Positions 1 to 64,000 of a DNA stretch of 64,000 nucleotides are shown here, piece after piece. The DNA comes from an uncultured Acetobacteraceae bacterium. Lineage in GTDB: Bacteria; Pseudomonadota; Alphaproteobacteria; Acetobacterales; Acetobacteraceae. The notes beneath the pieces are model-generated. The model was given only the letters and a program-made list of their open reading frames with translations, was not told the origin of the DNA and made no database searches. Location: assembly GCA_903924985.1 (NCBI GenBank), contig CAIYDT010000046.1:1-64000 (forward strand). The letters run 5' to 3'. Position 1 is the stretch's first letter, and every line of letters starts with the position of its first letter. Made by a program: the position numbers and the translations under genes.

Positions 1-136
1 AACGCATCGTCTCGGGTCGCACCAAGCGGAATGCACTGGAAACTCTGCTGCCATGGAACTGGCCGGCGGAAAACGGTGCAGCCAAGGCTGACACGGGGTA
101 AAGTCAACATCACCGTGCCGCGCCGGCGACGCTTAC
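1..136 (+). mobile_element. IS66-family element, right-end fragment
   Basis: Positions 3-101 read in frame as the last 32 residues of an IS66 TnpC-type transposase and end in a TAA stop. The LLPWNW motif near the C-terminus is characteristic of the family. About 35 bp later the sequence GCCGGCGACGCTTAC ends at 136. Its reverse complement begins GTAAGCG, the usual IS66 terminal inverted repeat, so 136 is taken as the element boundary. The rest of the element lies outside the window. The sequence just beyond is an IS1380-type transposase fragment, so this is one mobile element placed next to or inside another. The boundary is inferred from one end only. Confidence 0.6.
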
Positions 137-156
137 GCAGGTCAGGGCGCCACCCC

Positions 157-684
157 TCAACATCGTGCTGGCGGCAACGGACGCAACGCCACGACGGCGT
201 CGAGGATTTGCTGGAACAGGCCACGCGACACCATCACCTCAGCCATCTGGAACGTGATCGACCGCCCGTGCCGGACGATCTTCGCGCCGATCTTCACCAA
301 CCGATCCCGCAGCGTGGTCATCGACCAGTGGCTGACCGCCTCGGGTAGCGCCAGGGTGCGTAAGAAGTTCGCGAGGTTATAGGCCAGGGCATGCAGTTGC
401 AGCCGCACCGCGTTGGCGGCGAAGCGGTGACAGGACAGGCGCATCCAGGTGACCGCGTTCTTCCCCTCTTTGATGTACTGCTCCGCGGTGCCGCGCTGGT
501 TGTAGAACATCGTCACTCGTTCCGGTGGCCGGGTCATATTGGTCACAATGAACCCTACGCGCGGATACAACTCGCCAGGATGCCACTCGACCTTGGCCAC
601 CACCCGGCGCGGCTTGCTCCACGACGCAGCCTGATACCTGAAGCTGGCATAATATCGGCGCACGTCATGTGGTGGGGCCGACAC
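157..684 (-). pseudogene. IS1380-family transposase, C-terminal fragment
   Basis: About 175 codons correspond to the C-terminal part of an IS1380-type DDE transposase. Recognisable stretches are PHDVRRYYASFRYQA, KVEWHPGELYPRVGF and RGTAEQYIKEGK; the last holds the probable third catalytic acid (Glu). Full proteins of this family run to roughly 430-470 residues, and the N-terminal half with the first two Asp residues is absent. The ATG at 684 is simply the first Met in a truncated frame. Homology stops near 684, and 685-819 shows no transposase coding. The 3' end of the fragment lies about 20 bp from the IS66 right end. It cannot encode an active transposase. Confidence 0.75.
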
Positions 685-819
685 TGCTGACAGTCGATTT
701 AGACCTCGCGGTCGCAGCGGAAATGCGAGGCTACAGTGTGCAGAATTTTAACCATTACAGATAGGCTTCCCCTTTATCCTCCCGCGGGGCCGACAAAAAT
801 TGGGCATATCGCTTAGCCC

Positions 820-2676
820 CTACCGCACGACCGCCGCGATCTCATGAAACAACCGCGCCGGCAGCCCCCCGCCCTGCACATTCTTCATCGGGCGGTTGTC
901 GTCGTTGCCCAGCCACACCCCGATCATCGTCCCATCCACCCAGCCGATGAACCAGGCATCGCGGTAATCCGACGTGGTGCCGGTCTTGCCCGCCACGGCG
1001 CGGCCCGACACAGCCGCCGCCTTGCCGGTGCCTCGGCTGACCACGGCCGTCATCATGCGGGCCATCATGGCGGCCAGATCGGGGTCGATGGCTTTCTCCG
1101 GCGGGACGTGAGGCGCGGTTTCGATGGCATAGGGCGCGATCCTGCGCCCCCCGTTGAAGAACGTGGCGTAGGCGCCGGTGAGTTCCAACAGCCCGACCTC
1201 CCCGGTGCCCAGCGCCAGGGACGCGTCGTTCGGTAGTTTGTCCGCGATGCCAAGCCGGGCGGCGGTGGCGGCTATTGCCTTTGGGCCGCCATTCGCCAGC
1301 AGCAGGCGCACCGACACGGTGTTGATGGACTCCGCCAGGGCGTCCTCCAGCGAAACCTCCCCCTGAAACCGGCGCTCGAAATTGGACGGGCTCCAATTCC
1401 CGATCTTCACCGGCGCATCCAGCACCGTATCGTCGGGCCGAGCGCCGCGTTCGAGGGCGGTGAGCCACACGAAGGGTTTGAAGGCGGAACCGGGTTGCCG
1501 CCGCGCCAGCACCCCTCGGTTATAGGGGCTGGAATGGTAATCGCGCCCCCCCACCATGGCCCGCACCGCCCCGGTGGAGGGATCCAGCACCACCACCGCC
1601 CCTTGGGTGACCCCCGCCGCCGCCCCCGGCCCATCCAAAAGTGCGGCCAACCGGGTTTCCGCCACCTCCTGAACCCCGCGGTCCAGCGTCGTCCGCAGGG
1701 TGGCGTCGGCGTTGGCGGGCAGCAGAGTGGTCGCCTGCTCCGCCACCCAATCGGCGTACCAGCCGGGGGAAATGGTGGGGTTTGGGGGCAGGGCGATGCT
1801 GGCGACCGCGGCTTGCATCTGCGCCGGGGTGATGGCCCCGGTGTCCGCCATGGCCGCCAAAACTTCCTTCGCGCGGGCAATCGCGCCGGCCGGGTTGGTG
1901 CGGGGGTTGATGCGCGACGGCGCTCGGGGCAACCCGGCCAGCATGGCGGACTGCCATAGGTTGGCCTTGCGCGCCGACACCCCGAAATACATGCGCGACG
2001 CCGCGTCCACCCCCCAGGCGCCGGAGCCCAAATAGACGCGGTTCAGGTAGATCTCCAGGATTTCCCGCTTGGAGAAGCTGTGCTCCAGCCACAGGGTCAG
2101 CAGCAGCTCCTGCACCTTGCGCCGCACGGTGCGGGCATTGGTCAGGAACAGGGTCTTGGCCACCTGCTGCGTCAAAGTGGAGCCGCCTTGCACCACCCGG
2201 CCATTGATAAGATTGACAAAAGCGGCGCGCGCCAGCCCGATCGGGTCGATGCCGGGGTGGTGCCAGAACCGCCGGTCCTCCACCGCAACCAGCGCGGCGG
2301 GGAGTTCCTTCGGCATATCAGGCAGGCGGAGCGAGTCCCCCACGACATCCCCGAACGTCGCGAAAATCTGCCCGGACCGGTCCTGCAGCGTCAGGCTCGG
2401 CCGCCGCACGGCGTCGAGGGCGGATTCCGGCCGGGGCAGGTCGCGGGCGAACCACAGCACCATCGCGGCGAGCGCGAGGGCACCCCAGACACTGAGCAGA
2501 ACGCTCCATTTGAGGATACGGCGCAGCCAGGAGCGGCGTTTGGGCTTTTCGGCTTGACGTTGGCGGCTCGAGGGCGGCGGCGGGCGCGGCACCACGCCGG
2601 CCGGGCGCTGGGGATGCGCGACGATTCGGGGCGGGGTTCGGCGGGTGGGGGCGGTGGTGCGAGGCGCGCGGGGCAT
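820..2676 (-). CDS. Penicillin-binding protein 1A family (bifunctional transglycosylase/transpeptidase)
   Basis: Class A PBP that polymerises and cross-links peptidoglycan in the periplasm, anchored in the inner membrane. With the start at 2676 it has about 618 residues: a Pro/Arg-rich cytoplasmic N-terminus, one membrane helix near 57-75, and a GT51 transglycosylase domain with the VEDRRFWHHPG motif (catalytic Glu near 133) and the GGSTLTQQVAK motif. The transpeptidase domain follows, with SAFK (Ser near 397), SIN (near 450) and KTGT (near 564). An in-frame ATG at 2802 would add 42 unrelated residues and come close to the divergent gene starting at 2822, so 2676 is preferred. Most E. coli class A PBPs are longer; this is the compact alphaproteobacterial form. 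Confidence 0.92.
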   Translation of the reverse strand: MPRAPRTTAPTRRTPPRIVAHPQRPAGVVPRPPPPSSRQRQAEKPKRRSWLRRILKWSVLLSVWGALALAAMVLWFARDLPRPESALDAVRRPSLTLQDRSGQIFATFGDVVGDSLRLPDMPKELPAALVAVEDRRFWHHPGIDPIGLARAAFVNLINGRVVQGGSTLTQQVAKTLFLTNARTVRRKVQELLLTLWLEHSFSKREILEIYLNRVYLGSGAWGVDAASRMYFGVSARKANLWQSAMLAGLPRAPSRINPRTNPAGAIARAKEVLAAMADTGAITPAQMQAAVASIALPPNPTISPGWYADWVAEQATTLLPANADATLRTTLDRGVQEVAETRLAALLDGPGAAAGVTQGAVVVLDPSTGAVRAMVGGRDYHSSPYNRGVLARRQPGSAFKPFVWLTALERGARPDDTVLDAPVKIGNWSPSNFERRFQGEVSLEDALAESINTVSVRLLLANGGPKAIAATAARLGIADKLPNDASLALGTGEVGLLELTGAYATFFNGGRRIAPYAIETAPHVPPEKAIDPDLAAMMARMMTAVVSRGTGKAAAVSGRAVAGKTGTTSDYRDAWFIGWVDGTMIGVWLGNDDNRPMKNVQGGGLPARLFHEIAAVVR

Positions 2677-2821
2677 CGATGGAGTCCAGGGGGCGCGGTT
2701 ATCGCAAGTCCTGGGGTGGGGGGGAAGGCGGCCTGGAGTACAGACCGATCGCGTGTGGCCGCTTGATCCCATCGATTGCTCCCGCCAGTCTCCCGAACCC
2801 AATCACCCAGCGAGCTCCCCC

Positions 2822-3739
2822 ATGAATGGCCTCTTCCTCGACGCCGTAGACGACCTCGCCGAGGTCTGCCAGCGCGTGTCCCGCCCCGGCGACCCGCCCG
2901 TCACCATCAACGAACAGGCCGAAATCCCCGCCAGCGACCTCCCCCGCCTCACCGCCGGCTACGACTTCGTGTTTAACGACCACTCGCAACTGCCCACCGA
3001 CGCCATGCGCCAATGCGTGGGCCTGAAGCACGTCATCTTCCTCGGCACCGGCGCCCGCAGCTACATGAACCCCGAGGAATTGGCCGAGCTAGGCATCGCC
3101 GTTCACATCATCAAGGGCTACGGCGACACGGCGGTGGCGGAGCACAGCATCGCCCTCATGTGGGCCGCCGCCCGCGGCATCGCCGCCATGGATAGCGGCA
3201 TGCGCGCCGGCCAGTGGTTCCGCACCGAGGGCATGGAGCTGACGGGTAAAACCATCGGCCTGCTCGGCTACGGCGGTATCGGGGCAGAGGTCGCGCGCAT
3301 CGCCCACGGTTCCGGCATGAAAGTGCAAGCCTGGAACCGCAGCCCCAAACAGGCGCCGAACGTGACATTCACCGATCTGGACACCGTCCTGGCGACCAGC
3401 GACGTCCTGTCCATCCATCTGCTGCTGAACGATGAGACGCGGGGCTTCCTCGACAAAGAGCGGATCGCCCGGATCAAGAAGGGCGCCATCCTGGTCAACA
3501 CCGCCCGCGGTGCCATCGTGGACGAGGCAGCGATGATACAGGCCCTGAAAACCGGCCACCTCCGCCACGCCGCCTTGGATGTGTTCGCGACGGAGCCGCT
3601 ACCGGCCGGCCACGAACTGACCACCCTGCCAAACGCCACCCTGTCGGCCCACAGTGCCTTCCGCACGCCGGAGGCCAGCGAAAAACTCCTTCGGATGGCG
3701 CTCGACATCGCATGCACCCTCCCCGCGGCGGGCGTATAA
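2822..3739 (+). CDS. D-2-hydroxyacid dehydrogenase (NAD(P)-dependent)
   Basis: A 305-residue member of the D-isomer-specific 2-hydroxyacid dehydrogenase family, related to phosphoglycerate and glyoxylate/hydroxypyruvate reductases; cytosolic. The Rossmann glycine motif LLGYGGIGAEVARI is present. The catalytic Arg is expected in NTARGAIVDE, and the catalytic His is probably in LSAHSAFRTPEA near the C-terminus. The ATG at 2822 starts the recognisable catalytic domain. The longer upstream frame overlaps the divergent PBP gene and has no family similarity. The substrate cannot be read from sequence. It is transcribed alone, divergently from the PBP, with insertion-sequence debris downstream. Confidence 0.88.
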   Translation: MNGLFLDAVDDLAEVCQRVSRPGDPPVTINEQAEIPASDLPRLTAGYDFVFNDHSQLPTDAMRQCVGLKHVIFLGTGARSYMNPEELAELGIAVHIIKGYGDTAVAEHSIALMWAAARGIAAMDSGMRAGQWFRTEGMELTGKTIGLLGYGGIGAEVARIAHGSGMKVQAWNRSPKQAPNVTFTDLDTVLATSDVLSIHLLLNDETRGFLDKERIARIKKGAILVNTARGAIVDEAAMIQALKTGHLRHAALDVFATEPLPAGHELTTLPNATLSAHSAFRTPEASEKLLRMALDIACTLPAAGV

Positions 3740-3862
3740 CGGTAACAAGCTCGGCAGATGCCCGCCATGACCATGTTAAAACGTCAGCGCGCCCAGATAA
3801 TTCGATTGTTGTTGGACGGCCCCTAACGCTCGAGAACGATTCTCAGGTCTGGCCCGAGGACA

Positions 3863-4014
3863 AATTTTTTGGCCGGTGCGCTCGGCAAAGTCGGCCTGCT
3901 GAGAGCAAAGCGATGATCGAGCGTGGCCACGATCCGCCGCTGACGCGGCAGGCGGAGCTGCTGAAGCTCGGGTGGAGCACCCTCTATTACCAACCCCGCT
4001 TTGTGCCCGAGGAT
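3863..4014 (+). pseudogene. IS3-family orfA/orfB junction remnant
   Basis: Positions 3863-3916 read NFLAGALGKVGLLRAKR then stop, the usual C-terminus of an IS3-type OrfA. The ATG at 3913 overlaps that stop (ATGA) and opens a second frame containing PLTRQAELLKLGWSTLYYQP, the usual N-terminus of OrfB. This is the normal orfA/orfB overlap where programmed -1 frameshifting occurs. Both frames are cut: OrfA lacks its HTH part and OrfB loses similarity after about 35 residues. The fragment lies directly upstream of the IS630-type element. Nothing else coding was seen in 3740-4085. Confidence 0.65.
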
Positions 4015-4070
4015 GACGAAACATCAAACGTGAGGATGACGTAAACCAACGCGAGGTTGATGTAAAAGAG
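4009..4070 (+). repeat. Three degenerate ~20-bp tandem units
   Basis: Units near 4009-4030, 4031-4050 and 4051-4070 share the core GAGGATGACG(T)AAAC; the third is diverged to GAGGTTGATGTAAAA. They sit between the IS3 remnant and the left end of the IS630 element. They could be a decayed end structure or a chance array. No function is assigned. Confidence 0.4.
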
Positions 4071-4085
4071 AGGCGCAGGCGCGGT

Positions 4086-5231
4086 TATACCCCGACTCCG
4101 GCATAACCCGAAAAAATCGCTTGCCAAGGGGTTGGAACGGGATTCTGCTGTTTTGCATGATCCGGCGCGGCTTCCTCGACCCAGAATCACGGCGAGACCT
4201 GATTGAACTGGCCCGCGACGGGTCAGCGGCTCACCGGCTCGCCCGGCGTGCCAACGCCCTGGTCCTCCTTGATGACGGCATGACATGCGCGGCCATCGCC
4301 AAGGTCTTGTTCCTCGACGACGACACGATCCGTACCTGGTACCAACTCTACAAGGAAGACGGCATCGAAGGCTTGGCGAGCTTCCATCACGAGGGTGGGG
4401 CCTGCCGTTTGACCGTGGAACAGCAGGACAAGTTGAAAGCCTGGGTTTCCAGCACCCTGCCTCGTACGACCCGTCAGATTGGCGCCTGGATCGCGGTGGA
4501 ATTCGGCATCGAATACCACACCCGGTCCGGCCTGATCGCGCTGATGCATCGGCTTGGTATGGAACATCGCAAGCCAACAGCGATCTCGCGCAAGTTAATC
4601 CCCGCGAAGCAAGCAGCCTTTATCGCGGCCTACGAGGCCCTGCTGAACCAATTATCCGCCGATGAAGCCGTCATTTTCGCCGATGCGGTGCACCCGACGC
4701 ACGCGGCGCGCCCGGTCGGCTGCTGGGCCCCGAAAGACACGCCTGTCGCGATCGAACAAAGCAGCGGGCGGGATCGCCTGAACATCCATGGCGCCATCGA
4801 CCTCGAAACCGGCCGGACGGTCATGAAGGACGTCCTGACCGTGGATGCCCTGAGCACGATCCTGCTCCTGACCTCGTTGGAAGCGTTGTATCCCGGCATG
4901 CGCCTGATCCATGTCTTTCTGGACAATGCCCGTTACCATCACGCGAAGTTAGTGAAGGCCTGGCTGGCGAGGCCGGACTGCCGGATCAGGCTGCACTTCG
5001 TTCCCGCCTATTGTCCGCATCTCAACCCCATCGAGCGATTATGGGGATTGATGCATCGGCACATCACCCACAACAAGTGCTACCCAAGTTTCAAGGATTT
5101 CAGCATCGCCATGCTGGCATTCTTGCGCAACGAGGTGCCGCGGAACTGGCGGGCATACTGTGACGAGGTGACCGACAATTTCCGGATCATCGACCCGAAG
5201 GAATTCCGGATTATCGCGTGAACAGGGTATA
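4086..5231 (+). mobile_element. IS630-family insertion sequence, apparently complete
   Basis: The element is about 1.15 kb with one transposase gene. Imperfect terminal inverted repeats are visible. Left 4086-4113 begins TATACCCCG. The reverse complement of the right end, 5204-5231, begins TATACCCTG. They match at about 19 of 28 positions. TA dinucleotides at both ends fit the TA target duplication of this family; because the ends read TATA, the exact boundary is uncertain by 2 bp. The right end lies 20 bp before the autotransporter start codon. Confidence 0.8.
4157..5221 (+). CDS. IS630-family transposase
   Basis: A 354-residue DDE transposase that catalyses cut-and-paste movement into TA sites. 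An N-terminal helix-turn-helix region (about 23-65) precedes the catalytic core. The triad is visible as Asp176 in IFADAVHPTH, Asp256 in VFLDNARYHHA and Glu293 in NPIERLWGLM. The ATG at 4157 is preferred; an upstream TTG at 4121 in the same frame adds 12 residues without similarity. Length and all three catalytic residues suggest it is functional. It is the only gene of the element and is transcribed towards the autotransporter. Confidence 0.92.
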   Translation: MIRRGFLDPESRRDLIELARDGSAAHRLARRANALVLLDDGMTCAAIAKVLFLDDDTIRTWYQLYKEDGIEGLASFHHEGGACRLTVEQQDKLKAWVSSTLPRTTRQIGAWIAVEFGIEYHTRSGLIALMHRLGMEHRKPTAISRKLIPAKQAAFIAAYEALLNQLSADEAVIFADAVHPTHAARPVGCWAPKDTPVAIEQSSGRDRLNIHGAIDLETGRTVMKDVLTVDALSTILLLTSLEALYPGMRLIHVFLDNARYHHAKLVKAWLARPDCRIRLHFVPAYCPHLNPIERLWGLMHRHITHNKCYPSFKDFSIAMLAFLRNEVPRNWRAYCDEVTDNFRIIDPKEFRIIA

Positions 5232-5251
5232 TCTTGAAAAGGGCGGAGCAT

Positions 5252-7576
5252 ATGGATCATTCAGGCCAGGCGCGGTTGGTGCGTTCAGGTATGGCGGCAA
5301 TTGCAAGTGTGGCCGTGGGATTCATCCCGCAATTCGCCCGAGCCGCCAACTATACAATCGACAACAATACGCCGCAGACCGTGGCAAATCTCCCAGCATC
5401 GCCGCTCACGGGTTGGTTGACTGTTGGCGATACCAATCCCAACCAGAGCCTGACAATCGGTACCCCTGGTTATTCGGCCGCCTTGCTGCAGATCGGCAAT
5501 GCAGCCGGCTCCACGGGGAATACCGTCGTCATCAATGGCACAGCCTATAGCAATATCGCTGGTAGTCCCGCGATAACCGGACCTGCACTGCTTGTCGGCG
5601 TCGATGGCAGCGGCAACCAGTTGACGATTTCCAACGCCGGGTCCATCACGATCAGCAAGATCGACGGCAGCAGTGCATATGACTTGCAAATCGGCTACAA
5701 GAACACAGCCAGCAACAACACGCTGACGGTGACTGGCAGCGGCAGTACGCTGAGTGTCAACGCATCCACGATTTATGTCGGCTATTCGGCCTCGGGCAAT
5801 ACCTTGCGGGTCGCCGACGGTGGCACGGTATCGGCGCTACAGATGCGGGTGGGTGGCGGCACCGGCAGCTATGGCGGCGCTGCCAATAATAACATGGTTG
5901 TCGTCACTGGCGTCGGTTCCAGCCTGACGACTGCCGGCAGCTTCAACCTCGGCGCAACGGGATCTTCTCTTGGTACGGGGAACCAGTTGCAGGTATTGGA
6001 CGGCGCGCATGTCAGTATTGGCGTGGCCAACAGCAAGACGCTGACCATCGGCCAGGCGGACAACGCCAATAATAACGGCGCAACGGTCTCGGGGGCTGGG
6101 TCGCTTCTGACGGTTTCGAATCTCGTCGTCTGTGCCTCCTCGGTCACCGGCAATACCAGCAACTACCTATCTGTAGACGCTGCCGGTGCCTTGGTGTCCC
6201 AAACCGGGATCACCTTCAATAAGAACACGCTTTATATCTTCGGCGTGGGCGGCGCCTCGCATGCCAGCGCAACGGCTGTGGGTGCGATCGGCATTGCGGC
6301 CAACGCGACCTTCCGTCCTACGCTTGCCGCGGCAACACCCGTGACGGCACATCAGACTGTGCTGCAGGGCGGCACTGTCAGTGGCACTTTCTCCACCCTG
6401 GATGCAAGTTCCCTGCCGACCGGCTTTGCCCCATCTCTGCGCTATACCAGCAGCGCTGTCTGGCTCGATCTGACATCGCAATTAGGTAACGGGGCCGGGC
6501 TGGATGGCAACCAGAGCGCCGTTGCCGCCGGCATCAATGCTGGTTTCAATAGCGCGGGCGCTACCCTTCCGGCGGGCCTCCTCTCCCTCTATTCGATGGA
6601 CGCGGCCACATTGGCGCGCCAACTGACTCTGCTATCGGGCGAGGTGGCAATAGGGGCGCAGCAAGTTGGCTTGCAGATGGGCAGTGGCTTCCTTCGGCTT
6701 CTTGGTGACCCCCTGCTACAGACAGTGAAGGAACAGAATGGCGTTCGCCTCTGGCTGGGCGGCTATGGCGGCTACACCACGTTCAACGGCAATGGGTCAG
6801 TGGGGAGCCATCAGCTCTCCCTGCGGGAAGGCGGTCTGGCGATCGGCGGTGAATATAGACTGGCACCGGACACGGTGGTGGGAGTGGCGCTGGGTGGCGG
6901 TTCCGCGAACTGGTCGATGGCGTCCGGCCTGGGTAGCGGCCGCGCCGATGCCATGCAACTCGGTGTCTATGGCAAGAGCTGGATTGAATCCGCCTATGTC
7001 ATGGGTGCACTGGCGTTCGGCAACGATTGGACGAATACGACCCGCGCCGTCATGGGCGAACAGCCCAAGGGTAATTTCAGCGCCCAGACCTATTCCGCCC
7101 GCCTTGAGGGCGGCTACCGCCTGCCAGTAAGCAGCTGGGGCGTTACGCCTTATGCCGCCCTGCAAGTGCAGAACTACCGGTCGCCCGGCTATACCGAGAC
7201 CGAAGCGGCCGGGGCAGGCGCTGCCGCACTCAATTTCGCCAGTAAGAGCGTGACCGACCCGATGACCGAGCTTGGCGTTCGGTTCGAGCAAACGCTGCCG
7301 CTGGCAAGCAAGTCACAGGCTATGACGGTGCGGTTGGGGTTGGCATGGGCGCATGACTTCAACCCGCATGCCAGTATGGCCGCGAGTTTTGCCAGCATGG
7401 CCGGCACGAATTTCGTTGTGAATGGGGCGCCGCGCGCGCGCGATGCAGCCCTGGTCTCCGCCGGGCTCGACTGGCGCCTGGGCGAACGCTGGTCGCTGTT
7501 TGCCGGAGTCGAAACCGCGTTGGCCGGCCAGGCGATAGGGTTTAATGCGGTCACGCGTATTGGCATAACCTGGTGA
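5252..7576 (+). CDS. Autotransporter (type Va) outer membrane beta-barrel protein
   Basis: A 774-residue self-secreted surface protein. A Sec-type signal peptide ends near ARA-AN at residues 31-32. The passenger is rich in Asn, Ser, Thr and Gly and carries repeats of the form GNTLxVxxGGTVS...VG, like those in type V secretion and PEP-CTERM proteins. The last ~270 residues form the translocator barrel, beginning near GVRLWLGGYGGY and ending in the aromatic residue of GITW, as needed for BAM recognition. The ATG at 5252 has GGAG at 5245-5248; an in-frame TTG at 5234 is less likely because it adds charged residues before the signal peptide. The function of the passenger is not recognisable. The IS630 right end lies 20 bp upstream, so the native promoter is probably gone or displaced. 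Confidence 0.85.
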   Translation: MDHSGQARLVRSGMAAIASVAVGFIPQFARAANYTIDNNTPQTVANLPASPLTGWLTVGDTNPNQSLTIGTPGYSAALLQIGNAAGSTGNTVVINGTAYSNIAGSPAITGPALLVGVDGSGNQLTISNAGSITISKIDGSSAYDLQIGYKNTASNNTLTVTGSGSTLSVNASTIYVGYSASGNTLRVADGGTVSALQMRVGGGTGSYGGAANNNMVVVTGVGSSLTTAGSFNLGATGSSLGTGNQLQVLDGAHVSIGVANSKTLTIGQADNANNNGATVSGAGSLLTVSNLVVCASSVTGNTSNYLSVDAAGALVSQTGITFNKNTLYIFGVGGASHASATAVGAIGIAANATFRPTLAAATPVTAHQTVLQGGTVSGTFSTLDASSLPTGFAPSLRYTSSAVWLDLTSQLGNGAGLDGNQSAVAAGINAGFNSAGATLPAGLLSLYSMDAATLARQLTLLSGEVAIGAQQVGLQMGSGFLRLLGDPLLQTVKEQNGVRLWLGGYGGYTTFNGNGSVGSHQLSLREGGLAIGGEYRLAPDTVVGVALGGGSANWSMASGLGSGRADAMQLGVYGKSWIESAYVMGALAFGNDWTNTTRAVMGEQPKGNFSAQTYSARLEGGYRLPVSSWGVTPYAALQVQNYRSPGYTETEAAGAGAAALNFASKSVTDPMTELGVRFEQTLPLASKSQAMTVRLGLAWAHDFNPHASMAASFASMAGTNFVVNGAPRARDAALVSAGLDWRLGERWSLFAGVETALAGQAIGFNAVTRIGITW

Positions 7577-7611
7577 TGCGTACGCGATCCGCATCCGATC
7601 ATTGAGGTGAG

Positions 7612-7649
7612 TGTCGGCACGCTCGATCCGCGCAGCGCGCGTGCCGCAC
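7612..7649 (+). terminator. Candidate hairpin downstream of the autotransporter
   Basis: GGCACGC at 7616-7622 pairs with GCGTGCC at 7639-7645, and flanking bases extend the stem imperfectly. It begins about 36 bp after the autotransporter stop. There is no U-tract, so intrinsic termination is only a possibility. Confidence 0.3.
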
Positions 7650-7719
7650 ATCTCGGCTATCAGCAATATGAGAGTATGTTGCCACCTTCGTTCGTTCGGC
7701 ATCAGGGCGAAAGGAATTC

Positions 7720-7896
7720 ATGTCTTATCAATTCAACATCAACGCCAAGGGATTTTCAGAAATTTCCATTCCGCTACTGCCAGTCGATATTCAGGATATT
7801 TTCGCTATGCGAATATCCGAAATCTCTAAATGGAAAGCTCTCATGCAACAGGCTGCGTACTTTGGTGACGCCGTCGCCGCCTCCCTCGCCGCCTAG
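7720..7896 (+). CDS. Small hypothetical protein, 58 aa
   Basis: An open frame with ATG at 7720 and TAG at 7894-7896, preceded by a good Shine-Dalgarno sequence (AAAGGA, about 5 nt before the ATG). The product begins MSYQFNINAKG and ends in an alanine-rich tail. No family is recognised. The first half uses A/T-ending codons much more than neighbouring genes, suggesting foreign origin or non-coding sequence. It is not linked to the frameshifted gene that follows at 7931. The good ribosome-binding site is the main reason for listing it. Confidence 0.4.
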   Translation: MSYQFNINAKGFSEISIPLLPVDIQDIFAMRISEISKWKALMQQAAYFGDAVAASLAA

Positions 7897-7918
7897 TTGC
7901 TTGGCTGATACCGAAAAA

Positions 7919-7945
7919 ATGGAACCACAGATGAACATGGATAAC
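7919..7945 (-). repeat. Dispersed repeat, copy 1
   Basis: The reverse complement reads GTTATCCATGTTCATCTGTGG followed by TTCCAT. A related copy lies at 30784-30820 on the plus strand (CATCCGTGTTCATC, a 9-bp insertion, CCGTGGTTCCAAAT). Copy 1 overlaps the start of the GxxExxY gene. Confidence 0.5.
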
Positions 7946-8318
7946 GATAAAAGCCACCTGACCGCGATCTCGGAGCGGATCATCGGGTGCGCGTGTACCG
8001 TGGCGAATACGCTCGGCGCCGGATTTGTCGAGAAAAGTGTATGAAAATGTGCTGGCCCACGAACTGCGAAAAAACGGGGCCTCGGTCGCCCAACAACACG
8101 CCATCGTAGTCCGCTACGATGGCGTTGTCGTCGGGTCCTACGCCGCCGATCTGTTGATCGAGGACCAGGTCCTGGTGGAGCTGAAGGTGGTCCGAGCACT
8201 CGACGCCGCCCACATGGCCCAATGCCTGAACTACCTGAAGGCCACAGGCCTGCCGCTCTGCCTGTTGTTAAACTTCGGCCGCCCGCGCCTCGAGATAAAA
8301 CGCCTCGTCCGGGGCTAA
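7931..8318 (+). pseudogene. GxxExxY family protein, frameshifted
   Basis: The first frame (7931-8043) carries the family N-terminus and stops after TLGAGFVEKSV. The next frame resumes with KVYENVLAHELRKNG and runs to 8318. Reading GFVEK-VYENVLAHEL requires removing one A from the AAAA run at 8033-8036, so a single-base insertion separates the two parts. Joined, the protein would be about 128 residues, normal for this family of small PD-(D/E)XK-like proteins of uncertain function; ADLLIEDQVLVELK and LNYLKATGLPLCLLLNFG match its core. It is either a recent pseudogene or a homopolymer sequencing error. Confidence 0.75.
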
Positions 8319-8655
8319 CCCCGACCGGTGAGAACCTCGTGGTGCTGGCCGAGCAGGACTATCAGGACCTGATCGACGCCCGCGATCACGCGATCGCGCT
8401 GCGGGCGGTGGCCGATGGGGCCGACACGCTCAGTGAGGCCGAGGCCATCGAGTACCTCGCGGCGCGACCCCTTTGGCCTTCTGGCGCAAGCATCGCGGCC
8501 TCACCCAGGCCGCACTGGCCGATTCCGTCAGCCTGTCGCAGCCCTATCTGGCGCAAATCGAGACCGGAAAGCGTGTTGGCGATGTCGTCCTATACGCGAA
8601 ACTGGCGGCAGTCCTGCGGCTGACGATCGAGGATTTGGTGCCGACCGGCGACTGA
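8315..8655 (+). pseudogene. XRE-family HTH regulator, frameshifted and lacking a clear start
   Basis: From about 8315 one frame reads LTPTGENLVVLAEQDYQDL and ends near EYLAARPL. A second frame from 8473 gives a clear Cro/C1-type helix-turn-helix (GLTQAALADSVSLSQPYLAQ then IETGKRVG) and ends at 8655. The two join if one base was lost near the CCCCTTT run at 8468-8474. Intact relatives are ~110-residue antitoxin-like regulators usually encoded next to a RelE-type toxin, but no toxin is found here. No ATG exists at the conserved N-terminus; GTG at 8339 is the only candidate. A TTG at 8473 could still yield the isolated HTH domain (60 aa). Confidence 0.65.
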
Positions 8656-8740
8656 GTGCGATAAGGAGGCACGAAACCTTGCCTCCCCCGCCGTCCCCCG
8701 CCATATGGACACCCCCAACCAACCCAGAGGACCCCGCCCC

Positions 8741-10690
8741 ATGCCCGCCATTACCCTGCCCGACGGCTCCGTACGTCCGTTCGACGTTCCGGTGTCGGGC
8801 ACGACCGTGGCGGAAGCGATCGGTCCCGGTCTTGCTCGCGCCGCCCTCGCGATGAAGCTGGACGGCAAGCTTGTCGACATGTCGACCGTCATCGAGCACG
8901 ACGCCAACGTAGCCTTTATCACCCGCCGCGACGACGACGCGCTGGAGTTGATCCGCCACGACGCCGCTCATGTGCTGGCGGAAGCGGTGCAGGAGCTGTT
9001 TCCCGGCACCCAGGTCACCATCGGACCGTCGATCGAGAACGGCTTCTACTACGATTTCGCCCGCAACGACCCCTTCACGCCCGAGGATTTCCCGGCCATC
9101 GAGGCCAAGATGAAGGAAATCATCGCGCGCGGCGCCAAATTCGTGCGCCAGGAAATGTCGCGCGAGGATGCCATCGCCTTCTTCCAGGCAAAGGGCGAGA
9201 AGTACAAGGCGCAGCTGATCGAAGACCTGCCGCGCGACCAAACGATCAGCCTGTATACCCAGGGCGAGTGGATCGATCTGTGCCGCGGGCCACACCTGCG
9301 CTCCACCGCCGATGTGGGCATGGCGTTCAAGCTGATGAAGGTGGCCGGCGCATATTGGCGGGGCGATCACCGCAACGCCATGCTGAGCCGCATCTACGGC
9401 ACCGCTTGGCGCGACCAGAAGGAGCTGGATGCCCATCTTCACCAGCTGGAGGAAGCCGAACGCCGCGACCACCGCCGCATCGGCAAGGACATGGGCCTGT
9501 TCCATATCCAGGAAGAAGCGGTCGGATCGGTGTTCTGGCACCCCAAGGGCTGGAAACTGTACCGCACGGTGGAGGCCTATATGCGCCGCCGCCTCGACCT
9601 GAATGGCTACCAGGAAGTCAAAACCCCGCAGTTGGTCGACCGTTCCCTGTGGGAGAAATCTGGCCACTGGGACAATTACCGCCAGAACATGTTCGTCGCG
9701 CAGGTGGAGGATGAAAATAAATCCCTCGCGCTGAAGCCGATGAACTGCCCCTGCCACATCCAGATTTTCCGCCAGGGCATGCGGTCCTACCGGGAACTGC
9801 CGCTGCGCATGGCGGAGTTCGGCTGCTGCCACCGCTACGAGCCTTCCGGCGCGCTGCACGGCATCATGCGGGTGCGGCAGTTTACGCAAGACGATGCCCA
9901 CATCTTTTGTACAGAGGACCAAATCGCGTCGGAGACCGCGCGCTTCATTGAACTGCTGTCGCAGATCTACCGCGACCTCGGCTTCCCCGAGTTCCGCATC
10001 AAGTTCTCCGACCGGCCGGAAGCGCGGATCGGCAGCGACGCACTGTGGGACAAGGCGGAAGGCGCGCTGCGGGAGGCCTGCGAGATCGCCGGCGTATCTT
10101 TCGAACTGAATCCCGGCGAAGGCGCGTTCTACGGCCCCAAGCTGGAATTCGTGCTGCGCGACGCCATCGGCCGCGACTGGCAATGCGGCACGTTGCAAGT
10201 GGATCCGAACCTGCCGGAACGGCTCGACGCCGAATATGTTGGTGAGGACGGCGCCCGCCACCGGCCTATCATGCTGCATCGCGCGATCCTGGGCAGCTTC
10301 GAGCGGTTCCTTGGCATCCTGATTGAGCAATACGCTGGGCGATTCCCCCTGTGGCTCGCCCCCGTGCAGGCGGTGGTAGCCACCATCGTGTCCGACGCGG
10401 ACGAATACGCGCAGGAGGTGGCGGCCACGTTCAAGCGCGCTGGGTTGGAGGTCAGGACCGACCTGTCCAACCAGAAGATCAACGCCAAGGTGCGCGAGCA
10501 CAGCCTGGCGCATGTGCCGGTCCTGGCCGTGGTCGGACGCAACGAAGCCGCCAACCGCACCGTCGCGCTGCGACGCCTCGGCTCCCCCGCGCAGGAAATC
10601 ATGCCCTTGGCGGACGCCGTGGCCCGTTTAAAGGCCGAAGCGACCCCGCCCGATCTGCTGGAGTCCACCGGCCAGACCGAGTTCGCTTGA
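8741..10690 (+). CDS. thrS: Threonyl-tRNA synthetase
   Basis: A 649-residue class II aminoacyl-tRNA synthetase that charges tRNA-Thr in the cytosol. It has an N-terminal TGS domain (1 to about 62) and an editing domain with [10 protein letters not shown] (His73, His77). The catalytic core contains the zinc Cys of [10 protein letters not shown], and class II motif 2 includes [12 protein letters not shown]-terminal anticodon-binding domain begins near 555. The ATG at 8741 follows AGAGGA at a suitable distance; an in-frame ATG at 8705 would add 12 Pro-rich residues and is less likely. It lies directly upstream of infC, the usual bacterial order. All expected domains are present. Confidence 0.97.
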
Positions 10691-10731
10691 TCCCGAGGCC
10701 CAACCGCGCCACACTACGCTTTGTTCGCTCG

Positions 10732-10750
10732 GCCGGGCGTCAGTCCCGGC
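10732..10750 (+). promoter_or_regulatory. Hairpin in the thrS-infC spacer
   Basis: GCCGGG at 10732-10737 pairs perfectly with CCCGGC at 10745-10750 around a 7-nt loop. It lies about 35 nt before the proposed infC start. It may affect infC translation or thrS readthrough; no U-tract follows. Confidence 0.35.
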
Positions 10751-10784
10751 GCGCGCGCATGAGCAACTTCGACAGGAGATACCC

Positions 10785-11321
10785 ATAGCCAGAGGACCAA
10801 TGCAGGCGGCACCGACCCGTGACGGGCCGCGCGTGAATGAAGAGATCCGCTCCGCGCAGGTGCGGCTGATCGACCAGGACGGCGAAATGCAGGGGGTGAT
10901 GAGCGCGCGCGACGCGATGCTGCGCGCCTTCTCGGTTGGCCTCGATCTTCTGGAAATCAGCCCGAACGCCGATCCACCGGTCTGCAAGATCCTGGATTTC
11001 GGGAAATACAAATACGAGCTCCAGAAGAAGCGAAACGAAGCCAAGAAGAAGCAGAAGGTCATCGAGATCAAAGAGATCAAGGTGCGCCCGAACATCGATG
11101 AGAACGACTATCAGGTGAAAATGCGCGCCATGAAATCGTTCATCGAAGAAGGCGACAAGGTGAAAGTGACCCTGCGCTTCCGTGGCCGCGAAATGGCGCA
11201 TCAGGACATTGGTATCCGCGTGCTCGAACGGATTCGCGCCGAGTTGGATCTGACGACGAAGGTCGAGCAGATGCCGCGGATGGAAAATCGCCAGATGGTG
11301 ATGGTTCTGTCGCCGAAGTAA
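10785..11321 (+). CDS. infC: Translation initiation factor IF-3, probable AUA start
   Basis: IF-3 binds the 30S subunit and checks start-codon pairing. From the ATA at 10785 the protein has 178 residues and begins (M)[20 protein letters not shown]. An ATG at 10800 would give 173. The ATA is favoured by AGGAG at 10774-10778, six bases upstream, whereas the ATG has only AGGA three bases away. IF-3 genes commonly use rare start codons (AUU in E. coli) because IF-3 then represses its own translation. The N-terminal domain, basic linker ([11 protein letters not shown]) and C-terminal domain are all present. Unlike in many bacteria, rpmI and rplT do not follow; eno converges from the other side. 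Confidence 0.93.
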
Positions 11322-11328
11322 TCCGCCA

Positions 11329-11365
11329 CCCGTCTTCATCCCTTGCGGAAGGGAATGGAGACGGG
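11329..11365. terminator. Bidirectional hairpin between infC and eno
   Basis: CCCGTCTTCATCCCTT (11329-11344) pairs with AAGGGAATGGAGACGGG (11349-11365) around a GCGG loop, with one small bulge. It lies 7 bp after the infC stop and 15 bp after the end of eno on the other strand, so it can serve both convergent genes. There is no long U-tract. Confidence 0.6.
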
Positions 11366-11380
11366 AGAAGCGTTTCCGCC

Positions 11381-12754
<1,374 letters not shown>

Positions 12755-12770
12755 TTATGGGAGAAACGCC

Positions 12771-13856
12771 ATGGCCGACGGCCCCACTAAAACCGCTTTC
12801 GGGCGGATCTACCCCACCCGCCCCGACTGGCTTGCGAAAGCCCCGCCGGAGCCGATCATCGATCCCGAACTGGAGATCATCGATACGCACCATCACCTTT
12901 GGGAGCGCACCGGCGGCGGCGCGCGCGGCGAGTCGTGGGACGTGCCGAGCTTCCGCTATCTGCTGCATGAGTTCCTGGAGGACTGTGCCACCGGCCACAA
13001 CGTCGTGGGCAGCGTTTTTCTCCAATGCCACTCGATGTATCGCAAGGACGGGCCGGTCGAGATGCGGCCGGTCGGGGAAACCGAGTTCGTGGCCGGCATC
13101 GCCGCCATGGCGGACAGCGGCGGCTACGGCACAACCAAGGTCGCAGCAGGCATCGTGGGCTATGCCGATCTGACCAAGGGCGACTGGGTCGCCCCGGTGC
13201 TGGAGGCGCATATCCGCGCCGGCGGCGGGCGGTTCCGTGGCGTGCGGCACTCCTGCGGCTACGATGCCGACCCGATCATCGGCAACAGCGCGCCGGACAT
13301 GCAGCCCGGATTATACCTGCGCGACGATTTCCGCGCGGGGATGAAGCGGCTGACGGATTTGGGGCTGTCGCTGGATGCCTGGGGCTTCCACCCGCAGATG
13401 CCCGACATCACCGACCTTGCTCGGGCCTTCCCGTACAGCAACATCATCGTCGGGCATTGCGGCGGGCCGCTGGGCTACGGTCCCTACAACGGCAAGGCCG
13501 ACGAAGTCTTCGCCAACTGGAAAAAGACCACCACGGAACTGGCAAAATGCCAGAACGTGACGATGAAGCTGGGCGGCATGATGATGCGCCTCGCGGCCTA
13601 TGACTACATGGCGCTGGACGCGCCGCCGTCGTCGGAGCAACTGGCAGCGCATTGGCGCCCCTACGTCGAAACCTGCATCGAGCTGTTCGGCGCAGACCGC
13701 TGCATCGCCGAGAGCAACTTCCCGGTGGAGAAGATGGGCATCGGCTTCTCCGCCCTGTTCAACGCCCTGAAGCGGATGGCCTCCGGGTGCTCGGCCGATG
13801 AGAAGAAGGCGATTTTCGCCAACACGGCGCGGCGGGTTTACCGGTTGAACTGTTGA
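12771..13856 (+). CDS. Amidohydrolase family protein (amidohydrolase 2)
   Basis: A 361-residue metal-dependent TIM-barrel hydrolase or decarboxylase of the amidohydrolase 2 group. The metal motif IIDTHHHLW lies near residue 40. IVGHCGGPLGYG and RCIAESNFPVEKM match later conserved His and Asp-region segments of lactonases and related enzymes. The start ATG at 12771 has GGGAGA at 12759-12764. Substrates in this group range from 2-pyrone-4,6-dicarboxylate to amides, and none can be assigned here. The 3' end overlaps the convergent YjbR-like gene by 19 bp. Confidence 0.85.
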   Translation: MADGPTKTAFGRIYPTRPDWLAKAPPEPIIDPELEIIDTHHHLWERTGGGARGESWDVPSFRYLLHEFLEDCATGHNVVGSVFLQCHSMYRKDGPVEMRPVGETEFVAGIAAMADSGGYGTTKVAAGIVGYADLTKGDWVAPVLEAHIRAGGGRFRGVRHSCGYDADPIIGNSAPDMQPGLYLRDDFRAGMKRLTDLGLSLDAWGFHPQMPDITDLARAFPYSNIIVGHCGGPLGYGPYNGKADEVFANWKKTTTELAKCQNVTMKLGGMMMRLAAYDYMALDAPPSSEQLAAHWRPYVETCIELFGADRCIAESNFPVEKMGIGFSALFNALKRMASGCSADEKKAIFANTARRVYRLNC

Positions 13857-14191
13857 TCTTTCAGTAGCCTCTTCGGCGCGGTCATCCCGTAGCTGCGCCG
13901 AATGAGTGCCTCCATCTCCTCCCAATCGGTATCGGCGGTGAGCCAGACGCCGATCCAGCCTTTGTGGCCGACATAGGGTGGGCGGAAGAACCGGTCGGGG
14001 GCAGCCTCGGTCAGGATGATCTGCACGCCGCGCGGGGCTTTGCACCAGACGGATTCCGATCCGCGTGTGGGGTCCGCCATGGCGAATATCTTGTCCCGGA
14101 CGCGAAAGGTGGGGATTTCCCAGGTTTCCTTCTCCACCGCCTCGGGTAACGCCAGGCAGATCGCGCGCAGGTGGTCGATCGGGGCTTTCAT
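13838..14191 (-). CDS. MmcQ/YjbR family protein
   Basis: A 117-residue protein with the MmcQ/YjbR fold, a CyaY-like DNA-binding-like domain whose biological role is not settled. Typical features are the N-terminal helix with LRAICLALPEAVEKETWE, the strand VRDKIFAM and the segment WIGVWL followed by a C-terminal helix. The start at 14191 is fixed by its ATGA overlap with the stop of the upstream glycosyltransferase-like gene (14188), so the two are translationally coupled. The gene converges on and slightly overlaps the amidohydrolase. Confidence 0.8.
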   Translation of the reverse strand: MKAPIDHLRAICLALPEAVEKETWEIPTFRVRDKIFAMADPTRGSESVWCKAPRGVQIILTEAAPDRFFRPPYVGHKGWIGVWLTADTDWEEMEALIRRSYGMTAPKRLLKDQQFNR

Positions 14192-15168
14192 GCCGCCAAT
14201 TCCGCCGCGATGCGTTCCACAACCCCGGCCCAATCGTCCGGCGCATCTTGACGAAACAGCCGTAGCGTCGGATACCAGGGGGAGGTATGGCGTCCCTCCA
14301 GCCACCGCCAGTCGGCGAAATGCGGCAGCATCGCCCAGGCGGGTCGGCCCATCGCGCCGGCCAGGTGCACCACGCTGGTATCGACGGCGATCAATAGATC
14401 GAGCGCGTCCAGCAACGCCATGGTATCGCCGAACCCCCGTATCTCCGTCCCCACGTTCACCAGCGGCGCCCGCCCGAACAGCCCGCCGAACTGCGCCCGA
14501 GCATCGCCGAGTTGCAAGCCGACGAAGGCGATGTTGCGCAGGTCCATCAGTGGCCGCAGATGCGCCGCCGCCATGCTGCGGTTGCGGTCGTTGAAGTGGT
14601 GGGGGTTACCGGCCCAGACCAAGCCGACCCTGACATAACCACGCGGCAGCAATCGATCCAGCCGGGCACGCCAGTGGTCCACGAATACGGGATGCGCGCG
14701 CAAATACGGAATGGGCGCCGGAATAGTATCCAGCCGCGTGCCAGCGAGGAACGGCAGGCTGCAAATCGGCACATACGCCGCGCAGTCGCCGGCTTGGTAC
14801 CACTGCTCCACCAGCACTCGCACGCGTGGGAACTGCCGCAGGATGGGCCACATCTCCCCAGGGCAGCAGACCGCGAGGTCGGGGCAACGGTCCGCCGCCC
14901 AACGGATGTAGCGGGCGAACTGGATGATATCCCCCCTGCCCTGGTCGCAGAAAATCAATACTCGCCCATGCGGCATGGGCCGCCCATCCCAGCGGGGCCA
15001 GTCGTCGGGCGGGATACCGCCGGCCGTGCCGGGCACCTTCAGCCGCCATTCGTATTCCCGCCAGCCATTCTCGAAATCGCCCTGGCGCAGCAGGGCCTGG
15101 GCGCGCAGGTAGCCGGCCTGGGGCGCATACACGTCGGCTTGCTCCACCCTCTCCCCCACTGCGGTCAT
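14188..15168 (-). CDS. Glycosyltransferase family 9-like protein with TPR remnant
   Basis: A 326-residue protein. Residues ~15-45 (ALLRQGDFENGWREYEWRLK) look like a single tetratricopeptide motif. The rest resembles the heptosyltransferase-like GT-B proteins common in Acetobacteraceae, with VGLVWAGNPHHFNDRNRS, VGLQLGD and AVDTSVVHLAGAMGRPAWAM as the nucleotide-sugar site. Longer relatives carry several TPR units, so the N-terminus may be shortened. The ATG at 15168 is the first plausible start, since the frame further upstream overlaps the divergent tautomerase gene. The acceptor is unknown. It forms a two-gene operon with the YjbR-like protein by a 4-bp overlap. Confidence 0.75.
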   Translation of the reverse strand: MTAVGERVEQADVYAPQAGYLRAQALLRQGDFENGWREYEWRLKVPGTAGGIPPDDWPRWDGRPMPHGRVLIFCDQGRGDIIQFARYIRWAADRCPDLAVCCPGEMWPILRQFPRVRVLVEQWYQAGDCAAYVPICSLPFLAGTRLDTIPAPIPYLRAHPVFVDHWRARLDRLLPRGYVRVGLVWAGNPHHFNDRNRSMAAAHLRPLMDLRNIAFVGLQLGDARAQFGGLFGRAPLVNVGTEIRGFGDTMALLDALDLLIAVDTSVVHLAGAMGRPAWAMLPHFADWRWLEGRHTSPWYPTLRLFRQDAPDDWAGVVERIAAELAA

Positions 15169-15204
15169 ACCGGCTACCCTAGCGGCCTGTTCAGGAGAAT
15201 CCCA

Positions 15205-15390
15205 ATGCCCGAAGTCTACGTCCACGCGGTCGAGGGCCGCACCATCGACCAGAAGCGCGCGCTGGTGAAGGACATCACCGACGCCGTGGTGCGCCATTTC
15301 GGCGCCACCCCGGACCGGGTGATGGTGCAGATCGTGGAGTCCCCGAAGGAAAACAAAGCCAAGGGCGGCGTGCTCTTCAGCGATCGCTAA
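15205..15390 (+). CDS. 4-Oxalocrotonate tautomerase family protein
   Basis: A 61-residue small tautomerase. The Pro immediately after Met, exposed once Met is removed, is the catalytic base; the family pattern GRTIDQKRALVKDITDAV follows. AGGAGA at 15193-15198 lies six bases before the ATG. Relatives isomerise enol/keto forms in aromatic meta-cleavage pathways, but many have unassigned substrates. It is followed after 15 bp by an LLM-class flavin oxidoreductase, probably in one transcript, which suggests a joint catabolic role. Confidence 0.88.
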   Translation: MPEVYVHAVEGRTIDQKRALVKDITDAVVRHFGATPDRVMVQIVESPKENKAKGGVLFSDR

Positions 15391-15405
15391 GAAAGGACGT
15401 CTGTC

Positions 15406-16380
15406 ATGAAAATCGGCATGTTCATCAACACCCAGTTCCCCGAGGGCGACTCCGTCGCCGCCCGCGTGCCGGAACTGGTGGAGCAGGTGCGGGTCGCCCG
15501 CCAGTCGGGCTTCCAATCGCTGCTGTTCCCGCACCACTACCTCACCGCCCCCCTGCAAATGTTGCAGATCGCCCCGATGATGGCCTACCTGATGCGAGAG
15601 GCCGAGGGCATGACTATCGGCGGGAATATTCTTCTTCTCCCGCTACAGAACCCGGTTCATGTCGCCGAAGAAGCCGCGACCATGGACGTGCTCAGCGGCG
15701 GCAAGTTCATCGTCGGCGTGGGCCTGGGTTACCGGGAGGGCGAATTCGAGGCCATGGGCGTGTCGCTGAAGGAGCGTGCGCCCCGATTCTCGGAAAGCAT
15801 CGGCCTGATGCGGCGTCTGTGGACCGAGGATAAAGTCACCCACCACGGCCGGTTCTACTCGGTCACCGACCACGGCATCAGCCTGAAGCCGCTGCAAGCC
15901 GGCGGCCCCCCGGTCTGGATCGCCGGCCTGGTGGAGGCCGCGGTGAAGCGCGCCGCCCGCATCGGCGATGCCTGGCTGATTGCCAATGCCACCACGCTCG
16001 GCGCCACCGAACCGCTGATGAAAGTATACCGGGAGACGCTGGCCGGCCTGGGCAAGACCGTCACGGAATTCCCGATCGCGCGCGAATGCTACGTGGGTAC
16101 GAACCACAAGACGGCGATGGACGAATGCCGCGCGGCACTGGAATACAAATACAACTCCTATGCCGCCTGGGGCATGGAAAGCCCAACGGCACACATGAGC
16201 TTCGAGGAAGTCGCCCGCGACCGTTTCATCATCGGCGACAAGGTCTACGTGAAGGAAGAAATCGCCCGGTGGGAGGAAAAGCTGGGCGTGAACCACATGA
16301 TCATGCGCGTGCAATGGCCGGGCTTGCCGCAGGAGCAGGTGCTTGGCTCCATCCGCCGGCTGGGTGAGATTTACGGGTGA
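15406..16380 (+). CDS. LLM-class flavin-dependent oxidoreductase
   Basis: A 324-residue luciferase-like monooxygenase that probably uses reduced FMN or F420. The typical N-terminus is KIGMFINTQF, followed by an early active-site segment LLFPHHYL, the barrel region VAEEAATMDVLSGGKFIVGV and the helix RAPRFSESIGLMRRLW. AAAGGA precedes the ATG at 15406. It is the second gene of a short transcript with the tautomerase. Its stop overlaps the convergent DUF29 gene by 10 bp. The substrate is not recognisable. Confidence 0.88.
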   Translation: MKIGMFINTQFPEGDSVAARVPELVEQVRVARQSGFQSLLFPHHYLTAPLQMLQIAPMMAYLMREAEGMTIGGNILLLPLQNPVHVAEEAATMDVLSGGKFIVGVGLGYREGEFEAMGVSLKERAPRFSESIGLMRRLWTEDKVTHHGRFYSVTDHGISLKPLQAGGPPVWIAGLVEAAVKRAARIGDAWLIANATTLGATEPLMKVYRETLAGLGKTVTEFPIARECYVGTNHKTAMDECRAALEYKYNSYAAWGMESPTAHMSFEEVARDRFIIGDKVYVKEEIARWEEKLGVNHMIMRVQWPGLPQEQVLGSIRRLGEIYG

Positions 16381-16852
16381 TCGGATGACGATGCGGCGGC
16401 CAGGATCGCTTCGAGGGCTGGCCGCCGCTCGTTCAGGAGTTGGTCGAGGGTGAAGGGGCAGATTGCTGGCAAGGGAAGCGAGGCGCGACCATCGAACGTC
16501 GTGTCTTCCAACTGCCTGCGTGCCCGCGCGAATGCGCCGTTCAGATCGATCCTCTGACGCATGGACCGCACATACCGCTGTTCTGCGTCTTGCTGGACAT
16601 TGGCGATTTCGTCGCGCCAAGGCTCGAAAGCCTGGCATTCTGGCCAGCCGTATACCTTCAGCGGATGAACGATCATCGGCGCAGGTAGCTCTCGACTGCG
16701 GTAAGTTGCGATAGCCCCACGTCCTCGATCTCCTCGACTACATGCCTCCAGTCGACGCCGTTCACCAACTCCCCCAGCGCCACGCGGCGCAGAAGTTTGG
16801 CCTGGTGTTCCGACCAGGTGATGATGTCCCCTTCGTAGAGATTGTCTGGCAT
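16371..16852 (-). pseudogene. DUF29 family protein, frameshifted
   Basis: The N-terminal part (start ATG 16852, MPDNLYEGDIITWSEHQAKL) carries the DUF29 pattern and stops at 16673 after VESYLRR. The C-terminal part, MIVHPLKVYGWPE onward to 16371, is in another frame. Joining them as YLRR-MIVHPLK restores the usual ~155-residue protein, implying loss of one base near 16673-16680. DUF29 proteins are small, often multicopy in cyanobacteria and alphaproteobacteria, and of unknown function. It is either broken or carries a sequencing indel. The gene overlaps the convergent LLM gene at its 3' end. Confidence 0.75.
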
Positions 16853-16947
16853 AGAAACAGTATACCAGATTGGCGAGGCCGCCGCTACCGGGACTTGACC
16901 CAGCCGCCGGTTCGCGGACACTCCGAGCGACTGGAGGAAACAACCCC

Positions 16948-18138
16948 ATGACTGACCTCACCACCTTCCGCCTGGAAACCCGCGCATGGCTGGAGGAGAA
17001 CTGCCCGCCCGTCATGCGCACCTGGATGCCCGAGGACGAACAGGTCGCCGGCGGCAAGCGCGCCGTTTGGGTGCGCCCTGAGCAGAAGATCTGGCTGGAC
17101 CGCATGGCGGCGAAGGGGTGGACGGCGCCGACCTGGCCGACACGCTACGGCGGCGGCGGGCTGTCGGCCGAGGAATCGCTGGTCCTGGACGAGGAAATGC
17201 AGGACCTGGGCTGCCGCACCCCCCTGCGCGGTATGGGACTGTCGATGCTCGGTCCAACCCTGTTGGAATATGGGACCGAAGAACAACGCCAGACCCACAT
17301 CCCAAAGATCGTGACCGGGGAGATCCGCTGGTGCCAGGGCTATTCCGAACCAGGCTCGGGATCCGACCTCGCCAGCCTGTCTACCCGCGCCGTCTTGCAG
17401 GGCGAGCACTTCCTGGTGAATGGGCACAAGATCTGGACCTCCAACGCGCATCTATCGGACTGGATTTTCTGCCTGGTGCGCACCGATCCCACGGTGAAAA
17501 AGCACGACGGCATCAGTTTTCTGCTGATCGACATGGCCGACCCCGGGGTGCGGCCCCGGCCGATCAAGCTGATCAGCGGCAAGTCGGTGTTTTGCGAGAC
17601 ATTCTTCGAGAACGTGCAAGTGCCGGCCTCGCATCTGGTGGGGCAACTCAACAAGGGCTGGACCATCGCCAAGCGGCTGCTGGAACACGAACGCAAGGGC
17701 ATTGGCGGCATAGGCGCCCGCGCGGCGGCGAAATTCGAGATCCCGCCGGAGACCGTTGCCAAGATGTATGTCGGCGAAGTCGACGGCAAAATCGCCGATC
17801 CCGTCGTCCGCGACCATATCGCGGCCTATTCGATCGACGCACACGCGTTTCAACTGACCCGCCGGCGGGCGGCGGAGGAAGCGGAGTCCGGTGCCCCTCC
17901 CGGCCCGCTGTCGGCAATGTTCAAATATTACGCAACGGAGTTGAACAAGCGCCGCTACGAAATGCTGCTGGAAGGTGAAGGATTCCAGGGCCTGGGGTGG
18001 GAGGGCGAGGGCTTCTCCGACGACGAACTGCGCTTCACGCGAGAATGGTTGCGCTCCAAGGCCAATTCGATCGAGGGTGGAACGTCCGAGATCCAACTCA
18101 ACATCATTGCCAAGCGCGTGCTTGGCCTGCCGGATTAA
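16948..18138 (+). CDS. Acyl-CoA dehydrogenase (large-subunit type)
   Basis: A 396-residue FAD-dependent acyl-CoA dehydrogenase. The FAD/substrate segment YSEPGSGSDLASLSTRAVLQ and the middle-domain strand GHKIWTSNAHLSDW are clear. The C-terminal NSIEGGTSEIQLNIIAKRVL contains the Glu usually assigned as catalytic base. GGAGGA at 16933-16938 supports the ATG at 16948. The next gene, five bases downstream, is a second, shorter acyl-CoA dehydrogenase; such pairs commonly form heteromeric enzymes, as in the PimC/PimD type. The substrate is unknown, but dicarboxylyl- or aryl-CoA is plausible. Confidence 0.9.
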   Translation: MTDLTTFRLETRAWLEENCPPVMRTWMPEDEQVAGGKRAVWVRPEQKIWLDRMAAKGWTAPTWPTRYGGGGLSAEESLVLDEEMQDLGCRTPLRGMGLSMLGPTLLEYGTEEQRQTHIPKIVTGEIRWCQGYSEPGSGSDLASLSTRAVLQGEHFLVNGHKIWTSNAHLSDWIFCLVRTDPTVKKHDGISFLLIDMADPGVRPRPIKLISGKSVFCETFFENVQVPASHLVGQLNKGWTIAKRLLEHERKGIGGIGARAAAKFEIPPETVAKMYVGEVDGKIADPVVRDHIAAYSIDAHAFQLTRRRAAEEAESGAPPGPLSAMFKYYATELNKRRYEMLLEGEGFQGLGWEGEGFSDDELRFTREWLRSKANSIEGGTSEIQLNIIAKRVLGLPD

Positions 18139-18143
18139 CGCCC

Positions 18144-19274
18144 ATGGCACTGGTATTGAACGAAGAAACCCGCATGGTGCGGGACACCGCGCTGGAATTC
18201 TTCCGCGAACGCTCCCCCATCACCGCGCTACGCAAGCTGCGGGACGACAACGATGCGGACGGGTTCGACCGTGGGCTGTGGCGGCAGATGGCGGAACTCG
18301 GCTGGACCGGGTTTCTGGTGTCGGAGGATCACGGCGGGTCCGCCTTCGGCGTCACCGGCCTGGGTCAGGTGATGGAGGCCGCGGGGCGGACTTTGGCCGC
18401 CACGCCATTGCTGTCGACCGCGCTGCTGGGGGCTGGTCTTTTGGACCTCGCTGGATCGGCGGATCAGAAGGACGAGCATCTGCCGCCTCTGGTCGCGGGC
18501 GAACGGCTGTTCGCACTGGCGCTGGAGGAAACCTCCCGTCACGCACCGCACCATATTGCCACCACGGCGGTGAGACACGGCGACGGATACCGGCTAACCG
18601 GCCAAAAACGCTTTGTGCTGGATGGTCACATCGCCGACGTGTTGATCGTTGCTGCCCGTACCAGCGGCACGGTCGACGATCATGACGGCATCACGCTGTT
18701 CCTCGTCGCCGGCGACGCGTCCGGCGTAACCCGCACCCGCACCATCATGGTGGACAGCCGCAACGCTGCACTGGTGAATCTGGACGGAGCACCGGCCGAG
18801 CCCCTGGGGCCGGTTGGGGGCGGCGCCGACTTGTTGGACAACGTGCTGGACCGCGCCCGTGCCTGCCTTGCAGCCGAAATGCTCGGCAGTTCGGCGGAGG
18901 CGTTCGAGCGGGCGGTGCAATACCTGAAAGACCGGAAACAGTTCGGCGTGCAGATCGGAACGTTCCAGGCCTTGAAGCACCGCGCGGCGCAGATGTTCTG
19001 CGAAATTGAGGTGACCCGCTCGGCGGTCGTTGCCGCACTGTCAGCCCTGGACGACCATGCCAACGATGCGGCGGCGCTGGCTAGTTTGGCCAAAGCCAAA
19101 GCCAATGACACGATCTATCTGTGCGGTAACGAAGGCGTACAGATGCACGGCGGCATCGGCATGACTGACGAGCACGAGATCGGGTTCTTCATGAAGCGGG
19201 CGCGGGTAGCGCAGGCGACGTTCGGGGACGCGGCGTTTCACCGCGATCGGTACGGAAGGTTAATGGGATATTGA
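18144..19274 (+). CDS. Acyl-CoA dehydrogenase (small-subunit type)
   Basis: A 376-residue acyl-CoA dehydrogenase homologue beginning MALVLNEETRMVRDTALEFF. It has ACAD helices (LKDRKQFGVQIGTFQALKHR) and the C-terminal motif MHGGIGMTDEHEIGFFMKR. It lacks the IEGGTSEIQ-type segment that carries the catalytic Glu in its neighbour, as is usual in small subunits of paired dehydrogenases. The start is fixed by the five-base spacing after the partner gene. Together they are probably one heteromeric enzyme feeding electrons to ETF. The 3' end faces the convergent Fe-S protein gene. Confidence 0.87.
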   Translation: MALVLNEETRMVRDTALEFFRERSPITALRKLRDDNDADGFDRGLWRQMAELGWTGFLVSEDHGGSAFGVTGLGQVMEAAGRTLAATPLLSTALLGAGLLDLAGSADQKDEHLPPLVAGERLFALALEETSRHAPHHIATTAVRHGDGYRLTGQKRFVLDGHIADVLIVAARTSGTVDDHDGITLFLVAGDASGVTRTRTIMVDSRNAALVNLDGAPAEPLGPVGGGADLLDNVLDRARACLAAEMLGSSAEAFERAVQYLKDRKQFGVQIGTFQALKHRAAQMFCEIEVTRSAVVAALSALDDHANDAAALASLAKAKANDTIYLCGNEGVQMHGGIGMTDEHEIGFFMKRARVAQATFGDAAFHRDRYGRLMGY

Positions 19275-19296
19275 CGGAAAATCCATCATGACCGGG

Positions 19297-20628
19297 TCAA
19301 GCCGAGGATGACGCGTGGGAGGGTGGTGGTGCCTTCCCCCCAAACATATCCGCCATCACGACCTCTCGCACCATGTCGATATCCATCCCATGTGCCGCGA
19401 TCATATCGGCGGTGTCGGCCAGGATCGCGTCCACGTTGCCCATCAAACTTAGCCGCTTGTAGACGTCGGGAATGTGGATCCCCATCGCCTCCCCGATCAG
19501 TTCCATGAAGTTCAGCAGTTCGAACGACACGTCCTTCTGGTAATGTACCAGATCGCGGTGGCAGCCGTGGAACACCGATGCGAATGTCGTCACGCCGGCT
19601 GCCAATGCCGCCGCGAACTCCCGTTGTTGCAGCTCCTTCTTGAATTGGGGCAGCACGTTCAGGTGCACCGATTGGGTACTCACGATCGGCACGTCCAGCT
19701 CCACCACTTCCAGTTCCGGAATGGCACGCAGCACCGCCTTTACCGCCGCCATGACGCGAGGTAGGGCGGACCGCTCCTGCAACGCCACGCGCTTGCTCAC
19801 GGGATGCACGAACAATGCCCGCAAATCCTCCAGCCGCTCGGCGAAGAATTCCGCGATGGGGGCGATGTCGAACGGGGTCGCGCCATACGACTCCTTGTAG
19901 GCCGGCAGCGCGACCTCCCCGATCTGGATCTGGCAGCTCGGGCACCATGCGACGACCTTGGAGGCCCCTGCCCGGCCGAGGCGCTCGATGGTGTTGTAGC
20001 CGACGCGGCCGGCGGTTTTGGCGTCTCCCTGTTTGAACTGCTGGATGCCGCAGCAGGTGGCGTTGCCGCCCATCACCTCATATGAAACGTTCAGTGCGTC
20101 CAGCACATCCAGCACCAGCAGCGCGATATGCGGTGTCTTGACCACATTGCAGCCGGTGTAGAATACAAGGTCCGGCGTGCCTTCGTACTCTCCCGCCGGC
20201 TTCAACGGCGGGTTCAGCCGAGCCAACATGTCGGGCGCCAATTGCAGGCGGGAGATCACCCTCGTTCCGCGACTCATATTGTTGAAATAGGCGTTGCCCG
20301 CTTTCCGCACCGCCGCGCCGCCTTGCTTACCCTTCACCGCGATGCGCGCGAGATTCACCATCAGGCGCGGATTGATGCCGTAATCGCAGGCCGGGATGCA
20401 TTTGCCGCTGTTGGAGCACACCGTGGCCCAGCGCTCCGCTCCCGATGTTCCCTCTCCGCCCCGCAGCAAGTCCAAAACGCCGCCGATCAACGCCGGAGAA
20501 TCCGAGGTATCCACGCCGGCCGGTTCGGTCATCGGGCAGGCCTCGGCGCATTTGCCGCAGCGCGTGCAGGCATCGAGGATATGGTCCGTTTGCGATTTCA
20601 GCACGTCGGTGAACGACACTCCGGCCAT
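19297..20628 (-). CDS. (Fe-S)-binding protein with CCG domain (HdrD/GlpC-like)
   Basis: A 443-residue electron-transfer protein related to GlpC and heterodisulfide reductase subunits. The N-terminal cluster motif is complete (CTRCGKCAEACP, Cys21/24/27/31). The second reads CSNSGKCIPAC, with Ser74 where the second Cys is expected. A CCG-type segment follows (GGNATCCGI), and WCPSCQI and FHGCHRDLVHY supply further Cys. There is no signal peptide or membrane helix, so it is probably cytosolic and works with a partner oxidase. It lies at the end of a reverse-strand run containing a TPP enzyme, enoyl-CoA hydratase and two MFS transporters, 27 bp after the second one. Confidence 0.83.
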   Translation of the reverse strand: MAGVSFTDVLKSQTDHILDACTRCGKCAEACPMTEPAGVDTSDSPALIGGVLDLLRGGEGTSGAERWATVCSNSGKCIPACDYGINPRLMVNLARIAVKGKQGGAAVRKAGNAYFNNMSRGTRVISRLQLAPDMLARLNPPLKPAGEYEGTPDLVFYTGCNVVKTPHIALLVLDVLDALNVSYEVMGGNATCCGIQQFKQGDAKTAGRVGYNTIERLGRAGASKVVAWCPSCQIQIGEVALPAYKESYGATPFDIAPIAEFFAERLEDLRALFVHPVSKRVALQERSALPRVMAAVKAVLRAIPELEVVELDVPIVSTQSVHLNVLPQFKKELQQREFAAALAAGVTTFASVFHGCHRDLVHYQKDVSFELLNFMELIGEAMGIHIPDVYKRLSLMGNVDAILADTADMIAAHGMDIDMVREVVMADMFGGKAPPPSHASSSA

Positions 20629-20655
20629 TGCCTGCCTCCCGTTGATACAAGCAAC

Positions 20656-21834
20656 CTAAGTCCGCTTGCGCCGCCACAGCAAGTTTATCCCCACGAACAG
20701 CGCCGGCACGCCGCACACGGCGAAGCCCAACCCGTAGCTACCGGTCCAATGCAGCAGCGCCGCGTAGACCAGCGGGCACGCCAGCGACCCCATCTGGCCG
20801 AACGACAACACGCCGCCGGTGGCGGAACCCACCATGCCCTCCGGCGCCAACCGAGCGGTTTCGGACAGCAAAATACCGTGCCAGGACAAAGCAGTGGCGC
20901 TCAGGACCCAGGCGACGGCCTCGATCGCTACCACGGGCCAGGCGCTGGTAAAAAACGCCATCGCCAGCGCGGCGGCGGCCATGCCCAGCGCCAACCAGGC
21001 CATCATCGACCGAGCGGACAGATGGAAGCTGCCGAGCCAGGACCACAGCACCCGGCAGGGAATGGCTACCATCACCGCGGCCGAGAAGATGTAGCCCGCC
21101 GTTACCAGATCGTAGCCCAGCTGCGTCATGTAGATGACGAAATAACCGCTCATGATGGATTGCATGCCGTTGAAGGCGAAGCAGGCATAGGCGAGGCCTC
21201 GCAACGACGGAGTGGTTATCACCGCCCGCATCGTTACGGCGAAATCCCCCAGCCGGAAGGCACGCGAGGGCAGCCGGTCAGCGTCGAAACGAGCGCGCAG
21301 CGGCTGCAGGACGAAGATAAACACGAAGCAGGCTGCGGCCGCGACCAGCATGGTGCCCTTCCAACCCAGCCATCCCGCCGCGGTCGGTGCCAGCGATCCC
21401 CCCAGCAGCATGCCGATCGGCACCGCCGTCTGCTTCACGGAAAACACAATGGGCGCCAGCCTCGGCGGCGACCAACGGCCAAGCAACTGCGACGACGCGG
21501 GGGTAGCGCAGGCGGCACCCGTCGCGCCGATCACCGCCAGCAGGATGAAGGCCAGCGGAGAGCCCTGGACGGCGATCGTCATCCCCAGCGCCATCGACAG
21601 CAGCGCGATTTGGCTCATGCGCAGTGGCCCGTGCCGGAGGATAAAACTGCCGCAGCCCATCTGCCCCACCAGCGCGAAGCACGCCGTCAGGCCGAAATAG
21701 AAACCGGCCATGGCGGGGCTGACATGCAGATCCACAATAATCAGCGGCGCCAACACCGCCGGAATCACCTGACTGGTGGACAGCAGGATTTGGTGGAAGA
21801 ACGTCGCGGCCAAAGCGAGCAGCAGAACGCGCAC
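20656..21834 (-). CDS. MFS transporter (tandem copy 2)
   Basis: A 392-residue major facilitator with about 12 hydrophobic helices. The start is taken as GTG at 21834, one base after the stop of the upstream MFS gene; the longer frame upstream is the shadow of that gene. Landmarks are IPAVLAPLIIVDL in helix 1, GQMGCGSFILRHGPLR in the loop after helix 2 and SATALSWHGILLSETARLAP. It is a clear paralogue of the preceding gene with exactly the same length. The substrate is unknown; the CoA-enzyme context suggests an organic acid. Confidence 0.85.
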   Translation of the reverse strand: MRVLLLALAATFFHQILLSTSQVIPAVLAPLIIVDLHVSPAMAGFYFGLTACFALVGQMGCGSFILRHGPLRMSQIALLSMALGMTIAVQGSPLAFILLAVIGATGAACATPASSQLLGRWSPPRLAPIVFSVKQTAVPIGMLLGGSLAPTAAGWLGWKGTMLVAAAACFVFIFVLQPLRARFDADRLPSRAFRLGDFAVTMRAVITTPSLRGLAYACFAFNGMQSIMSGYFVIYMTQLGYDLVTAGYIFSAAVMVAIPCRVLWSWLGSFHLSARSMMAWLALGMAAAALAMAFFTSAWPVVAIEAVAWVLSATALSWHGILLSETARLAPEGMVGSATGGVLSFGQMGSLACPLVYAALLHWTGSYGLGFAVCGVPALFVGINLLWRRKRT

Positions 21835-21835
21835 T

Positions 21836-23014
21836 TCAGGCCGTCTTGTGCCGTAACAGACTAATCCCCACGAACAGGCTCGGCAGGCCGCAGACCACGA
21901 AACCCAGCCCGTAGCTGCCAGTCGCACGCAGCAGGCCGGCATAAACCAGCGGCCCCAGCAGCGCACCCATTTGACCAAACGACAGGACGCCTCCGGTCAC
22001 CGGCCCGGTCATACCTACGGGCGCGAGGCGGGCCGTCTCCGACAGCAGGATGCCGTGCCAGGATAACGCCGTTGCGCTGAGGACGATCGACACCAGCCCA
22101 ATCGCCGCCAAGGGCCAATGCGCGTTGAAGAAGCCCAGCCCGGTGCCACTGATCGCGATGCCCAGCGCAATGCCCGCCATGACCAGACGCGGCGCGACGT
22201 GGAAGCTGCCCAGCCAGCCCCACAGGATGCGGCCGGGGATGGCAACCGCAATCGCGGCCGAGAAAATGTAGCCGGCGGCGACCAGATCGTAACCGATGCT
22301 GGTGAGGTAGATGACGAAATACGACGTCATCACCTGCTGCATGCCATTGAAGGCGAAGCTGGCATAGGACAGGCCCCTCAGGCCGGGGTCCTGGACCACC
22401 GACCGCAGCGTAGAGGGGAAATCGGACATCCTGAAGCGGCGCCCGGGCGAAAGGTCGATATCGAAGAACCGCCGCAACGGCTGCAGCAACAGCACGAACA
22501 CCAGGCAGGCCCCGGCACTGACCATCACCGTCCCGCGCCAACCCAACGATTGTGCCATCGTCGGACCGAACGCGCCCCCCAGCAGCAGCCCCATCGGCAC
22601 CCCGGTTTGGCGGATGGAAAACATCAGCGGCGCCAGCCTCGGCGGCGACATCTTGCCCAGGAGCTGGGAGCTGGTGGGGGTGGAAATAGCCGCACCGCTG
22701 CCGCCGATCAGCGCCGAAAGAAGAAAAAACGCCTTCCAGCCGCCAGTCATGCAGAGCATGCCAACCGCCAGCATGAACAGCGCCACCTGGCTCAAGCGCA
22801 GCGGGCCGTAGCGCATGATGAAACTGCCGCAGCCCATTTGCGCCAAAAGCGCGAACACTGAGGTCAAGCCGAAATAAATTCCCACCCAAGATGGGTCGTA
22901 CGCCAGTTCGGCGATGATCAACGGCGCCAGCACCGCCGGCAGCACCTTACCGATACTGACGAAGGTCTGCTGTAGGAAACTTGACCCCAGCGCGATGAGC
23001 AGCAGGCGGTTCAC
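21836..23014 (-). CDS. MFS transporter (tandem copy 1)
   Basis: A 392-residue major facilitator with about 12 membrane helices. The GTG at 23014 overlaps the TGA of the enoyl-CoA hydratase gene (GTGA), so it is translationally coupled; the extra upstream codons overlap the hydratase. Landmarks are LPAVLAPLIIAEL, AQMGCGSFIMRYGPLR, TPTSSQLLGKMSPPRLAPL and SATALSWHGILLSETARLAP, nearly all repeated in the next gene. The two arose by tandem duplication and may work as alternatives or together. Transport direction and substrate are not known. Confidence 0.87.
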   Translation of the reverse strand: MNRLLLIALGSSFLQQTFVSIGKVLPAVLAPLIIAELAYDPSWVGIYFGLTSVFALLAQMGCGSFIMRYGPLRLSQVALFMLAVGMLCMTGGWKAFFLLSALIGGSGAAISTPTSSQLLGKMSPPRLAPLMFSIRQTGVPMGLLLGGAFGPTMAQSLGWRGTVMVSAGACLVFVLLLQPLRRFFDIDLSPGRRFRMSDFPSTLRSVVQDPGLRGLSYASFAFNGMQQVMTSYFVIYLTSIGYDLVAAGYIFSAAIAVAIPGRILWGWLGSFHVAPRLVMAGIALGIAISGTGLGFFNAHWPLAAIGLVSIVLSATALSWHGILLSETARLAPVGMTGPVTGGVLSFGQMGALLGPLVYAGLLRATGSYGLGFVVCGLPSLFVGISLLRHKTA

Positions 23015-23805
23015 CGCCCGCTGAACACCGGCGCCCGTTTCTCCACGAAGGCTTTGGCCGCTTCGGCGTGGTCCGCGGTTTCCCGGCAACGCAGCATGCC
23101 CTGGGCCTCGGAATCCAGCGTATCGGCAAGGGAGCCTTCTTCGGCGGCTTTCATGTTGCGCTTGATGTAGCGCCACGCCATGCGGGGGCCATTGGCGAAT
23201 TTGGTTGCCAGTTCCATCGTTTCAGCTTCCAGCCGGTCGTCCGGCACGACACGGCTGGCGAGGCCGAGTCTTTCCAGGCGGGCACTGGTGAGGATTTCGG
23301 AGGTGAAATACAGCTCGCGCGCGAAGGCAGGCCCGACGATGCGGGTGAGAAAATAGCTGCCGCCATAGTCGCCCGATAGCCCGACCTTGGCGAACGCCGC
23401 CGTCATGCGGGCGCTTTCGGCCACGATCCGCATGTCGCAGGCCAGGGCCAGCGACATCCCAGCGCCGGCCGCGACGCCGTTGACCATGGCGATGGTGGGT
23501 TTGGGCATCTCGTGCAGCAGACGCGAAGCCTCCATCCCCGCCCGCAGCCCGTCGGCGCGCTGCTCCGGCGACAACGTGGACTTGCCGGCGTTCGCCGCCT
23601 GCACCGCGACATCTCCGCCCGAGCAGAAGCCTTTGCCGGCACCGGTCAGGACGACGCAGCCGATGGCGGGATCGGCGGCGTACTCGGCCAGGATACCCGT
23701 CAGGCTGCCAATCATGCCGGAGGTCAACGCGTTCAGACGCTCCGGCCGGTTCAGGGTGACAACGGCCAGGCCGTTGTCCACCCGCGTCAGGATTTCGTTG
23801 CTCAT
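23011..23805 (-). CDS. Enoyl-CoA hydratase/isomerase family protein
   Basis: A 264-residue crotonase-fold enzyme. The N-terminal strand TLNRPERLNALTSGMIGSL, the oxyanion-hole segment GFCSGGDVAVQAAN and the second segment VNGVAAGAGMSLALACDMRI are typical. The position after GLSGDYGGSYFLTR corresponds to the catalytic loop but has Asp in place of the Glu often seen in hydratases, so isomerase or hydrolase activity is possible. The ATG at 23805 overlaps the stop of the TPP enzyme gene (TGATG), and the 3' end overlaps the MFS start by 4 bp. Confidence 0.88.
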   Translation of the reverse strand: MSNEILTRVDNGLAVVTLNRPERLNALTSGMIGSLTGILAEYAADPAIGCVVLTGAGKGFCSGGDVAVQAANAGKSTLSPEQRADGLRAGMEASRLLHEMPKPTIAMVNGVAAGAGMSLALACDMRIVAESARMTAAFAKVGLSGDYGGSYFLTRIVGPAFARELYFTSEILTSARLERLGLASRVVPDDRLEAETMELATKFANGPRMAWRYIKRNMKAAEEGSLADTLDSEAQGMLRCRETADHAEAAKAFVEKRAPVFSGR

Positions 23806-25460
23806 CAATGGTCTGCCCGGCCACCGCGGTGGGAGAACGCGGTTTCCGCCGACGTCATGAATTCCAGCAGGCAGGCGTGGCCTTCTTCGGTTTTGCGTTT
23901 GGCGCGCAGGATGGCGTTTCCGACGTCGTTGGGGTCGGAAACGCGCTCGCTCCAGCCGCCCAGGGTCTTCGCCAGGTCGGCATAATTCCCGCCGAGGTCG
24001 CGAGCCTGGTGCACGTCGTGCGACAGTTTCATGTGCGGTATTTCGATTGCCATGGTGTTGTTGTTCAGCACGATGGTCAGGATCGGGATGCCGGCGCGCA
24101 CGGCCGTTTCGAAGTCGAGGCCAACCATGCCGAACGCCGCGTCGCCCATGAAGTTGACGCAGAATTTGTCCGGAGCCGCCACCTTGGCGCCGATCGCCAG
24201 ACCCAAACCGGTACCAAGCTGATGGGATTTGCCCCAGCCCAAATACCCACGGGGCGTTGTCGCCTTATAGAACGGCAGCAACTGGTCGCGCGGGCTACCG
24301 GAATCGTGCGTCACGATGGCGGTGGCGGGGTCGATCACCCGCATGAACTCGTTCATGACGCGGTATGGCGTCATCGGGGTCTCAGCCGAGTTCAGCTTGG
24401 CATGCCAGCGAGCCTCCCACGCCGTGCGTTCCGTTGCCAGTTCGGCGGCTGGGTTGCGGTTCAGCAGCTTGCCGACGAGGCGTTCCTTCACCGCGGCAAT
24501 CAAATGCGACAGCGTCAGGCGGGCGTCGCCCAGTAGCGCGATTTCGGTCTCGTTGGTTTTGTGCAGGTCACGGGTGTCGTTGGTGGCGTGGATAATGGGC
24601 ACGCCCTTGGGCAGCGGCGGGGTGGTCAGCGGGTGATTATTCAGGCCGGTCCCGATGGCGAAGATCAGGTCGGCCTTCGTATACATATACATCTGGCCAG
24701 GGCCGTTGAACGTGTTGCCCCCGGAACCGAGAGCCAGCGCATGATTTTCGGGAAAGGCGCTCTTGCCGTCGACGGTCGTCATGACCGGGGCTTGCAGCAG
24801 CTCCGACAGCGCGACCAGTTCGGCGGACGCCTCGGCGTAGAGCACTCCCTGCCCGGCCAAGATCACCGGGCTGCTCGCCGCCAACAGCCGCTTCGCCGCG
24901 TCGTCCACATCGCTCGGGTTCGGCGCTGAGATGGTCGGCTTGATCGGCGTGTAGTGCAGCACGTCCGTGCCGATTTCCAGATCCACCAGATCGCGCGGTA
25001 CCTCCACCATCGCCGGGCCGAGGCGACCGTTCTTCAGTGCCGCGAAGGCCCGCCGCATCACCGCGGGGACCGAGGCCGGCATGCGGATTTCTTCCACCTG
25101 CTTGGTGACCGAGGCGTAGCTGACGTTCGACCGGAACGTGGGGAAAATCTGCGACTGATCGCGCGCCTGGGCCAGCGGCAGGAACAGCACGGGAGAAGAG
25201 TCCGAAAACGCCGAAGCGATTCCGGCGAACGCGTTCTCAGCCCCCGGGCCGTACTGCATGGCGAACACGCCCGGCGGCTTGCCATTCGTGACCCGGGCAT
25301 AGCCGTCGGCCATGTGCACACCCACGCGCTCCTGCCGGCAAATGACCGGGCGGATGCCGCCGGCGACCGCGTTTTCGATGATGGAGGTCGTGGGGAAGCA
25401 GAACAGGGTCGTCGTGCCCTCCCGCTTCAGGATTTCGACGATGGCATCGGCGGCGCGCAT
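23805..25460 (-). CDS. Thiamine pyrophosphate-dependent enzyme (acetolactate synthase/decarboxylase superfamily)
   Basis: A 551-residue protein with the three-domain layout of acetolactate synthase, benzoylformate decarboxylase and oxalyl-CoA decarboxylase. The N-terminal Pyr domain has the activating Glu in CRQERVGVHMADGYAR. The middle domain begins near ANPSDVDDAAKRLLAA-like residues around 185. The PP domain carries the cofactor motif as GDAAFGMVGLDFETAV ending in LNNN, with Ala in place of the usual third-position Gly. ATG 25460 follows a GGAGGGG ribosome-binding site. It leads the coupled run TPP enzyme, hydratase, MFS, MFS. The substrate cannot be assigned; a 2-keto acid or acyl-CoA is likely. 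Confidence 0.85.
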   Translation of the reverse strand: MRAADAIVEILKREGTTTLFCFPTTSIIENAVAGGIRPVICRQERVGVHMADGYARVTNGKPPGVFAMQYGPGAENAFAGIASAFSDSSPVLFLPLAQARDQSQIFPTFRSNVSYASVTKQVEEIRMPASVPAVMRRAFAALKNGRLGPAMVEVPRDLVDLEIGTDVLHYTPIKPTISAPNPSDVDDAAKRLLAASSPVILAGQGVLYAEASAELVALSELLQAPVMTTVDGKSAFPENHALALGSGGNTFNGPGQMYMYTKADLIFAIGTGLNNHPLTTPPLPKGVPIIHATNDTRDLHKTNETEIALLGDARLTLSHLIAAVKERLVGKLLNRNPAAELATERTAWEARWHAKLNSAETPMTPYRVMNEFMRVIDPATAIVTHDSGSPRDQLLPFYKATTPRGYLGWGKSHQLGTGLGLAIGAKVAAPDKFCVNFMGDAAFGMVGLDFETAVRAGIPILTIVLNNNTMAIEIPHMKLSHDVHQARDLGGNYADLAKTLGGWSERVSDPNDVGNAILRAKRKTEEGHACLLEFMTSAETAFSHRGGRADH

Positions 25461-25594
25461 GGGGGTCCCCTCCGGTGGGTGGTGCTGAGGCGGAGGGTAG
25501 GCTCGGGGAATCGGGGGAGCAAGGTTTGGGGCGACAGGTTTGGGGCGGCACGCCGCACGCGGGGCCGCGTCCAATCGGACTTCATCCCGATCTC

Positions 25595-26755
25595 TCACCC
25601 CTCCCCATCCTTCCGAAACGGACTCTCCTCCGCCAGCGCCCGCATATCCGCCTGAATCCCGGTCCGTTCCTCCACCAGGAAGTTCGCCACCGCCCGCCGC
25701 AACCCCGCATGCGTAATCCAATGCGCGGAATACGTCGGCTTCGGCATATACCCCCGCTGGATCTTATGCCGCCCCTGAGCCCCCGCCTCCACTCGCTGCA
25801 ACCCGTGCTCAATCGCCCAATCGATCGCTCGGTAGTAGCAAAGTTCGAAGTGCAGAAACGGATAATCCCCACGGCAGCCCCAGTTGCGGCCGTACAGTGC
25901 TTCGGACCCCGCCAAATTCAGCGCGCCCGCCACCGGCACCCCGGCATTCTCGGCGTACATCAGAACGACCTTATGACCGAGCCGCTCGCCTAACAAAGAA
26001 AAGAACCGCCGGGTCAGGTAGGCGCTCCCCCATTTCCGGTCCACGGTCGACTGGTAGAACCGATAGAACGCATCCCAATGCGCCTCGGTAATATCCGGCC
26101 CGGACAGAGCATGAAACGTCAACCCGCAAGCATTGGCATCCCGCCGTTCCCGCCGCAGCACTTTGCGCTTGCGGGATGACAGAGCGCTCAGGAACCCCTC
26201 GAAATCGGCGTAACCCTGATTCTCCCAATGGAATTGCATTCCCAGGCGTTGCAACCATCCAGCCTCGCCTAATGCCTCCCATTCGGAGGCAGTACAAAAC
26301 GTCACATGCACCGACGACATGTCCAGAGATGAGCAAGCCTGCTCGAAAGCTCCCGCCAGCGTCGCCACTGACACCCCCGTCCCCGGCCGCCGCAACAGCC
26401 GGGGCCCCGGCACCGGGCTGAACGGCACCGCCACCTGCAATTTGGGATAATAGGCCTGACCGGTGCGCTCGATGGCCTGCGCCCAGCCATGGTCGAACAC
26501 GTATTCGCCGTAGCTGTGGGATTTGGCGTACATCGGGGCCGCCGCCACCACCACGCCATCCGTCGTCCGTAACACCGCGTGTTGCGGCAGCCAGCCGGTG
26601 CGGGCATTCGCCGATCCGCTGTCCTCCAGCGCGCTCAGGAAGGCATGCGACACGAACGGGTTGCCGTCGCCGGCGCAGGCGTCCCAATCCTCGGCCGGGA
26701 TATCCTTAATCGCCTGGTGCAATCTCAGCGTGAGCGTGGCGGAACCATCGGGCAT
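25595..26755 (-). CDS. GNAT/FemAB-like N-acyltransferase (DUF482, peptidoglycan biosynthesis-like)
   Basis: A 386-residue protein of the DUF482 group, which has a FemAB-type double-GNAT fold and is often annotated as peptidoglycan biosynthesis-related. Conserved segments are DGNPFVSHAFLSALEDSG near the N-terminus, SYGEYVFDHGWAQA, SSRKRKVLRRERR and the C-terminal EAGAQGRHKIQRGYMP. ATG 26755 is preceded by GGGGA; an upstream in-frame TTG is less likely. It lies 12 bp downstream of a Rid-family gene and is probably cotranscribed. The acyl donor and acceptor are unknown. Confidence 0.8.
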   Translation of the reverse strand: MPDGSATLTLRLHQAIKDIPAEDWDACAGDGNPFVSHAFLSALEDSGSANARTGWLPQHAVLRTTDGVVVAAAPMYAKSHSYGEYVFDHGWAQAIERTGQAYYPKLQVAVPFSPVPGPRLLRRPGTGVSVATLAGAFEQACSSLDMSSVHVTFCTASEWEALGEAGWLQRLGMQFHWENQGYADFEGFLSALSSRKRKVLRRERRDANACGLTFHALSGPDITEAHWDAFYRFYQSTVDRKWGSAYLTRRFFSLLGERLGHKVVLMYAENAGVPVAGALNLAGSEALYGRNWGCRGDYPFLHFELCYYRAIDWAIEHGLQRVEAGAQGRHKIQRGYMPKPTYSAHWITHAGLRRAVANFLVEERTGIQADMRALAEESPFRKDGEG

Positions 26756-26767
26756 TTTCCCCAAACC

Positions 26768-27238
26768 CTACCAACCGATTTCGAAAAATCCCTCGACCTC
26801 GACGGACGCATCGGCGGGCAATGACGGCACCCCGATGGTACTGCGCGCGTGCCGTCCGTCGTCGCCGAACACAGCCACCGCCAAATCCGAGGCCCCGTTC
26901 ATGACCCGAGCGTGCTCGGTGAACTCCGACGGGGCGGCGATGAACCCGCCCAGCCGCACGATCTTGCGCACGCGGTCCAGATCTCCGTCGCAGGCGGCCT
27001 TCAGGTGCACCAGCACGTTGATGAAGCAGATGCGAGCACCCTCGGTCGCGCGCTCGATGGTCACGCCCCAGCTGACCTTGCCTTTGACGACCACTTCCCC
27101 GTTCACCAGGGGGATCTGGCCCGACACGACCACGAGATTGCCGGTCTTCACCCAGGGCACGTAGTTGGCGATGGGCACGGTGGGGCGAGGCAAAGTGATG
27201 CCGAGTTCCGCCAGTCTTGCCTCGATCCGTCCCGCCAT
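26768..27238 (-). CDS. Rid family protein (YjgF/YER057c/UK114)
   Basis: A 156-residue protein of the longer Rid subfamily. RidA proteins deaminate reactive enamine/imine intermediates, but several subgroups have other or unknown roles. Family features are the core strand GNLVVVSGQIPLVNGEV, the helix IERATEGARICFINVLVHLK, and LVxLGGFIAAPSEF-like and VGVPSLPADASVEVEGFFEI segments near the C-terminus, where the Arg of ARSTIGVPSLP is expected to bind carboxylate. It precedes the FemAB-like gene by 12 bp. Confidence 0.88.
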   Translation of the reverse strand: MAGRIEARLAELGITLPRPTVPIANYVPWVKTGNLVVVSGQIPLVNGEVVVKGKVSWGVTIERATEGARICFINVLVHLKAACDGDLDRVRKIVRLGGFIAAPSEFTEHARVMNGASDLAVAVFGDDGRHARSTIGVPSLPADASVEVEGFFEIGW

Positions 27239-27268
27239 CGTGCTGCCCCTGCTTGCCGAAGCCGCAGC

Positions 27269-28780
27269 CTAACCTGCCTTGGAAATAACCCGCAACGCCC
27301 GTCGTCGTGCGCGGGGCGACGCCTCGGCCGGGAGCTCCAGGGGCAGCAGCGGCGATCCGTCTCGGGCGCCGTCGCCGACGGTGTCGGCTTCCTCGATTTC
27401 TGCCTCGGGGATGTCGCGGCGGCCGAGGTAGTTCGCCGCCAAATGCCGGACTGTGTAGTCCAGCAGGGACGTGGCCTGGCGTACGGCGGGGTCTCCCTCG
27501 ACGGTCCCGGCGGGGCCGAAGCGGGTGAAGGTGAAGGCTTCGACGAAGGCCTCCAGCGGCACTCCGTGCTGCAACCCGAGGCTGACGGCGCTGGCGAAAT
27601 TGTCCATCAGGCCGCGGAACGCCGCGCCTTCCTTGTGCAAAGCGATGAAGATTTCCCCCAGCGCGCCGCCCTCGTATTCGCCGGTGCGCACATACAGCTT
27701 GTGCCCCCCGATCGAGGCCTTCTGCGTGTAGCCGGCCCTGCGAGCGGGCAATTCGGAGCGGGCTGCGACGGGCAATGGTTTGCCGAGGGCGGCGGGGCGG
27801 GCGGGCATCGCCTCGATAAACGGCGCCACCGCGTCGTGCATCAGCGCGTGCTCCGCGGAGCCATATATCGGGAATGGGCTGCCGCCACCGAGGACGGATG
27901 CCAGCGCTTCCTCCCCGGTCATGCCACTGACTCCTAGCCAGGCGCGGGTCGCTTTGGACAGCCCACCCGAAGGCAGCAACGGGGAGAATGCGGGTGCGAT
28001 GCCCCCTGTTTCGACGCCGAGTAGCGCATCGGCCGGGCCGGCGGCCATGATCGCGGTGGTGGCGATATGCCGCAGCCCCTCCACCGCCAGCGCTTGCTGC
28101 CGCGCCGCTCGGGCGGCCTCAGCCAGTCCGGGCACGGGCGTATGGGCGGGCGGCGCCGGCCAGTCCATCGGCGCCGGGCGCATCGCGTCGGTCAGCCGAG
28201 CCATCCGCCCGGAGGCAATATCGGCCCGCCCCCGCAAGATGGCGGCCAAAGCGCGAGCGATATCGCGCGCATTGTCCGATCCGTAGTCGATCCCCAGCGC
28301 GCATAGCAGCCCGGACAGATCGGCCATGGACACCGACAGCCGAGCGCTGGCGGGCGCGGCGAAGCTGAGCGTCAGGACGGCGGTTTCCACCGCTTCCGCG
28401 AAGGCGGCGCAGTCGAACAGCCCCGCGCTATCAATGAAGGCCGGCAGGTTCAGCACGAAGCCCGGGTTGGGATCGGGGCGGAGCTGCCAGACCGATTCGG
28501 TGGGCGCGCCGCGCCGCAGTTGCAGCAGCCAGTGCAGCCGGTCGGCGAAGGACGGCTCCATGCCGGCCTTGGCGGCTTTGTCGGCGACGAAGCGGATCCA
28601 GGCCTCGGCCGCGGCAGGCAGCGTGGTTGCCCCGGCCCCAGGCGCGAGGGCGGCGAGGCCGGCCCCGGCCGCATCCTCCCACGACGCGGGGATGGTCACC
28701 GAACGCACGGGTTCGTCCGGATCGGCGGAGGCGGATGTGCGGCGCAGACGCACGCCATGCCAGGAGCGGTGGATTTTCAT
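27269..28780 (-). CDS. Degenerate class II ribonucleotide reductase paralogue with TSCPD domain (pseudoenzyme)
   Basis: A 503-residue protein related to the C-terminal half of adenosylcobalamin-dependent RNR (NrdJ). RNR-like segments in order are FVLNLPAF near 130, [20 protein letters not shown] near 170 (compare GxADLLALLGIPYDS), and [20 protein letters not shown] then [11 protein letters not shown] near 250 (compare the IAPTGTIS...SSGIEP region). The C-terminal TSCPD domain then contains [20 protein letters not shown] and [20 protein letters not shown]. Only two cysteines are visible (GLFDCAAF and GLLCALG), neither in a redox-pair context, and the N-terminal half is missing. It cannot be an active RNR by known chemistry. 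The intact reading frame suggests a retained regulatory or nucleotide-sensing role. It is transcribed upstream of the Rid gene. Confidence 0.75.
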
Positions 28781-28988
28781 GTCGGTAGGTTAGGGCGGGT
28801 TGGCGCGACTCGGAAAGCATATTTTGCGGTTCGGAGGGGGGAGAGACACAATATCCTGTGGGTAACTTCGATTCCACGCCTTCCCGACGACCTTGCGGTC
28901 GGCTCGCCCACCAGGGTTCGCACAGGGAGCACCGAGGGGCGGACCACCATCCACGACGGGATCATGAGGCACGGCAACACCGCGCGGT

Positions 28989-29247
28989 GTCGGCATCGCC
29001 CCACGTTGCATGAGGGTCCGCGCAGGTTCCCCGTGTCCCGACGCCGCCAAGCTGGCGATGTCATCCGATGGGTACCTGCGTGAAGCGTCGGCATCGTCTC
29101 ACGGCGCAAGGGCGTCCATGTCGGCTTGCCCTGCCACGCGTTCCCCGCTGTCCGCGGCGTGGTGCGCAAACGTCATGGCCCTGGATGCGCCCCGCCCGGC
29201 GTGCCATCGCGACGCTTCGGCATCGCCTCACGTTGTATGGAGGTCCG
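28989..29247 (+). repeat. Three degenerate direct copies of a ~33-bp motif
   Basis: Copy A is 28989-29020, copy B 29087-29120 and copy C 29216-29247. A and C share TCGGCATCGCC then CACGTTG, AT and GGTCCG, agreeing at most of about 33 positions. B keeps TCGGCATCGTCTCACG and then diverges. Spacings are about 98 and 129 bp, so this is not a CRISPR array. In translation each gives an RHRLT-like peptide, but no open frame spans them. They may belong to a dispersed family. Confidence 0.5.
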
Positions 29248-29399
29248 TGGCCAATCCCTATCATCGTCATGGCCTCCAAGGGGGCGACCAAAATTCTTTT
29301 CCCAATCCGGCTATCCCGTAGCCCATGCGGCATGCCACCGCCACCGATAGAGAAAGGGCATCGCGACGACTGCGAGCGGCAAAGGAGGGGAGTTTGTCC

Positions 29400-29507
29400 A
29401 TGATACGTTCTTACTCCGATAAGGCTTACGAGGCAAGGTTTGCCCCAGGGGAATTGCGTTTGGGTCAAAACGATCCACAGGCCTCTCCACTCGTCATCGT
29501 CGGCTGA
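29400..29507 (+). CDS. Possible 35-aa small protein or leader peptide
   Basis: ATG at 29400 and TGA at 29505-29507, beginning MIRSYSDKAYEARF. It is preceded by AAAGGAGG at 29381-29388, a near-perfect Shine-Dalgarno sequence at a somewhat long distance (11 nt). The codon use is mixed. It lies 190 bp upstream of dgcZ on the same strand. No family is recognised. Confidence 0.25.
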   Translation: MIRSYSDKAYEARFAPGELRLGQNDPQASPLVIVG

Positions 29508-29582
29508 AGCCCCGGCAGATGACGATCATCAACGCAGGTGGCCCCTTTTGTTCCTTCACCCGATTCCCTGGGTGCCTCAGGG

Positions 29583-29611
29583 TTGTCAGGCGGTCTCTGA
29601 GGTGTGATACG
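29583..29611 (+). promoter_or_regulatory. Candidate sigma70-type promoter for dgcZ
   Basis: TTGTCA at 29583-29588 and GATACG at 29606-29611 are separated by 17 bp. A small dyad, CCCTG...CAGGG, at 29566-29582 directly abuts the -35 element and could be an operator. The match to consensus is partial. Confidence 0.3.
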
Positions 29612-29696
29612 TCACTGCTGTAAATACGTTGTATCGGCAAGCCTGCCGGGCCTTCACCTGTTCCAACCCAGCCGAAGAGCAAATCAGAGAGGACCA

Positions 29697-30581
29697 ATGG
29701 ACTCAACTGTGATGCGGACGGCGTTGGCGCAACTCGACCAGGCGCTGTTCAGCCACGAGCAATGGTCCGAAGCGATCTATAGCACGCTGATCTGCCGTCT
29801 GCCGCCGGACGAGCGGGACGTGGATCGGGATGCCCACCGAAAATGCCGCTTCGGGCAGTGGTATTATGGATCGGGGTCTCTGACGCTCCACAATCATCCT
29901 GGCTTTGTCGAGATAGCGGTTGAACATGAGCGAATGCATCAGTTCGCGGCAACGTTGCTGCGGGCTTCCACTGATAATGTGCCGATCTCGCTCCATGACT
30001 ACGAGCGCTTCGTCGCCGCCATGAAGCGCATGCGGCTCGAGGCCCTTACGATGAAACGAGAGCTTGAGGATTCGCTCAACAACCTCGATCCATTGACCGA
30101 CGCCACAAACCGGACCGGTATGTTAACCAGACTTCGCGAACAGTTGGAACTCGTCAAGCGCGGGGTGCATTCCTGCTCCGTCGCCATGATGGATGTGGAC
30201 TACTTCAAGAAGGTGAACGACACCTATGGCCATGGTATGGGGGATCAGGTCCTCGCTGCCTTCTCTCGCTATGTGATCGCCCATCTGAGGCCCTACGACA
30301 ATTTCTTCCGCTATGGCGGCGAGGAGTTCGTGATCTGCGCGCCAAACGCGGATCTTGCGACCAGCCAAGGGCTTTTGGAGCGGCTGCGCGTGGAACTCGC
30401 CTCGATCCCGTTTCGACCTGAGGGTAGGCCACCCTTCCATGTTACTGCGTCATTCGGCCTGACGCTGCTTGATCCCGATCTGTCGGTCGAACAATCGATC
30501 GACCGGGCGGACAAGGCGCTCTATGCCGCGAAATCCGCCGGCCGTAACCGCATCGTGGTCTGGACTCCGTCCATGTTGTAA
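29697..30581 (+). CDS. dgcZ: Zinc-sensing diguanylate cyclase DgcZ (CZB-GGDEF)
   Basis: Makes cyclic di-GMP from two GTP, with activity inhibited by zinc in the characterised E. coli protein (296 residues; this one has 294). The N-terminal CZB domain has all four zinc ligands: His20, Cys50 in CRFGQWYY, and His77 and His81 in VEHERMHQF. These sit two positions before the E. coli ligands (22/52/79/83). The C-terminal GGDEF domain has the active-site motif GGEEF (207-211) and the product-inhibition RxxD site RPYD (198-201). GAGAGGA precedes the ATG. It is transcribed alone after a long intergenic region. There are no membrane segments, so it acts in the cytosol. Confidence 0.93.
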   Translation: MDSTVMRTALAQLDQALFSHEQWSEAIYSTLICRLPPDERDVDRDAHRKCRFGQWYYGSGSLTLHNHPGFVEIAVEHERMHQFAATLLRASTDNVPISLHDYERFVAAMKRMRLEALTMKRELEDSLNNLDPLTDATNRTGMLTRLREQLELVKRGVHSCSVAMMDVDYFKKVNDTYGHGMGDQVLAAFSRYVIAHLRPYDNFFRYGGEEFVICAPNADLATSQGLLERLRVELASIPFRPEGRPPFHVTASFGLTLLDPDLSVEQSIDRADKALYAAKSAGRNRIVVWTPSML

Positions 30582-30965
30582 TGGCGGAAGGGGGGCGTCC
30601 GACCGAAATGCGATTACCCTGCTGTCGGCAGTCGCTCGACGGTGTCGCGCCCCCTGGAAGGGGACCCGGCACGGTTTGCTCAAAATCTTTGACACGCTCC
30701 GCAAAGCCCGACCTCGACCTCCGACATTATTGGGGGCTGTTATCCCGAATCCCCCCGCGCCCGGTCGGACGCCCGGCCTCGGGACATCCGTGTTCATCCC
30801 CTTCATCCGTGGTTCCAAATGCTTGGTTCGGCCACGCTCCGACGGTGCCCGGTGCCAACGTTTCAGGAGATGGCCAGCTCAGGGCCGATCATGACAGTGA
30901 GGCCACCCAGACGGGCCACCCAAACGGGATGGACCAACCACCACCGCCACGCTATATCCGCCCAC
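30582..30965. other. 384-bp intergenic stretch
   Basis: No supported gene lies between dgcZ and the NDUFA12-type gene. It holds a copy of a dispersed repeat at 30784-30820. Short GC-rich inverted pieces occur around 30760-30785, but no stem with a U-tract stands out. Frames crossing it use atypical codons and show no family similarity. Confidence 0.6.
30784..30820 (+). repeat. Dispersed repeat, copy 2
   Basis: ACATCCGTGTTCATC followed by CCCTTCATC and CGTGGTTCCAAAT. It shares TGTTCATC and GTGGTTCCA with the reverse complement of 7919-7945 and differs by a 9-bp insertion that looks like a partial duplication of its own TTCATC unit. Confidence 0.5.
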
Positions 30966-31322
30966 ATGAACATCGGCACATGGCTGCACACCAAGCTTCA
31001 CGGTCGCAAGGTCGGAACCGACGGCTCCGGGAACATCTATTACGTGGACAAGCGCACCCCCGCCCAAGGGCGCCGCGCCAGCCGCTGGGTCGCCTTCGCC
31101 GGCCCGAATGAGGCCAGCGCCGTCCCCCCCGAATGGCACGCCTGGCTCCACTACACGGTGGATGAGCCGCTCCCCGACACCGGTCGCAAGCCTTGGCAGA
31201 AGCCGCATCTGGCCAACGCCACCGGCACCGCCGCCAGTTATCGCCCGGCCGGCCACGACTACGAAGGCGGGCATCGTGCCAAGGCCACGGGCGACTACGA
31301 ATCCTGGACGCCCGGGAGCTAA
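30966..31322 (+). CDS. NADH:ubiquinone oxidoreductase NDUFA12-type subunit
   Basis: A 118-residue homologue of the mitochondrial complex I accessory subunit NDUFA12 (B17.2), found in alphaproteobacteria and involved in complex I assembly or stability. Characteristic features are GTWLHTKLHGRKVGTDGSGN then IYYVDKR near the N-terminus, RRWVxFAG-like SRWVAFAGPNEAS, VPPEWHAWLHYTVDEPL and a charged tail ending in YESWTPG. The ATG at 30966 matches the usual N-terminus; further upstream codons have no similarity. It heads a run with mlaD, a small protein and a DUF2155 protein, a grouping typical of alphaproteobacteria. Confidence 0.92.
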   Translation: MNIGTWLHTKLHGRKVGTDGSGNIYYVDKRTPAQGRRASRWVAFAGPNEASAVPPEWHAWLHYTVDEPLPDTGRKPWQKPHLANATGTAASYRPAGHDYEGGHRAKATGDYESWTPGS

Positions 31323-31328
31323 ATCCCA

Positions 31329-31808
31329 ATGGCAAGCCGCGGCATCGCGGAGGTTATCACCGGCGCCGTTGTGTTGCTCGTCGCTGCCGGGTTCCTCGGC
31401 TTCGCGGTGGCGCATTCCGGGCGCACCGCCAGCACCGGCTACGACCTCACCGCGAAGTTCGACCACATCGACGGGCTGAACGTCGGCGCCGACGTGCGCA
31501 TCGCCGGGGTGAAGGTCGGCACCGTGGATGCGCAGCGAATCGACCCCGCGACCTACCTCGCGGTCGTCACCCTCAAGATCGGGACCGGCATCGAGATCCC
31601 CAAGGACACCAGCGCCGAGATCACCAGCGAGAGCCTGCTGGGCGGCAAGTATCTATCCCTGACACCCGGCGCCGACAGCGTCATGTTGAAACCCGGCCAG
31701 GCGATCACCATTACCCAGTCGGCGGTGAGCCTGGAGCAGCTTTTGGGAAAGTTCATCTTCAGCGTCACCAGCCTGAACAACAGCAAACCGGCTGGGGCCC
31801 CGAAGTGA
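31329..31808 (+). CDS. mlaD: Outer membrane lipid asymmetry protein MlaD
   Basis: A 159-residue periplasmic MCE protein anchored by one N-terminal helix (about 10-30). In the Mla pathway it forms a hexameric ring that passes phospholipids between the MlaFEDB complex and MlaC. The MCE core has FDHIDGLNVGADVRIAGVKV and the typical ITSESLLGGKYLSL. Its size and single MCE domain match MlaD rather than longer MCE proteins. The other Mla components are not adjacent, but a separate coupled Mla-like operon with its own longer MCE protein lies at 53.2-56.6 kb. The stop overlaps the next gene. Confidence 0.92.
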   Translation: MASRGIAEVITGAVVLLVAAGFLGFAVAHSGRTASTGYDLTAKFDHIDGLNVGADVRIAGVKVGTVDAQRIDPATYLAVVTLKIGTGIEIPKDTSAEITSESLLGGKYLSLTPGADSVMLKPGQAITITQSAVSLEQLLGKFIFSVTSLNNSKPAGAPK

Positions 31809-32026
31809 CCGCATCCCCCCCAAAAATCTGGCCCGGCGCCGATGGCACCCCGGTTTCCTGCCGGGAGAAGCTGAAAATGCTGGCCGACAACCACGCCGAA
31901 CTGGCGCAGACCATGCAGGATACGTTCGAGGACGCGGTCCTGATGGGCGTCGACGAGCAGGCCATGCGCGGCGTGCTGCTCGCCATGATCGAGGGGCTGG
32001 AGTCACCCAAGCGCGCCGCCCCATGA
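31805..32026 (+). CDS. Hypothetical protein, 73 aa
   Basis: GTG at 31805 overlaps the mlaD stop (GTGA), and its own stop overlaps the next ATG (ATGA), so it is tightly coupled on both sides and very probably real. The protein is soluble, with an acidic helical middle (ELAQTMQDTFEDAVLMGVDE) and no recognised domain. Position in the NDUFA12-mlaD-DUF2155 run is the only functional hint. Confidence 0.7.
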   Translation: MTASPPKIWPGADGTPVSCREKLKMLADNHAELAQTMQDTFEDAVLMGVDEQAMRGVLLAMIEGLESPKRAAP

Positions 32027-32439
32027 GGTTTCTTCTCCTTGTGCTGCTGGCGACCATCTCCGTCGCTCGTGCCGAGGATCCAATCGTGGCGACACCGTTG
32101 CCGCCGGTCGATGCGACGGAGGCTCAGGCTCCACCGCCGCCCGTCCCTTGGCTTCCCAAGAACACCGCCCAGGTGCAGGCGCTGGACAAGGTAAATGCCC
32201 GAGGCTCGCTGCTGACGATCAAGGTGGGTCAGTCGGCGGTCTTCGGGTCGCTCACCATCGCGGTGAAGGCGTGCAGTGTGCGCCCGCCCGACGTGCCGGC
32301 CGATGCCGCGGCGTTTCTGACGGTCACGGACAAGAACCCCGACGCGCCGGGCTTCTCCGGCTGGATGCTGAAATCCACCCCTTCGGTATCGATGCTGGAA
32401 CACCCGATTTACGACGTGCGGATCGTCGGCTGCATCTGA
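32023..32439 (+). CDS. DUF2155 domain-containing periplasmic protein
   Basis: A 138-residue exported protein. The signal peptide MRFLLLVLLATISVARA is followed by a Pro-rich stretch and the DUF2155 domain, with NTAQVQALDKVNARGSLLTI, AVKACSVRPPD and APGFSGWMLKSTPSVSML. Two cysteines (in KACSV and at the penultimate VGCI) could form a disulfide. The family is alphaproteobacterial, of unknown function, and usually encoded near mlaD and NDUFA12, as here. ATG 32023 overlaps the preceding stop. Confidence 0.85.
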   Translation: MRFLLLVLLATISVARAEDPIVATPLPPVDATEAQAPPPPVPWLPKNTAQVQALDKVNARGSLLTIKVGQSAVFGSLTIAVKACSVRPPDVPADAAAFLTVTDKNPDAPGFSGWMLKSTPSVSMLEHPIYDVRIVGCI

Positions 32440-32442
32440 CCG

Positions 32443-33150
32443 ATGCTGCCGCCTTTCGCTCGCACCGCGCTGCTGCTGGACCTCGACGGGACACTGCTGG
32501 ACATCGCCCCGACGCCCGATAGCGTGGCGATCCCTCCCGGCCTGACCGACATGCTGCTCTCTTTGCAAACAGCGCTGGATGGGGCGTTGGCGATTGTGAC
32601 CGGGCGGGCCATCCCGGTGGTGGACGGATTCCTGGGTCACGCCTTCGCCGCGGCGGGGGAGCACGGCGGGGCCATCCGTTCCGCGCCCGGTGCGCCGGTC
32701 GAGCGCCCCGATCTGCCGAGCCCGCCTCAAACTTGGCTGGCGCTGGCCGAGGAACTCGTCGCCGCCCACCCAGGCTCGATTCTCGAACGTAAAGCACGGG
32801 GTTTTGCCCTGCATTTCCGCCAGGCCCCGGACGCCGGACCGGATTTTCATACCGCTTTGACCACGCTGGTGGCGTCGGCACCCGGCTTCCAGCTCATGCC
32901 CGGCCTGATGCTGTGGGAGATCCGGCCGCTCGGCGCCGACAAAGGCTCCGCCGTCACCGCGATGATGGCCCGCAAGCCGTTCCAGGGCCGCCTGCCGCTA
33001 TACATCGGCGACGATGTCACCGATGAGGACGGCATACGCGTGGCCCGCGCGATGGGCGGGGAAGGGTTACGGGTCGACGCCGCCTTCGGCAATCCCACCG
33101 GCGTGCGTGCCTGGTTGGCAGAGGCGGCACGAACCCGGGAATGGCCATGA
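32443..33150 (+). CDS. otsB: Trehalose-6-phosphate phosphatase
   Basis: A 235-residue HAD-superfamily phosphatase that removes phosphate from trehalose-6-phosphate, the second step of OtsAB trehalose synthesis. HAD motif I is LLLDLDGTLLDIAP (Asp13/Asp15), motif II is AIVTGR, and motif IV is YIGDDVTDEDGIRVAR. GEHGGAIR is the usual OtsB segment. The partner synthase otsA is on the opposite strand about 10 kb away (43298-44659), so the pathway genes are unlinked. It follows the DUF2155 gene by 3 bp and overlaps the next gene. Confidence 0.92.
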   Translation: MLPPFARTALLLDLDGTLLDIAPTPDSVAIPPGLTDMLLSLQTALDGALAIVTGRAIPVVDGFLGHAFAAAGEHGGAIRSAPGAPVERPDLPSPPQTWLALAEELVAAHPGSILERKARGFALHFRQAPDAGPDFHTALTTLVASAPGFQLMPGLMLWEIRPLGADKGSAVTAMMARKPFQGRLPLYIGDDVTDEDGIRVARAMGGEGLRVDAAFGNPTGVRAWLAEAARTREWP

Positions 33151-33857
33151 ACCTCTCCGAATGCACCACCCTGACCTTCGACTGCTACGGCACTCTGATA
33201 GACTGGGAAACCGGCATCCTCACCGCCCTGCGCCCCCTGCTGTCGCGCGCCGGCGCTCGGTCCGGTCAGGATGTGCTGCGGGATTTCGCTGACCATGAGT
33301 CCCGCCAGCAGGCGGCGACCCCCGACATGCCATACTCCGATCTGCTGACCGAGGTGCACGGGCAACTCGCCCGCCACTTTGGCGTGACGGCCGACGTGGC
33401 GGAGAATCGGCGGTTCGGCGCCTCCATCGGCGACTGGCCGCCGTTCCCGGATACGGCGGCGGCGCTGGCGTACCTGAAACAGCACTTCCGCCTGGTCATC
33501 CTGTCCAACGTCGACCGCACCAGCTTCCAGGCCACGAATGCGCTGCTCGGCGTAACGTTCGACGCGATCTACACCGCGCAGGATATTGGGTCGTACAAGC
33601 CGGATACGCGCAATTTCACGTATCTACTGGACCGGCTGGCCGAACAAGGCGTCCGCCGGGAGCAAATCCTGCACGTCGCGCAAAGCCTGTTCCACGACCA
33701 CGCGCCGGCCAACGCCATGGGTTTGCACTCCGTCTGGATCGACCGCCGCGGCGACGCCTGCGGGTGGGGCGCGACCGCCACGCCGCCCGAAGGCGTGCGA
33801 TACGACGCGCGCTTCCCCAGTCTGGAAGCCTTCGCCCGGGCGCACCGGGACGATTAG
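33147..33857 (+). CDS. Haloacid dehalogenase type II-like HAD hydrolase
   Basis: A 236-residue HAD hydrolase resembling L-2-haloacid dehalogenases. Motif I is LTFDCYGTLIDWETG with the nucleophilic Asp, motif II is VILSNVDRTSF, and the motif III/IV region includes SYKPDTRNFTYLLDRL. HVAQSLFHDHAPANAMG is typical of this group. ATG 33147 overlaps the otsB stop (ATGA) and is preferred over ATG 33141. Many such proteins are phosphatases rather than dehalogenases, so the substrate is open. The stop overlaps the convergent FAH gene by 4 bp. Confidence 0.85.
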   Translation: MNLSECTTLTFDCYGTLIDWETGILTALRPLLSRAGARSGQDVLRDFADHESRQQAATPDMPYSDLLTEVHGQLARHFGVTADVAENRRFGASIGDWPPFPDTAAALAYLKQHFRLVILSNVDRTSFQATNALLGVTFDAIYTAQDIGSYKPDTRNFTYLLDRLAEQGVRREQILHVAQSLFHDHAPANAMGLHSVWIDRRGDACGWGATATPPEGVRYDARFPSLEAFARAHRDD

Positions 33858-35035
33858 CCCAACAACCCCCGCCGCGCGAGGTTGCGCATGAGGGCCCCGG
33901 CCCCGAACGACCACGCCTCGCACCGATCGGTCGGCCGCATGCGGTTAACCAGCCGCCCCAACTTCGGTGCGGCGATCGTCACGATGTCGTTGGTTTTGTG
34001 GGTGAAACCCTGCCCCTGAAAATCGCGATCTTTTACCGGCGCGAACATGGTGCCGAGGAACAACACCGCCCCGTCTGGGTAACGGTGATGGGCGTTGACC
34101 ATCTGAGCCACCAGGTCGGCCGGGTCGCGGCTGATCATGGCGATGGACGATGAACCCTCCAGTTCGAACCCGTCCTCCCCGTCCACCCGCAGCGTCACCA
34201 CGGTGGAACGGATGTCGTCCAGCCCGAACCCTGCGTCGAACAGCCGCAGGACCGGCCCGATGGCGCAGGACGCGTTGTTGTCCTTCGCCTTGCCCAGCAG
34301 CAGTGCCGAGCGCCCCTCCACATCGCGCAGGTTGACGTCGTTGCCCAGGGTGGCGCCAACGATGCGCCCGTCCGAGGACACCGCCAGCACGATTTCCGGT
34401 TCCGGATTGTTCCATGAGGACCCCGGATGGATGCCCGCATCGACACCTGTCCCCACGGCTGCCATTGGTTGCGACTTAGTGAAAATTTCGGCGTCAGGGC
34501 CGATGCCGACCTCCAGATACTGGCTCCAGGCGCCCTGATCGATCAGCACCTGCTTCAGCCGGGCGGCTTCGGGGGAGCCAGGGCGTAGCTTGGCCAGGTC
34601 GTCGCCGACCAGGCGGGTGACCTCATCGCGGATGGCGGCGGCGGCATTCAGATCGCCACGGGCGCGCTCTTCAATCACCCGCTCCAACATGGAGATAACG
34701 AAGGTGACACCCGCCGCTTTGATCGCTTGCAGGTCGATGGGGGTCAGCAGCCAGGGTTTCGTGGGATCCCTGGTATCGGCTGGCGTGTTGGCGAGGATGG
34801 CGTCCAGGGACCCGACCGTTTCGCCCTTCGTAGCGGTCAGTGCCGCGGCGGGATCGGGCATCTCGCACAAGTCGCGCATGGTCGGAAATTGCCGGCTTAC
34901 GTCGATCAGCGCACCATCGCGAACCGCCACGACCGAGGGACCCGCGACATCCGGCCGCCATATCCGTCCGGCCAATATGGCGTTGCCCGCATCGTCCGGC
35001 AGGGCCAGCCGAGCGGCTTCGGTTAGGTCGATCAT
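33854..35035 (-). CDS. Fumarylacetoacetate hydrolase family protein
   Basis: A 393-residue FAH-fold hydrolase or isomerase. The divalent-metal site is expected in NNPEPEIVLAVSSDG (Glu-x-Glu), followed by ATLGNDVNLRDVEGRSALLL and the later GFELEGSSSIAMISR segment. The N-terminal ~150 residues (from MIDLTEAARLALPDD) form an extra domain seen in longer family members. Relatives act on acylpyruvates, sugar acids or aromatic ring-cleavage products. It is monocistronic and convergent with the HAD gene. Confidence 0.87.
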   Translation of the reverse strand: MIDLTEAARLALPDDAGNAILAGRIWRPDVAGPSVVAVRDGALIDVSRQFPTMRDLCEMPDPAAALTATKGETVGSLDAILANTPADTRDPTKPWLLTPIDLQAIKAAGVTFVISMLERVIEERARGDLNAAAAIRDEVTRLVGDDLAKLRPGSPEAARLKQVLIDQGAWSQYLEVGIGPDAEIFTKSQPMAAVGTGVDAGIHPGSSWNNPEPEIVLAVSSDGRIVGATLGNDVNLRDVEGRSALLLGKAKDNNASCAIGPVLRLFDAGFGLDDIRSTVVTLRVDGEDGFELEGSSSIAMISRDPADLVAQMVNAHHRYPDGAVLFLGTMFAPVKDRDFQGQGFTHKTNDIVTIAAPKLGRLVNRMRPTDRCEAWSFGAGALMRNLARRGLLG

Positions 35036-35131
35036 GCGGGGTCCCCAGAAAATTGACGACGACAGAATACGATGTGACTCGCGCCGGGCAAAATCCGGGG
35101 TAAACTAGGCCGCAAAACAGGAGGCTAGAGT

Positions 35132-35563
35132 ATGAAACGCTTATTCGGCGGGGGGCACGACGCGGTGGAGGAGACTTACCGCGTGGCGATGCCGGAGGAC
35201 GCGTGGCGGGAGAAACTGACCCCGGCGCAGTTCCAGGTGCTGCGCAAGCACGGCACGGAACGCGCGGGCACCAGCCCGCTGAACGCGGAAAAGCGGGACG
35301 GGGTGTTTGCCTGCGCCGGTTGCGGCAAGGACCTGTTCCCCGCATCGACAAAATTCGAAAGCGGCACTGGCTGGCCCAGCTTCTGGGAGCCGCTGGAAGG
35401 CGCGGTCGGCACAACCGAAGATAGAAATTTTTTTATGACTCGCGTGGAAGTCCATTGCGCCGACTGCGGCGGCCATTTAGGGCATGTTTTTCCCGATGGG
35501 CCTCGCCCGACCGGTTTGCGCTATTGCATGAATGGCGCGGCCATGGAATTCAAGCTCGCCTGA
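35132..35563 (+). CDS. msrB: Peptide-methionine (R)-S-oxide reductase
   Basis: A 143-residue enzyme that reduces Met-R-sulfoxide in oxidised proteins. The two zinc CxxC pairs are visible (CAGC and CADC). The catalytic Cys lies in LRYCMNGAAMEF, and substrate-site segments FESGTGWPSF and HLGHVFPDGPRPTG are intact. There is no signal peptide, so it is cytosolic. AGGAGG at 35119-35124 lies seven bases before ATG 35132. No msrA is nearby. The next gene begins 14 bp later and may be cotranscribed. Confidence 0.96.
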   Translation: MKRLFGGGHDAVEETYRVAMPEDAWREKLTPAQFQVLRKHGTERAGTSPLNAEKRDGVFACAGCGKDLFPASTKFESGTGWPSFWEPLEGAVGTTEDRNFFMTRVEVHCADCGGHLGHVFPDGPRPTGLRYCMNGAAMEFKLA

Positions 35564-35577
35564 ATCAGGAGCCTGCC

Positions 35578-35976
35578 ATGCGCTACGTTCCGCCGTTCGA
35601 AGCCATCAAGCAGCATCTGAAATTCGCCACCATCCGCGGCGACACCGTGGTCAGTATGAAATACGAAGAAGCGCAACAGATGATTCGTGCGCTCCTGTCG
35701 GCGTTTGAGGTTGATGAGCCGTGGTATCTGCTACAGAACCCCGACGTCGCGGCTGGAATCAAGGATGGCACAATCCGTTCCGCCCGTCAGCATTTCATCG
35801 ATCACGGATATTTCGAGGGCCGGTCGCCATTTTCGGTACAAATCGACGAGCAGTGGTACCTGGAGCAGAACCCCGATGTCGCCGAAACAGTGAAACTCGG
35901 GGACTATACATCGGCGCAGCACCACTACGACGGCCCCGGATATCGGGAAGGACGGCTACCGTTCCCGCTGCGGTAG
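35578..35976 (+). CDS. Small protein with two 'NPDV' repeats
   Basis: A 132-residue protein containing two ~40-residue repeats: PWYLLQNPDVAAGIKDG with ARQHFIDHGYFEGRSPF, and QWYLEQNPDVAETVKLG with AQHHYDGPGYREGRLPF. The WYLxxNPDVA...HY...GxxEGRxPF repeat occurs in many alphaproteobacteria, often as a module beside glycosyltransferase or secreted-protein domains; here it stands almost alone after ~45 unrelated residues. It is cytosolic by the lack of a signal. AGGAG precedes the ATG. The function of the repeat is unknown. Confidence 0.75.
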   Translation: MRYVPPFEAIKQHLKFATIRGDTVVSMKYEEAQQMIRALLSAFEVDEPWYLLQNPDVAAGIKDGTIRSARQHFIDHGYFEGRSPFSVQIDEQWYLEQNPDVAETVKLGDYTSAQHHYDGPGYREGRLPFPLR

Positions 35977-35991
35977 CCGCCCGCCCGATTG

Positions 35992-37338
35992 TCACAGGTG
36001 CGCGGTTACGTCCCGCGCGGACATCGATTGGATCGCCGACAGGCGCTTGAACAGGGTTTCCGCCGGAATTTCCGACCCACCAACATCCAGGCAATCGGCG
36101 AATTTGTCATAGAGCTGCTGTTCCGTCAGCGGCCGCGTCGCGTGGCCGGTGGCACGCTTCACGGGTTCGCCAGCAACGATCTTCCCGTTGGTCAGCTCGA
36201 CCGTGACCGAGTCCGCCGGGGCGGCGCCAGACATTTCGGGATCGTAGTCGGTGGTGGTGACGATTTCGACCTTGCTCATCAGCGCCTGAATATCCGGCCG
36301 TTGCACGAATTCATCGGTCAGCTCGCGCAGCCCGACACGCTTTGCGACGATGCCGCTGGCCATGGCGAATTCGATGCTGAATTTCGCCGCGAGGCCGGTG
36401 TCCGGCGTGTGGTTGCGCAGCACGGTCGCGAAATAGTCGCTGATACTGACGGTAATCTTCTTCACCTCAGACGGATCCACCGGCGTTTCGTTCACCAGGT
36501 CCAGCATGCAGTCGATCGCTCGGTGTGTGCAGTAGCAAGTGGGGTATTTCTTGATACCCAGCCCCTGCGTCAGGATCGCCCAGTCGGTGCCGGCTTTGGA
36601 CTCGCTGGTGCGGTCTTCCGAACCGGTGGGGGAGATGGCATGGAGAAAACCCTGCGGATGCTCCAGCGCGTCGGTGTTGGCGGTGAAACCGGCCTCCGCC
36701 AACCGCGCCGCCATGATCCCGGCGTGCGCGGCTTTGCCGGCATGGAACGGTTTCGTCATGGTCCCGAAATTCGACATCAACCCCGACGACTGCGAGCCGC
36801 CGAGCGCGATGGCGATGGCGGATTTCTCCGCGTCGAGTTTGCGGAGTTTGGCGCAGGCAGCGGCGGCGCCGATGGCGCCATACAGGCCCGTGGGGTGCCA
36901 GCCTTTGACGTGTAACAGGCCGGTATCGCGGCGGAACAGTTCCGCCCAGGTTTCGTAGCCGGCGACGTACGCAGTGATCATGTCGGCCCCCGACGAGCCG
37001 AGATGTTCGGCTTCGGCCAGGATCGCCGGAACCAAAACCGTGGAGGGGTGGCCGCGCAGTCCGACATCGTCGTAATCCAGCGCGTGGGCGGCGGTGCCGT
37101 TGATCCAGGCGACTTCGGGCGCCGGGCCTTTGCGGGTGCCGAAGGTCAGTGTCGCGTTTCCGGCACCGGGGGCAAGAACTTCGGTCATGATGCGGACGCT
37201 GTCTTCCTTGCGCCCGGCGATCATGGTGCCGATGCAGTCGATAAAGCCCATTTTGGCGACACTGACGGCTTCGTCCGGCAGGCGATTGGGCGAGAGGTCG
37301 GCGATGAATTGGCCGAGCTGCTGAGTGAGGGCGGTCAC
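35992..37338 (-). CDS. MmgE/PrpD family protein (copy 1)
   Basis: A 448-residue protein of the family that includes 2-methylcitrate dehydratase and cis-aconitate decarboxylase; most members have unknown substrates. The start MTALTQQLGQFIADL is typical. ALDYDDVGLRGHPSTVLVPA, HPTGLYGAIGAAAACAKL and NFGTMTKPFHAGKAAHAGIM carry the conserved His/Asp/Lys positions. It is closest in these motifs to the copy at 51804 and more distant from that at 46192. It is on the same strand as the MFS-hydrolase-dioxygenase genes, 128 bp downstream of the MFS, so it may be cotranscribed. Confidence 0.88.
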   Translation of the reverse strand: MTALTQQLGQFIADLSPNRLPDEAVSVAKMGFIDCIGTMIAGRKEDSVRIMTEVLAPGAGNATLTFGTRKGPAPEVAWINGTAAHALDYDDVGLRGHPSTVLVPAILAEAEHLGSSGADMITAYVAGYETWAELFRRDTGLLHVKGWHPTGLYGAIGAAAACAKLRKLDAEKSAIAIALGGSQSSGLMSNFGTMTKPFHAGKAAHAGIMAARLAEAGFTANTDALEHPQGFLHAISPTGSEDRTSESKAGTDWAILTQGLGIKKYPTCYCTHRAIDCMLDLVNETPVDPSEVKKITVSISDYFATVLRNHTPDTGLAAKFSIEFAMASGIVAKRVGLRELTDEFVQRPDIQALMSKVEIVTTTDYDPEMSGAAPADSVTVELTNGKIVAGEPVKRATGHATRPLTEQQLYDKFADCLDVGGSEIPAETLFKRLSAIQSMSARDVTAHL

Positions 37339-37466
37339 GATGTTTGCTCCTTATTCCGCTTCAAAGGCCATCCAGGCAGTTCCCATGGCGAGTAGCATCC
37401 TACACCCCGATTGTGGGAACCGGGTAGACCCGCACGGCGGCCCGCCTCATTGCACGATCTGACGGT

Positions 37467-38657
37467 TCAGTGCCGCCGTCCCCATCGGCCGGTGCCGAAC
37501 GCCAGCAACATCCCACCCGCCAACGCCAGTACGGCCGCGGCCTCATAGGTCAGACCGTAATCGCCGCTGGCGGTAATCGTCGCCGCGAAAGCGGTGGGCA
37601 TCAGCATACCGCCGGAGAACATCAACGCGGTGCCCAAACCGGTCGCTTCGGTCCGCCGCGCACCGCCGAGGTGCGCGTATTCCGCATAAGCAACCCCTGT
37701 ATAACCGCCGGCCGTGCAGCCGGCGAGCAGCACTACCGCGGCGACAGCCCATCCCGGCCAAATCGGCCCGAACTGCCCCGTCAGCGCGGCGGCGGCGGCC
37801 ATGCCCGCTCCGTGCACCGCCAGCGTGTGCGACGGTGTGAGGAAGCGGTCTGCGATCCACCCCCAGATCGGCCGGCTGACGGACCCCGCAATCTGATAAA
37901 GCGCCAGTATCCGCCCGGCGGTGATCAGGTCCAGGTGCACCACGGTCGTCAACTGCACCGTCATGAAGCTGACAAAACACAGTTGCAGCCCTGAGAAGAT
38001 GAACGTCCCCGCCGACAGCCGCCGAATGCGCTTGTCCGCCAGCAGCGCGAAGGGCCGCACCAGCGTTTGCGCCAGCCGGTAGCGCGTCCGGTCCAGCTCG
38101 GCATCCCATTCCTTGCGGGGGATTTCCATCAGCAGGATCAGCAACAGAACGGGGACGGTCTCGGCCAGCAGCGCCCCGCGCCAGCCCAAGGTCCCGACCA
38201 GCGGCGGCAACGTCAGCGCGGCGAGGACTCCCCCCAGCGGCACCCCGATCTGGCGCAGGGACATGATCGTGTTGAACACGGATTGCGGGGTTTTCGGCGC
38301 CAGGAGATGTGTACTGGCCGGTGCCGCCGCCCCATACGCCAACCCCAGCACCACGGCGGAGATGGCCAGCGCGGCGACCCCTTGAGCGGTCCCCGCGATC
38401 GCCAGCATCCCCAACGCCGCCAACAACACCGCCTGCGTCGCCCGCACCCCGCCGTAACGCCGGATCAATGCCGGAGACAGCAGCGCCGATATAATGCCCA
38501 CCCCGTACGCCGTCGCGACGAAGCCCCCAACCAGCGCGCCGTTGACGTGCAGGTCCCTCGCGACCGCCGGAGCGACGGCGGGCAGGGAATACAGCGCCAT
38601 GGTCGCCAGAGTCTGCACCGCCAGCGTCGCCGTCAGCGGCCAGATGGGCATGCGCAT
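37467..38657 (-). CDS. MFS transporter
   Basis: A 396-residue major facilitator with about 12 hydrophobic segments, beginning MRMPIWPLTATLAVQTLATM. The helix 2-3 loop SPALIRRYGGVRATQ and the central GWRGALLAETVPVLLLILL followed by MEIPRKEWDAEL are typical of organic-acid type MFS proteins. It begins 3 bp after the alpha/beta hydrolase stop and is therefore in the same transcript. It is not closely related to the tandem MFS pair at 20.7-23.0 kb. The context suggests uptake of the substrate of the dioxygenase operon. Confidence 0.86.
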   Translation of the reverse strand: MRMPIWPLTATLAVQTLATMALYSLPAVAPAVARDLHVNGALVGGFVATAYGVGIISALLSPALIRRYGGVRATQAVLLAALGMLAIAGTAQGVAALAISAVVLGLAYGAAAPASTHLLAPKTPQSVFNTIMSLRQIGVPLGGVLAALTLPPLVGTLGWRGALLAETVPVLLLILLMEIPRKEWDAELDRTRYRLAQTLVRPFALLADKRIRRLSAGTFIFSGLQLCFVSFMTVQLTTVVHLDLITAGRILALYQIAGSVSRPIWGWIADRFLTPSHTLAVHGAGMAAAAALTGQFGPIWPGWAVAAVVLLAGCTAGGYTGVAYAEYAHLGGARRTEATGLGTALMFSGGMLMPTAFAATITASGDYGLTYEAAAVLALAGGMLLAFGTGRWGRRH

Positions 38658-38660
38658 CGG

Positions 38661-39458
38661 CTAAAGCGATGCCAGGAAACTGTCGAGCAACGCGTTGGTT
38701 TGGGCGGGTTCGTCCAGTTGCGGAAAATGGCCAGTGTCCTCGACGATCTCGACCCGAACCGCGGGGACGGCCGTGCGCAGCATGTCGAGGTAAGGGCTGG
38801 ATTGGCCTTTCTTCATCGACGACCGCTCCCGCTTTTCGTTGCTGAACGTGGTCTGGATGGCCATGACCGGGACGCGCAGGGATTGCAGCGATTGCAGGGA
38901 CGCCGTCAGCCGATGCGCGTCGTAGCGCTGCAAATCCGTCAGCATCTTCTCCCCAATCTCCCTCGGTAGCCGCAGCGCGCGATCGACGACCGCCTGCGTC
39001 GTGGCCGGGGCGCTCTTGGCGGTGAACATGTCCTTGAACAGGCCCTGCGCCATGGTCGCGAAGCCGTTGGGCTGGGCGAACGCGGCTCGCAGCACAGGAC
39101 CCATCGCCGAGGCAAACTGGCTGCCATCGACCAGAACCAGGGCTTTGGTGTGGTCCGGGGCCTGCAACGCGGCTTCAATCGCGACGCGACAGCCAAGGCT
39201 GTGGCCGACAATGATGGCGGGAGGCAGGTTCAAGGCGCGCATGACCTCCGCCACATCGGCGCCGTAGCGCTCGATCGCGCAATCCGAGGCGGAGCCGTGG
39301 CTGGCGCCATGGCCGCGCAGATCGATGGCGACGGTCTGGTGCCGGGGGGACAGATGCGCCACCTGTGCGTCCCAGTCGGTGTGCCCGCACGCGAAGCCGT
39401 GCACGAAGACGATCGGCGGGTGGGCGTGGCCGGCGATGACGTGGTGGATCAGGGGCAT
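38661..39458 (-). CDS. Alpha/beta hydrolase
   Basis: A 265-residue alpha/beta-fold hydrolase. The oxyanion segment IVFVHGFACGHTDW, the strand VAIDLRGHGAS and the nucleophile elbow VGHSLGCRVAIEAAL (Ser) are clear. The acid is probably in LVLVDGS or later, and the catalytic His in VEDTGHFPQLDEPAQ. It lies between the triple dioxygenase genes (81 bp upstream) and the MFS gene (3 bp downstream), consistent with hydrolysis of an ester or ring-cleavage product in the same pathway. Confidence 0.87.
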   Translation of the reverse strand: MPLIHHVIAGHAHPPIVFVHGFACGHTDWDAQVAHLSPRHQTVAIDLRGHGASHGSASDCAIERYGADVAEVMRALNLPPAIIVGHSLGCRVAIEAALQAPDHTKALVLVDGSQFASAMGPVLRAAFAQPNGFATMAQGLFKDMFTAKSAPATTQAVVDRALRLPREIGEKMLTDLQRYDAHRLTASLQSLQSLRVPVMAIQTTFSNEKRERSSMKKGQSSPYLDMLRTAVPAVRVEIVEDTGHFPQLDEPAQTNALLDSFLASL

Positions 39459-39539
39459 GGACGGGCCTTTACGTTTGGTCGCGGGAGGTTCGGCGGCGCA
39501 CGGCGGTTCGTCAATGAAGGCCAGTGCAGGGGCGATTCG

Positions 39540-40430
39540 TTAAATGTTTGACGGCCCCATAGCCACCGTGGGCGCATCCCCGGCCACCGTCGTCCGTCGC
39601 ATATCCCGGACCGATGTCGCATCGTAACGCCTGGCCCGATGCATGGTACAACGATTATCCCACATGACCAGATCGAACGGCCGCCACACGTGCCGATACA
39701 CAAATTCCGGCTGCGTCACCTGCTCGGTCAAATCCCGGATGAAAGCTCGCGCCTCCGGCACCGGCCAGCCAATAATCTTGCCAATATGCGACGCCAAATA
39801 AACCGACTTCCGCCCGCTCACCGGATGCGTGCGCACCAGAACCTGCCGCACCGGCCGCATGGTGGCCTTCTCTATCTCGGTTAGATCCTCGAACCCCAGC
39901 ACATCGCGCGAGTACATCAGAGAATGCTCGCAGACCAGATCTTCAATCTCGGCTTTCGTCGCATCGTCGAACGAATCATAGGCCGCCCGCATATCCGCGA
40001 ACTCGGTCTCCCCACCTTTATCGACAACCACCCGCCCCGACAGCAGTGAATACTTCGCCGGCACCGCCTTGAACGAGGAGTCCGAGTGCCACAGCATATT
40101 ACCCAACGAATACAACCGCCGGCGGTTATCCCGAGCGAGGACTTCACCACCAACGTCGAGGTTGGATACGTCGGCGAAAGCTGGGTGAAGACGTTGCTCA
40201 CTCGGTTTGGATATGCCGGTTCCGCCAGTGTGCTCCAACGACCCGAAGCATTCGCTGAATCCGAGTTGTTGCTCGTCGGTTATCCGCTGATCGCGGAACA
40301 CCAGCACGGCGTAAGTCGCAATCGCTGCCTCGATCTCCGCGATCTCCGCAACCGATAAAGGCCGGGTCAGATCGGCACCCGAAACCTCACCCACGAACAG
40401 GGGGTGCAGCGGATGGATGCCGATCGTCAT
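39540..40430 (-). CDS. TauD/TfdA-family dioxygenase (third of three in tandem)
   Basis: A 296-residue Fe(II)/2-oxoglutarate-dependent dioxygenase. The iron-binding HxD is in MLWHSDSSFKAVPAKYSLL and the distal His in CTMHRARRYD. The 2-oxoglutarate-binding Arg is expected in DMRRTTVAGDAP. The middle motif VRTHPVSGRKSVYLASHIG is typical of TfdA-like enzymes acting on aryloxyacetates and similar carboxylates. The start follows the stop of the previous dioxygenase gene by 6 bp. All catalytic residues are kept, so it should be active. Confidence 0.9.
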   Translation of the reverse strand: MTIGIHPLHPLFVGEVSGADLTRPLSVAEIAEIEAAIATYAVLVFRDQRITDEQQLGFSECFGSLEHTGGTGISKPSEQRLHPAFADVSNLDVGGEVLARDNRRRLYSLGNMLWHSDSSFKAVPAKYSLLSGRVVVDKGGETEFADMRAAYDSFDDATKAEIEDLVCEHSLMYSRDVLGFEDLTEIEKATMRPVRQVLVRTHPVSGRKSVYLASHIGKIIGWPVPEARAFIRDLTEQVTQPEFVYRHVWRPFDLVMWDNRCTMHRARRYDATSVRDMRRTTVAGDAPTVAMGPSNI

Positions 40431-40436
40431 GGCCGC

Positions 40437-41348
40437 TTACTCCGCCGCCTGTTGCGCCGGAACGTGATCGATCGCCAGCCCGACGCCTTTGATCGATGTG
40501 CGCCGCAGATCGCGCCGTTCCTTCAAATCGTCGAAGCGGGTGGCACGATGCATGACGGTACGGTTGTCCCACATCACCATGTCGTTTACCGCCCACTTAT
40601 GGGAGTAAACAAATTGCGGCTGCGTCGCATGCTCCGTCAGATCGCGCAGGAAGGCGCGCGCCTCGGGGACCAGCCAGCCGTCGATCTCGCCGATGTGGGA
40701 AGACAGGTACAGGGACTTCCGCCCGGTCACCGGGTGCGTCACGACCAGACGATGCTTCACCGGCCTCAGATTGTCGGGGTTGCCGTCGTCCTTGACCTCG
40801 AACCCAATCTGCTCGCGGGAATAAACGATGGAGTGCCCGACGATCATGTCGTCGACCAGCGCCTTCGTAGCGCTATCCAGTGCGTCATAGGCGGCGCGCA
40901 TATCGGCGAATTCGGTATTGCCGCCTTTGGTCGGGTTCACCCGCGAGTGCAGCAACGTATAGCCCGCCCCCACCGCCCGGAATGACGCGTCGGAGTGCCA
41001 CAGACGGTTCGCCAGCGCATACATGCGGCGGCTGTCTTCCCGATCCCGCAACCGGTCGGTGTTTTTGCCGTCGAAGTTGGAGATATCGCCCAGTTCGATC
41101 TTCTGAAAACGGCGCTTTTCCGGCGCCATCATCTGGGCCGCCAGAGGAATCTCCAGCTCCCCGAAATTGGCACTGAACGTCACCTGCTGGTCGTCGGTCA
41201 GCGGCTGGTTCGGGAACGACAGCACGGCGAGGGAGTCCATGCCGCGTTCGATTTCCGCGACCTGTTTTGCCGTGATCGGTTGGCAAATATCGATTCCGGT
41301 CACGACACCGACAAAGCCCGGCTGGATCGGCTGAATCATCATCGTCAT
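40437..41348 (-). CDS. TauD/TfdA-family dioxygenase (second of three in tandem)
   Basis: A 303-residue Fe(II)/2-oxoglutarate dioxygenase, paralogue of both neighbours. The HxD is in RLWHSDASFRAVGAGYTLL, the distal His in TVMHRATRFD and the Arg in DLRRTSIKGVG. It differs from its sisters in the segment around the active-site lid (VGAGYTLLHSRVNP against VPAKYSLLSxR), so it may have a different substrate preference. It starts 21 bp after the first dioxygenase and ends 6 bp before the third. Confidence 0.9.
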   Translation of the reverse strand: MTMMIQPIQPGFVGVVTGIDICQPITAKQVAEIERGMDSLAVLSFPNQPLTDDQQVTFSANFGELEIPLAAQMMAPEKRRFQKIELGDISNFDGKNTDRLRDREDSRRMYALANRLWHSDASFRAVGAGYTLLHSRVNPTKGGNTEFADMRAAYDALDSATKALVDDMIVGHSIVYSREQIGFEVKDDGNPDNLRPVKHRLVVTHPVTGRKSLYLSSHIGEIDGWLVPEARAFLRDLTEHATQPQFVYSHKWAVNDMVMWDNRTVMHRATRFDDLKERRDLRRTSIKGVGLAIDHVPAQQAAE

Positions 41349-41369
41349 GGTCCAAGTCCTCCTGGTTAA

Positions 41370-42260
41370 TTAGGCTGCTTGTTGCACGGTCATACCTTCG
41401 CCGCGGATGGTGGAGCGGCGCATGTCACGGATATCGGTCAGATCGTTGTAGCGGCGGGCACGATGCATGGTGGTGCGGTTGTCCCAGATCACCAGGTCCC
41501 ACACTTTCCATGTGTGCGCGTAGACAAACTGGCGCTGCGTCGCGTGTTCCATCAGGTCGCGGATGTAAGCGCGCGCCTCCGGGATCGGCCAGCCCAAAAC
41601 CGCTCCAATATGCGCCGATAAATACAGCGACTTGCGGCCGGTGTCCGGATCGTAGCGCACCAGCCGATGCCGCACCGGTCGCAGCTTATCCTGAAACTCG
41701 GCACCGTACGCGGCTTTCGGAAAGCCGATCATCTCCCGCGAATAGGCGTTGGAGTGTTCGGTGATCAGGTCCTCGATCTCGGCCTTCGTTGCCTCATCCA
41801 GCGCGTCATACGCGGACCGCATATCGGCAAATTCGGTATTACCCCCGGTGGGCGGCACAATCCGCGCCGACAGCAACGAGTACTTCGCCGGCACCGCTCG
41901 GAATGACGCGTCGGAGTGCCACAGACGGTTCCCCAGCGATCCCAGCCGCTTCCGATCGTCCGCCGCCCGCACCCGGTTTTGCGCGTCAAGGTTGGAGATA
42001 TCCGCCATCTCCACCCGCAGCCGGTTTTCCTCCGGCTTGCTCATCTCGGCACCAGAAGAAATCTCCAGGTCCCCGAAATTGCGGCTGAAGGCGAGCTGGG
42101 TTTCATCGTCGAAGCGCTGGCCGTGAAACACCAACACGCCCCAACGGTCCATACCATCGTCGATCGCCTGGACCTGATCGCGCGACAATGGGCGCGTCAG
42201 GTCGATACCAGCGACCTCGGCCGCGAAGTTTGGCGTCAACGGCGTGAACGTCATGCTCAT
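41370..42260 (-). CDS. TauD/TfdA-family dioxygenase (first of three in tandem)
   Basis: A 296-residue Fe(II)/2-oxoglutarate dioxygenase. The HxD is in RLWHSDASFRAVPAKYSLL, the distal His in TTMHRARRYND and the Arg in DMRRSTIRGEG. VRYDPDTGRKSLYLSAHIG marks the TfdA-like core. AGGGG precedes the ATG at 42260; a second ATG two codons later is possible. It is the first gene of the reverse-strand run of three dioxygenases, hydrolase and MFS. A decayed ABC binding-protein gene starts 73 bp upstream, divergently. Confidence 0.9.
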   Translation of the reverse strand: MSMTFTPLTPNFAAEVAGIDLTRPLSRDQVQAIDDGMDRWGVLVFHGQRFDDETQLAFSRNFGDLEISSGAEMSKPEENRLRVEMADISNLDAQNRVRAADDRKRLGSLGNRLWHSDASFRAVPAKYSLLSARIVPPTGGNTEFADMRSAYDALDEATKAEIEDLITEHSNAYSREMIGFPKAAYGAEFQDKLRPVRHRLVRYDPDTGRKSLYLSAHIGAVLGWPIPEARAYIRDLMEHATQRQFVYAHTWKVWDLVIWDNRTTMHRARRYNDLTDIRDMRRSTIRGEGMTVQQAA

Positions 42261-42333
42261 GGTTGAACCCCTTCCCTACCAATGAGTATAGCGTCCAACC
42301 CGCCCGGCTTGCCAACCCCCGGCCCCCAGGGGA

Positions 42334-42441
42334 ATGATCTTGCTTGCCGCCAGCCTGCTGGCCGCGGCGCCGTCCAAGGCAGATGTGCCGGAGGTACGCT
42401 TCGCCCAGCAGTTCAGCATGGGCTATTTGCAGTTCAACGGT
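42334..42441 (+). pseudogene. ABC transporter substrate-binding protein, N-terminal remnant
   Basis: ATG 42334 opens a frame with a signal peptide-like LLAASLLAAAPSKA followed by EVRFAQQFSMGYLQFN, which resembles the mature start of nitrate/sulfonate/taurine-type (SsuA/TauA-like) binding proteins. After about 36 codons similarity stops and the frame runs into the 3' end of the convergent esterase gene. The rest of the gene and any permease or ATPase genes are missing. Its position beside TauD/TfdA dioxygenases suggests a lost uptake system. Confidence 0.5.
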
Positions 42442-42492
42442 AAGTGGGGCAAAATCGGCGGCACTATATTACCACTCCGTCATGGTCGGGCC

Positions 42493-43293
42493 TCAACCCG
42501 CGTTCCCGTGCACGAACCCTTTGATCAGCTCAAGCGCCCGTAGCGAATCCGGCGACGCTGGGTTCCCCGGAATGAACGCGTGCGGTTGCCCCGGAAAACT
42601 CTCGAACGTTATTTTCCCACCGGCTGCCGCATAACCCGAAGCGAACCCGCTCGTCATGTCCGGTGTCAGATTGTTGTCGTTGGTGCCCTGGATCACCAGC
42701 ATCGGGGGTTTCGCCGCAGCCTCCCCCCGCTGCAAAATCAGCATCGGGTTGGCATCGGTCATGTCCTCCACCGACGGCCAGAATGCGTCGTGCGCCGCCA
42801 CCAGCCGGGCGTTGCCGCTTTCCTGCATGACGCGATAGCGCTTCAACGGATCGGCCACCGGCCAGCAGGCGATGGCGAACGCCAGGGAGGCATCCCCACC
42901 CGAGGAATAGCGCGGATCGTTCGGGCGCAGCGCGCTCAACAACAGCAAATGCCCGCCCGAGGACGTCCCAAGCCCGCCCACCAACTCCGCTCGGCTACCG
43001 TATTGCTCGGCGTGCGCTTTCAGGAACCGGATTCCCGTATTCACGTCCTGGCACGCCACCGGATATTGCGCGACCGGCGGCATGCGGAAGTCGATCGACA
43101 GCACCACGATGCCATCCGCCGCCAGCGATTCCGCGATCGAGACGTTGTTGAACCGGTCGCCGCCGGTCCAGGCGCCGCCATGCACCTCCAGCACAGCGGG
43201 AAAGGGGCCGACCCCAACTGGGCGGTATAAACGCGCCAGCAGAGGCACTCCGTTCGGGCTTTGGTAAATGATATCTTCCGCGTTGAAGTTCAT
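42493..43293 (-). CDS. Alpha/beta hydrolase (esterase/lipase, HSL-like)
   Basis: A 266-residue alpha/beta hydrolase of the carboxylesterase/hormone-sensitive-lipase type. The oxyanion motif LEVHGGAWTGGDRF and the nucleophile motif GLGTSSGGHLLLL are present. The acid may be in VIQGTNDNNL and the His in FPGQPHAFIPG. ATG 43293 is preferred over an in-frame codon 36 bp upstream that falls inside otsA. It lies 4 bp downstream of otsA and is probably cotranscribed with it, though the functional link is unclear. Confidence 0.86.
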   Translation of the reverse strand: MNFNAEDIIYQSPNGVPLLARLYRPVGVGPFPAVLEVHGGAWTGGDRFNNVSIAESLAADGIVVLSIDFRMPPVAQYPVACQDVNTGIRFLKAHAEQYGSRAELVGGLGTSSGGHLLLLSALRPNDPRYSSGGDASLAFAIACWPVADPLKRYRVMQESGNARLVAAHDAFWPSVEDMTDANPMLILQRGEAAAKPPMLVIQGTNDNNLTPDMTSGFASGYAAAGGKITFESFPGQPHAFIPGNPASPDSLRALELIKGFVHGNAG

Positions 43294-43297
43294 GGTT

Positions 43298-44659
43298 CTA
43301 TCCCCGTAAATCCGCCTGGAACCGATCACGCCAGCGTTCCAGGCTGTTTTCTTTCATCACCTTGATCATCGCACCATGGCGTTCCTGCCGCTCCTCAATG
43401 GGCATGGTAAAGGCCTGGTCCATCGCGGCCGCCATGCCTTCCTCGTCGTACGGGTTGACCAGCAACGCCGCATCCAGCTCGTTCGCGGCGCCGGCGAATT
43501 GCGACAGGATCAGCACACCCGGATCGGCCGGATTCTGCGCGGCGACATATTCCTTGGCCACCAGGTTCATACCGTCGCGCAGCGGAGTCACCAGGCATGC
43601 CTGCGCCTCAGCATACAGAGGCATCAGAACATTCCGCGGGAAGCTTTTATTCAGGTACCGCAGCGGCACCCAATCGACCTCAGCGAAGCGGCCGTTGATG
43701 CGGCCCGCCTCTCCTTCCAACTCCCGCCGGATTTCCTGGTAGGTTTCGATATCCCCACGCGATGGCGGCGCGATCTGCATGAAGGTCACGTTGCCATGCC
43801 AGTTGGGGTAATCCTGCAGAAACCGCTCATAAGCGGCGAAGCGCTGCCGCAGCCCTTTGGAATAATCCAACCGGTCGACACTGAGGATTAACCAGTCCAG
43901 CAGAGTCGCCCGCAGCCGCGTCGCCACCCGCCGGTTGGCTGCCAGACCCGCCTGCGCGCGCACCTCATCGACATGCACGCCGATCGGATAGACGCCGGTC
44001 TTCACGGTCCGGCCATGCGCCTCGAAGATGCCCTCACCCACCATGTGTCCGCCGGCATGCCGGATCGCGTAGTCCAGGAAGGCTGCTCGGTCCTGTTCGG
44101 TTTGGAAGCCCAGCAGGTCGTAGTGGCACATGGCCTTAATCAGATCGGCATGGCAGGGGATGGTGCGCAGCGTGCCGGGGCCAGGAAACGGAATATGCAG
44201 AAACAGGCCCAACCGGTTGGTCACCCCCAAACCCCGCAACGACTCCGCCAGGCACAGCAAATGGTAGTCATGCGCCCAGACCACGTCGTCCGGCCGCATC
44301 AGCTTCACGAGCGACCGAGCAAAAAGGTCATTGACCCGCTTGTATCCCGCGAACTCCGCTCGGTCGTAACGCTCCAGGCCAATCTGATAGTGCAACACAG
44401 GCCACAACACGCCATTCGCGAAGCCGCGGTAATACTGGTCGTAGTCGGTCCGCGACAGGTCGATCGTGAACAGGGTGATCGGCCCCACTTCGCGCGCGGG
44501 TTGGGGTTCGGTGTCGTCGGTGATATTGCCGCTCCAGCCGAACCAAACGCCGCCATGGCCCTTCAACGCATCCAGCACCCCCGCGGCGAGGCCGCCGGCG
44601 GTGGCTTCTCCCTCCTGGATGGGGGCGACGCGGTTGGAGACGACGATCAGGCGTGACAT
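43298..44659 (-). CDS. otsA: Alpha,alpha-trehalose-phosphate synthase (UDP-forming)
   Basis: A 453-residue GT20 enzyme that makes trehalose-6-phosphate from UDP-glucose and glucose-6-phosphate for osmoprotection. Expected motifs are present: RLIVVSNRVAP at the N-terminus, VWAHDYHLL, FLHIPFPGPGTLRTIP, LSVDRLDYSKGL and VTPLRDGMNLVAKEYVA (donor site). The start at 44659 matches the family N-terminus. The phosphatase otsB lies about 10 kb away on the other strand. The esterase gene follows 4 bp after the stop. Confidence 0.95.
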   Translation of the reverse strand: MSRLIVVSNRVAPIQEGEATAGGLAAGVLDALKGHGGVWFGWSGNITDDTEPQPAREVGPITLFTIDLSRTDYDQYYRGFANGVLWPVLHYQIGLERYDRAEFAGYKRVNDLFARSLVKLMRPDDVVWAHDYHLLCLAESLRGLGVTNRLGLFLHIPFPGPGTLRTIPCHADLIKAMCHYDLLGFQTEQDRAAFLDYAIRHAGGHMVGEGIFEAHGRTVKTGVYPIGVHVDEVRAQAGLAANRRVATRLRATLLDWLILSVDRLDYSKGLRQRFAAYERFLQDYPNWHGNVTFMQIAPPSRGDIETYQEIRRELEGEAGRINGRFAEVDWVPLRYLNKSFPRNVLMPLYAEAQACLVTPLRDGMNLVAKEYVAAQNPADPGVLILSQFAGAANELDAALLVNPYDEEGMAAAMDQAFTMPIEERQERHGAMIKVMKENSLERWRDRFQADLRG

Positions 44660-44852
44660 TGGGTTCCTTGGGGAAGTCCCGGGGCAGCGAGCCGGCCGCA
44701 AGCTAGGCCGATGCGGCTATCCGAACAACCGCCGCCAAACCTTCCTGTATGGTTTTGAGGTCGGCCAGTGGCTGTGGCATGCCGTGTGCTTCCCGTTGCA
44801 TTACGATGGATAAAGGTTAGCAGGCGTCGTACCGGAAAGGGGAATCCAAACA

Positions 44853-46022
44853 ATGACCGATGACGAGCTGAACGCCTTCGTGCCAGGACCACGCTGCCGC
44901 ATCGCCGGCAACGGCGCTGGCCCCTTGGCGGGTCTGAGTTTCGCGGTGAAGGACCTGATCGACGTGGCGGGCTGGCCGACTGGCGGTGGCAACCCGGATT
45001 GGGAACGGGCGCACGCCGTCCCGTCCGCCCACGCCTGGGTCGTGGAGCGGCTGCTGTCCTCCGGCGCGTCAATCATGGGCAAAACTGCTACCGATGAGGT
45101 TTCCTTAGGCATACTGGGCGAAAATCCCTTCACCGGCACGCCAATGAACCCCGCCGCGCCGGATCGCGTGCCGGGGGGATCGTCGTCCGGCTCCGCCTCG
45201 GTCGCCGCCGCCGCTGTGTGCGATTTCGCGCTGGGCACCGACACCGGCGGATCGGTGCGGGTACCCTCCAGCTTCTGCGGGCTGTACGGCATCCGGCCGA
45301 CGCATGGGCGGCTGGATTTCGGCGGCATCTGCGTGCAGGCGCCGTCCTCCGACACCGTCGGCTGGATGGCGCGCGATGCCGCGGTGTTCGCTCGGGTGGG
45401 AGAGGCTTTGTTCGGCGAGCCCACCGCAACCGCCCTGCCCCACACGCTGGTGGTCGCGACGGATGCGTTCGGGTTCGCCGATCCGGCGGTCGCAACGGCG
45501 CTGACGCCGTTCGTGGAACGGCTGGCGGGGATTATCGGCACGCGGCGGGACGAGACACTGGCGCCGCAGGGCCTATCGGTTTGGAAGGACGCGCAGCGCA
45601 CGCTGCAATCCAGCGAGTCGTTGCGGACGTTTTCGCCCTGGCTCGACCGGTTCAACCCACGCATGCAGTACAGCGTGGCCCGCAATTTGGCTCTGGCGGG
45701 CTTGATCACCGACGCTGACCGCACGCGCGCCGCGTTGATGCGGGAGGAAGCGCGGGCGCGGCTACGGTTGTTGCTGCCGCCGGGGACCATATTGTGTTTG
45801 CCGACGACCCCCTTCCCTGCACCGCTGCTGGGCCAGTCGATTTCGGCATTGGCGTTCCCTCGGGAGCGAATCACGTGCCTTGCGTGTCTGGGTGGGTTGA
45901 CGGGATCGCCGCAGGTGAATTTGCCGGGGGCACTGGTAGACGGGGCGCCCGTGGGATTGTCGATTGTTGGAGGACGCGGGACTGACAGCGCGCTGCTGGC
46001 GGTGGCGCGTGCTTTCGGGTGA
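44853..46022 (+). CDS. Amidase (amidase signature family)
   Basis: A 389-residue amidase-signature hydrolase. The Ser-cisSer-Lys triad is readable: Lys33 in SFAVKDLIDV, cis-Ser in VPGGSSSGSAS (110-114) and nucleophile Ser134 in GTDTGGSVRVPSS. It is shorter than typical 450-500-residue amidases because of a reduced C-terminal part, but the core looks complete. The substrate is unknown. It is divergent from otsA and is followed by a dyad-rich spacer and an MmgE/PrpD gene on the same strand. Confidence 0.88.
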   Translation: MTDDELNAFVPGPRCRIAGNGAGPLAGLSFAVKDLIDVAGWPTGGGNPDWERAHAVPSAHAWVVERLLSSGASIMGKTATDEVSLGILGENPFTGTPMNPAAPDRVPGGSSSGSASVAAAAVCDFALGTDTGGSVRVPSSFCGLYGIRPTHGRLDFGGICVQAPSSDTVGWMARDAAVFARVGEALFGEPTATALPHTLVVATDAFGFADPAVATALTPFVERLAGIIGTRRDETLAPQGLSVWKDAQRTLQSSESLRTFSPWLDRFNPRMQYSVARNLALAGLITDADRTRAALMREEARARLRLLLPPGTILCLPTTPFPAPLLGQSISALAFPRERITCLACLGGLTGSPQVNLPGALVDGAPVGLSIVGGRGTDSALLAVARAFG

Positions 46023-46049
46023 TAGTTTGGTTCGGTCACAAAAATATTT

Positions 46050-46132
46050 TTAACGCAGATAACGTTAAGAGATTCATGCGAATGCACGCAGGTTCGTTCG
46101 AGCGGTTGCACGGGCCGTGCGAACTGATCGAA
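46050..46132. promoter_or_regulatory. Two dyad symmetries in the amidase-MmgE/PrpD spacer
   Basis: TTAACG at 46050-46055 and CGTTAA at 46063-46068 form a perfect inverted repeat. A second imperfect 36-bp dyad spans 46097-46132 (TTCGAGCGGTTGCACG against CGTGCGAACTGATCGAA). The spacer is unusually AT-rich for this window. Either dyad could be an operator for the downstream gene or part of a terminator for the amidase; no clear U-tract is present. Confidence 0.4.
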
Positions 46133-46191
46133 TATTTACGTTATAAACCTTTCCCTCTGCCGCTCGGTGTTGAAATTCTTGGAGGTATGCC

Positions 46192-47547
46192 ATGACCGCT
46201 GCTGAACGTTTCGCCAACCATGCGCTTGGTGTCCGCTTCGCCGATCTGACGGCGGATGCGGTGGCGCGCGCCAAGGTCTACATACTGGACAGTTTGGGCG
46301 TGGGAATCGCCGGATCGTCGGTCGAGGGCGGGGATGGGCTGCTGCGCGTTGCCTCCGGTTGGGGTGTTGGCAATGTGCCGGTGTGGGGCCGGTCCGCGCG
46401 GCTGTCCGCCCCGGCGGCGGCATTCATGAATGCGTGGCAGATGCATAACCAGGAATACGACTGCCTGCACGAGGGCGCGGTCGTTCATGCCATGGCAACG
46501 ACGCTGCCGGCGGCACTGGCGGCCTCGGCATTGCGCGGCGGTATCAGCGGGCGAGACCTGATCGCGGCGGTCGCGGTCGGAACCGATGTCGCGGCGGGGC
46601 TGGGATTAGCCTCCCGTGCCGGGTTCCGCTTTTTCCGCCCCGCCACCGCCGGTGGATTCGGCGCGGTCGCCGCCGCGGGGCGTATCCTCGGGTTGAACCG
46701 GGAGGAACTGAAGGCCGCCTTCGCGTGGCAATTAGCGCAGGTCAGCGGCACCATGCAGTCCCATGCCGAGGGCAGCCCGATCCTGCCGGTCCAGGTCGCC
46801 TTCAACGCTCGCGCCGCGCTGCAATCCTGCGAACTGGCACCGTTGGGATTCACCCCGGCGCAAGCGGTGTTCGAGGGGCCCTACGGATACCTGCCGCTGT
46901 TCGAGGGGGCCTTCGAACTGGACCCGATCCTGAACTCCCTTGGCCGGGACTGGCGTATCGCCGATTTCAGCCACAAACCCTACCCAGCCGGGCGGGCGAC
47001 GCATGGCGGGATCGAGGGGGTGATGGCGCTGCGGGCCGAGCATGGGTTCGCCGTGAAGGATGTTGCTCGGATTGAGGTTTGGGCGCCGCCGTTGATCGTG
47101 CGCCTTGTCGGCCGCCCACCCAAACCGGATGCCGGCGCCAGCTATGCTCGGCTGTGCATGGCCTACGCGGTGGCGAAGGTGCTGCAACATGGGGCGCTGG
47201 ATCTGGCGCATTTCCGGGGCGAGGCGCTGAACGACCCAGAAACGTTCCGGTTGGCCGAAATGGTGGAGACCAAAGACGATGGCAACCCGGATCCCAATGC
47301 GCTCGCGCCGCAAACGGTGATTATGCATCTGCGGAACGGCACCGCATTGCGGTGGCGGTGCGAGAGCATGCTGGCGCATCCGGACCGGCCACTAACCCAG
47401 CAACAGCACCTGACGAAATTCCGCCGCTGCCTGGATTTCTCGGCCGAACCCCTAGCCGCCGGCACGGTTGAGCGGCTGATCGAGGCTGTGGATCGGCTGG
47501 AAACTCGACCGGACGTCCGGGCGCTCGCTACCCATACACCAGGTTAG
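46192..47547 (+). CDS. MmgE/PrpD family protein (copy 2)
   Basis: A 451-residue member of the MmgE/PrpD family. The start MTAAERFANHALGV and HNQEYDCLHEGAVVHAMATT carry the conserved His region. Where the other two copies have GTMTKPFH, this one has GTMQSHAEGS, so it belongs to a different subgroup. GGAGG precedes the ATG. The 3' end overlaps the convergent TRAP permease by 20 bp. A dehydratase, decarboxylase or isomerase role on a dicarboxylate-like compound is possible but not shown. Confidence 0.85.
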   Translation: MTAAERFANHALGVRFADLTADAVARAKVYILDSLGVGIAGSSVEGGDGLLRVASGWGVGNVPVWGRSARLSAPAAAFMNAWQMHNQEYDCLHEGAVVHAMATTLPAALAASALRGGISGRDLIAAVAVGTDVAAGLGLASRAGFRFFRPATAGGFGAVAAAGRILGLNREELKAAFAWQLAQVSGTMQSHAEGSPILPVQVAFNARAALQSCELAPLGFTPAQAVFEGPYGYLPLFEGAFELDPILNSLGRDWRIADFSHKPYPAGRATHGGIEGVMALRAEHGFAVKDVARIEVWAPPLIVRLVGRPPKPDAGASYARLCMAYAVAKVLQHGALDLAHFRGEALNDPETFRLAEMVETKDDGNPDPNALAPQTVIMHLRNGTALRWRCESMLAHPDRPLTQQQHLTKFRRCLDFSAEPLAAGTVERLIEAVDRLETRPDVRALATHTPG

Positions 47548-48871
47548 GCAGCCACATCGCGATCCCCGGAAACGCCGACAGGATTACCACCGCGATCATC
47601 ATCAGCAGCACGAAGGGCAGCGTACCCCAAATGATCGCCCCCAGCCCGATATCCGGCGCGATACGGTTGATGACGAAGATATTCAGTCCCACCGGAGGAT
47701 GGATCAGGCCCATCTCCATCACCACCACCATCACCACCCCGAACCACACCAGATCGAACCCCGCGGCCTTCAACGGGGGCAGAACGATCGTGGCGGTCAT
47801 CAGGATAATAGACACCGGCGGCAGGAAAAAGCCGAGTACCATGACGAGCAAAAGCATCGCTGCCAGCAGCAGCCATTTGGACAGATGCAGCCCAACGATC
47901 CACCCTGCCGCTGACTGTGAGATGTGCAGATAGCTCATCACGTAACTGTAGAGCAGGCTCATGCCGATGATCATCAGCAGCATGCCGCTTTCGCCGAGCG
48001 TGCCCAGGAAGATGGGCTTCAAATCAGGAAGCCGCCACGCGCCATACACCACCGCGATTAACAGCAGCGCCATCACCGCGCCGAGGCCGGCGGTCTCCGA
48101 CGGGGTGGCGATGCCGCTGTACAGTGCGATCATGACGCCACCAAGCAGCAGTACGAAGGGCAGCACCCGGGGCAGCGCGGTCATCTTCTCCTGAAACGTG
48201 AAATGTTCGATCCGCAGTAATTCGCTCTCCACCCCCGTGTCCTTTCGGACCGCCAGCGCTTTTGTATATTCCTTTGTCCAGTGCAGCATCGCATAGGTTG
48301 CGAACAACCCGACCAGCAGCAGCCCCGGGCCGATGCCGGCCAGGAACAACCGCCCCAGCGACTGCTCCGACGCCACTGCGTAAAGAATCATCACGATCGA
48401 TGGCGGAAGCAGAATGCCCAGCGTGCCGCCGGCGGCGACGAGGCCGGCGGCGAAGCCGGGGGAATAACCGCGGCGGCGCATCTCCGGGATGCCGGACGAC
48501 CCGATAGCGGAACAGGTTGCGGGGCTCGATCCGGCCATGGCGGCGAATAATCCGCACGCCAGCACCACGGCGACGCCGAGGCCGCCGGGGATCCGGTGCA
48601 GCCACGTGTGTAACGCGTCGTACAGGTCCTTGCCGGCCCTGCTTTTGCCGATCGCGGCGCCTTTCAGAATGAACAGGGGAATGGTCAGCAGGGTGATGCT
48701 GGCGAGTTCCTCGTAAACATTCTGCGCGATGGTATCGACGCTGGCGGCGGGCATGAACAGCATCATGAACACCGTCGCCACCCCGCCCAGCGCGAAGGCG
48801 ATGGGAATGCCGGAGAACAGCGCGGCCAGCGTCGCCCCGCCGTACAGCAGACCGAGTTGCAGCGTCGTCAT
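47528..48871 (-). CDS. TRAP transporter large permease (DctM-type)
   Basis: A 447-residue membrane protein with about 12 helices, the channel subunit of a sodium-driven TRAP transporter. Family motifs include AGSSPATCSAIGSSGIPEMR then GYSPGFAAGLVAAGGTLGIL followed by PPSIVMILYAV, and later GLIHPPVGLNIFVI. The ATG at 48871 overlaps the stop of the small permease gene (ATGA), which fixes the start. Third gene of the DctP-DctQ-DctM operon. The 3' end overlaps the convergent MmgE/PrpD gene. Confidence 0.94.
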   Translation of the reverse strand: MTTLQLGLLYGGATLAALFSGIPIAFALGGVATVFMMLFMPAASVDTIAQNVYEELASITLLTIPLFILKGAAIGKSRAGKDLYDALHTWLHRIPGGLGVAVVLACGLFAAMAGSSPATCSAIGSSGIPEMRRRGYSPGFAAGLVAAGGTLGILLPPSIVMILYAVASEQSLGRLFLAGIGPGLLLVGLFATYAMLHWTKEYTKALAVRKDTGVESELLRIEHFTFQEKMTALPRVLPFVLLLGGVMIALYSGIATPSETAGLGAVMALLLIAVVYGAWRLPDLKPIFLGTLGESGMLLMIIGMSLLYSYVMSYLHISQSAAGWIVGLHLSKWLLLAAMLLLVMVLGFFLPPVSIILMTATIVLPPLKAAGFDLVWFGVVMVVVMEMGLIHPPVGLNIFVINRIAPDIGLGAIIWGTLPFVLLMMIAVVILSAFPGIAMWLPNLVYG

Positions 48872-49410
48872 CGGCGTACCGGCCCACGCAATGTCTGCAA
48901 TAGCAACTGCACCGACAGCAGCGCCATGCCCGCCGTCATGCTGCCATAGGGAATCCAAAGTGGCGGCCCCCATGCGGAGGGCGAGGTCTGGCCCTCATCC
49001 AGCGCCTCCATCAGCAGATCGCCGCACTTCCACGCGAAATAGGCGCAGAACAGGAAGGCGCAGAGGTCGGCCAGCCAGCGCCTGATGGCGTCCACGCGGG
49101 GCGGCAACACATGCGCCAGCGCCTCGATCCCCACATGCCCCCTGCGTGCCTGGGTCCACGCGGCCGAAGCGAACGTCGCGGCGATCAATAACAAGGCGGA
49201 AAATTCATCCTGCCAATCGCTGGCGATCTTGAGGAAATAGCGGCCGATCACCTCCCAGGTCAGCACGAAGCCGGCCACACCGATGGCGATGGAGGAAATC
49301 ACCGCCATGACCGCATTCAGCCGGTCCACCACCGCCTGGATGGCGCCCAGCACACCAGTCCGGGGCACGTCCGCTGGCGTGCCCCCATCGCTCAAAACGG
49401 CGTCGGTCAT
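48868..49410 (-). CDS. TRAP transporter small permease (DctQ-type)
   Basis: A 180-residue protein with four predicted membrane helices. The DctQ pattern includes VLTWEVIGRYFLKIASDWQD in the first half and ARRGHVGIEALAHVLPP in the central loop. It overlaps both neighbours by 4 bp (ATGA), so the three TRAP genes are translationally coupled. It partners the large permease next to it. Confidence 0.92.
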   Translation of the reverse strand: MTDAVLSDGGTPADVPRTGVLGAIQAVVDRLNAVMAVISSIAIGVAGFVLTWEVIGRYFLKIASDWQDEFSALLLIAATFASAAWTQARRGHVGIEALAHVLPPRVDAIRRWLADLCAFLFCAYFAWKCGDLLMEALDEGQTSPSAWGPPLWIPYGSMTAGMALLSVQLLLQTLRGPVRR

Positions 49411-50435
49411 CCCGCGGTGGGCACTTTCTCAGCCAGAGCCAACAGATCGGCGCAAGACGCGTTGCGGGCCGCGAAATCCTTCCAGGCGGTGTCGCGCGCC
49501 ACGGCCTGCCATTTTTCCAATGCCGCCGCGTCGAACTGCTTCGTTACCGCGCCCGCCTTGCCATATATGGCGGAAAGGTCCTTGTCGTCGGACTTGGCGG
49601 ATTCCAGCGCGAAACCTTCCAGGCTGGCGGCCACCTCGGTCACCGCCGCCTGCTGCGCCGGGGGCAGCCCGTCGAAGATGGATTTGGAAATCAACAGCGG
49701 CTCCAGCATGAACCAGAAGCTGCCCTGGATGCCGGAGGTCACAGCCTTGCTGATTTCCTGCAAGCGGAAGCTGATCAGGCTGGTGGACGAGGTCACCGCC
49801 GCGTCCAGCGAGCCGGTCTGCATCGCCGCATAAATCTCATTCGATGGCACGGACGAAATGATGCCGCCAGCCTTGTTCAGCATCAGGTCCATCTCCCGCG
49901 AGCCACCGCGGATTTTCAGCCCCTTCACGTCGTCCGGCGACACCACCGGTGCGGCGCGCGAGGCGACGCCGCCCGACTGCCATATCCAGGTCAGGATTTT
50001 CACCCCGCGCTTGTCCAGCAACTCGGTCAGCGCCCTGCCGATCGGGGCGTTCTTCCACGCCATGCCTTGCGCGTAGGTGGAGACCAGGCAGGGCATCAGG
50101 CCGATATTGACCTCCGGCACCTCCCCGCCCGCGTAGGCCAGCGGGTACAGCGACATGTCCAGCGCGCCTTTGCGCAAGGCCGAGAACTGCGCCACGGTCT
50201 TCATGAGCGACGAGTTGGGGTAGATCTCGAAATCCAGATCGCCGTTGGTCCTGGCCTTGACGCCGGCGGCGAACTTGCGAACCAAACGGTCGCGGAAATC
50301 GCCCTCGTCGATCGTCCCCCCCGGAAACTGGTGGCTGATCTTCAGCACGGTCCCAGCCGCTCGGCTGCCGCGGGCGGCGATAAGGGCTGGCGCGGCGAGG
50401 GCGCCGGTCAGCACGACACGACGGGTGCTCAGCAT
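49407..50435 (-). CDS. TRAP transporter substrate-binding protein (DctP-type)
   Basis: A 342-residue periplasmic binding protein. The signal peptide contains twin arginines (STRRVVLTGALAAPALI), so Tat export is possible. The mature protein begins near AAGTVLKISHQFPGG. The carboxylate-binding Arg is expected in GLKIRGGSREMDLML, and SNEIYAAMQTGSLDAAVTSS is the usual DctP hinge segment. ATG 50435 has GGAGA upstream. It leads the DctP-DctQ-DctM operon. Most DctP proteins bind C4-dicarboxylates or other organic acids; nothing here narrows that. Confidence 0.92.
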   Translation of the reverse strand: MLSTRRVVLTGALAAPALIAARGSRAAGTVLKISHQFPGGTIDEGDFRDRLVRKFAAGVKARTNGDLDFEIYPNSSLMKTVAQFSALRKGALDMSLYPLAYAGGEVPEVNIGLMPCLVSTYAQGMAWKNAPIGRALTELLDKRGVKILTWIWQSGGVASRAAPVVSPDDVKGLKIRGGSREMDLMLNKAGGIISSVPSNEIYAAMQTGSLDAAVTSSTSLISFRLQEISKAVTSGIQGSFWFMLEPLLISKSIFDGLPPAQQAAVTEVAASLEGFALESAKSDDKDLSAIYGKAGAVTKQFDAAALEKWQAVARDTAWKDFAARNASCADLLALAEKVPTAG

Positions 50436-50547
50436 GATGTTTTCTCCGTTCGACAAGGCCGGTGCCCCGGCGATGCCGCATTATCATGTTGAGGCGGCGG
50501 GGAGAATGCGGCATCGCCGAGTGGAAAGGCCGAACGACCGCCTCCGG

Positions 50548-51642
50548 CTACGGGTCCGGGGGGTGCGGCGGCCTGACTAATGCAGCCGTATGCCGAGCAA
50601 TGACCACTTCCTCATCCGTCGGGATCGCGTAGGCCGGCAGACGAGACCCAGCCGAGGTCAGCAGCGGGCCACCCGCGGCGTTCGCGGCGTCATCCACCTC
50701 GAACCCCAGCCAGGCCAGCCGCCGTAGCACGCGAGCTCGGATTTCGGGACTGCGCTCCCCGATGCCGGCGGTGAACACCATGGCGTCCAGCCCGCCGGTG
50801 CTGCATGCCAGCGCCCCGGCGGTGCGGGCGACGTGGAAGACGAAATAGTCCACCGCCAACCTGGCGAGCGGCGCCTCGCTGGCCAGCAGCACTTGCATAT
50901 CGTTGGACACGCCTGAAAGGCCTTTCAGGCCGCAATCGTGATAGAGGAAGGTCTCGACCCGCTCCACCGGCCAGCCCTTGGCCTGCTGCAGCCATAGGAT
51001 CACGCCGACATCCAGCGACCCCGATCGGGTGCCCATCGGCAGCCCGTCCAGCGCGGTGAAACCCATGGACGAGTCCACGCTGCGCCCGCCCACCAACCCG
51101 CACATGGACGCACCCGAACCGAGATGCGCCACCACCACCCGCCCTTTGGCCACGGCGGGGGCCACCGCCTCCAATGCGCCGGCGATGTATTCGTAGGACA
51201 GGCCGTGGAAGCCGTAACGGCGCACGCCCTCCTGATACAGCGAGTCCGGGATAGCGAACCGGTCCGCCACCGCCGGATGCCCGCGATGGAAGGACGTATC
51301 GAAGCACGCCACCTGCGGCACGCCGGGAAACCGCTCCCCCATAGCGCGTATCACCGCCAAGGCCGGCGGATTGTGGAGCGGCGCCAGGGGCGAGACAGCC
51401 TCGATCCGCCGCATGGTCGGGGGATCGATCGATACCGGCTGCGTCAGGTCCGGTCCGCCATGCACCACCCTATGACCGATCGCCATCACGTTGCCCGGCA
51501 CGGGGACCTGCGCCAAGGCGGCGGCGTGGTCGGTAATGCGCTCGATATTCCCAACCTTCACCCGCCGTAGCATGGGGTCCGTCGCATACACCGCGTATTT
51601 CAGCGTCGAGGAGCCGGCGTTCAGAACACAGATGCTGCCCAT
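50548..51642 (-). CDS. ackA: Acetate kinase
   Basis: A 364-residue kinase of the acetate/propionate kinase family, interconverting acetyl phosphate + ADP with acetate + ATP. Characteristic features are LNAGSSTLKYAVY at the N-terminus, GHRVVHGGPDL with substrate Arg, FDTSFHRGHP, YGFHGLSYEYIAG, VVVAHLGSGASMCGLVGGRS and the C-terminal FTAGIGERSPEIR. It is somewhat shorter than the ~400 residues usual for AckA. No phosphate acetyltransferase gene is nearby, so it may work with a distant pta or as a propionate kinase. Confidence 0.92.
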   Translation of the reverse strand: MGSICVLNAGSSTLKYAVYATDPMLRRVKVGNIERITDHAAALAQVPVPGNVMAIGHRVVHGGPDLTQPVSIDPPTMRRIEAVSPLAPLHNPPALAVIRAMGERFPGVPQVACFDTSFHRGHPAVADRFAIPDSLYQEGVRRYGFHGLSYEYIAGALEAVAPAVAKGRVVVAHLGSGASMCGLVGGRSVDSSMGFTALDGLPMGTRSGSLDVGVILWLQQAKGWPVERVETFLYHDCGLKGLSGVSNDMQVLLASEAPLARLAVDYFVFHVARTAGALACSTGGLDAMVFTAGIGERSPEIRARVLRRLAWLGFEVDDAANAAGGPLLTSAGSRLPAYAIPTDEEVVIARHTAALVRPPHPPDP

Positions 51643-51708
51643 GGGACTTGGCCTTTCGGGGTCGGAATGTGCATGCTCCCTATACGCCAGCCGCCGGAGA
51701 CGAGCAGC

Positions 51709-51771
51709 ATGACCACCCCGAAATTCGGCCTCAACCTACCGGTCTGCCGCGTGGAGGATTTTCGTCTGTAG
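51709..51771 (+). pseudogene. Possible LLM-class oxidoreductase N-terminal remnant
   Basis: ATG 51709 opens a 20-codon frame, MTTPKFGLNLPVCRVEDFRL, then TAG. The peptide matches the usual start of luciferase-like flavin oxidoreductases (KFGLNLPV...DFRL). The remaining ~280 residues are absent and the MmgE/PrpD gene follows on the opposite strand. It is short enough that chance similarity cannot be excluded. Confidence 0.3.
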
Positions 51772-51803
51772 AAAGGCGATGGGCACTACCCCGACGCCAC
51801 GCC

Positions 51804-53150
51804 CTATCCCGTGACTGCGTCCAGCACCGCCGCCGCCGCCGGCAAAGCCTCCAGCCGCCCAACAGCGTCGATCGTCCGTCCGACGTGCTCCGCGTCGAAC
51901 ACCAGGCCGGCAGTCCCGCGGAATTTCTCGACCGTGGCATCCAAGGATAAATGCATCGCCGGACCGAACTCGACCTCATGCAGGCGACCATCCTTCATCT
52001 GCACCGTCAGCTTCGCGTCCGTATTGCCGTCGGCGATATGCGAACGGCGCATTACCACATCGCTGTTGCGCACCAGACGCACCCGCTCCATGAACGCCTG
52101 CAAATCGCCACGTCCGGCTCTGGCATCGGAGAAGGTGTCGAGGTCCACCTTGCGGTCGATCGCCGCCGCCGCGATATTGTAACGCAAGCAGAATTTTCCC
52201 TCCAAGCCCTCATGCACCTCGTCGCGCAGCAAGGCGCCGGTGCAGGGAATGTTGGGACCGCTGTGCTCGATCCATTCGACCTCGTCCGCCGAGATTTTCT
52301 CCCGTTCGAGCAGGCCGAAAAACCCGGTCAGGGTTTGATGATTGCCGCCGCAGCAGGGCCAGGGTTTGATGCGGGTGCCCTCCTCGGCCAAGTACCACAG
52401 CGACCCCAGGAATTTGGTGATCGCCGGGATGTTGCACTTAGGCCCGCCGAAATTATCGGCGTAGCCCTGCCGCCCCTCGATGATGTCGGGATCGGCGGTG
52501 TAACCTCGGGAGGCCAGCTTGGCCGCGATAATGCCGCTGCGCGCCGCGTGCCCGGGGTGGAACGGTTTGGTCATGGTGCCGAAATTGCGCCGCAGCCCGC
52601 TGGCCTGCGATCCCGCGATGCCCAGTGCCATGCGGCTCTGCCAGGCATTCAATCCCATCAGCTTGCTGGCCGCCGCCGCCGCGCCCATTGCACCGAAGAT
52701 GGCGGTCGGATGCCAATCGCGGTCCGGGTGCAGGTTGCTGCTCAGCCGCGTCCCCACTTCGTAGCCAACGGTCCAGGCGGTCAGAGCATCTTGCCCCGAC
52801 AGCTTCAGTTCCTCCGCCACTGCCATAACAGTCGGCGTCAGCACCGTCGCCGGATGCCCGCCCACGCCGCCGAGGTCGTCGAAATCCGCCGCGTGCCCCA
52901 TCGTGCCGTTGGCTTGCGCCGCGCTGGCGGTGTTGGTCCGGATGTCCGAAGCGATAACCCGCGCCTGCGGGTTGCCCCCTTGCTCCCGCGTCAGATCGAC
53001 AATCATCCGCCCGAGGTCGGTGGTCGAGCCCTGGATTGTGGTGCCGATGTAATCGAGGATAGATTTCTTGGCGTGCCCGAAAGCCTCGGTGGGGATGTCG
53101 CCGAACTTCACGCCAGCGATCCAGTCAGCCAGTCTTTCCGTCGTGCCCAT
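51804..53150 (-). CDS. MmgE/PrpD family protein (copy 3)
   Basis: A 448-residue MmgE/PrpD protein. The conserved segments HAADFDDLGGVGGHPATVLT, HPTAIFGAMGAAAAASKLMG and NFGTMTKPFHPGHAARSGII closely follow those of the copy at 35992, indicating the same subgroup. WPCCGGNHQTL contains an unusual Cys-Cys. It begins 14 bp after the stop of the MCE-operon lipoprotein gene and is likely cotranscribed with that operon or from a promoter within it. The substrate is unknown. Confidence 0.87.
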   Translation of the reverse strand: MGTTERLADWIAGVKFGDIPTEAFGHAKKSILDYIGTTIQGSTTDLGRMIVDLTREQGGNPQARVIASDIRTNTASAAQANGTMGHAADFDDLGGVGGHPATVLTPTVMAVAEELKLSGQDALTAWTVGYEVGTRLSSNLHPDRDWHPTAIFGAMGAAAAASKLMGLNAWQSRMALGIAGSQASGLRRNFGTMTKPFHPGHAARSGIIAAKLASRGYTADPDIIEGRQGYADNFGGPKCNIPAITKFLGSLWYLAEEGTRIKPWPCCGGNHQTLTGFFGLLEREKISADEVEWIEHSGPNIPCTGALLRDEVHEGLEGKFCLRYNIAAAAIDRKVDLDTFSDARAGRGDLQAFMERVRLVRNSDVVMRRSHIADGNTDAKLTVQMKDGRLHEVEFGPAMHLSLDATVEKFRGTAGLVFDAEHVGRTIDAVGRLEALPAAAAVLDAVTG

Positions 53151-53164
53151 TGTTCGTTCCTCCG

Positions 53165-53758
53165 CTAGAGTGCGCGCGCCAGCGAGGCCTCCGCCTGCCC
53201 GAGCGCGGTGGTGGCAGCCTCCCGCAATCCCGCGACGATAGCAACAACATCGGTCCCGCCCAACCGTACCTCCGCCGTTTCCGTCCGTTGCAACCGCACC
53301 CGCGTTTGTTCCCCCTTCGGTTCCAGCAGCACCAGCGCCAGGGATGCGCGCGCCACACCGGTCCCGGGATCGGCGACCAGCGCCGTCAGCTCCGCCTCCA
53401 GCACGAAATCCGGCGTAACGCGGCTACCCGGAGCCACTACGGCGGAGAAAAGTCCGGAATCCGCCAGCCAGCGCCGCAACCCCTCCTCCATCGCGTCCGC
53501 CGGCGGCACCGCCCATTGCTCGTAGTAATCCGTGTTCAGGCTGCCGTCCTTCAACAGCCACTGCACCCCGCGCGCCTCCAGTCCTGGTGCGGCCGACACC
53601 GTCCGCGCCAACAGCACCCGCCCGCCCTTGCGCGGCGCGGCGACAGATGGCCGGCGGGGCAACAACGGCCAGTCCCGCCGCTGCTGGTATTCCCGCGTGG
53701 GCAGCACCGAACACCCGCCCGCCAAGGCCGCGGCCACCAATAAGAAACGCCGTTTCAT
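53165..53758 (-). CDS. ABC-type transport auxiliary lipoprotein (PqiC/MCE-associated)
   Basis: A 197-residue lipoprotein of the family encoded with MCE transporters. The lipobox LAAALAGGC puts the lipidated Cys at residue 16. The mature part has the VLLARTVSAAPGLEARGVQW strand and DYYEQWAVPPADAMEEGLRR, typical of the family, which helps MCE tunnels contact the outer membrane. ATG 53758 overlaps the MCE gene stop by 4 bp. It is the last of the four coupled Mla-type genes. Confidence 0.88.
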   Translation of the reverse strand: MKRRFLLVAAALAGGCSVLPTREYQQRRDWPLLPRRPSVAAPRKGGRVLLARTVSAAPGLEARGVQWLLKDGSLNTDYYEQWAVPPADAMEEGLRRWLADSGLFSAVVAPGSRVTPDFVLEAELTALVADPGTGVARASLALVLLEPKGEQTRVRLQRTETAEVRLGGTDVVAIVAGLREAATTALGQAEASLARAL

Positions 53759-54729
53759 CGCCCGCTCCCCGTTTGCCGAGGCGGCGGCTGCCCCGTCAGA
53801 ATCTGCGCCGGATCGCGGCGGAGGGACGCCGTCACCTCCCGTAAATTCGCCGTCGCGGCCATCAGATCGCGCAGCAAAGGCACCAGCGCCTGTTGGGCGT
53901 CCGCCACCCCGCTATCCGCGCGCTTGCTCACGCCTTGCACGGCGGCGATCAGCGGCGGGATTTGCGCGATAGCCTGCGTCAGCTTCTCGGTCGCCAACGC
54001 CGAGCCGGCGAATGTGCGCGCGATATCGGGATTCTCCGCCAGTTTGCGCAGCGATTCCGACGTCAACTTCAAATCCGCCGTCAGGCTCGGCAGGTCCGCC
54101 GCCCGTACCTGATCCCCGATCCCGCCCACCAGCTTATCCATGTTGTCCAACAACCTGTTGGCAGTATCGACCAGACGCACAATGTCGATCTGGTTCAACT
54201 TCTCAACCAGCACCTTGGTGGCGTCTTCCACCCGCGACAGAGTGGTCGGAATTGTCGGAATATAGTCCGCGGTCGGCGTCCAAGGCACCGGTACCCCCGG
54301 GTTCTTGTCCGGATTCACGAAATCCATTTCGATATACGTCAGTCCGGTCAACCCGGCCGAGGCCAGCCGCGACCGCAACCCCAACCGCACCGCCGTCGCG
54401 GTGTCGGGCATCCAGCCGAACCGCTTGGAGTCCACAAGATAGCGGACGAAGACCAGGCGATAGGTGGCCTGATCGATGCCCATTTCATCACCCGGTCCAT
54501 ATTCCGCGGTCACCAGTCCGATTTCGGTCACCCGCCCGACCGTGACGCCGCGGTAGCGGACGGCGACGCCGACCTCCAACCCCTGCACGGACTCGCTGAA
54601 GTAGGATTCGTACAACGTTCCCTTGTTGATCCGGGTGCCGCCCAGGAACCACACCAACCCGGTCAGCAGGGCCGCGCCCGCCAGGATCAGCAAGCCGACG
54701 CGCACGAATGTGGCCCGCCCCTCCATCAT
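53755..54729 (-). CDS. MCE-domain (MlaD-like) lipid transport protein
   Basis: A 324-residue periplasmic protein with one N-terminal membrane helix (about 10-30) and a single MCE domain (about 40-145, with YFSESVQGLEVGVAVRYRGV and GLTGLTYIEMDF). A long helical C-terminal part follows, containing LVEKLNQIDIVRLVDTANRL, which could form a needle-like tunnel as in PqiB/LetB-type proteins. It is twice the length of the MlaD at 31329, so the two MCE systems are distinct. It overlaps both flanking genes by 4 bp. Confidence 0.92.
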   Translation of the reverse strand: MMEGRATFVRVGLLILAGAALLTGLVWFLGGTRINKGTLYESYFSESVQGLEVGVAVRYRGVTVGRVTEIGLVTAEYGPGDEMGIDQATYRLVFVRYLVDSKRFGWMPDTATAVRLGLRSRLASAGLTGLTYIEMDFVNPDKNPGVPVPWTPTADYIPTIPTTLSRVEDATKVLVEKLNQIDIVRLVDTANRLLDNMDKLVGGIGDQVRAADLPSLTADLKLTSESLRKLAENPDIARTFAGSALATEKLTQAIAQIPPLIAAVQGVSKRADSGVADAQQALVPLLRDLMAATANLREVTASLRRDPAQILTGQPPPRQTGSGR

Positions 54730-55487
54730 GCCGGAATCTCCCGGCGGAAAAATGCACGCACCATCTTATGGGTGCCTTCGTCCCGCAAGGTGCGCGGGTT
54801 GCCCTCGGCGATCATGCCGCCGCCATCGGGATAGGCGTTGCGGTCCAGCATGATGCACCGGTCGGCGATCGCCAGGATGGACGCCAGCTCGTGCGTCACC
54901 ACCACGAAGGTAGTGCCTAAGTCGTTCCGCAAGTCGAGAATTAACTTGTCCAGCTCCGCCGATGTGATGGGGTCCAGCCCCGCCGAGGGCTCGTCCAAAA
55001 ACAGCAATGGCGGGTCCAGCGCCATCGCCCGTGCGATGCCGGCCCGCTTGGCCATGCCCCCGGAAATCTCCGCCGGCATCAGCGCCGTGGCGTGCCCCAG
55101 CCCGACCAGCCCCAGCTTCACGCGGGCAACGGCTTCCCGCCCCTCCGGCGGCAGATCGGTAAACATTTCCAGCGGCAGCATGATGTTCTCCAGCAGCGTC
55201 ATGGAGCCGAACAGTGCGCCCGACTGGAACATCACACCGATCTGGCGCTGCATGGCGTGCCGCCCGGCCGCCCCTTTCGGGCCGGTGATGACGTGGCCCA
55301 GCACCTCGATCTCCCCCGCGCTGGGCGGCAGCAGCCCAATCAGCTGGTTCAGCAGCGTGGACTTGCCGCAGCCGGAGCCGCCAAGGATCACAAACACCTC
55401 CTTCTCCGCGACCTCGAACGACACGTCGCGGAAGATGGTCCTGGCGCCAAAGCGCTGAGCGGACCCGGTAACGTGCACCGTGCTCAT
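54726..55487 (-). CDS. ABC transporter ATP-binding protein (MlaF-like)
   Basis: A 253-residue ATPase. Walker A is ILGGSGCGKSTLLNQ (36-44 region), the Q-loop lies in GVMFQSGALFGSMTLLENI, the signature is EISGGMAKRAGIARA, Walker B is LLFLDEPSAGLDP and the H-loop is VTHELAS. The MlaF-specific ISGGM signature supports assignment to MCE lipid transport. ATG 55487 overlaps the permease stop (ATGA); the much longer frame upstream is the shadow of the permease gene. It powers the system with the permease at 55484. Confidence 0.94.
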   Translation of the reverse strand: MSTVHVTGSAQRFGARTIFRDVSFEVAEKEVFVILGGSGCGKSTLLNQLIGLLPPSAGEIEVLGHVITGPKGAAGRHAMQRQIGVMFQSGALFGSMTLLENIMLPLEMFTDLPPEGREAVARVKLGLVGLGHATALMPAEISGGMAKRAGIARAMALDPPLLFLDEPSAGLDPITSAELDKLILDLRNDLGTTFVVVTHELASILAIADRCIMLDRNAYPDGGGMIAEGNPRTLRDEGTHKMVRAFFRREIPA

Positions 55488-56578
55488 AGATTCAGCCTGT
55501 AGAACAACAGCGCGAACAGCCCGTCCAGGAAGATGGTGGCGACAATCCCGCCCACCACCGCCGCCGTCGCCGCCTGCCCCACCGCCCGCGGCCCAACGCC
55601 CGTCCGCAGCCCTGCTCGGCAGCCGATCACCGCGACGGCGGAGCCGAAGCACAGGCCCTTGAACAGACCCCCGAACAGGTCGGTCGCGGTCGCCGCCGAC
55701 TGCACCTGGTGCGCCACGGTGATCAGCGGGTAGCCGAACGCCTTCATCACCGTGGCCATCCCCGCCAGCCCCGCGATGTCCAAAGCCAGCACCATTGCCG
55801 GCATGACCAGCATGGCGGCGATCAGCCGGGGTAGTACCAACATGGTCACCGGATCCAAAGACATAGTGACCAGCGCGTCCACCTCCTGGTTCACCTTCAT
55901 CGATCCGATCTCCGCCGCGAAGGCCGAACCGGTGCGCCCTGCCAAAATGACCGAGGACAGCAGCGGCCCCAATTCCCGCAGCAAGCTGATGGCGACCAGG
56001 TTGGCGACGAACAAATCCGCCCCGAAGCGGCGCATCGGTACCGCCGACTGAAACGCCAGGATCAGGCCCATCAAGTAGCCCAGCAGCAGCACCAGCGGGA
56101 TCGCCTGCACGCCGGCCTGATCGGCATAGCGCAGCAGATCTGGCATCCGCAGCATGCGCGCCCGTGCCGGCAAGGTCGCCACGGCGACCGCGACTTCCCC
56201 CATGAAGGCCATGGCGTCGCAAAAGATCGCCAACGCCTCGGAACCGAACACGGCCGCGGTAGCCGTCGCTCGGACCGGCGGGGGCGCCGCCGCGGCCACC
56301 CGCGCACGTTGCAACAACGCCCCGATCAACGGTGAGGCCCCAATCAGCGCCACGGGCTTGGCATGCGCCGCCTCCGCCGCCACCAGCAACGCCGCGCCCG
56401 ACATGTCGCAATATTGGAGCGCCGTCAGATCGAGCGCCACGGCCGGCGCACGGCGGGCGGCGCGCATGGTTTGGCGCCAGAGATGGCCGGCAGCCCGCGC
56501 GTCCAGGTAGCCAGCCAGGATCAACACGGTTTGACCCTCGCGTTCCTCGACCGTGAGGGCCGCGGCGGGGGGCATCAT
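55484..56578 (-). CDS. MlaE-family permease with N-terminal STAS (MlaB-like) domain
   Basis: A 364-residue fusion. Residues ~1-100 resemble a STAS domain (LTVEEREGQTVLILAGYLDA and VALDLTALQYCDMSGAALLV), equivalent to the separate MlaB of E. coli. Residues ~120-364 are a MlaE permease with about five helices and the coupling segment ELGPLLSSVILAGRTGSAFA followed by AEIGSMKVNQEVDAL. It is the first of four coupled genes (permease, ATPase, MCE protein, lipoprotein). It begins 7 bp after the orphan binding-protein gene. ATG 56575 is an equally possible start. Confidence 0.92.
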   Translation of the reverse strand: MMPPAAALTVEEREGQTVLILAGYLDARAAGHLWRQTMRAARRAPAVALDLTALQYCDMSGAALLVAAEAAHAKPVALIGASPLIGALLQRARVAAAAPPPVRATATAAVFGSEALAIFCDAMAFMGEVAVAVATLPARARMLRMPDLLRYADQAGVQAIPLVLLLGYLMGLILAFQSAVPMRRFGADLFVANLVAISLLRELGPLLSSVILAGRTGSAFAAEIGSMKVNQEVDALVTMSLDPVTMLVLPRLIAAMLVMPAMVLALDIAGLAGMATVMKAFGYPLITVAHQVQSAATATDLFGGLFKGLCFGSAVAVIGCRAGLRTGVGPRAVGQAATAAVVGGIVATIFLDGLFALLFYRLNL

Positions 56579-56585
56579 GCGGTGG

Positions 56586-57620
56586 TTACTTGCTCAGCCA
56601 CGCGTCGAAGCGTGGCCGCAGCTTGGCCAGGTTATCATGCCAGAACCCGGCATCCACCCGCAGCGCCGACGTCATATTCGGCGGGTTAGCGGGGGAAATC
56701 GCCTGAATCTCCGGCGGCAACCCTTCATTCAGGCCCTTGGCCGGCCCCACCAGCCCACTCTGGCGTACCAACCGAGCCTCGATTGCGGGCAGGCCGATGA
56801 AATACAGGAATTGCTGCGCGACGCGGAGGTCGGGGGTGCCCTTGGCGATGGCCCAGCTCAACACGTCATACAAGCTGGATGTCCACTGAATGCCAAAGTT
56901 GCGGCTATCGGTCCGGGCAGCGGTGGCGATGGCGCCGCTGGGGGCGCTGGTCATCAACACATCGCCGGACCCCAGGATTTTCGCCGCCTCGGCGCCATTG
57001 TGCCACCACACGATATACGGCCGGAGCTGATCCAGCTTCTGGAAGGCGCGGTCGACGCCGTCCTTGGTAGCCAGGGTCTTGTAGATGTCGGCAGGCGCCA
57101 CCCCGTCGGCCAGCAAGGCGATTTCCAGCGCCCCGCGTTCGCTTTTCCGCAGTCCGCGCTTACCGGGATACTTCGCCACATCCCAGAAATCCGCCCAGGT
57201 GGGGGTGACCGGGAATTTGTCCTTATCCCAGGCGAGCACGACGTTGGCGATCATCGCCCCGACGCCGCAATCGCTGACGCCCCAAAGCTGGTAATGGTCC
57301 TTGCCGCCAACGGCGGCCCAGTCGGTCTTTTCGAAAAGCCCCTCGGAACAACCGGTTGCGAGCTCATCCGGATCTGCCAGGATCAGGTCCCACGCATTGT
57401 CCGGCGCCTTCAACTGGTCCCGCAGCGCGTCCATGCCACCTTCCCAGGTGACGGCGGCCGCACTCAACCCGGTGACGTCGGAGAAAGGGCGGAGGTACGC
57501 GTCCGTCAGCGTTGCCTGCAGCGTATCGCCACGTGCCACGACGGTCAGGTCCCGGGCAACGGCGGAGACCGATCCCACGGCAAGAAGCGCCGCGGCGGCC
57601 AAAAACATGCGGGCGTGCAT
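56586..57620 (-). CDS. Periplasmic polyamine-type ABC substrate-binding protein (orphan)
   Basis: A 344-residue binding protein of the PotD/PotF type. The signal peptide (MFLAAAALLAVGSVSAVA) is followed by DLTVVARGDTLQATLTDAYL; later TWADFWDVAKYPGKRGLRKS and GVDRAFQKLDQLRPYIVWWH are typical of spermidine/putrescine and related binding proteins. No permease or ATPase of that type is nearby; the Mla-type genes 7 bp downstream belong to another class. The ATG at 57608 is an alternative start. The ligand is unknown. Confidence 0.87.
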   Translation of the reverse strand: MHARMFLAAAALLAVGSVSAVARDLTVVARGDTLQATLTDAYLRPFSDVTGLSAAAVTWEGGMDALRDQLKAPDNAWDLILADPDELATGCSEGLFEKTDWAAVGGKDHYQLWGVSDCGVGAMIANVVLAWDKDKFPVTPTWADFWDVAKYPGKRGLRKSERGALEIALLADGVAPADIYKTLATKDGVDRAFQKLDQLRPYIVWWHNGAEAAKILGSGDVLMTSAPSGAIATAARTDSRNFGIQWTSSLYDVLSWAIAKGTPDLRVAQQFLYFIGLPAIEARLVRQSGLVGPAKGLNEGLPPEIQAISPANPPNMTSALRVDAGFWHDNLAKLRPRFDAWLSK

Positions 57621-57684
57621 GAAGAGTCTGATCCAGCTTCGAAGTGTCGCCGGAAGCTACCGTCTGCAACGCCGGCCGGCAACA

Positions 57685-58605
57685 TTACCCTCCGAGAATC
57701 ATGCCGACGGTCAGCCCGGACTCGCTCGCGGCCACCTTCTTGCCGCCTTCGACCCGGATGCGGTGTGCCTCGATGAAGCCGCCCTGGCCATGAATGACCA
57801 GGCTGGTGCCGTTCTGCGCCACGATCTCCCCGATTTTCTTGCCTTTGACCTCGCTGAACGTGCGGGCGTGGCGCTTGGTGCTTTCGTAGATGAACGCCTT
57901 CTTGCCATCCGGCGCGGTGGTCCAGGCGCCAGGCGCCGGGTTGCAGCCGCGGATCAGGTTGAAGGTCATGTCTACGTGGTTGGCCCAGTTGATGCGGGAC
58001 TCGGCGTCGCGGATGATGCCCTCGTAGCCGGCGTTGGGTTCGTACTGCGCGATGGCGGGCGCCTTGCCCTTGATGACGCGGTCCGCGACCTCCACCAGCC
58101 CGGCGACGCCCATCGGGAAAATCTTGCCGAAATAAAGGGTTCCAAGGGTGTCCTCAGGTTCGATGGTAACTGAGCGCAGCAACAGCACGGGGCCCTCGTC
58201 CAGACCATCGGTGGGGCGGAAGATGGAGAACCCGGTCTCAGTCCGCCCGCAAATAATCGACCAGCTCATGGAACTCGCCCCCCGGTGCAGCGGCAGCAGG
58301 CTCGGGTGGAACTGGATGGTGCCGTGCTTGGGGATGTTGCAGAAATCCTGCGGCACGAACTGGGTGACGTAGGCCATGACGCCGATATCGACGTTGGCTT
58401 CCTTCAGCGCCGACAGCGCTTCCGGGTCGGTCAGCTTGGGGAACTGGTAGACTTTGACGCCCATCGCCTCGGCGGCGAGGCGCAGCGGGTCCGGCCGCCC
58501 CTTCTCCGGCGCGCAGAATACGGCGGCGACGTCGTCCCCCCGCTTGATAAAGGCTTCCAGCGCGGCCTTGCCGAAATCCTGCTGTCCGATGATCGCGAGC
58601 CGCAT
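57685..58605 (-). CDS. Formyltransferase family protein (10-formyl-THF hydrolase-like)
   Basis: A 306-residue protein like the N-terminal hydrolase domain of 10-formyltetrahydrofolate dehydrogenase and like methionyl-tRNA formyltransferase. The catalytic His is in IQFHPSLLPLHRGASSMSW and the Asp in TDGLDEGPVLLLRS. The Asn of the Asn-His-Asp set in tRNA formyltransferase is replaced by Gln, and the HPSLLPxHRGAS motif favours the FDH-type group. The C-terminal domain (YEGIIRDAESRINW onward) fits the same group. The folate or sugar substrate is not certain. It is encoded 64 bp upstream of the orphan binding protein. Confidence 0.85.
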   Translation of the reverse strand: MRLAIIGQQDFGKAALEAFIKRGDDVAAVFCAPEKGRPDPLRLAAEAMGVKVYQFPKLTDPEALSALKEANVDIGVMAYVTQFVPQDFCNIPKHGTIQFHPSLLPLHRGASSMSWSIICGRTETGFSIFRPTDGLDEGPVLLLRSVTIEPEDTLGTLYFGKIFPMGVAGLVEVADRVIKGKAPAIAQYEPNAGYEGIIRDAESRINWANHVDMTFNLIRGCNPAPGAWTTAPDGKKAFIYESTKRHARTFSEVKGKKIGEIVAQNGTSLVIHGQGGFIEAHRIRVEGGKKVAASESGLTVGMILGG

Positions 58606-58696
58606 GGCGGTTCCCTCCGATGAGTTCTTGGGTCTGGTTGTATTGTCGGATGGGAGGGGGTGGATGTCGAGGGTGGGGCGGAGATCGAGAAGCTGC

Positions 58697-60316
58697 CTAT
58701 CCCCCCGCCCTCGCCTTAGCCAACCGCTCGGTTAGCGATCGCAGCACCTGCTCCACCTCCCGCTTCGACCGAACGGCGGGCGGATGCTTGGAGGCAGGGG
58801 ACACCATCCCGTGCAACCGCTGGATCGCCGCGTGCGCCATGGTCTTTCGCAGACCGGTCAGCGGTGAGTCCTTGGTTACTTTGTCGTTGTCGACAACGGG
58901 ATGCGACAAATCCGGCACATTCTCCCGGACCGGCACCATCGGCGGGCACAGCACATTCGCGTGCGACACCCTTTTCCCAAGCCCCTCATCGAGCCCAAAC
59001 TTCTGGATCACGGTGTTCAGAACCGAGGTGTGGTCGTACACGGTATGATCGACCGCCCCTTGCCGCAATCGGGGCGAAATCAGCAACGCCGGCACGCGCA
59101 CGCCGTAACGGTTGAATTGGAACCCACTGTAGCCGGGCTGGCCCTTTGGGATCGCGCGGTCGTCCGGCGGTTCCGCCGGCCCTGGTGGCACATGGTCGTA
59201 ACACCCCCCGTGCTCGTCGAACGTCACGACCAGCAAGGTGCTGTCCCATTGCGGCCCATGCCGCAGTGCCTGGTACAGCTTGCGCACCAGTTCGTCCCCG
59301 AACTTCGCATCCGACGCCAAACCGTCAAGGTCGATCAGACCGGAGTCCGGATGCATATCGTTCTCCCGGCCGTAATCGTCGCTGTCGAGAAAATTCGGCT
59401 CGACGAACGCATAAACCGGCAACCTCCCGTGAGCGGCGTCTTTCAGCAACTGCTCGAACGGCTGAAAATGGCCCGTTTCGAAGGGTACGCTCGTCAGCAT
59501 GTAGCGTTCCACCTGCCGCTGTGTCTGGAACGCATTGCACAGGATCCAATGACTGCCGTAATAGATCCGCCAATCCAGGCCCTTGTCTTCCAGGAGATTG
59601 TAGATCGTCGGCGTATCGTTAACGAAAATTGGAAAGTCGTGGCCTGCGTTGTTCACGTGGCCCGACGCGGTGCCGGCATGCATGAACGACCGGTTGGTCA
59701 GCGTTTGCGACGGCACCGAAGCGAACCACCGGTCGCACACTACGAAGGCGTTCGCCAACGTACAAAAAACCGACAGTGAGGCCGGCCGGAACCCATTCAT
59801 GATGTTCCCCGGCGTCTGCACCCTTGTCCCCAGCAGATGGGCCTGGATTCGGCGTGCCAGCCGCCAGTACGACACAGGCCGCCACCACTGGAACCCGACG
59901 AAGGCGTCGCCCCAACTCGGTACCAGCCGCTGCAAAGCATAGTTGTTGACGAAACCGCTCATCGGTGGCGGCTGGTCGGGATTGGGTGGCACCTCACCCG
60001 CGGGAACCCCGTCCGGCTTCGGATTGCAGTTATAAAGCTGGCCGTAGACCCGCTCGTATTCCTCCCCCGGGTCGGGGAACGGATTGGTGGTCACGTCGGT
60101 CGAGCCGAAAGGAACGACGGCCCCGCCCGGTCCCGGATTGCTCAACCCCTTGCCGGAGACGCCGTCGAACGTCTCCCCATCCGGTACCCTGTCGAAGGGG
60201 GGTGCATTGGCGGGATCGTACAACCACCCCAAAACGTTGTCGAACGACCGGTTCTCCAGCATCAAAACAACAATGTGCTCAATGCCGTCCAGTATGGAGC
60301 CATCCGCCTCGGCCAT
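58697..60316 (-). CDS. Phospholipase C-like phosphoesterase family protein
   Basis: A 539-residue member of the phosphoesterase (alkaline phosphatase-fold) family that includes acid phosphatase AcpA and PC-PLC. The metal-binding N-terminus is HIVVLMLENRSFDNVLGWL. The later segments PSQTLTNRSFMHAGTASGHV and LLVVTFDEHGGCYDHVPPGP carry further ligands. No signal peptide is visible at the chosen ATG, unlike most secreted relatives, so it may be cytosolic or use a non-classical route. It is transcribed alone, downstream of the toxin-antitoxin pair. Confidence 0.87.
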   Translation of the reverse strand: MAEADGSILDGIEHIVVLMLENRSFDNVLGWLYDPANAPPFDRVPDGETFDGVSGKGLSNPGPGGAVVPFGSTDVTTNPFPDPGEEYERVYGQLYNCNPKPDGVPAGEVPPNPDQPPPMSGFVNNYALQRLVPSWGDAFVGFQWWRPVSYWRLARRIQAHLLGTRVQTPGNIMNGFRPASLSVFCTLANAFVVCDRWFASVPSQTLTNRSFMHAGTASGHVNNAGHDFPIFVNDTPTIYNLLEDKGLDWRIYYGSHWILCNAFQTQRQVERYMLTSVPFETGHFQPFEQLLKDAAHGRLPVYAFVEPNFLDSDDYGRENDMHPDSGLIDLDGLASDAKFGDELVRKLYQALRHGPQWDSTLLVVTFDEHGGCYDHVPPGPAEPPDDRAIPKGQPGYSGFQFNRYGVRVPALLISPRLRQGAVDHTVYDHTSVLNTVIQKFGLDEGLGKRVSHANVLCPPMVPVRENVPDLSHPVVDNDKVTKDSPLTGLRKTMAHAAIQRLHGMVSPASKHPPAVRSKREVEQVLRSLTERLAKARAGG

Positions 60317-60407
60317 CGGTTACCACCTCCCCAGCGCGATCCTTACCAGGGCAGCATGGTACACCGGTCCGGGAAAAGATCGACTCCTTTCGTTGGCGGC
60401 GACCGGA

Positions 60408-60713
60408 TCACGCCGCGTCCGCCAACCCCCGCAACGTCGACAACACCCCTTGAGGGTTGCGATCGATCACCATCAAATACGCCCGCATCGCCCCCAACGG
60501 CCGGTAACGCCCCTGTTCCCACTGCCGTATCTGATGCACCGTAAACCCAAATGCCGATGCGAACTCCTCCTGCGCCATCCTCGTTTTCGCTCTGATGGCG
60601 CGCACGTCGATCTCCGCCGGAACATACATATGCGCGGGCTGCGCGGTCCCACGGGCGATGGAAAGAGCTTCGTTCAGCCCTTCCGCGATCTTGTCGAATG
60701 CCGCTTTTGTCAT
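60408..60713 (-). CDS. HTH antitoxin (HigA/NadS-like)
   Basis: A 101-residue DNA-binding protein. The C-terminal helix-turn-helix reads RMAQEEFASAFGFTVHQIRQ followed by WEQGRYRP. The N-terminal region is probably the toxin-binding part. The ATG at 60713 overlaps the stop of the toxin gene (ATGA), giving the toxin-first order of HigBA-type modules. It should neutralise the upstream-encoded RelE/HigB-like protein and repress the shared promoter at 61080-61108. Confidence 0.88.
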   Translation of the reverse strand: MTKAAFDKIAEGLNEALSIARGTAQPAHMYVPAEIDVRAIRAKTRMAQEEFASAFGFTVHQIRQWEQGRYRPLGAMRAYLMVIDRNPQGVLSTLRGLADAA

Positions 60714-61018
60714 GACGATAATTTTCCCTTGAGAACTCTGGTGCTGTACTCGGCCACGAGGGCCTTCGTGATGGTCGCGAGTTGGTTTCGTTCCTTCTGG
60801 CTCAGGTCGGCCCGTTCGCCTTTTGCGAAGATGGTAATCAGAAACACGGGGATCATCGGCCCACTGTAGAAGGTGATCGTGCGATACCCGCCGCGCTTAC
60901 CCTTCCCGCGTCCGGCAACCCGAAATTTTCTGCAACCGCCAGTGCCGGGCATTTCGTCCCCTGCCTTGGGATGGGCGGCCAGATAAGTGACAAGCTCTTC
61001 AACTTCCTCCCTCGACAA
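60710..61018 (-). CDS. RelE/HigB-family toxin, N-terminus uncertain
   Basis: A type II toxin of the RelE/HigB ribosome-dependent mRNase fold. From TTG at 61018 it has 102 residues, with LAAHPKAGDEMPGTGGCRKF, VAGRGKGKRGGYRTITFY and FLITIFAKGERADLSQKE. Intact relatives begin about 17 residues earlier with xTVCETHSFRRAADxAGLS, and that sequence is present in frame upstream (61069 back to 61019). However, the position where Met is expected is CTA, and no ATG, GTG or TTG occurs between the upstream in-frame stop and 61018. The toxin may be disabled by start-codon loss, or it starts unconventionally. Confidence 0.8.
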   Translation of the reverse strand: MSREEVEELVTYLAAHPKAGDEMPGTGGCRKFRVAGRGKGKRGGYRTITFYSGPMIPVFLITIFAKGERADLSQKERNQLATITKALVAEYSTRVLKGKLSS

Positions 61019-61079
61019 ACCCGCGGAGTCCGCGGCCCGCCGGAAACTGTGGGTCTCGCAAACGGTATGTAGGTTTTGG

Positions 61080-61108
61080 TTTATATGCGTGTTTCACATA
61101 TACGTCAA
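61080..61108 (-). promoter_or_regulatory. Promoter and operator of the toxin-antitoxin operon
   Basis: On the reverse strand TTGACG (61108-61103) and TATAAA (61085-61080) are separated by exactly 17 bp, a near-consensus sigma70 promoter. The spacer carries an inverted repeat, ATATGCGTG-TTT-CACATAT as read on the plus strand (61083-61101), overlapping the spacer and the -10 edge. This is where a HigA-type antitoxin would bind to repress its operon. The predicted transcript start is near 61073, within a few bases of the conserved toxin N-terminus. Confidence 0.75.
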
Positions 61109-61175
61109 GCCAATATCGGCAGCTGCACTGAAAAATGGCGGCCGGCGGTTCCCGACCGGCCCCAACCCGGCCGCC

Positions 61176-61622
61176 CTATCCCGGCGCATCCCCCGGACGC
61201 ACCGCATCCGGCCCGACCGTTACGGTCCGTCCCGGCACCGTCGTTGACGATGATGCCTTCACCGCCGGATGCGCCCCCGTCGTGGGCTGGAACGTGTGCC
61301 GCGGCCGCAGCTTGTTCTCCGGTGCTGGCTGGTGCATCGCGCGCTGCTGCTTGTGCCAGGCTTTGACGTCCTCCACGGTCACGAACCCCTTCCCCCCCGC
61401 GTCGATCTCCGCGAAGTGCCTGAAAAGGCTGGGGTAGCCGGACTTGGCCTGCTCCAATGTCAGGTGCCCGTCATGCGCCGAATTGGCCTGCGCAAAATGC
61501 TGTTGCCAGGTTACCCTTGTATGCGTGGATTTCGCGGGGGTGGCCGGCCCGGCGTCCTCCGCCAGCGCCGGCAGCGCGAGGCAAGGCAGGACGAACAGGG
61601 CGGCGAGCAACGTGCGTTTCAT
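61176..61622 (-). CDS. Exported EF-hand domain protein
   Basis: A 148-residue protein. The signal peptide MKRTLLAALFVLPCLALPAL is followed by two EF-hand-like loops, ANSAHDGHLTLEQA near 52 and IDAGGKGFVTVEDV near 81, each with several of the expected acidic or hydroxyl ligands, so weak calcium binding is possible. The C-terminal third is Pro/Thr-rich and unstructured. AGGAGG lies a few bases before ATG 61622. Codons upstream of that ATG lack family similarity. It is exported to the periplasm or beyond; partners are unknown. Confidence 0.8.
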   Translation of the reverse strand: MKRTLLAALFVLPCLALPALAEDAGPATPAKSTHTRVTWQQHFAQANSAHDGHLTLEQAKSGYPSLFRHFAEIDAGGKGFVTVEDVKAWHKQQRAMHQPAPENKLRPRHTFQPTTGAHPAVKASSSTTVPGRTVTVGPDAVRPGDAPG

Positions 61623-61698
61623 GGTTAACCTCCTAGGGACAGAACACGAGGCCCCCAGGATGCGCACGCAATGGTTAACGAAAAGTAAACGTGGACAA

Positions 61699-62766
61699 TT
61701 ATTTTGGCATACAATCGCGTATAACTTGTATCGCCAAGTCCACTCCGGCCCGATCGACATCCAAATGTGTGCAGGCCCGCACCCGATAGGCCGACATCAC
61801 CGACACCGACACGCCCTGCCCCCGAGCGCGACCCGCCAATTCATCCGCCGTCATCCCCGTGCCTTTGACGTCGAAGAACACCAGATTGGTCTCCGGCGTT
61901 TCGACCACGATGCCGGGAACCTGAGCCAACCCCCGCGCCAAGGCCGAAGCGTTCGCGTGGTCCTCAGCCAGGCGGTCGATATTGTGGTCCAGCGCATACA
62001 GGCACCCCGCCGCCGATAGCCCCGCCTGCCGCAGCGCCCCGCCCAGCCGCTGCTTCCACCGCCATGCCTGGTCGATAAACGCGGACGAGCCGCACAACAC
62101 CGCCCCCAGCGGCGCCCCTAGCCCCTTGGTGAAATCCAGCCAGACGGAATCGCAGCGCGCCGCCATATCCGAAGCCGGCACCCCCGCGGCCACCACGGCG
62201 TTCATGAGCCGAGCACCATCCATATGCGTGGCCATGCCCCAGTCGTGCGCCGCGTCCAGCACCGCGTTCAGCGCATCCAGCTTCCACACCGACCCGCCGC
62301 CGAGGTTCGCGGTCTGCTCAACCGATAGCAGCGTCTGCGGCGGTGCATTCCGCCGCTTCTCCCGAAACGCCGCCCGCATCGTCGGCACGTCGAACATGCC
62401 CCGATTCCCCCGCAGCCCCAACACCACCGCCCCAGCCAAAGCACCCGGCCCGCCGCCTTCATTGGTCACGATATGGCTCGCCTCATGCGCCAGGATCTCG
62501 TCCCCTGGCCGGCAATGCACCGCGATGGAAATCTGGTTGCACATGGTGCCGCTGGGGAGAAAAACCGCCGCCTCCTTCCCCGTCAGCGCCGCCATGCGGT
62601 CGCACAGCGCGTTGACCGTGGGATCGTCACCGTTCTGCTCGTCCCCGACGTCGGCCCGCATCATCGCCTCCTTCATCGCGAGGGACGGCCTTGTCTGCGT
62701 GTCCGAGTACAGGTTCACCCGCACCGGCGGCAGAGCGGGATTGGGGCGGGACGGTGCGTAGGCCAT
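61699..62766 (-). CDS. ltaE: Low-specificity L-threonine aldolase / beta-eliminating lyase
   Basis: A 355-residue PLP enzyme that cleaves threonine or allo-threonine to glycine and acetaldehyde. The family N-terminus is VNLYSDTQTRPSLAMKEAMM. The PLP-stacking His is in HEASHIVTNEGGG, the Asp in MATHMDGARLMNA, and the PLP-binding Lys in SVWLDFTKGLGAPLGAVL. ATG 62766 gives the usual start; the longer upstream frame has no similarity. It is on the same strand and 29 bp downstream of an unknown gene and may be cotranscribed with it. Confidence 0.92.
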   Translation of the reverse strand: MAYAPSRPNPALPPVRVNLYSDTQTRPSLAMKEAMMRADVGDEQNGDDPTVNALCDRMAALTGKEAAVFLPSGTMCNQISIAVHCRPGDEILAHEASHIVTNEGGGPGALAGAVVLGLRGNRGMFDVPTMRAAFREKRRNAPPQTLLSVEQTANLGGGSVWKLDALNAVLDAAHDWGMATHMDGARLMNAVVAAGVPASDMAARCDSVWLDFTKGLGAPLGAVLCGSSAFIDQAWRWKQRLGGALRQAGLSAAGCLYALDHNIDRLAEDHANASALARGLAQVPGIVVETPETNLVFFDVKGTGMTADELAGRARGQGVSVSVMSAYRVRACTHLDVDRAGVDLAIQVIRDCMPK

Positions 62767-62795
62767 GGTTTTGAGGTCTCCGAGGGGCGCTTCGG

Positions 62796-63620
62796 TTAAG
62801 CAGGAACCCGCGTGTCTGTCAGCCCCAGAGCATCCATCCCCTCTTCGATATCCATCATCCGCTCCTCCCGCGCGAGCTGCCAATCCGCCAGCTTGTCCCG
62901 CGCCTGCTCGGTTTCGTAATCGGGGTGCCATTCGCCGTCCGCGATATCGTCGTGATCCTCGGGCCGGAGTTCGATCAGGTCCGGCAGGCGCGACATCTTG
63001 GCGATGAACGCGTCGCAGGCGGCGGTAAAGGCGGGAATGGCCTCGGGCAGAAGGTCAGTGAACTCTTTCACCCCAATCCAGTCGTGCAGCGACAGACCGG
63101 CCTTGGCCGCCCGCCGCTCCTCATATGCGCGCTGCCCGCCTTTCAGCGACCCCACCCGTTCAGCGATTTCTCGCGACCGGTCGGGGCTGACATGCAGCAC
63201 GCGATACCGCGCAATTCCGAGAAGGTCGGTCGCGGCCGGGTCGGGTGCGAACAATGAGAGGCTCCCCGGGGTGCTGGCCGGCGTGATGTCCACCAGCGTC
63301 CCGTCCGGTTCCTCCCAGACGGCATGGGCTACCGCGGTCAGCAGCATGTCCGGCCACTCCCGCAGCCGCCAACCATACCGGATCGCGCCGCCGTCGATGT
63401 CGATCCGCGCCTGCACACCGTCCACGGGCCAGCCATACAGGCCAAGATGGTCGTCGCGCAGCTCGATCCGCACCGGCTGGCCGGCACCGATCTCAGCCAG
63501 CAAGGCCCGCACATGCGGCGCGTCCGCGTCGGGCACGACCTGACCCGTGAAGATATCGTCGTCGAGTTCCAGCAGAACGTCCGCAAGATCGCGCTTATGG
63601 TGGATGGCCAGGTCAGGCAT
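62796..63620 (-). CDS. Hypothetical protein, 274 aa
   Basis: A soluble acidic protein I do not recognise with confidence. The middle contains REWPDMLLTAVAHAVWEEPD then GTLVDITPAS, a pattern I have associated with regions next to SEC-C-type zinc motifs, but no Cys/His cluster is present here. The C-terminal ~100 residues are helical and charged (LADWQLAREERMMDIEEGMD). It lies just upstream of the threonine aldolase on the same strand. No catalytic motif or membrane segment is visible. Confidence 0.7.
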   Translation of the reverse strand: MPDLAIHHKRDLADVLLELDDDIFTGQVVPDADAPHVRALLAEIGAGQPVRIELRDDHLGLYGWPVDGVQARIDIDGGAIRYGWRLREWPDMLLTAVAHAVWEEPDGTLVDITPASTPGSLSLFAPDPAATDLLGIARYRVLHVSPDRSREIAERVGSLKGGQRAYEERRAAKAGLSLHDWIGVKEFTDLLPEAIPAFTAACDAFIAKMSRLPDLIELRPEDHDDIADGEWHPDYETEQARDKLADWQLAREERMMDIEEGMDALGLTDTRVPA

Positions 63621-63711
63621 GTATCAGGTCACTCGGTTCAGGCTGGATGGCTAGCTTGCCACCGGCCGCGCGCCGGTCCAATCCTCCCCCCACCACGCCT
63701 GGGGGTCCGCC

Positions 63712-64000
63712 ATGTCCGTCGACACTGTTATCGAAGCCGCCCGCGTCTTTCTCGGCGAGCGCATCACCACCAACGCCGCGCTGCGCGACCACCACTCGCA
63801 TGGCCAGGACACGCAGACCCCGGTGCAGCCGGACGCCGTGGCCTTCGTCGAGACGACCGAGGAAGTCTCCCGCCTGCTCGCCCTGTGCTACGCCGAGCAT
63901 GTGCCGGTCGTGCCGTGGGGGGCCGGAACGTCGCTGGAGGGGCATGTGACCCCGGTCAGGGGCGGCATCACCATCGACCTGTCCCGCATGGCCGCCGTGC
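63712..64000 (+). CDS. FAD-binding oxidase, D-lactate/glycolate dehydrogenase type (partial, runs off the window)
   Basis: The first 96 codons of a gene that continues past 64000. The N-terminal FAD_binding_4 (PCMH) domain is clear: LRDHHSHGQDTQTPVQPDAV, the pyrophosphate-binding VPVVPWGAGTSLEGHV and GGITIDLSRM. GTSLEGH is typical of D-lactate dehydrogenase (cytochrome) and GlcD-like proteins. The ATG at 63712 agrees with the family start. It is divergent from the hypothetical gene at 62796. Whether it carries extra Fe-S domains cannot be seen here. Confidence 0.88.
   Translation, partial: MSVDTVIEAARVFLGERITTNAALRDHHSHGQDTQTPVQPDAVAFVETTEEVSRLLALCYAEHVPVVPWGAGTSLEGHVTPVRGGITIDLSRMAAV

Follow-up and report, generated by a model that had tools for sequence, protein, structure and literature searches.

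A reduced nrdJ orthologue without catalytic cysteines in the Acetobacteraceae, with a likely non-catalytic role

Non-catalytic large subunits of ribonucleotide reductase (RNR) are known from herpesviruses, e.g., M45; these belong to eukaryotic viruses, are class I chains and are not known to carry a TSCPD domain. For the class II enzymes (NrdJ), an IscU-like domain has been described in the C-termini of the long forms, with no role reported by 2022 and oligomerisation suggested in the sections consulted of PMC9669993, an article in which the term TSCPD does not occur (0 occurrences). In one NrdJ, a C-terminal cysteine-rich domain drives dATP/dGTP-induced oligomers (PMC5704485, sections consulted). 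The portions seen of PMC9531940 and PMC12041372 (Gluconobacter knockout study) contain nothing on a reduced NrdJ protein, and in the open-access PMC literature, as far as titles and abstracts were covered, no bacterial RNR turned pseudoenzyme was found in print.

The locus and its relation to long nrdJ

The window is the whole 64-kb stretch of DNA analysed here (64,000 nucleotides, from an uncultured Acetobacteraceae bacterium). An earlier sequence-only reading of it described one gene as a catalytically dead class II RNR paralogue retaining the TSCPD domain. The gene, its parts and its neighbours are:

27269..28780, minus strand: reduced nrdJ orthologue, 503 aa (ATG at 28780, stop at 27269)
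28487..28699, minus strand: N-terminal-domain remnant of NrdJ, residues 28-98 (64-179 of the L162 frame), from hhalign with a deep alignment, weak with a shallower one
27779..28453, minus strand: shrunken second half of the RNR barrel, residues about 110-334, after the deleted active-site segment (profile alignment, AF2 fold, PDB matches)
27389..27778, minus strand: TSCPD domain, residues about 335-464 (Pfam, profile alignment, separate TSCPD model)
26768..27238, minus strand: Rid (YjgF) family gene, directly downstream (ORF list and Pfam)
25595..26764, minus strand: FemAB_like (PF04339) gene, third in the probable operon (ORF list and Pfam)
31329..31808, plus strand: MlaD-domain gene, divergent upstream marker of the nrdJ locus (comparison of loci)
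32023..32439, plus strand: DUF2155 gene, divergent upstream marker of the nrdJ locus (comparison of loci)

The ORF check bore out the intact frame of 503 codons with only two Cys that had been claimed for 27269-28780 (the two residues lie within FDCAAF and LLCALG), and its start ATG is common to the close relatives. As had also been stated, the gene is upstream of a Rid and a FemAB-like gene, both of which follow on the same strand; the three probably form one operon. The TSCPD domain, described as kept whole, exceeds the gathering cut-off in the window protein (PF12637 on residues 351-448, E 9.6e-10, 39.1 bits vs. 22.8), and is matched by 47/47 aligned members at E<=0.5. The barrel model PF02867 stays below its cut-off in the window protein (13.5 vs. 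23.9 bits); every one of the 47 members of alignment A1 matches it at E<=0.5, the lowest value being 1.8e-7. With the NCBIfam model of the long B12-RNR (NF005736), the window protein scored 215.6 bits (E 9.1e-64), the curated cut-off of 1737 not being reached.

Between the reduced nrdJ and mlaD, the window holds a gene for a diguanylate cyclase (GGDEF) with a CZB domain (29604-30581, plus strand). The spacing of the reduced nrdJ and mlaD is 2.5 kb here vs. at most 0.7 kb in 30 other family loci, so the GGDEF/CZB gene looks like an insertion. The tRNA and Rfam scans of the 64-kb window were empty, and a plasmid search returned 16 records, none covering 80% of the protein.

In all 31 family loci compared (L177-L201, L242-L246 and the window; six are from g66/g111), mlaD was found upstream, and Rid adjoins the gene in 24 of them (in two of these, in a stop-to-stop frame overlapping the gene); the remaining seven are without Rid, among them L183, which lies at a contig end. 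These neighbours also accompany intact long nrdJ: among 14 such loci, each from a different non-Acetobacteraceae family, nine share at least one neighbour with the reduced gene. The genes mlaD and DUF2155 lie upstream in the same divergent arrangement in seven of them (L162, L163, L168-L171 and L175), L173 has DUF2155 and Rid as neighbours, L166 has Rid and FemAB, and five share none (L164, L165, L167, L172 and L174). The outgroup that a neighbour-gene tree places closest to the family is L175, whose NrdJ is intact as far as the contig extends (SH-aLRT 88; a quick tree with SH-aLRT values only, from which seven loci were left out for want of neighbours and in which the outgroup is not one clade). 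On this synteny (mlaD/DUF2155, Rid and FemAB common to intact nrdJ in 9/14 loci), the label "paralogue" is rejected, and the window gene is better called an nrdJ orthologue, apparently at the ancestral chromosomal locus.

Deleted and retained parts of the protein

In a profile alignment of the members with 13 long alphaproteobacterial NrdJs, residues 110-503 correspond to L162 515-1178 (hhalign E 5.7e-65); the barrel part is broken by long gaps, and the TSCPD domain is nearly identical throughout. Residues 28-98 are colinear with the NrdJ N-terminus (L162 64-179) at an hhalign score of 32.9, the best of 60 column shuffles reaching 18.3, when an NrdJ alignment of 63 sequences (many from viral contigs) was used and five g66/g111 rows were added; the shallower alignment gave a weak signal (25.2 over 17 columns, against 18.6 for the best of 30 shuffles), and the Pfam class II N-domain model PF08471 matched none of the 47 members at E<=0.5. 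The order of parts is the N-domain, a large deletion (about L162 180-514), the second barrel half with deletions, and TSCPD, with no zinc finger. The sequence-only reading had the N-terminal half missing, which does not agree with the alignment of residues 28-98 (32.9 vs. 18.3 shuffled); with this part of the N-terminus still in place, the principal loss lies inside the protein, and a simple N-terminal truncation was rejected.

The reported absence of the radical and redox cysteines was borne out in the non-redundant relatives. C222, C499 (NPCSE) and C510, each present in 13/13 long NrdJs, sit in the deleted middle, and the C-terminal Cys cluster is likewise present in all 13. Among 93 non-redundant members (median length 506, range 444-556 residues, counted from the start column of the window protein), neither the finger-loop motif NPC[SG]E nor a CxxC in the last 60 residues (redox cysteines/zinc finger) was found in any. 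No Cys column exceeds 26/93 members and eight members are without any Cys, so a Cys-radical or Cys-metal function was rejected, and the metal binding once considered as a role is disfavoured in its Cys-based form. Nucleotide sensing, another role considered, is disfavoured via the normal specificity site, which we take to lie in the NrdJ segment deleted here. Residues invariant in the 47 aligned members include D22, R26, W34, R89, Y166, E257 and T258.

The AF2 model of the window protein is confident for residues 1-333, not for 334-503. The RNR-like barrel on which the sequence-only reading had been staked was recovered in part: the best 50 of 192 PDB matches at E<=10 are all RNRs, the top two among those listed are Rhodobacter sphaeroides RNRs, and the best of them (E 6.8e-9) has a TM score to the query of 0.32, the confident fold being a half barrel. 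A separate TSCPD model, based on a more diverse alignment, has a confident core of three strands and then helices; a Foldseek search of it against the PDB gave no match at E<=0.001, with IscU entries only at E 0.94 and 1.6. TSCPD is presumably the same domain as the IscU-like one known from the C-termini of long class II enzymes.

TSCPD matches also occur in viral contigs. One of them (L247, 2939-3292) lies in a 118-aa frame near a terminase-like frame (by eye), and 16 of the 80 TSCPD rows of viral loci L248-L327 are in frames of only 135-223 aa (some perhaps truncated where the contig stops), which hints that phages may encode TSCPD as a protein of its own. For six of the 80 rows, the frame measures 1429-1673 aa and exceeds in length the long NrdJs examined here; inteins or extra domains may account for this.

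Distribution, parallel reductions and selection

A first survey found matches in 50/59 genomes: all 35 of the window's own family (a few in pieces on separate contigs) and 15/24 of other families, the latter mainly via TSCPD and in 13 cases in frames of 1128-1327 aa. In a draw of 297 Acetobacteraceae genomes, 282 match at E<=1e-10, representing 87/91 genera (276/291 among the high-quality genomes of the same draw; 20/21 among small family genomes of 2.1 Mb or less), and in an order-level draw at E<=1e-5, 293/299 match, the genomes among those listed being all Acetobacteraceae. Scanning GTDB yielded 60 loci; most of their titles name Acetobacteraceae, Rhodopila or Rhodospirillales, and a few name other taxa. 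Because 282/297 family genomes match at E<=1e-10, the gene is far beyond a chance ORF. The one-off decay that would speak against a retained gene was not seen (0/93 relatives keep the finger-loop motif or the C-terminal CxxC); the reduced gene is neither a one-off nor a recent decay.

Of the 15 family genomes that the search at E<=1e-10 missed, six hold diverged forms (G097, G142, G165, G187, G205 and G223). In four others, three g82 genomes (G113, G174 and G244) and G117 (g86), mlaD and DUF2155 are present with no relative of the gene nearby; in the g82 loci, the frames in divergent position beside mlaD are threonine synthase or ketoacyl synthases. Since these loci keep the neighbours without the gene, the protein is dispensable in some lineages. 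No mlaD was found in G217 and G248, and in G312 and G270 mlaD is at a contig end, so the apparent absence in these four may be an assembly gap; the fifteenth genome is G211. G244 has a weak match in a frame of 1069 aa, and G312 has one in a frame of 779 aa. In one g82 genome (L337, 8085-11918), the reduced gene is absent and Rid and FemAB stand behind a trehalose-phosphatase gene, a loss with rearrangement. The six genomes of g66 and g111, five of which have the frame complete, keep the N-domain and the barrel remnant and show no recognisable TSCPD; their six rows form one clade (99) among the basal family branches of the neighbour-gene tree, the branch order of which is not firm. The TSCPD is diverged in rows such as L195.

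The TSCPD query has matches in 103 genomes of a class-wide sample of 162; in 97 of these, the matching frame is 1128-1364 aa long (one of these long NrdJs, G422, is only partly matched, at a contig end; G050 was scored as a miss because its contig ends before the TSCPD, and its genome holds a long NrdJ). The other six matches are in frames of 278-667 aa, three from the window's own family and one each from f9 (L176), f90 (L240) and f91 (L241). L176 has TSCPD and the C-terminal Cys cluster and no barrel, L240 has TSCPD without barrel and without Cys cluster, and L241 has a partial barrel and TSCPD; L176 and L241 share the mlaD and Rid neighbours, and L240 has only a weak DUF2155 match. As L176 keeps the Cys cluster that was lost in the window family, its reduction was presumably separate; those of L240 and L241 may be independent too. 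Thus at least one, and perhaps three, other lineages reduced NrdJ separately. Neither end is always kept, because g66/g111 lost the TSCPD while L176 and L240 keep it without the barrel. The idea that TSCPD alone is the retained function was rejected, since g66/g111 without TSCPD still keep the gene; neither module alone explains retention.

In the same 162 genomes, NrdB is present in all six with a reduced form vs. 29/97 with a long NrdJ vs. 40/59 without a TSCPD match (Fisher test of reduced vs. long, 0.0011; 0.010 with the window's own family counted once, other kinship being ignored). As 29/97 long-NrdJ genomes and 40/59 TSCPD-free genomes have NrdB, NrdAB alone does not cause reduction, and simple loss is common. 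Within the family, NrdB was found in 33/35 genomes (the two misses are 80% and 68% complete), and class I-type chains came up in a barrel search. At least 10/35 family genomes, the window genome included, encode a further one-piece RNR large chain, so the reduced protein cannot depend on such a second RNR family-wide. The window genome has a class I-type large chain (C65), NrdB (C103) and a second NrdJ on contig C7 (L003, 252-2219), the answer to the proposed check for an intact nrdJ elsewhere in the genome; this copy is apparently intact in the part read, with the NPCGE motif, TSCPD and the C-terminal Cys cluster. It could be foreign, because the genome is 7.5% contaminated, yet 9/34 other family genomes have a one-piece RNR chain.

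Selection on the gene, likewise proposed earlier, agrees with a whole-gene dN/dS of 0.08-0.15 against six near relatives. With the Nei-Gojobori method on these GC-rich genes, 1000 of 1485 pairs passed the dS limits (485 were dropped), and over them median dN/dS is 0.17 for TSCPD, 0.40 for the N-domain, 0.40 for the barrel and 0.34 for the whole protein; the medians of the neighbours are 0.25 (Rid), 0.20 (FemAB) and 0.34 (mlaD), from fewer pairs (654-824) and stop-to-stop frames. Constraint on the N-domain and barrel is moderate, because their medians exceed those of Rid, FemAB and mlaD.

Possible roles and comparison with known systems

From the sequence-only reading there stand the NrdJ origin, the lost catalytic parts, the TSCPD domain and selection; "paralogue" and the missing N-terminal half do not. 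A non-catalytic role of the reduced NrdJ is likely, and we consider it somewhat probable, on balance, that the gene is a reduced nrdJ orthologue kept under selection as a non-catalytic, partner-binding scaffold. The ancestor of the Acetobacteraceae would have come to rely on class I NrdAB with nrdJ retained, and in-frame deletions would have removed the redox zinc finger, the first barrel half together with its active-site and finger-loop cysteines, and some of the second. The remainder (N-domain, half barrel and TSCPD) still folds and has been under purifying selection throughout the family. Such a scaffold would bind its partner via TSCPD and the barrel remnant, the partner being probably a protein of deoxynucleotide metabolism, e.g., NrdA or a former partner of NrdJ. 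The order of events, the NrdAB takeover as their cause and the partner-binding role are what we infer from these data; given the parts consulted of PMC9669993 and PMC5704485, a scaffold appears to be the most economical reading rather than a proven one. Retention suggests that part of class II RNR does a job unrelated to the known chemistry. More tentatively, and with the odds somewhat against it, the TSCPD/IscU-like domain and the half barrel may carry a second, reduction-independent function that alone keeps the gene after the NrdAB takeover, lineages trimming nrdJ to different cores; the remnants would then be natural deletion mutants that map a hidden function.

Other readings have to be weighed against the scaffold. 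The reduced protein could be a regulator of class I NrdAB, its barrel remnant and TSCPD docking on NrdA and modulating oligomeric state or activity. The presence of NrdB in every reduced-form genome, compared with 29/97 long-NrdJ genomes (Fisher 0.0011, or 0.010 with the family counted once), is consistent with such a regulator, as is the report that, in one class II RNR, dATP/dGTP-induced oligomers are driven by a cysteine-rich C-terminal domain (PMC5704485, sections consulted). We nevertheless regard it as rather unlikely, because the reduced cases are few and phylogenetically linked, no single module is common to them, and 40/75 NrdB genomes are without a TSCPD match. Less probable again is that the protein is the third member of one pathway with the Rid and FemAB-like enzymes, its NrdJ past being incidental: the three genes are closely spaced on the same strand in the window, and Rid, which adjoins the gene in 24/31 family loci, also follows the reduced L176 and L241 of other families, but it follows intact long nrdJ as well (L166 and L173), so the neighbourhood seems older than the reduction; Rid and FemAB moreover persist without the gene in L337, and 7/31 loci are without Rid (L183 being at a contig end).

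That the half barrel was remodelled into an enzyme with a new, cysteine-independent activity strikes us as improbable: residues 1-333 do fold confidently in the AF2 model and hold residues invariant in 47 members, but RNRs make up all of the best 50 of 192 PDB matches, and the segment with the RNR active site has been deleted. Slow decay, i.e., a long-lived functionless remnant kept open by chance, is the reading we find hardest to credit; the losses in g82 and g86, the missing TSCPD in g66/g111 and the diverged one in rows such as L195 would fit it, but dN/dS is low, the gene is near-universal in the family, including 20/21 genomes of 2.1 Mb or less, and it shares TSCPD residues with long NrdJ.

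Among known systems, the long NrdJ (NF005736) has, like the window protein, the colinear N-domain, the second barrel half and TSCPD, with neighbours shared in 9/14 loci; the window protein differs in being without the active-site and finger-loop cysteines and the redox zinc finger and in having less than half the length. The IscU-like domain, as presented in the sections consulted of PMC9669993, resembles TSCPD in its position after the barrel and its alpha+beta fold, whereas there it is treated solely within class II enzymes, and here IscU is only among the non-significant Foldseek matches. The split class II subunit NrdJb of the same source (sections consulted) is, like the window protein, a separate protein with an IscU-like domain, and L176, with TSCPD and Cys cluster, is the remnant most like it; NrdJb serves the catalytic NrdJa, in contrast to the window protein, which has no zinc finger (CxxC in 0/93) and for which the barrel search brought up no such partner chain. 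A near-universal family gene that keeps a presumed IscU-like domain without the chemistry makes the role of that domain testable in tractable acetic-acid bacteria, and, if the account given here is true, the protein would be a bacterial RNR turned pseudoenzyme. It would then be comparable to the M45-type subunits of herpesviruses, in which, too, a dead RNR large chain is kept for another job.
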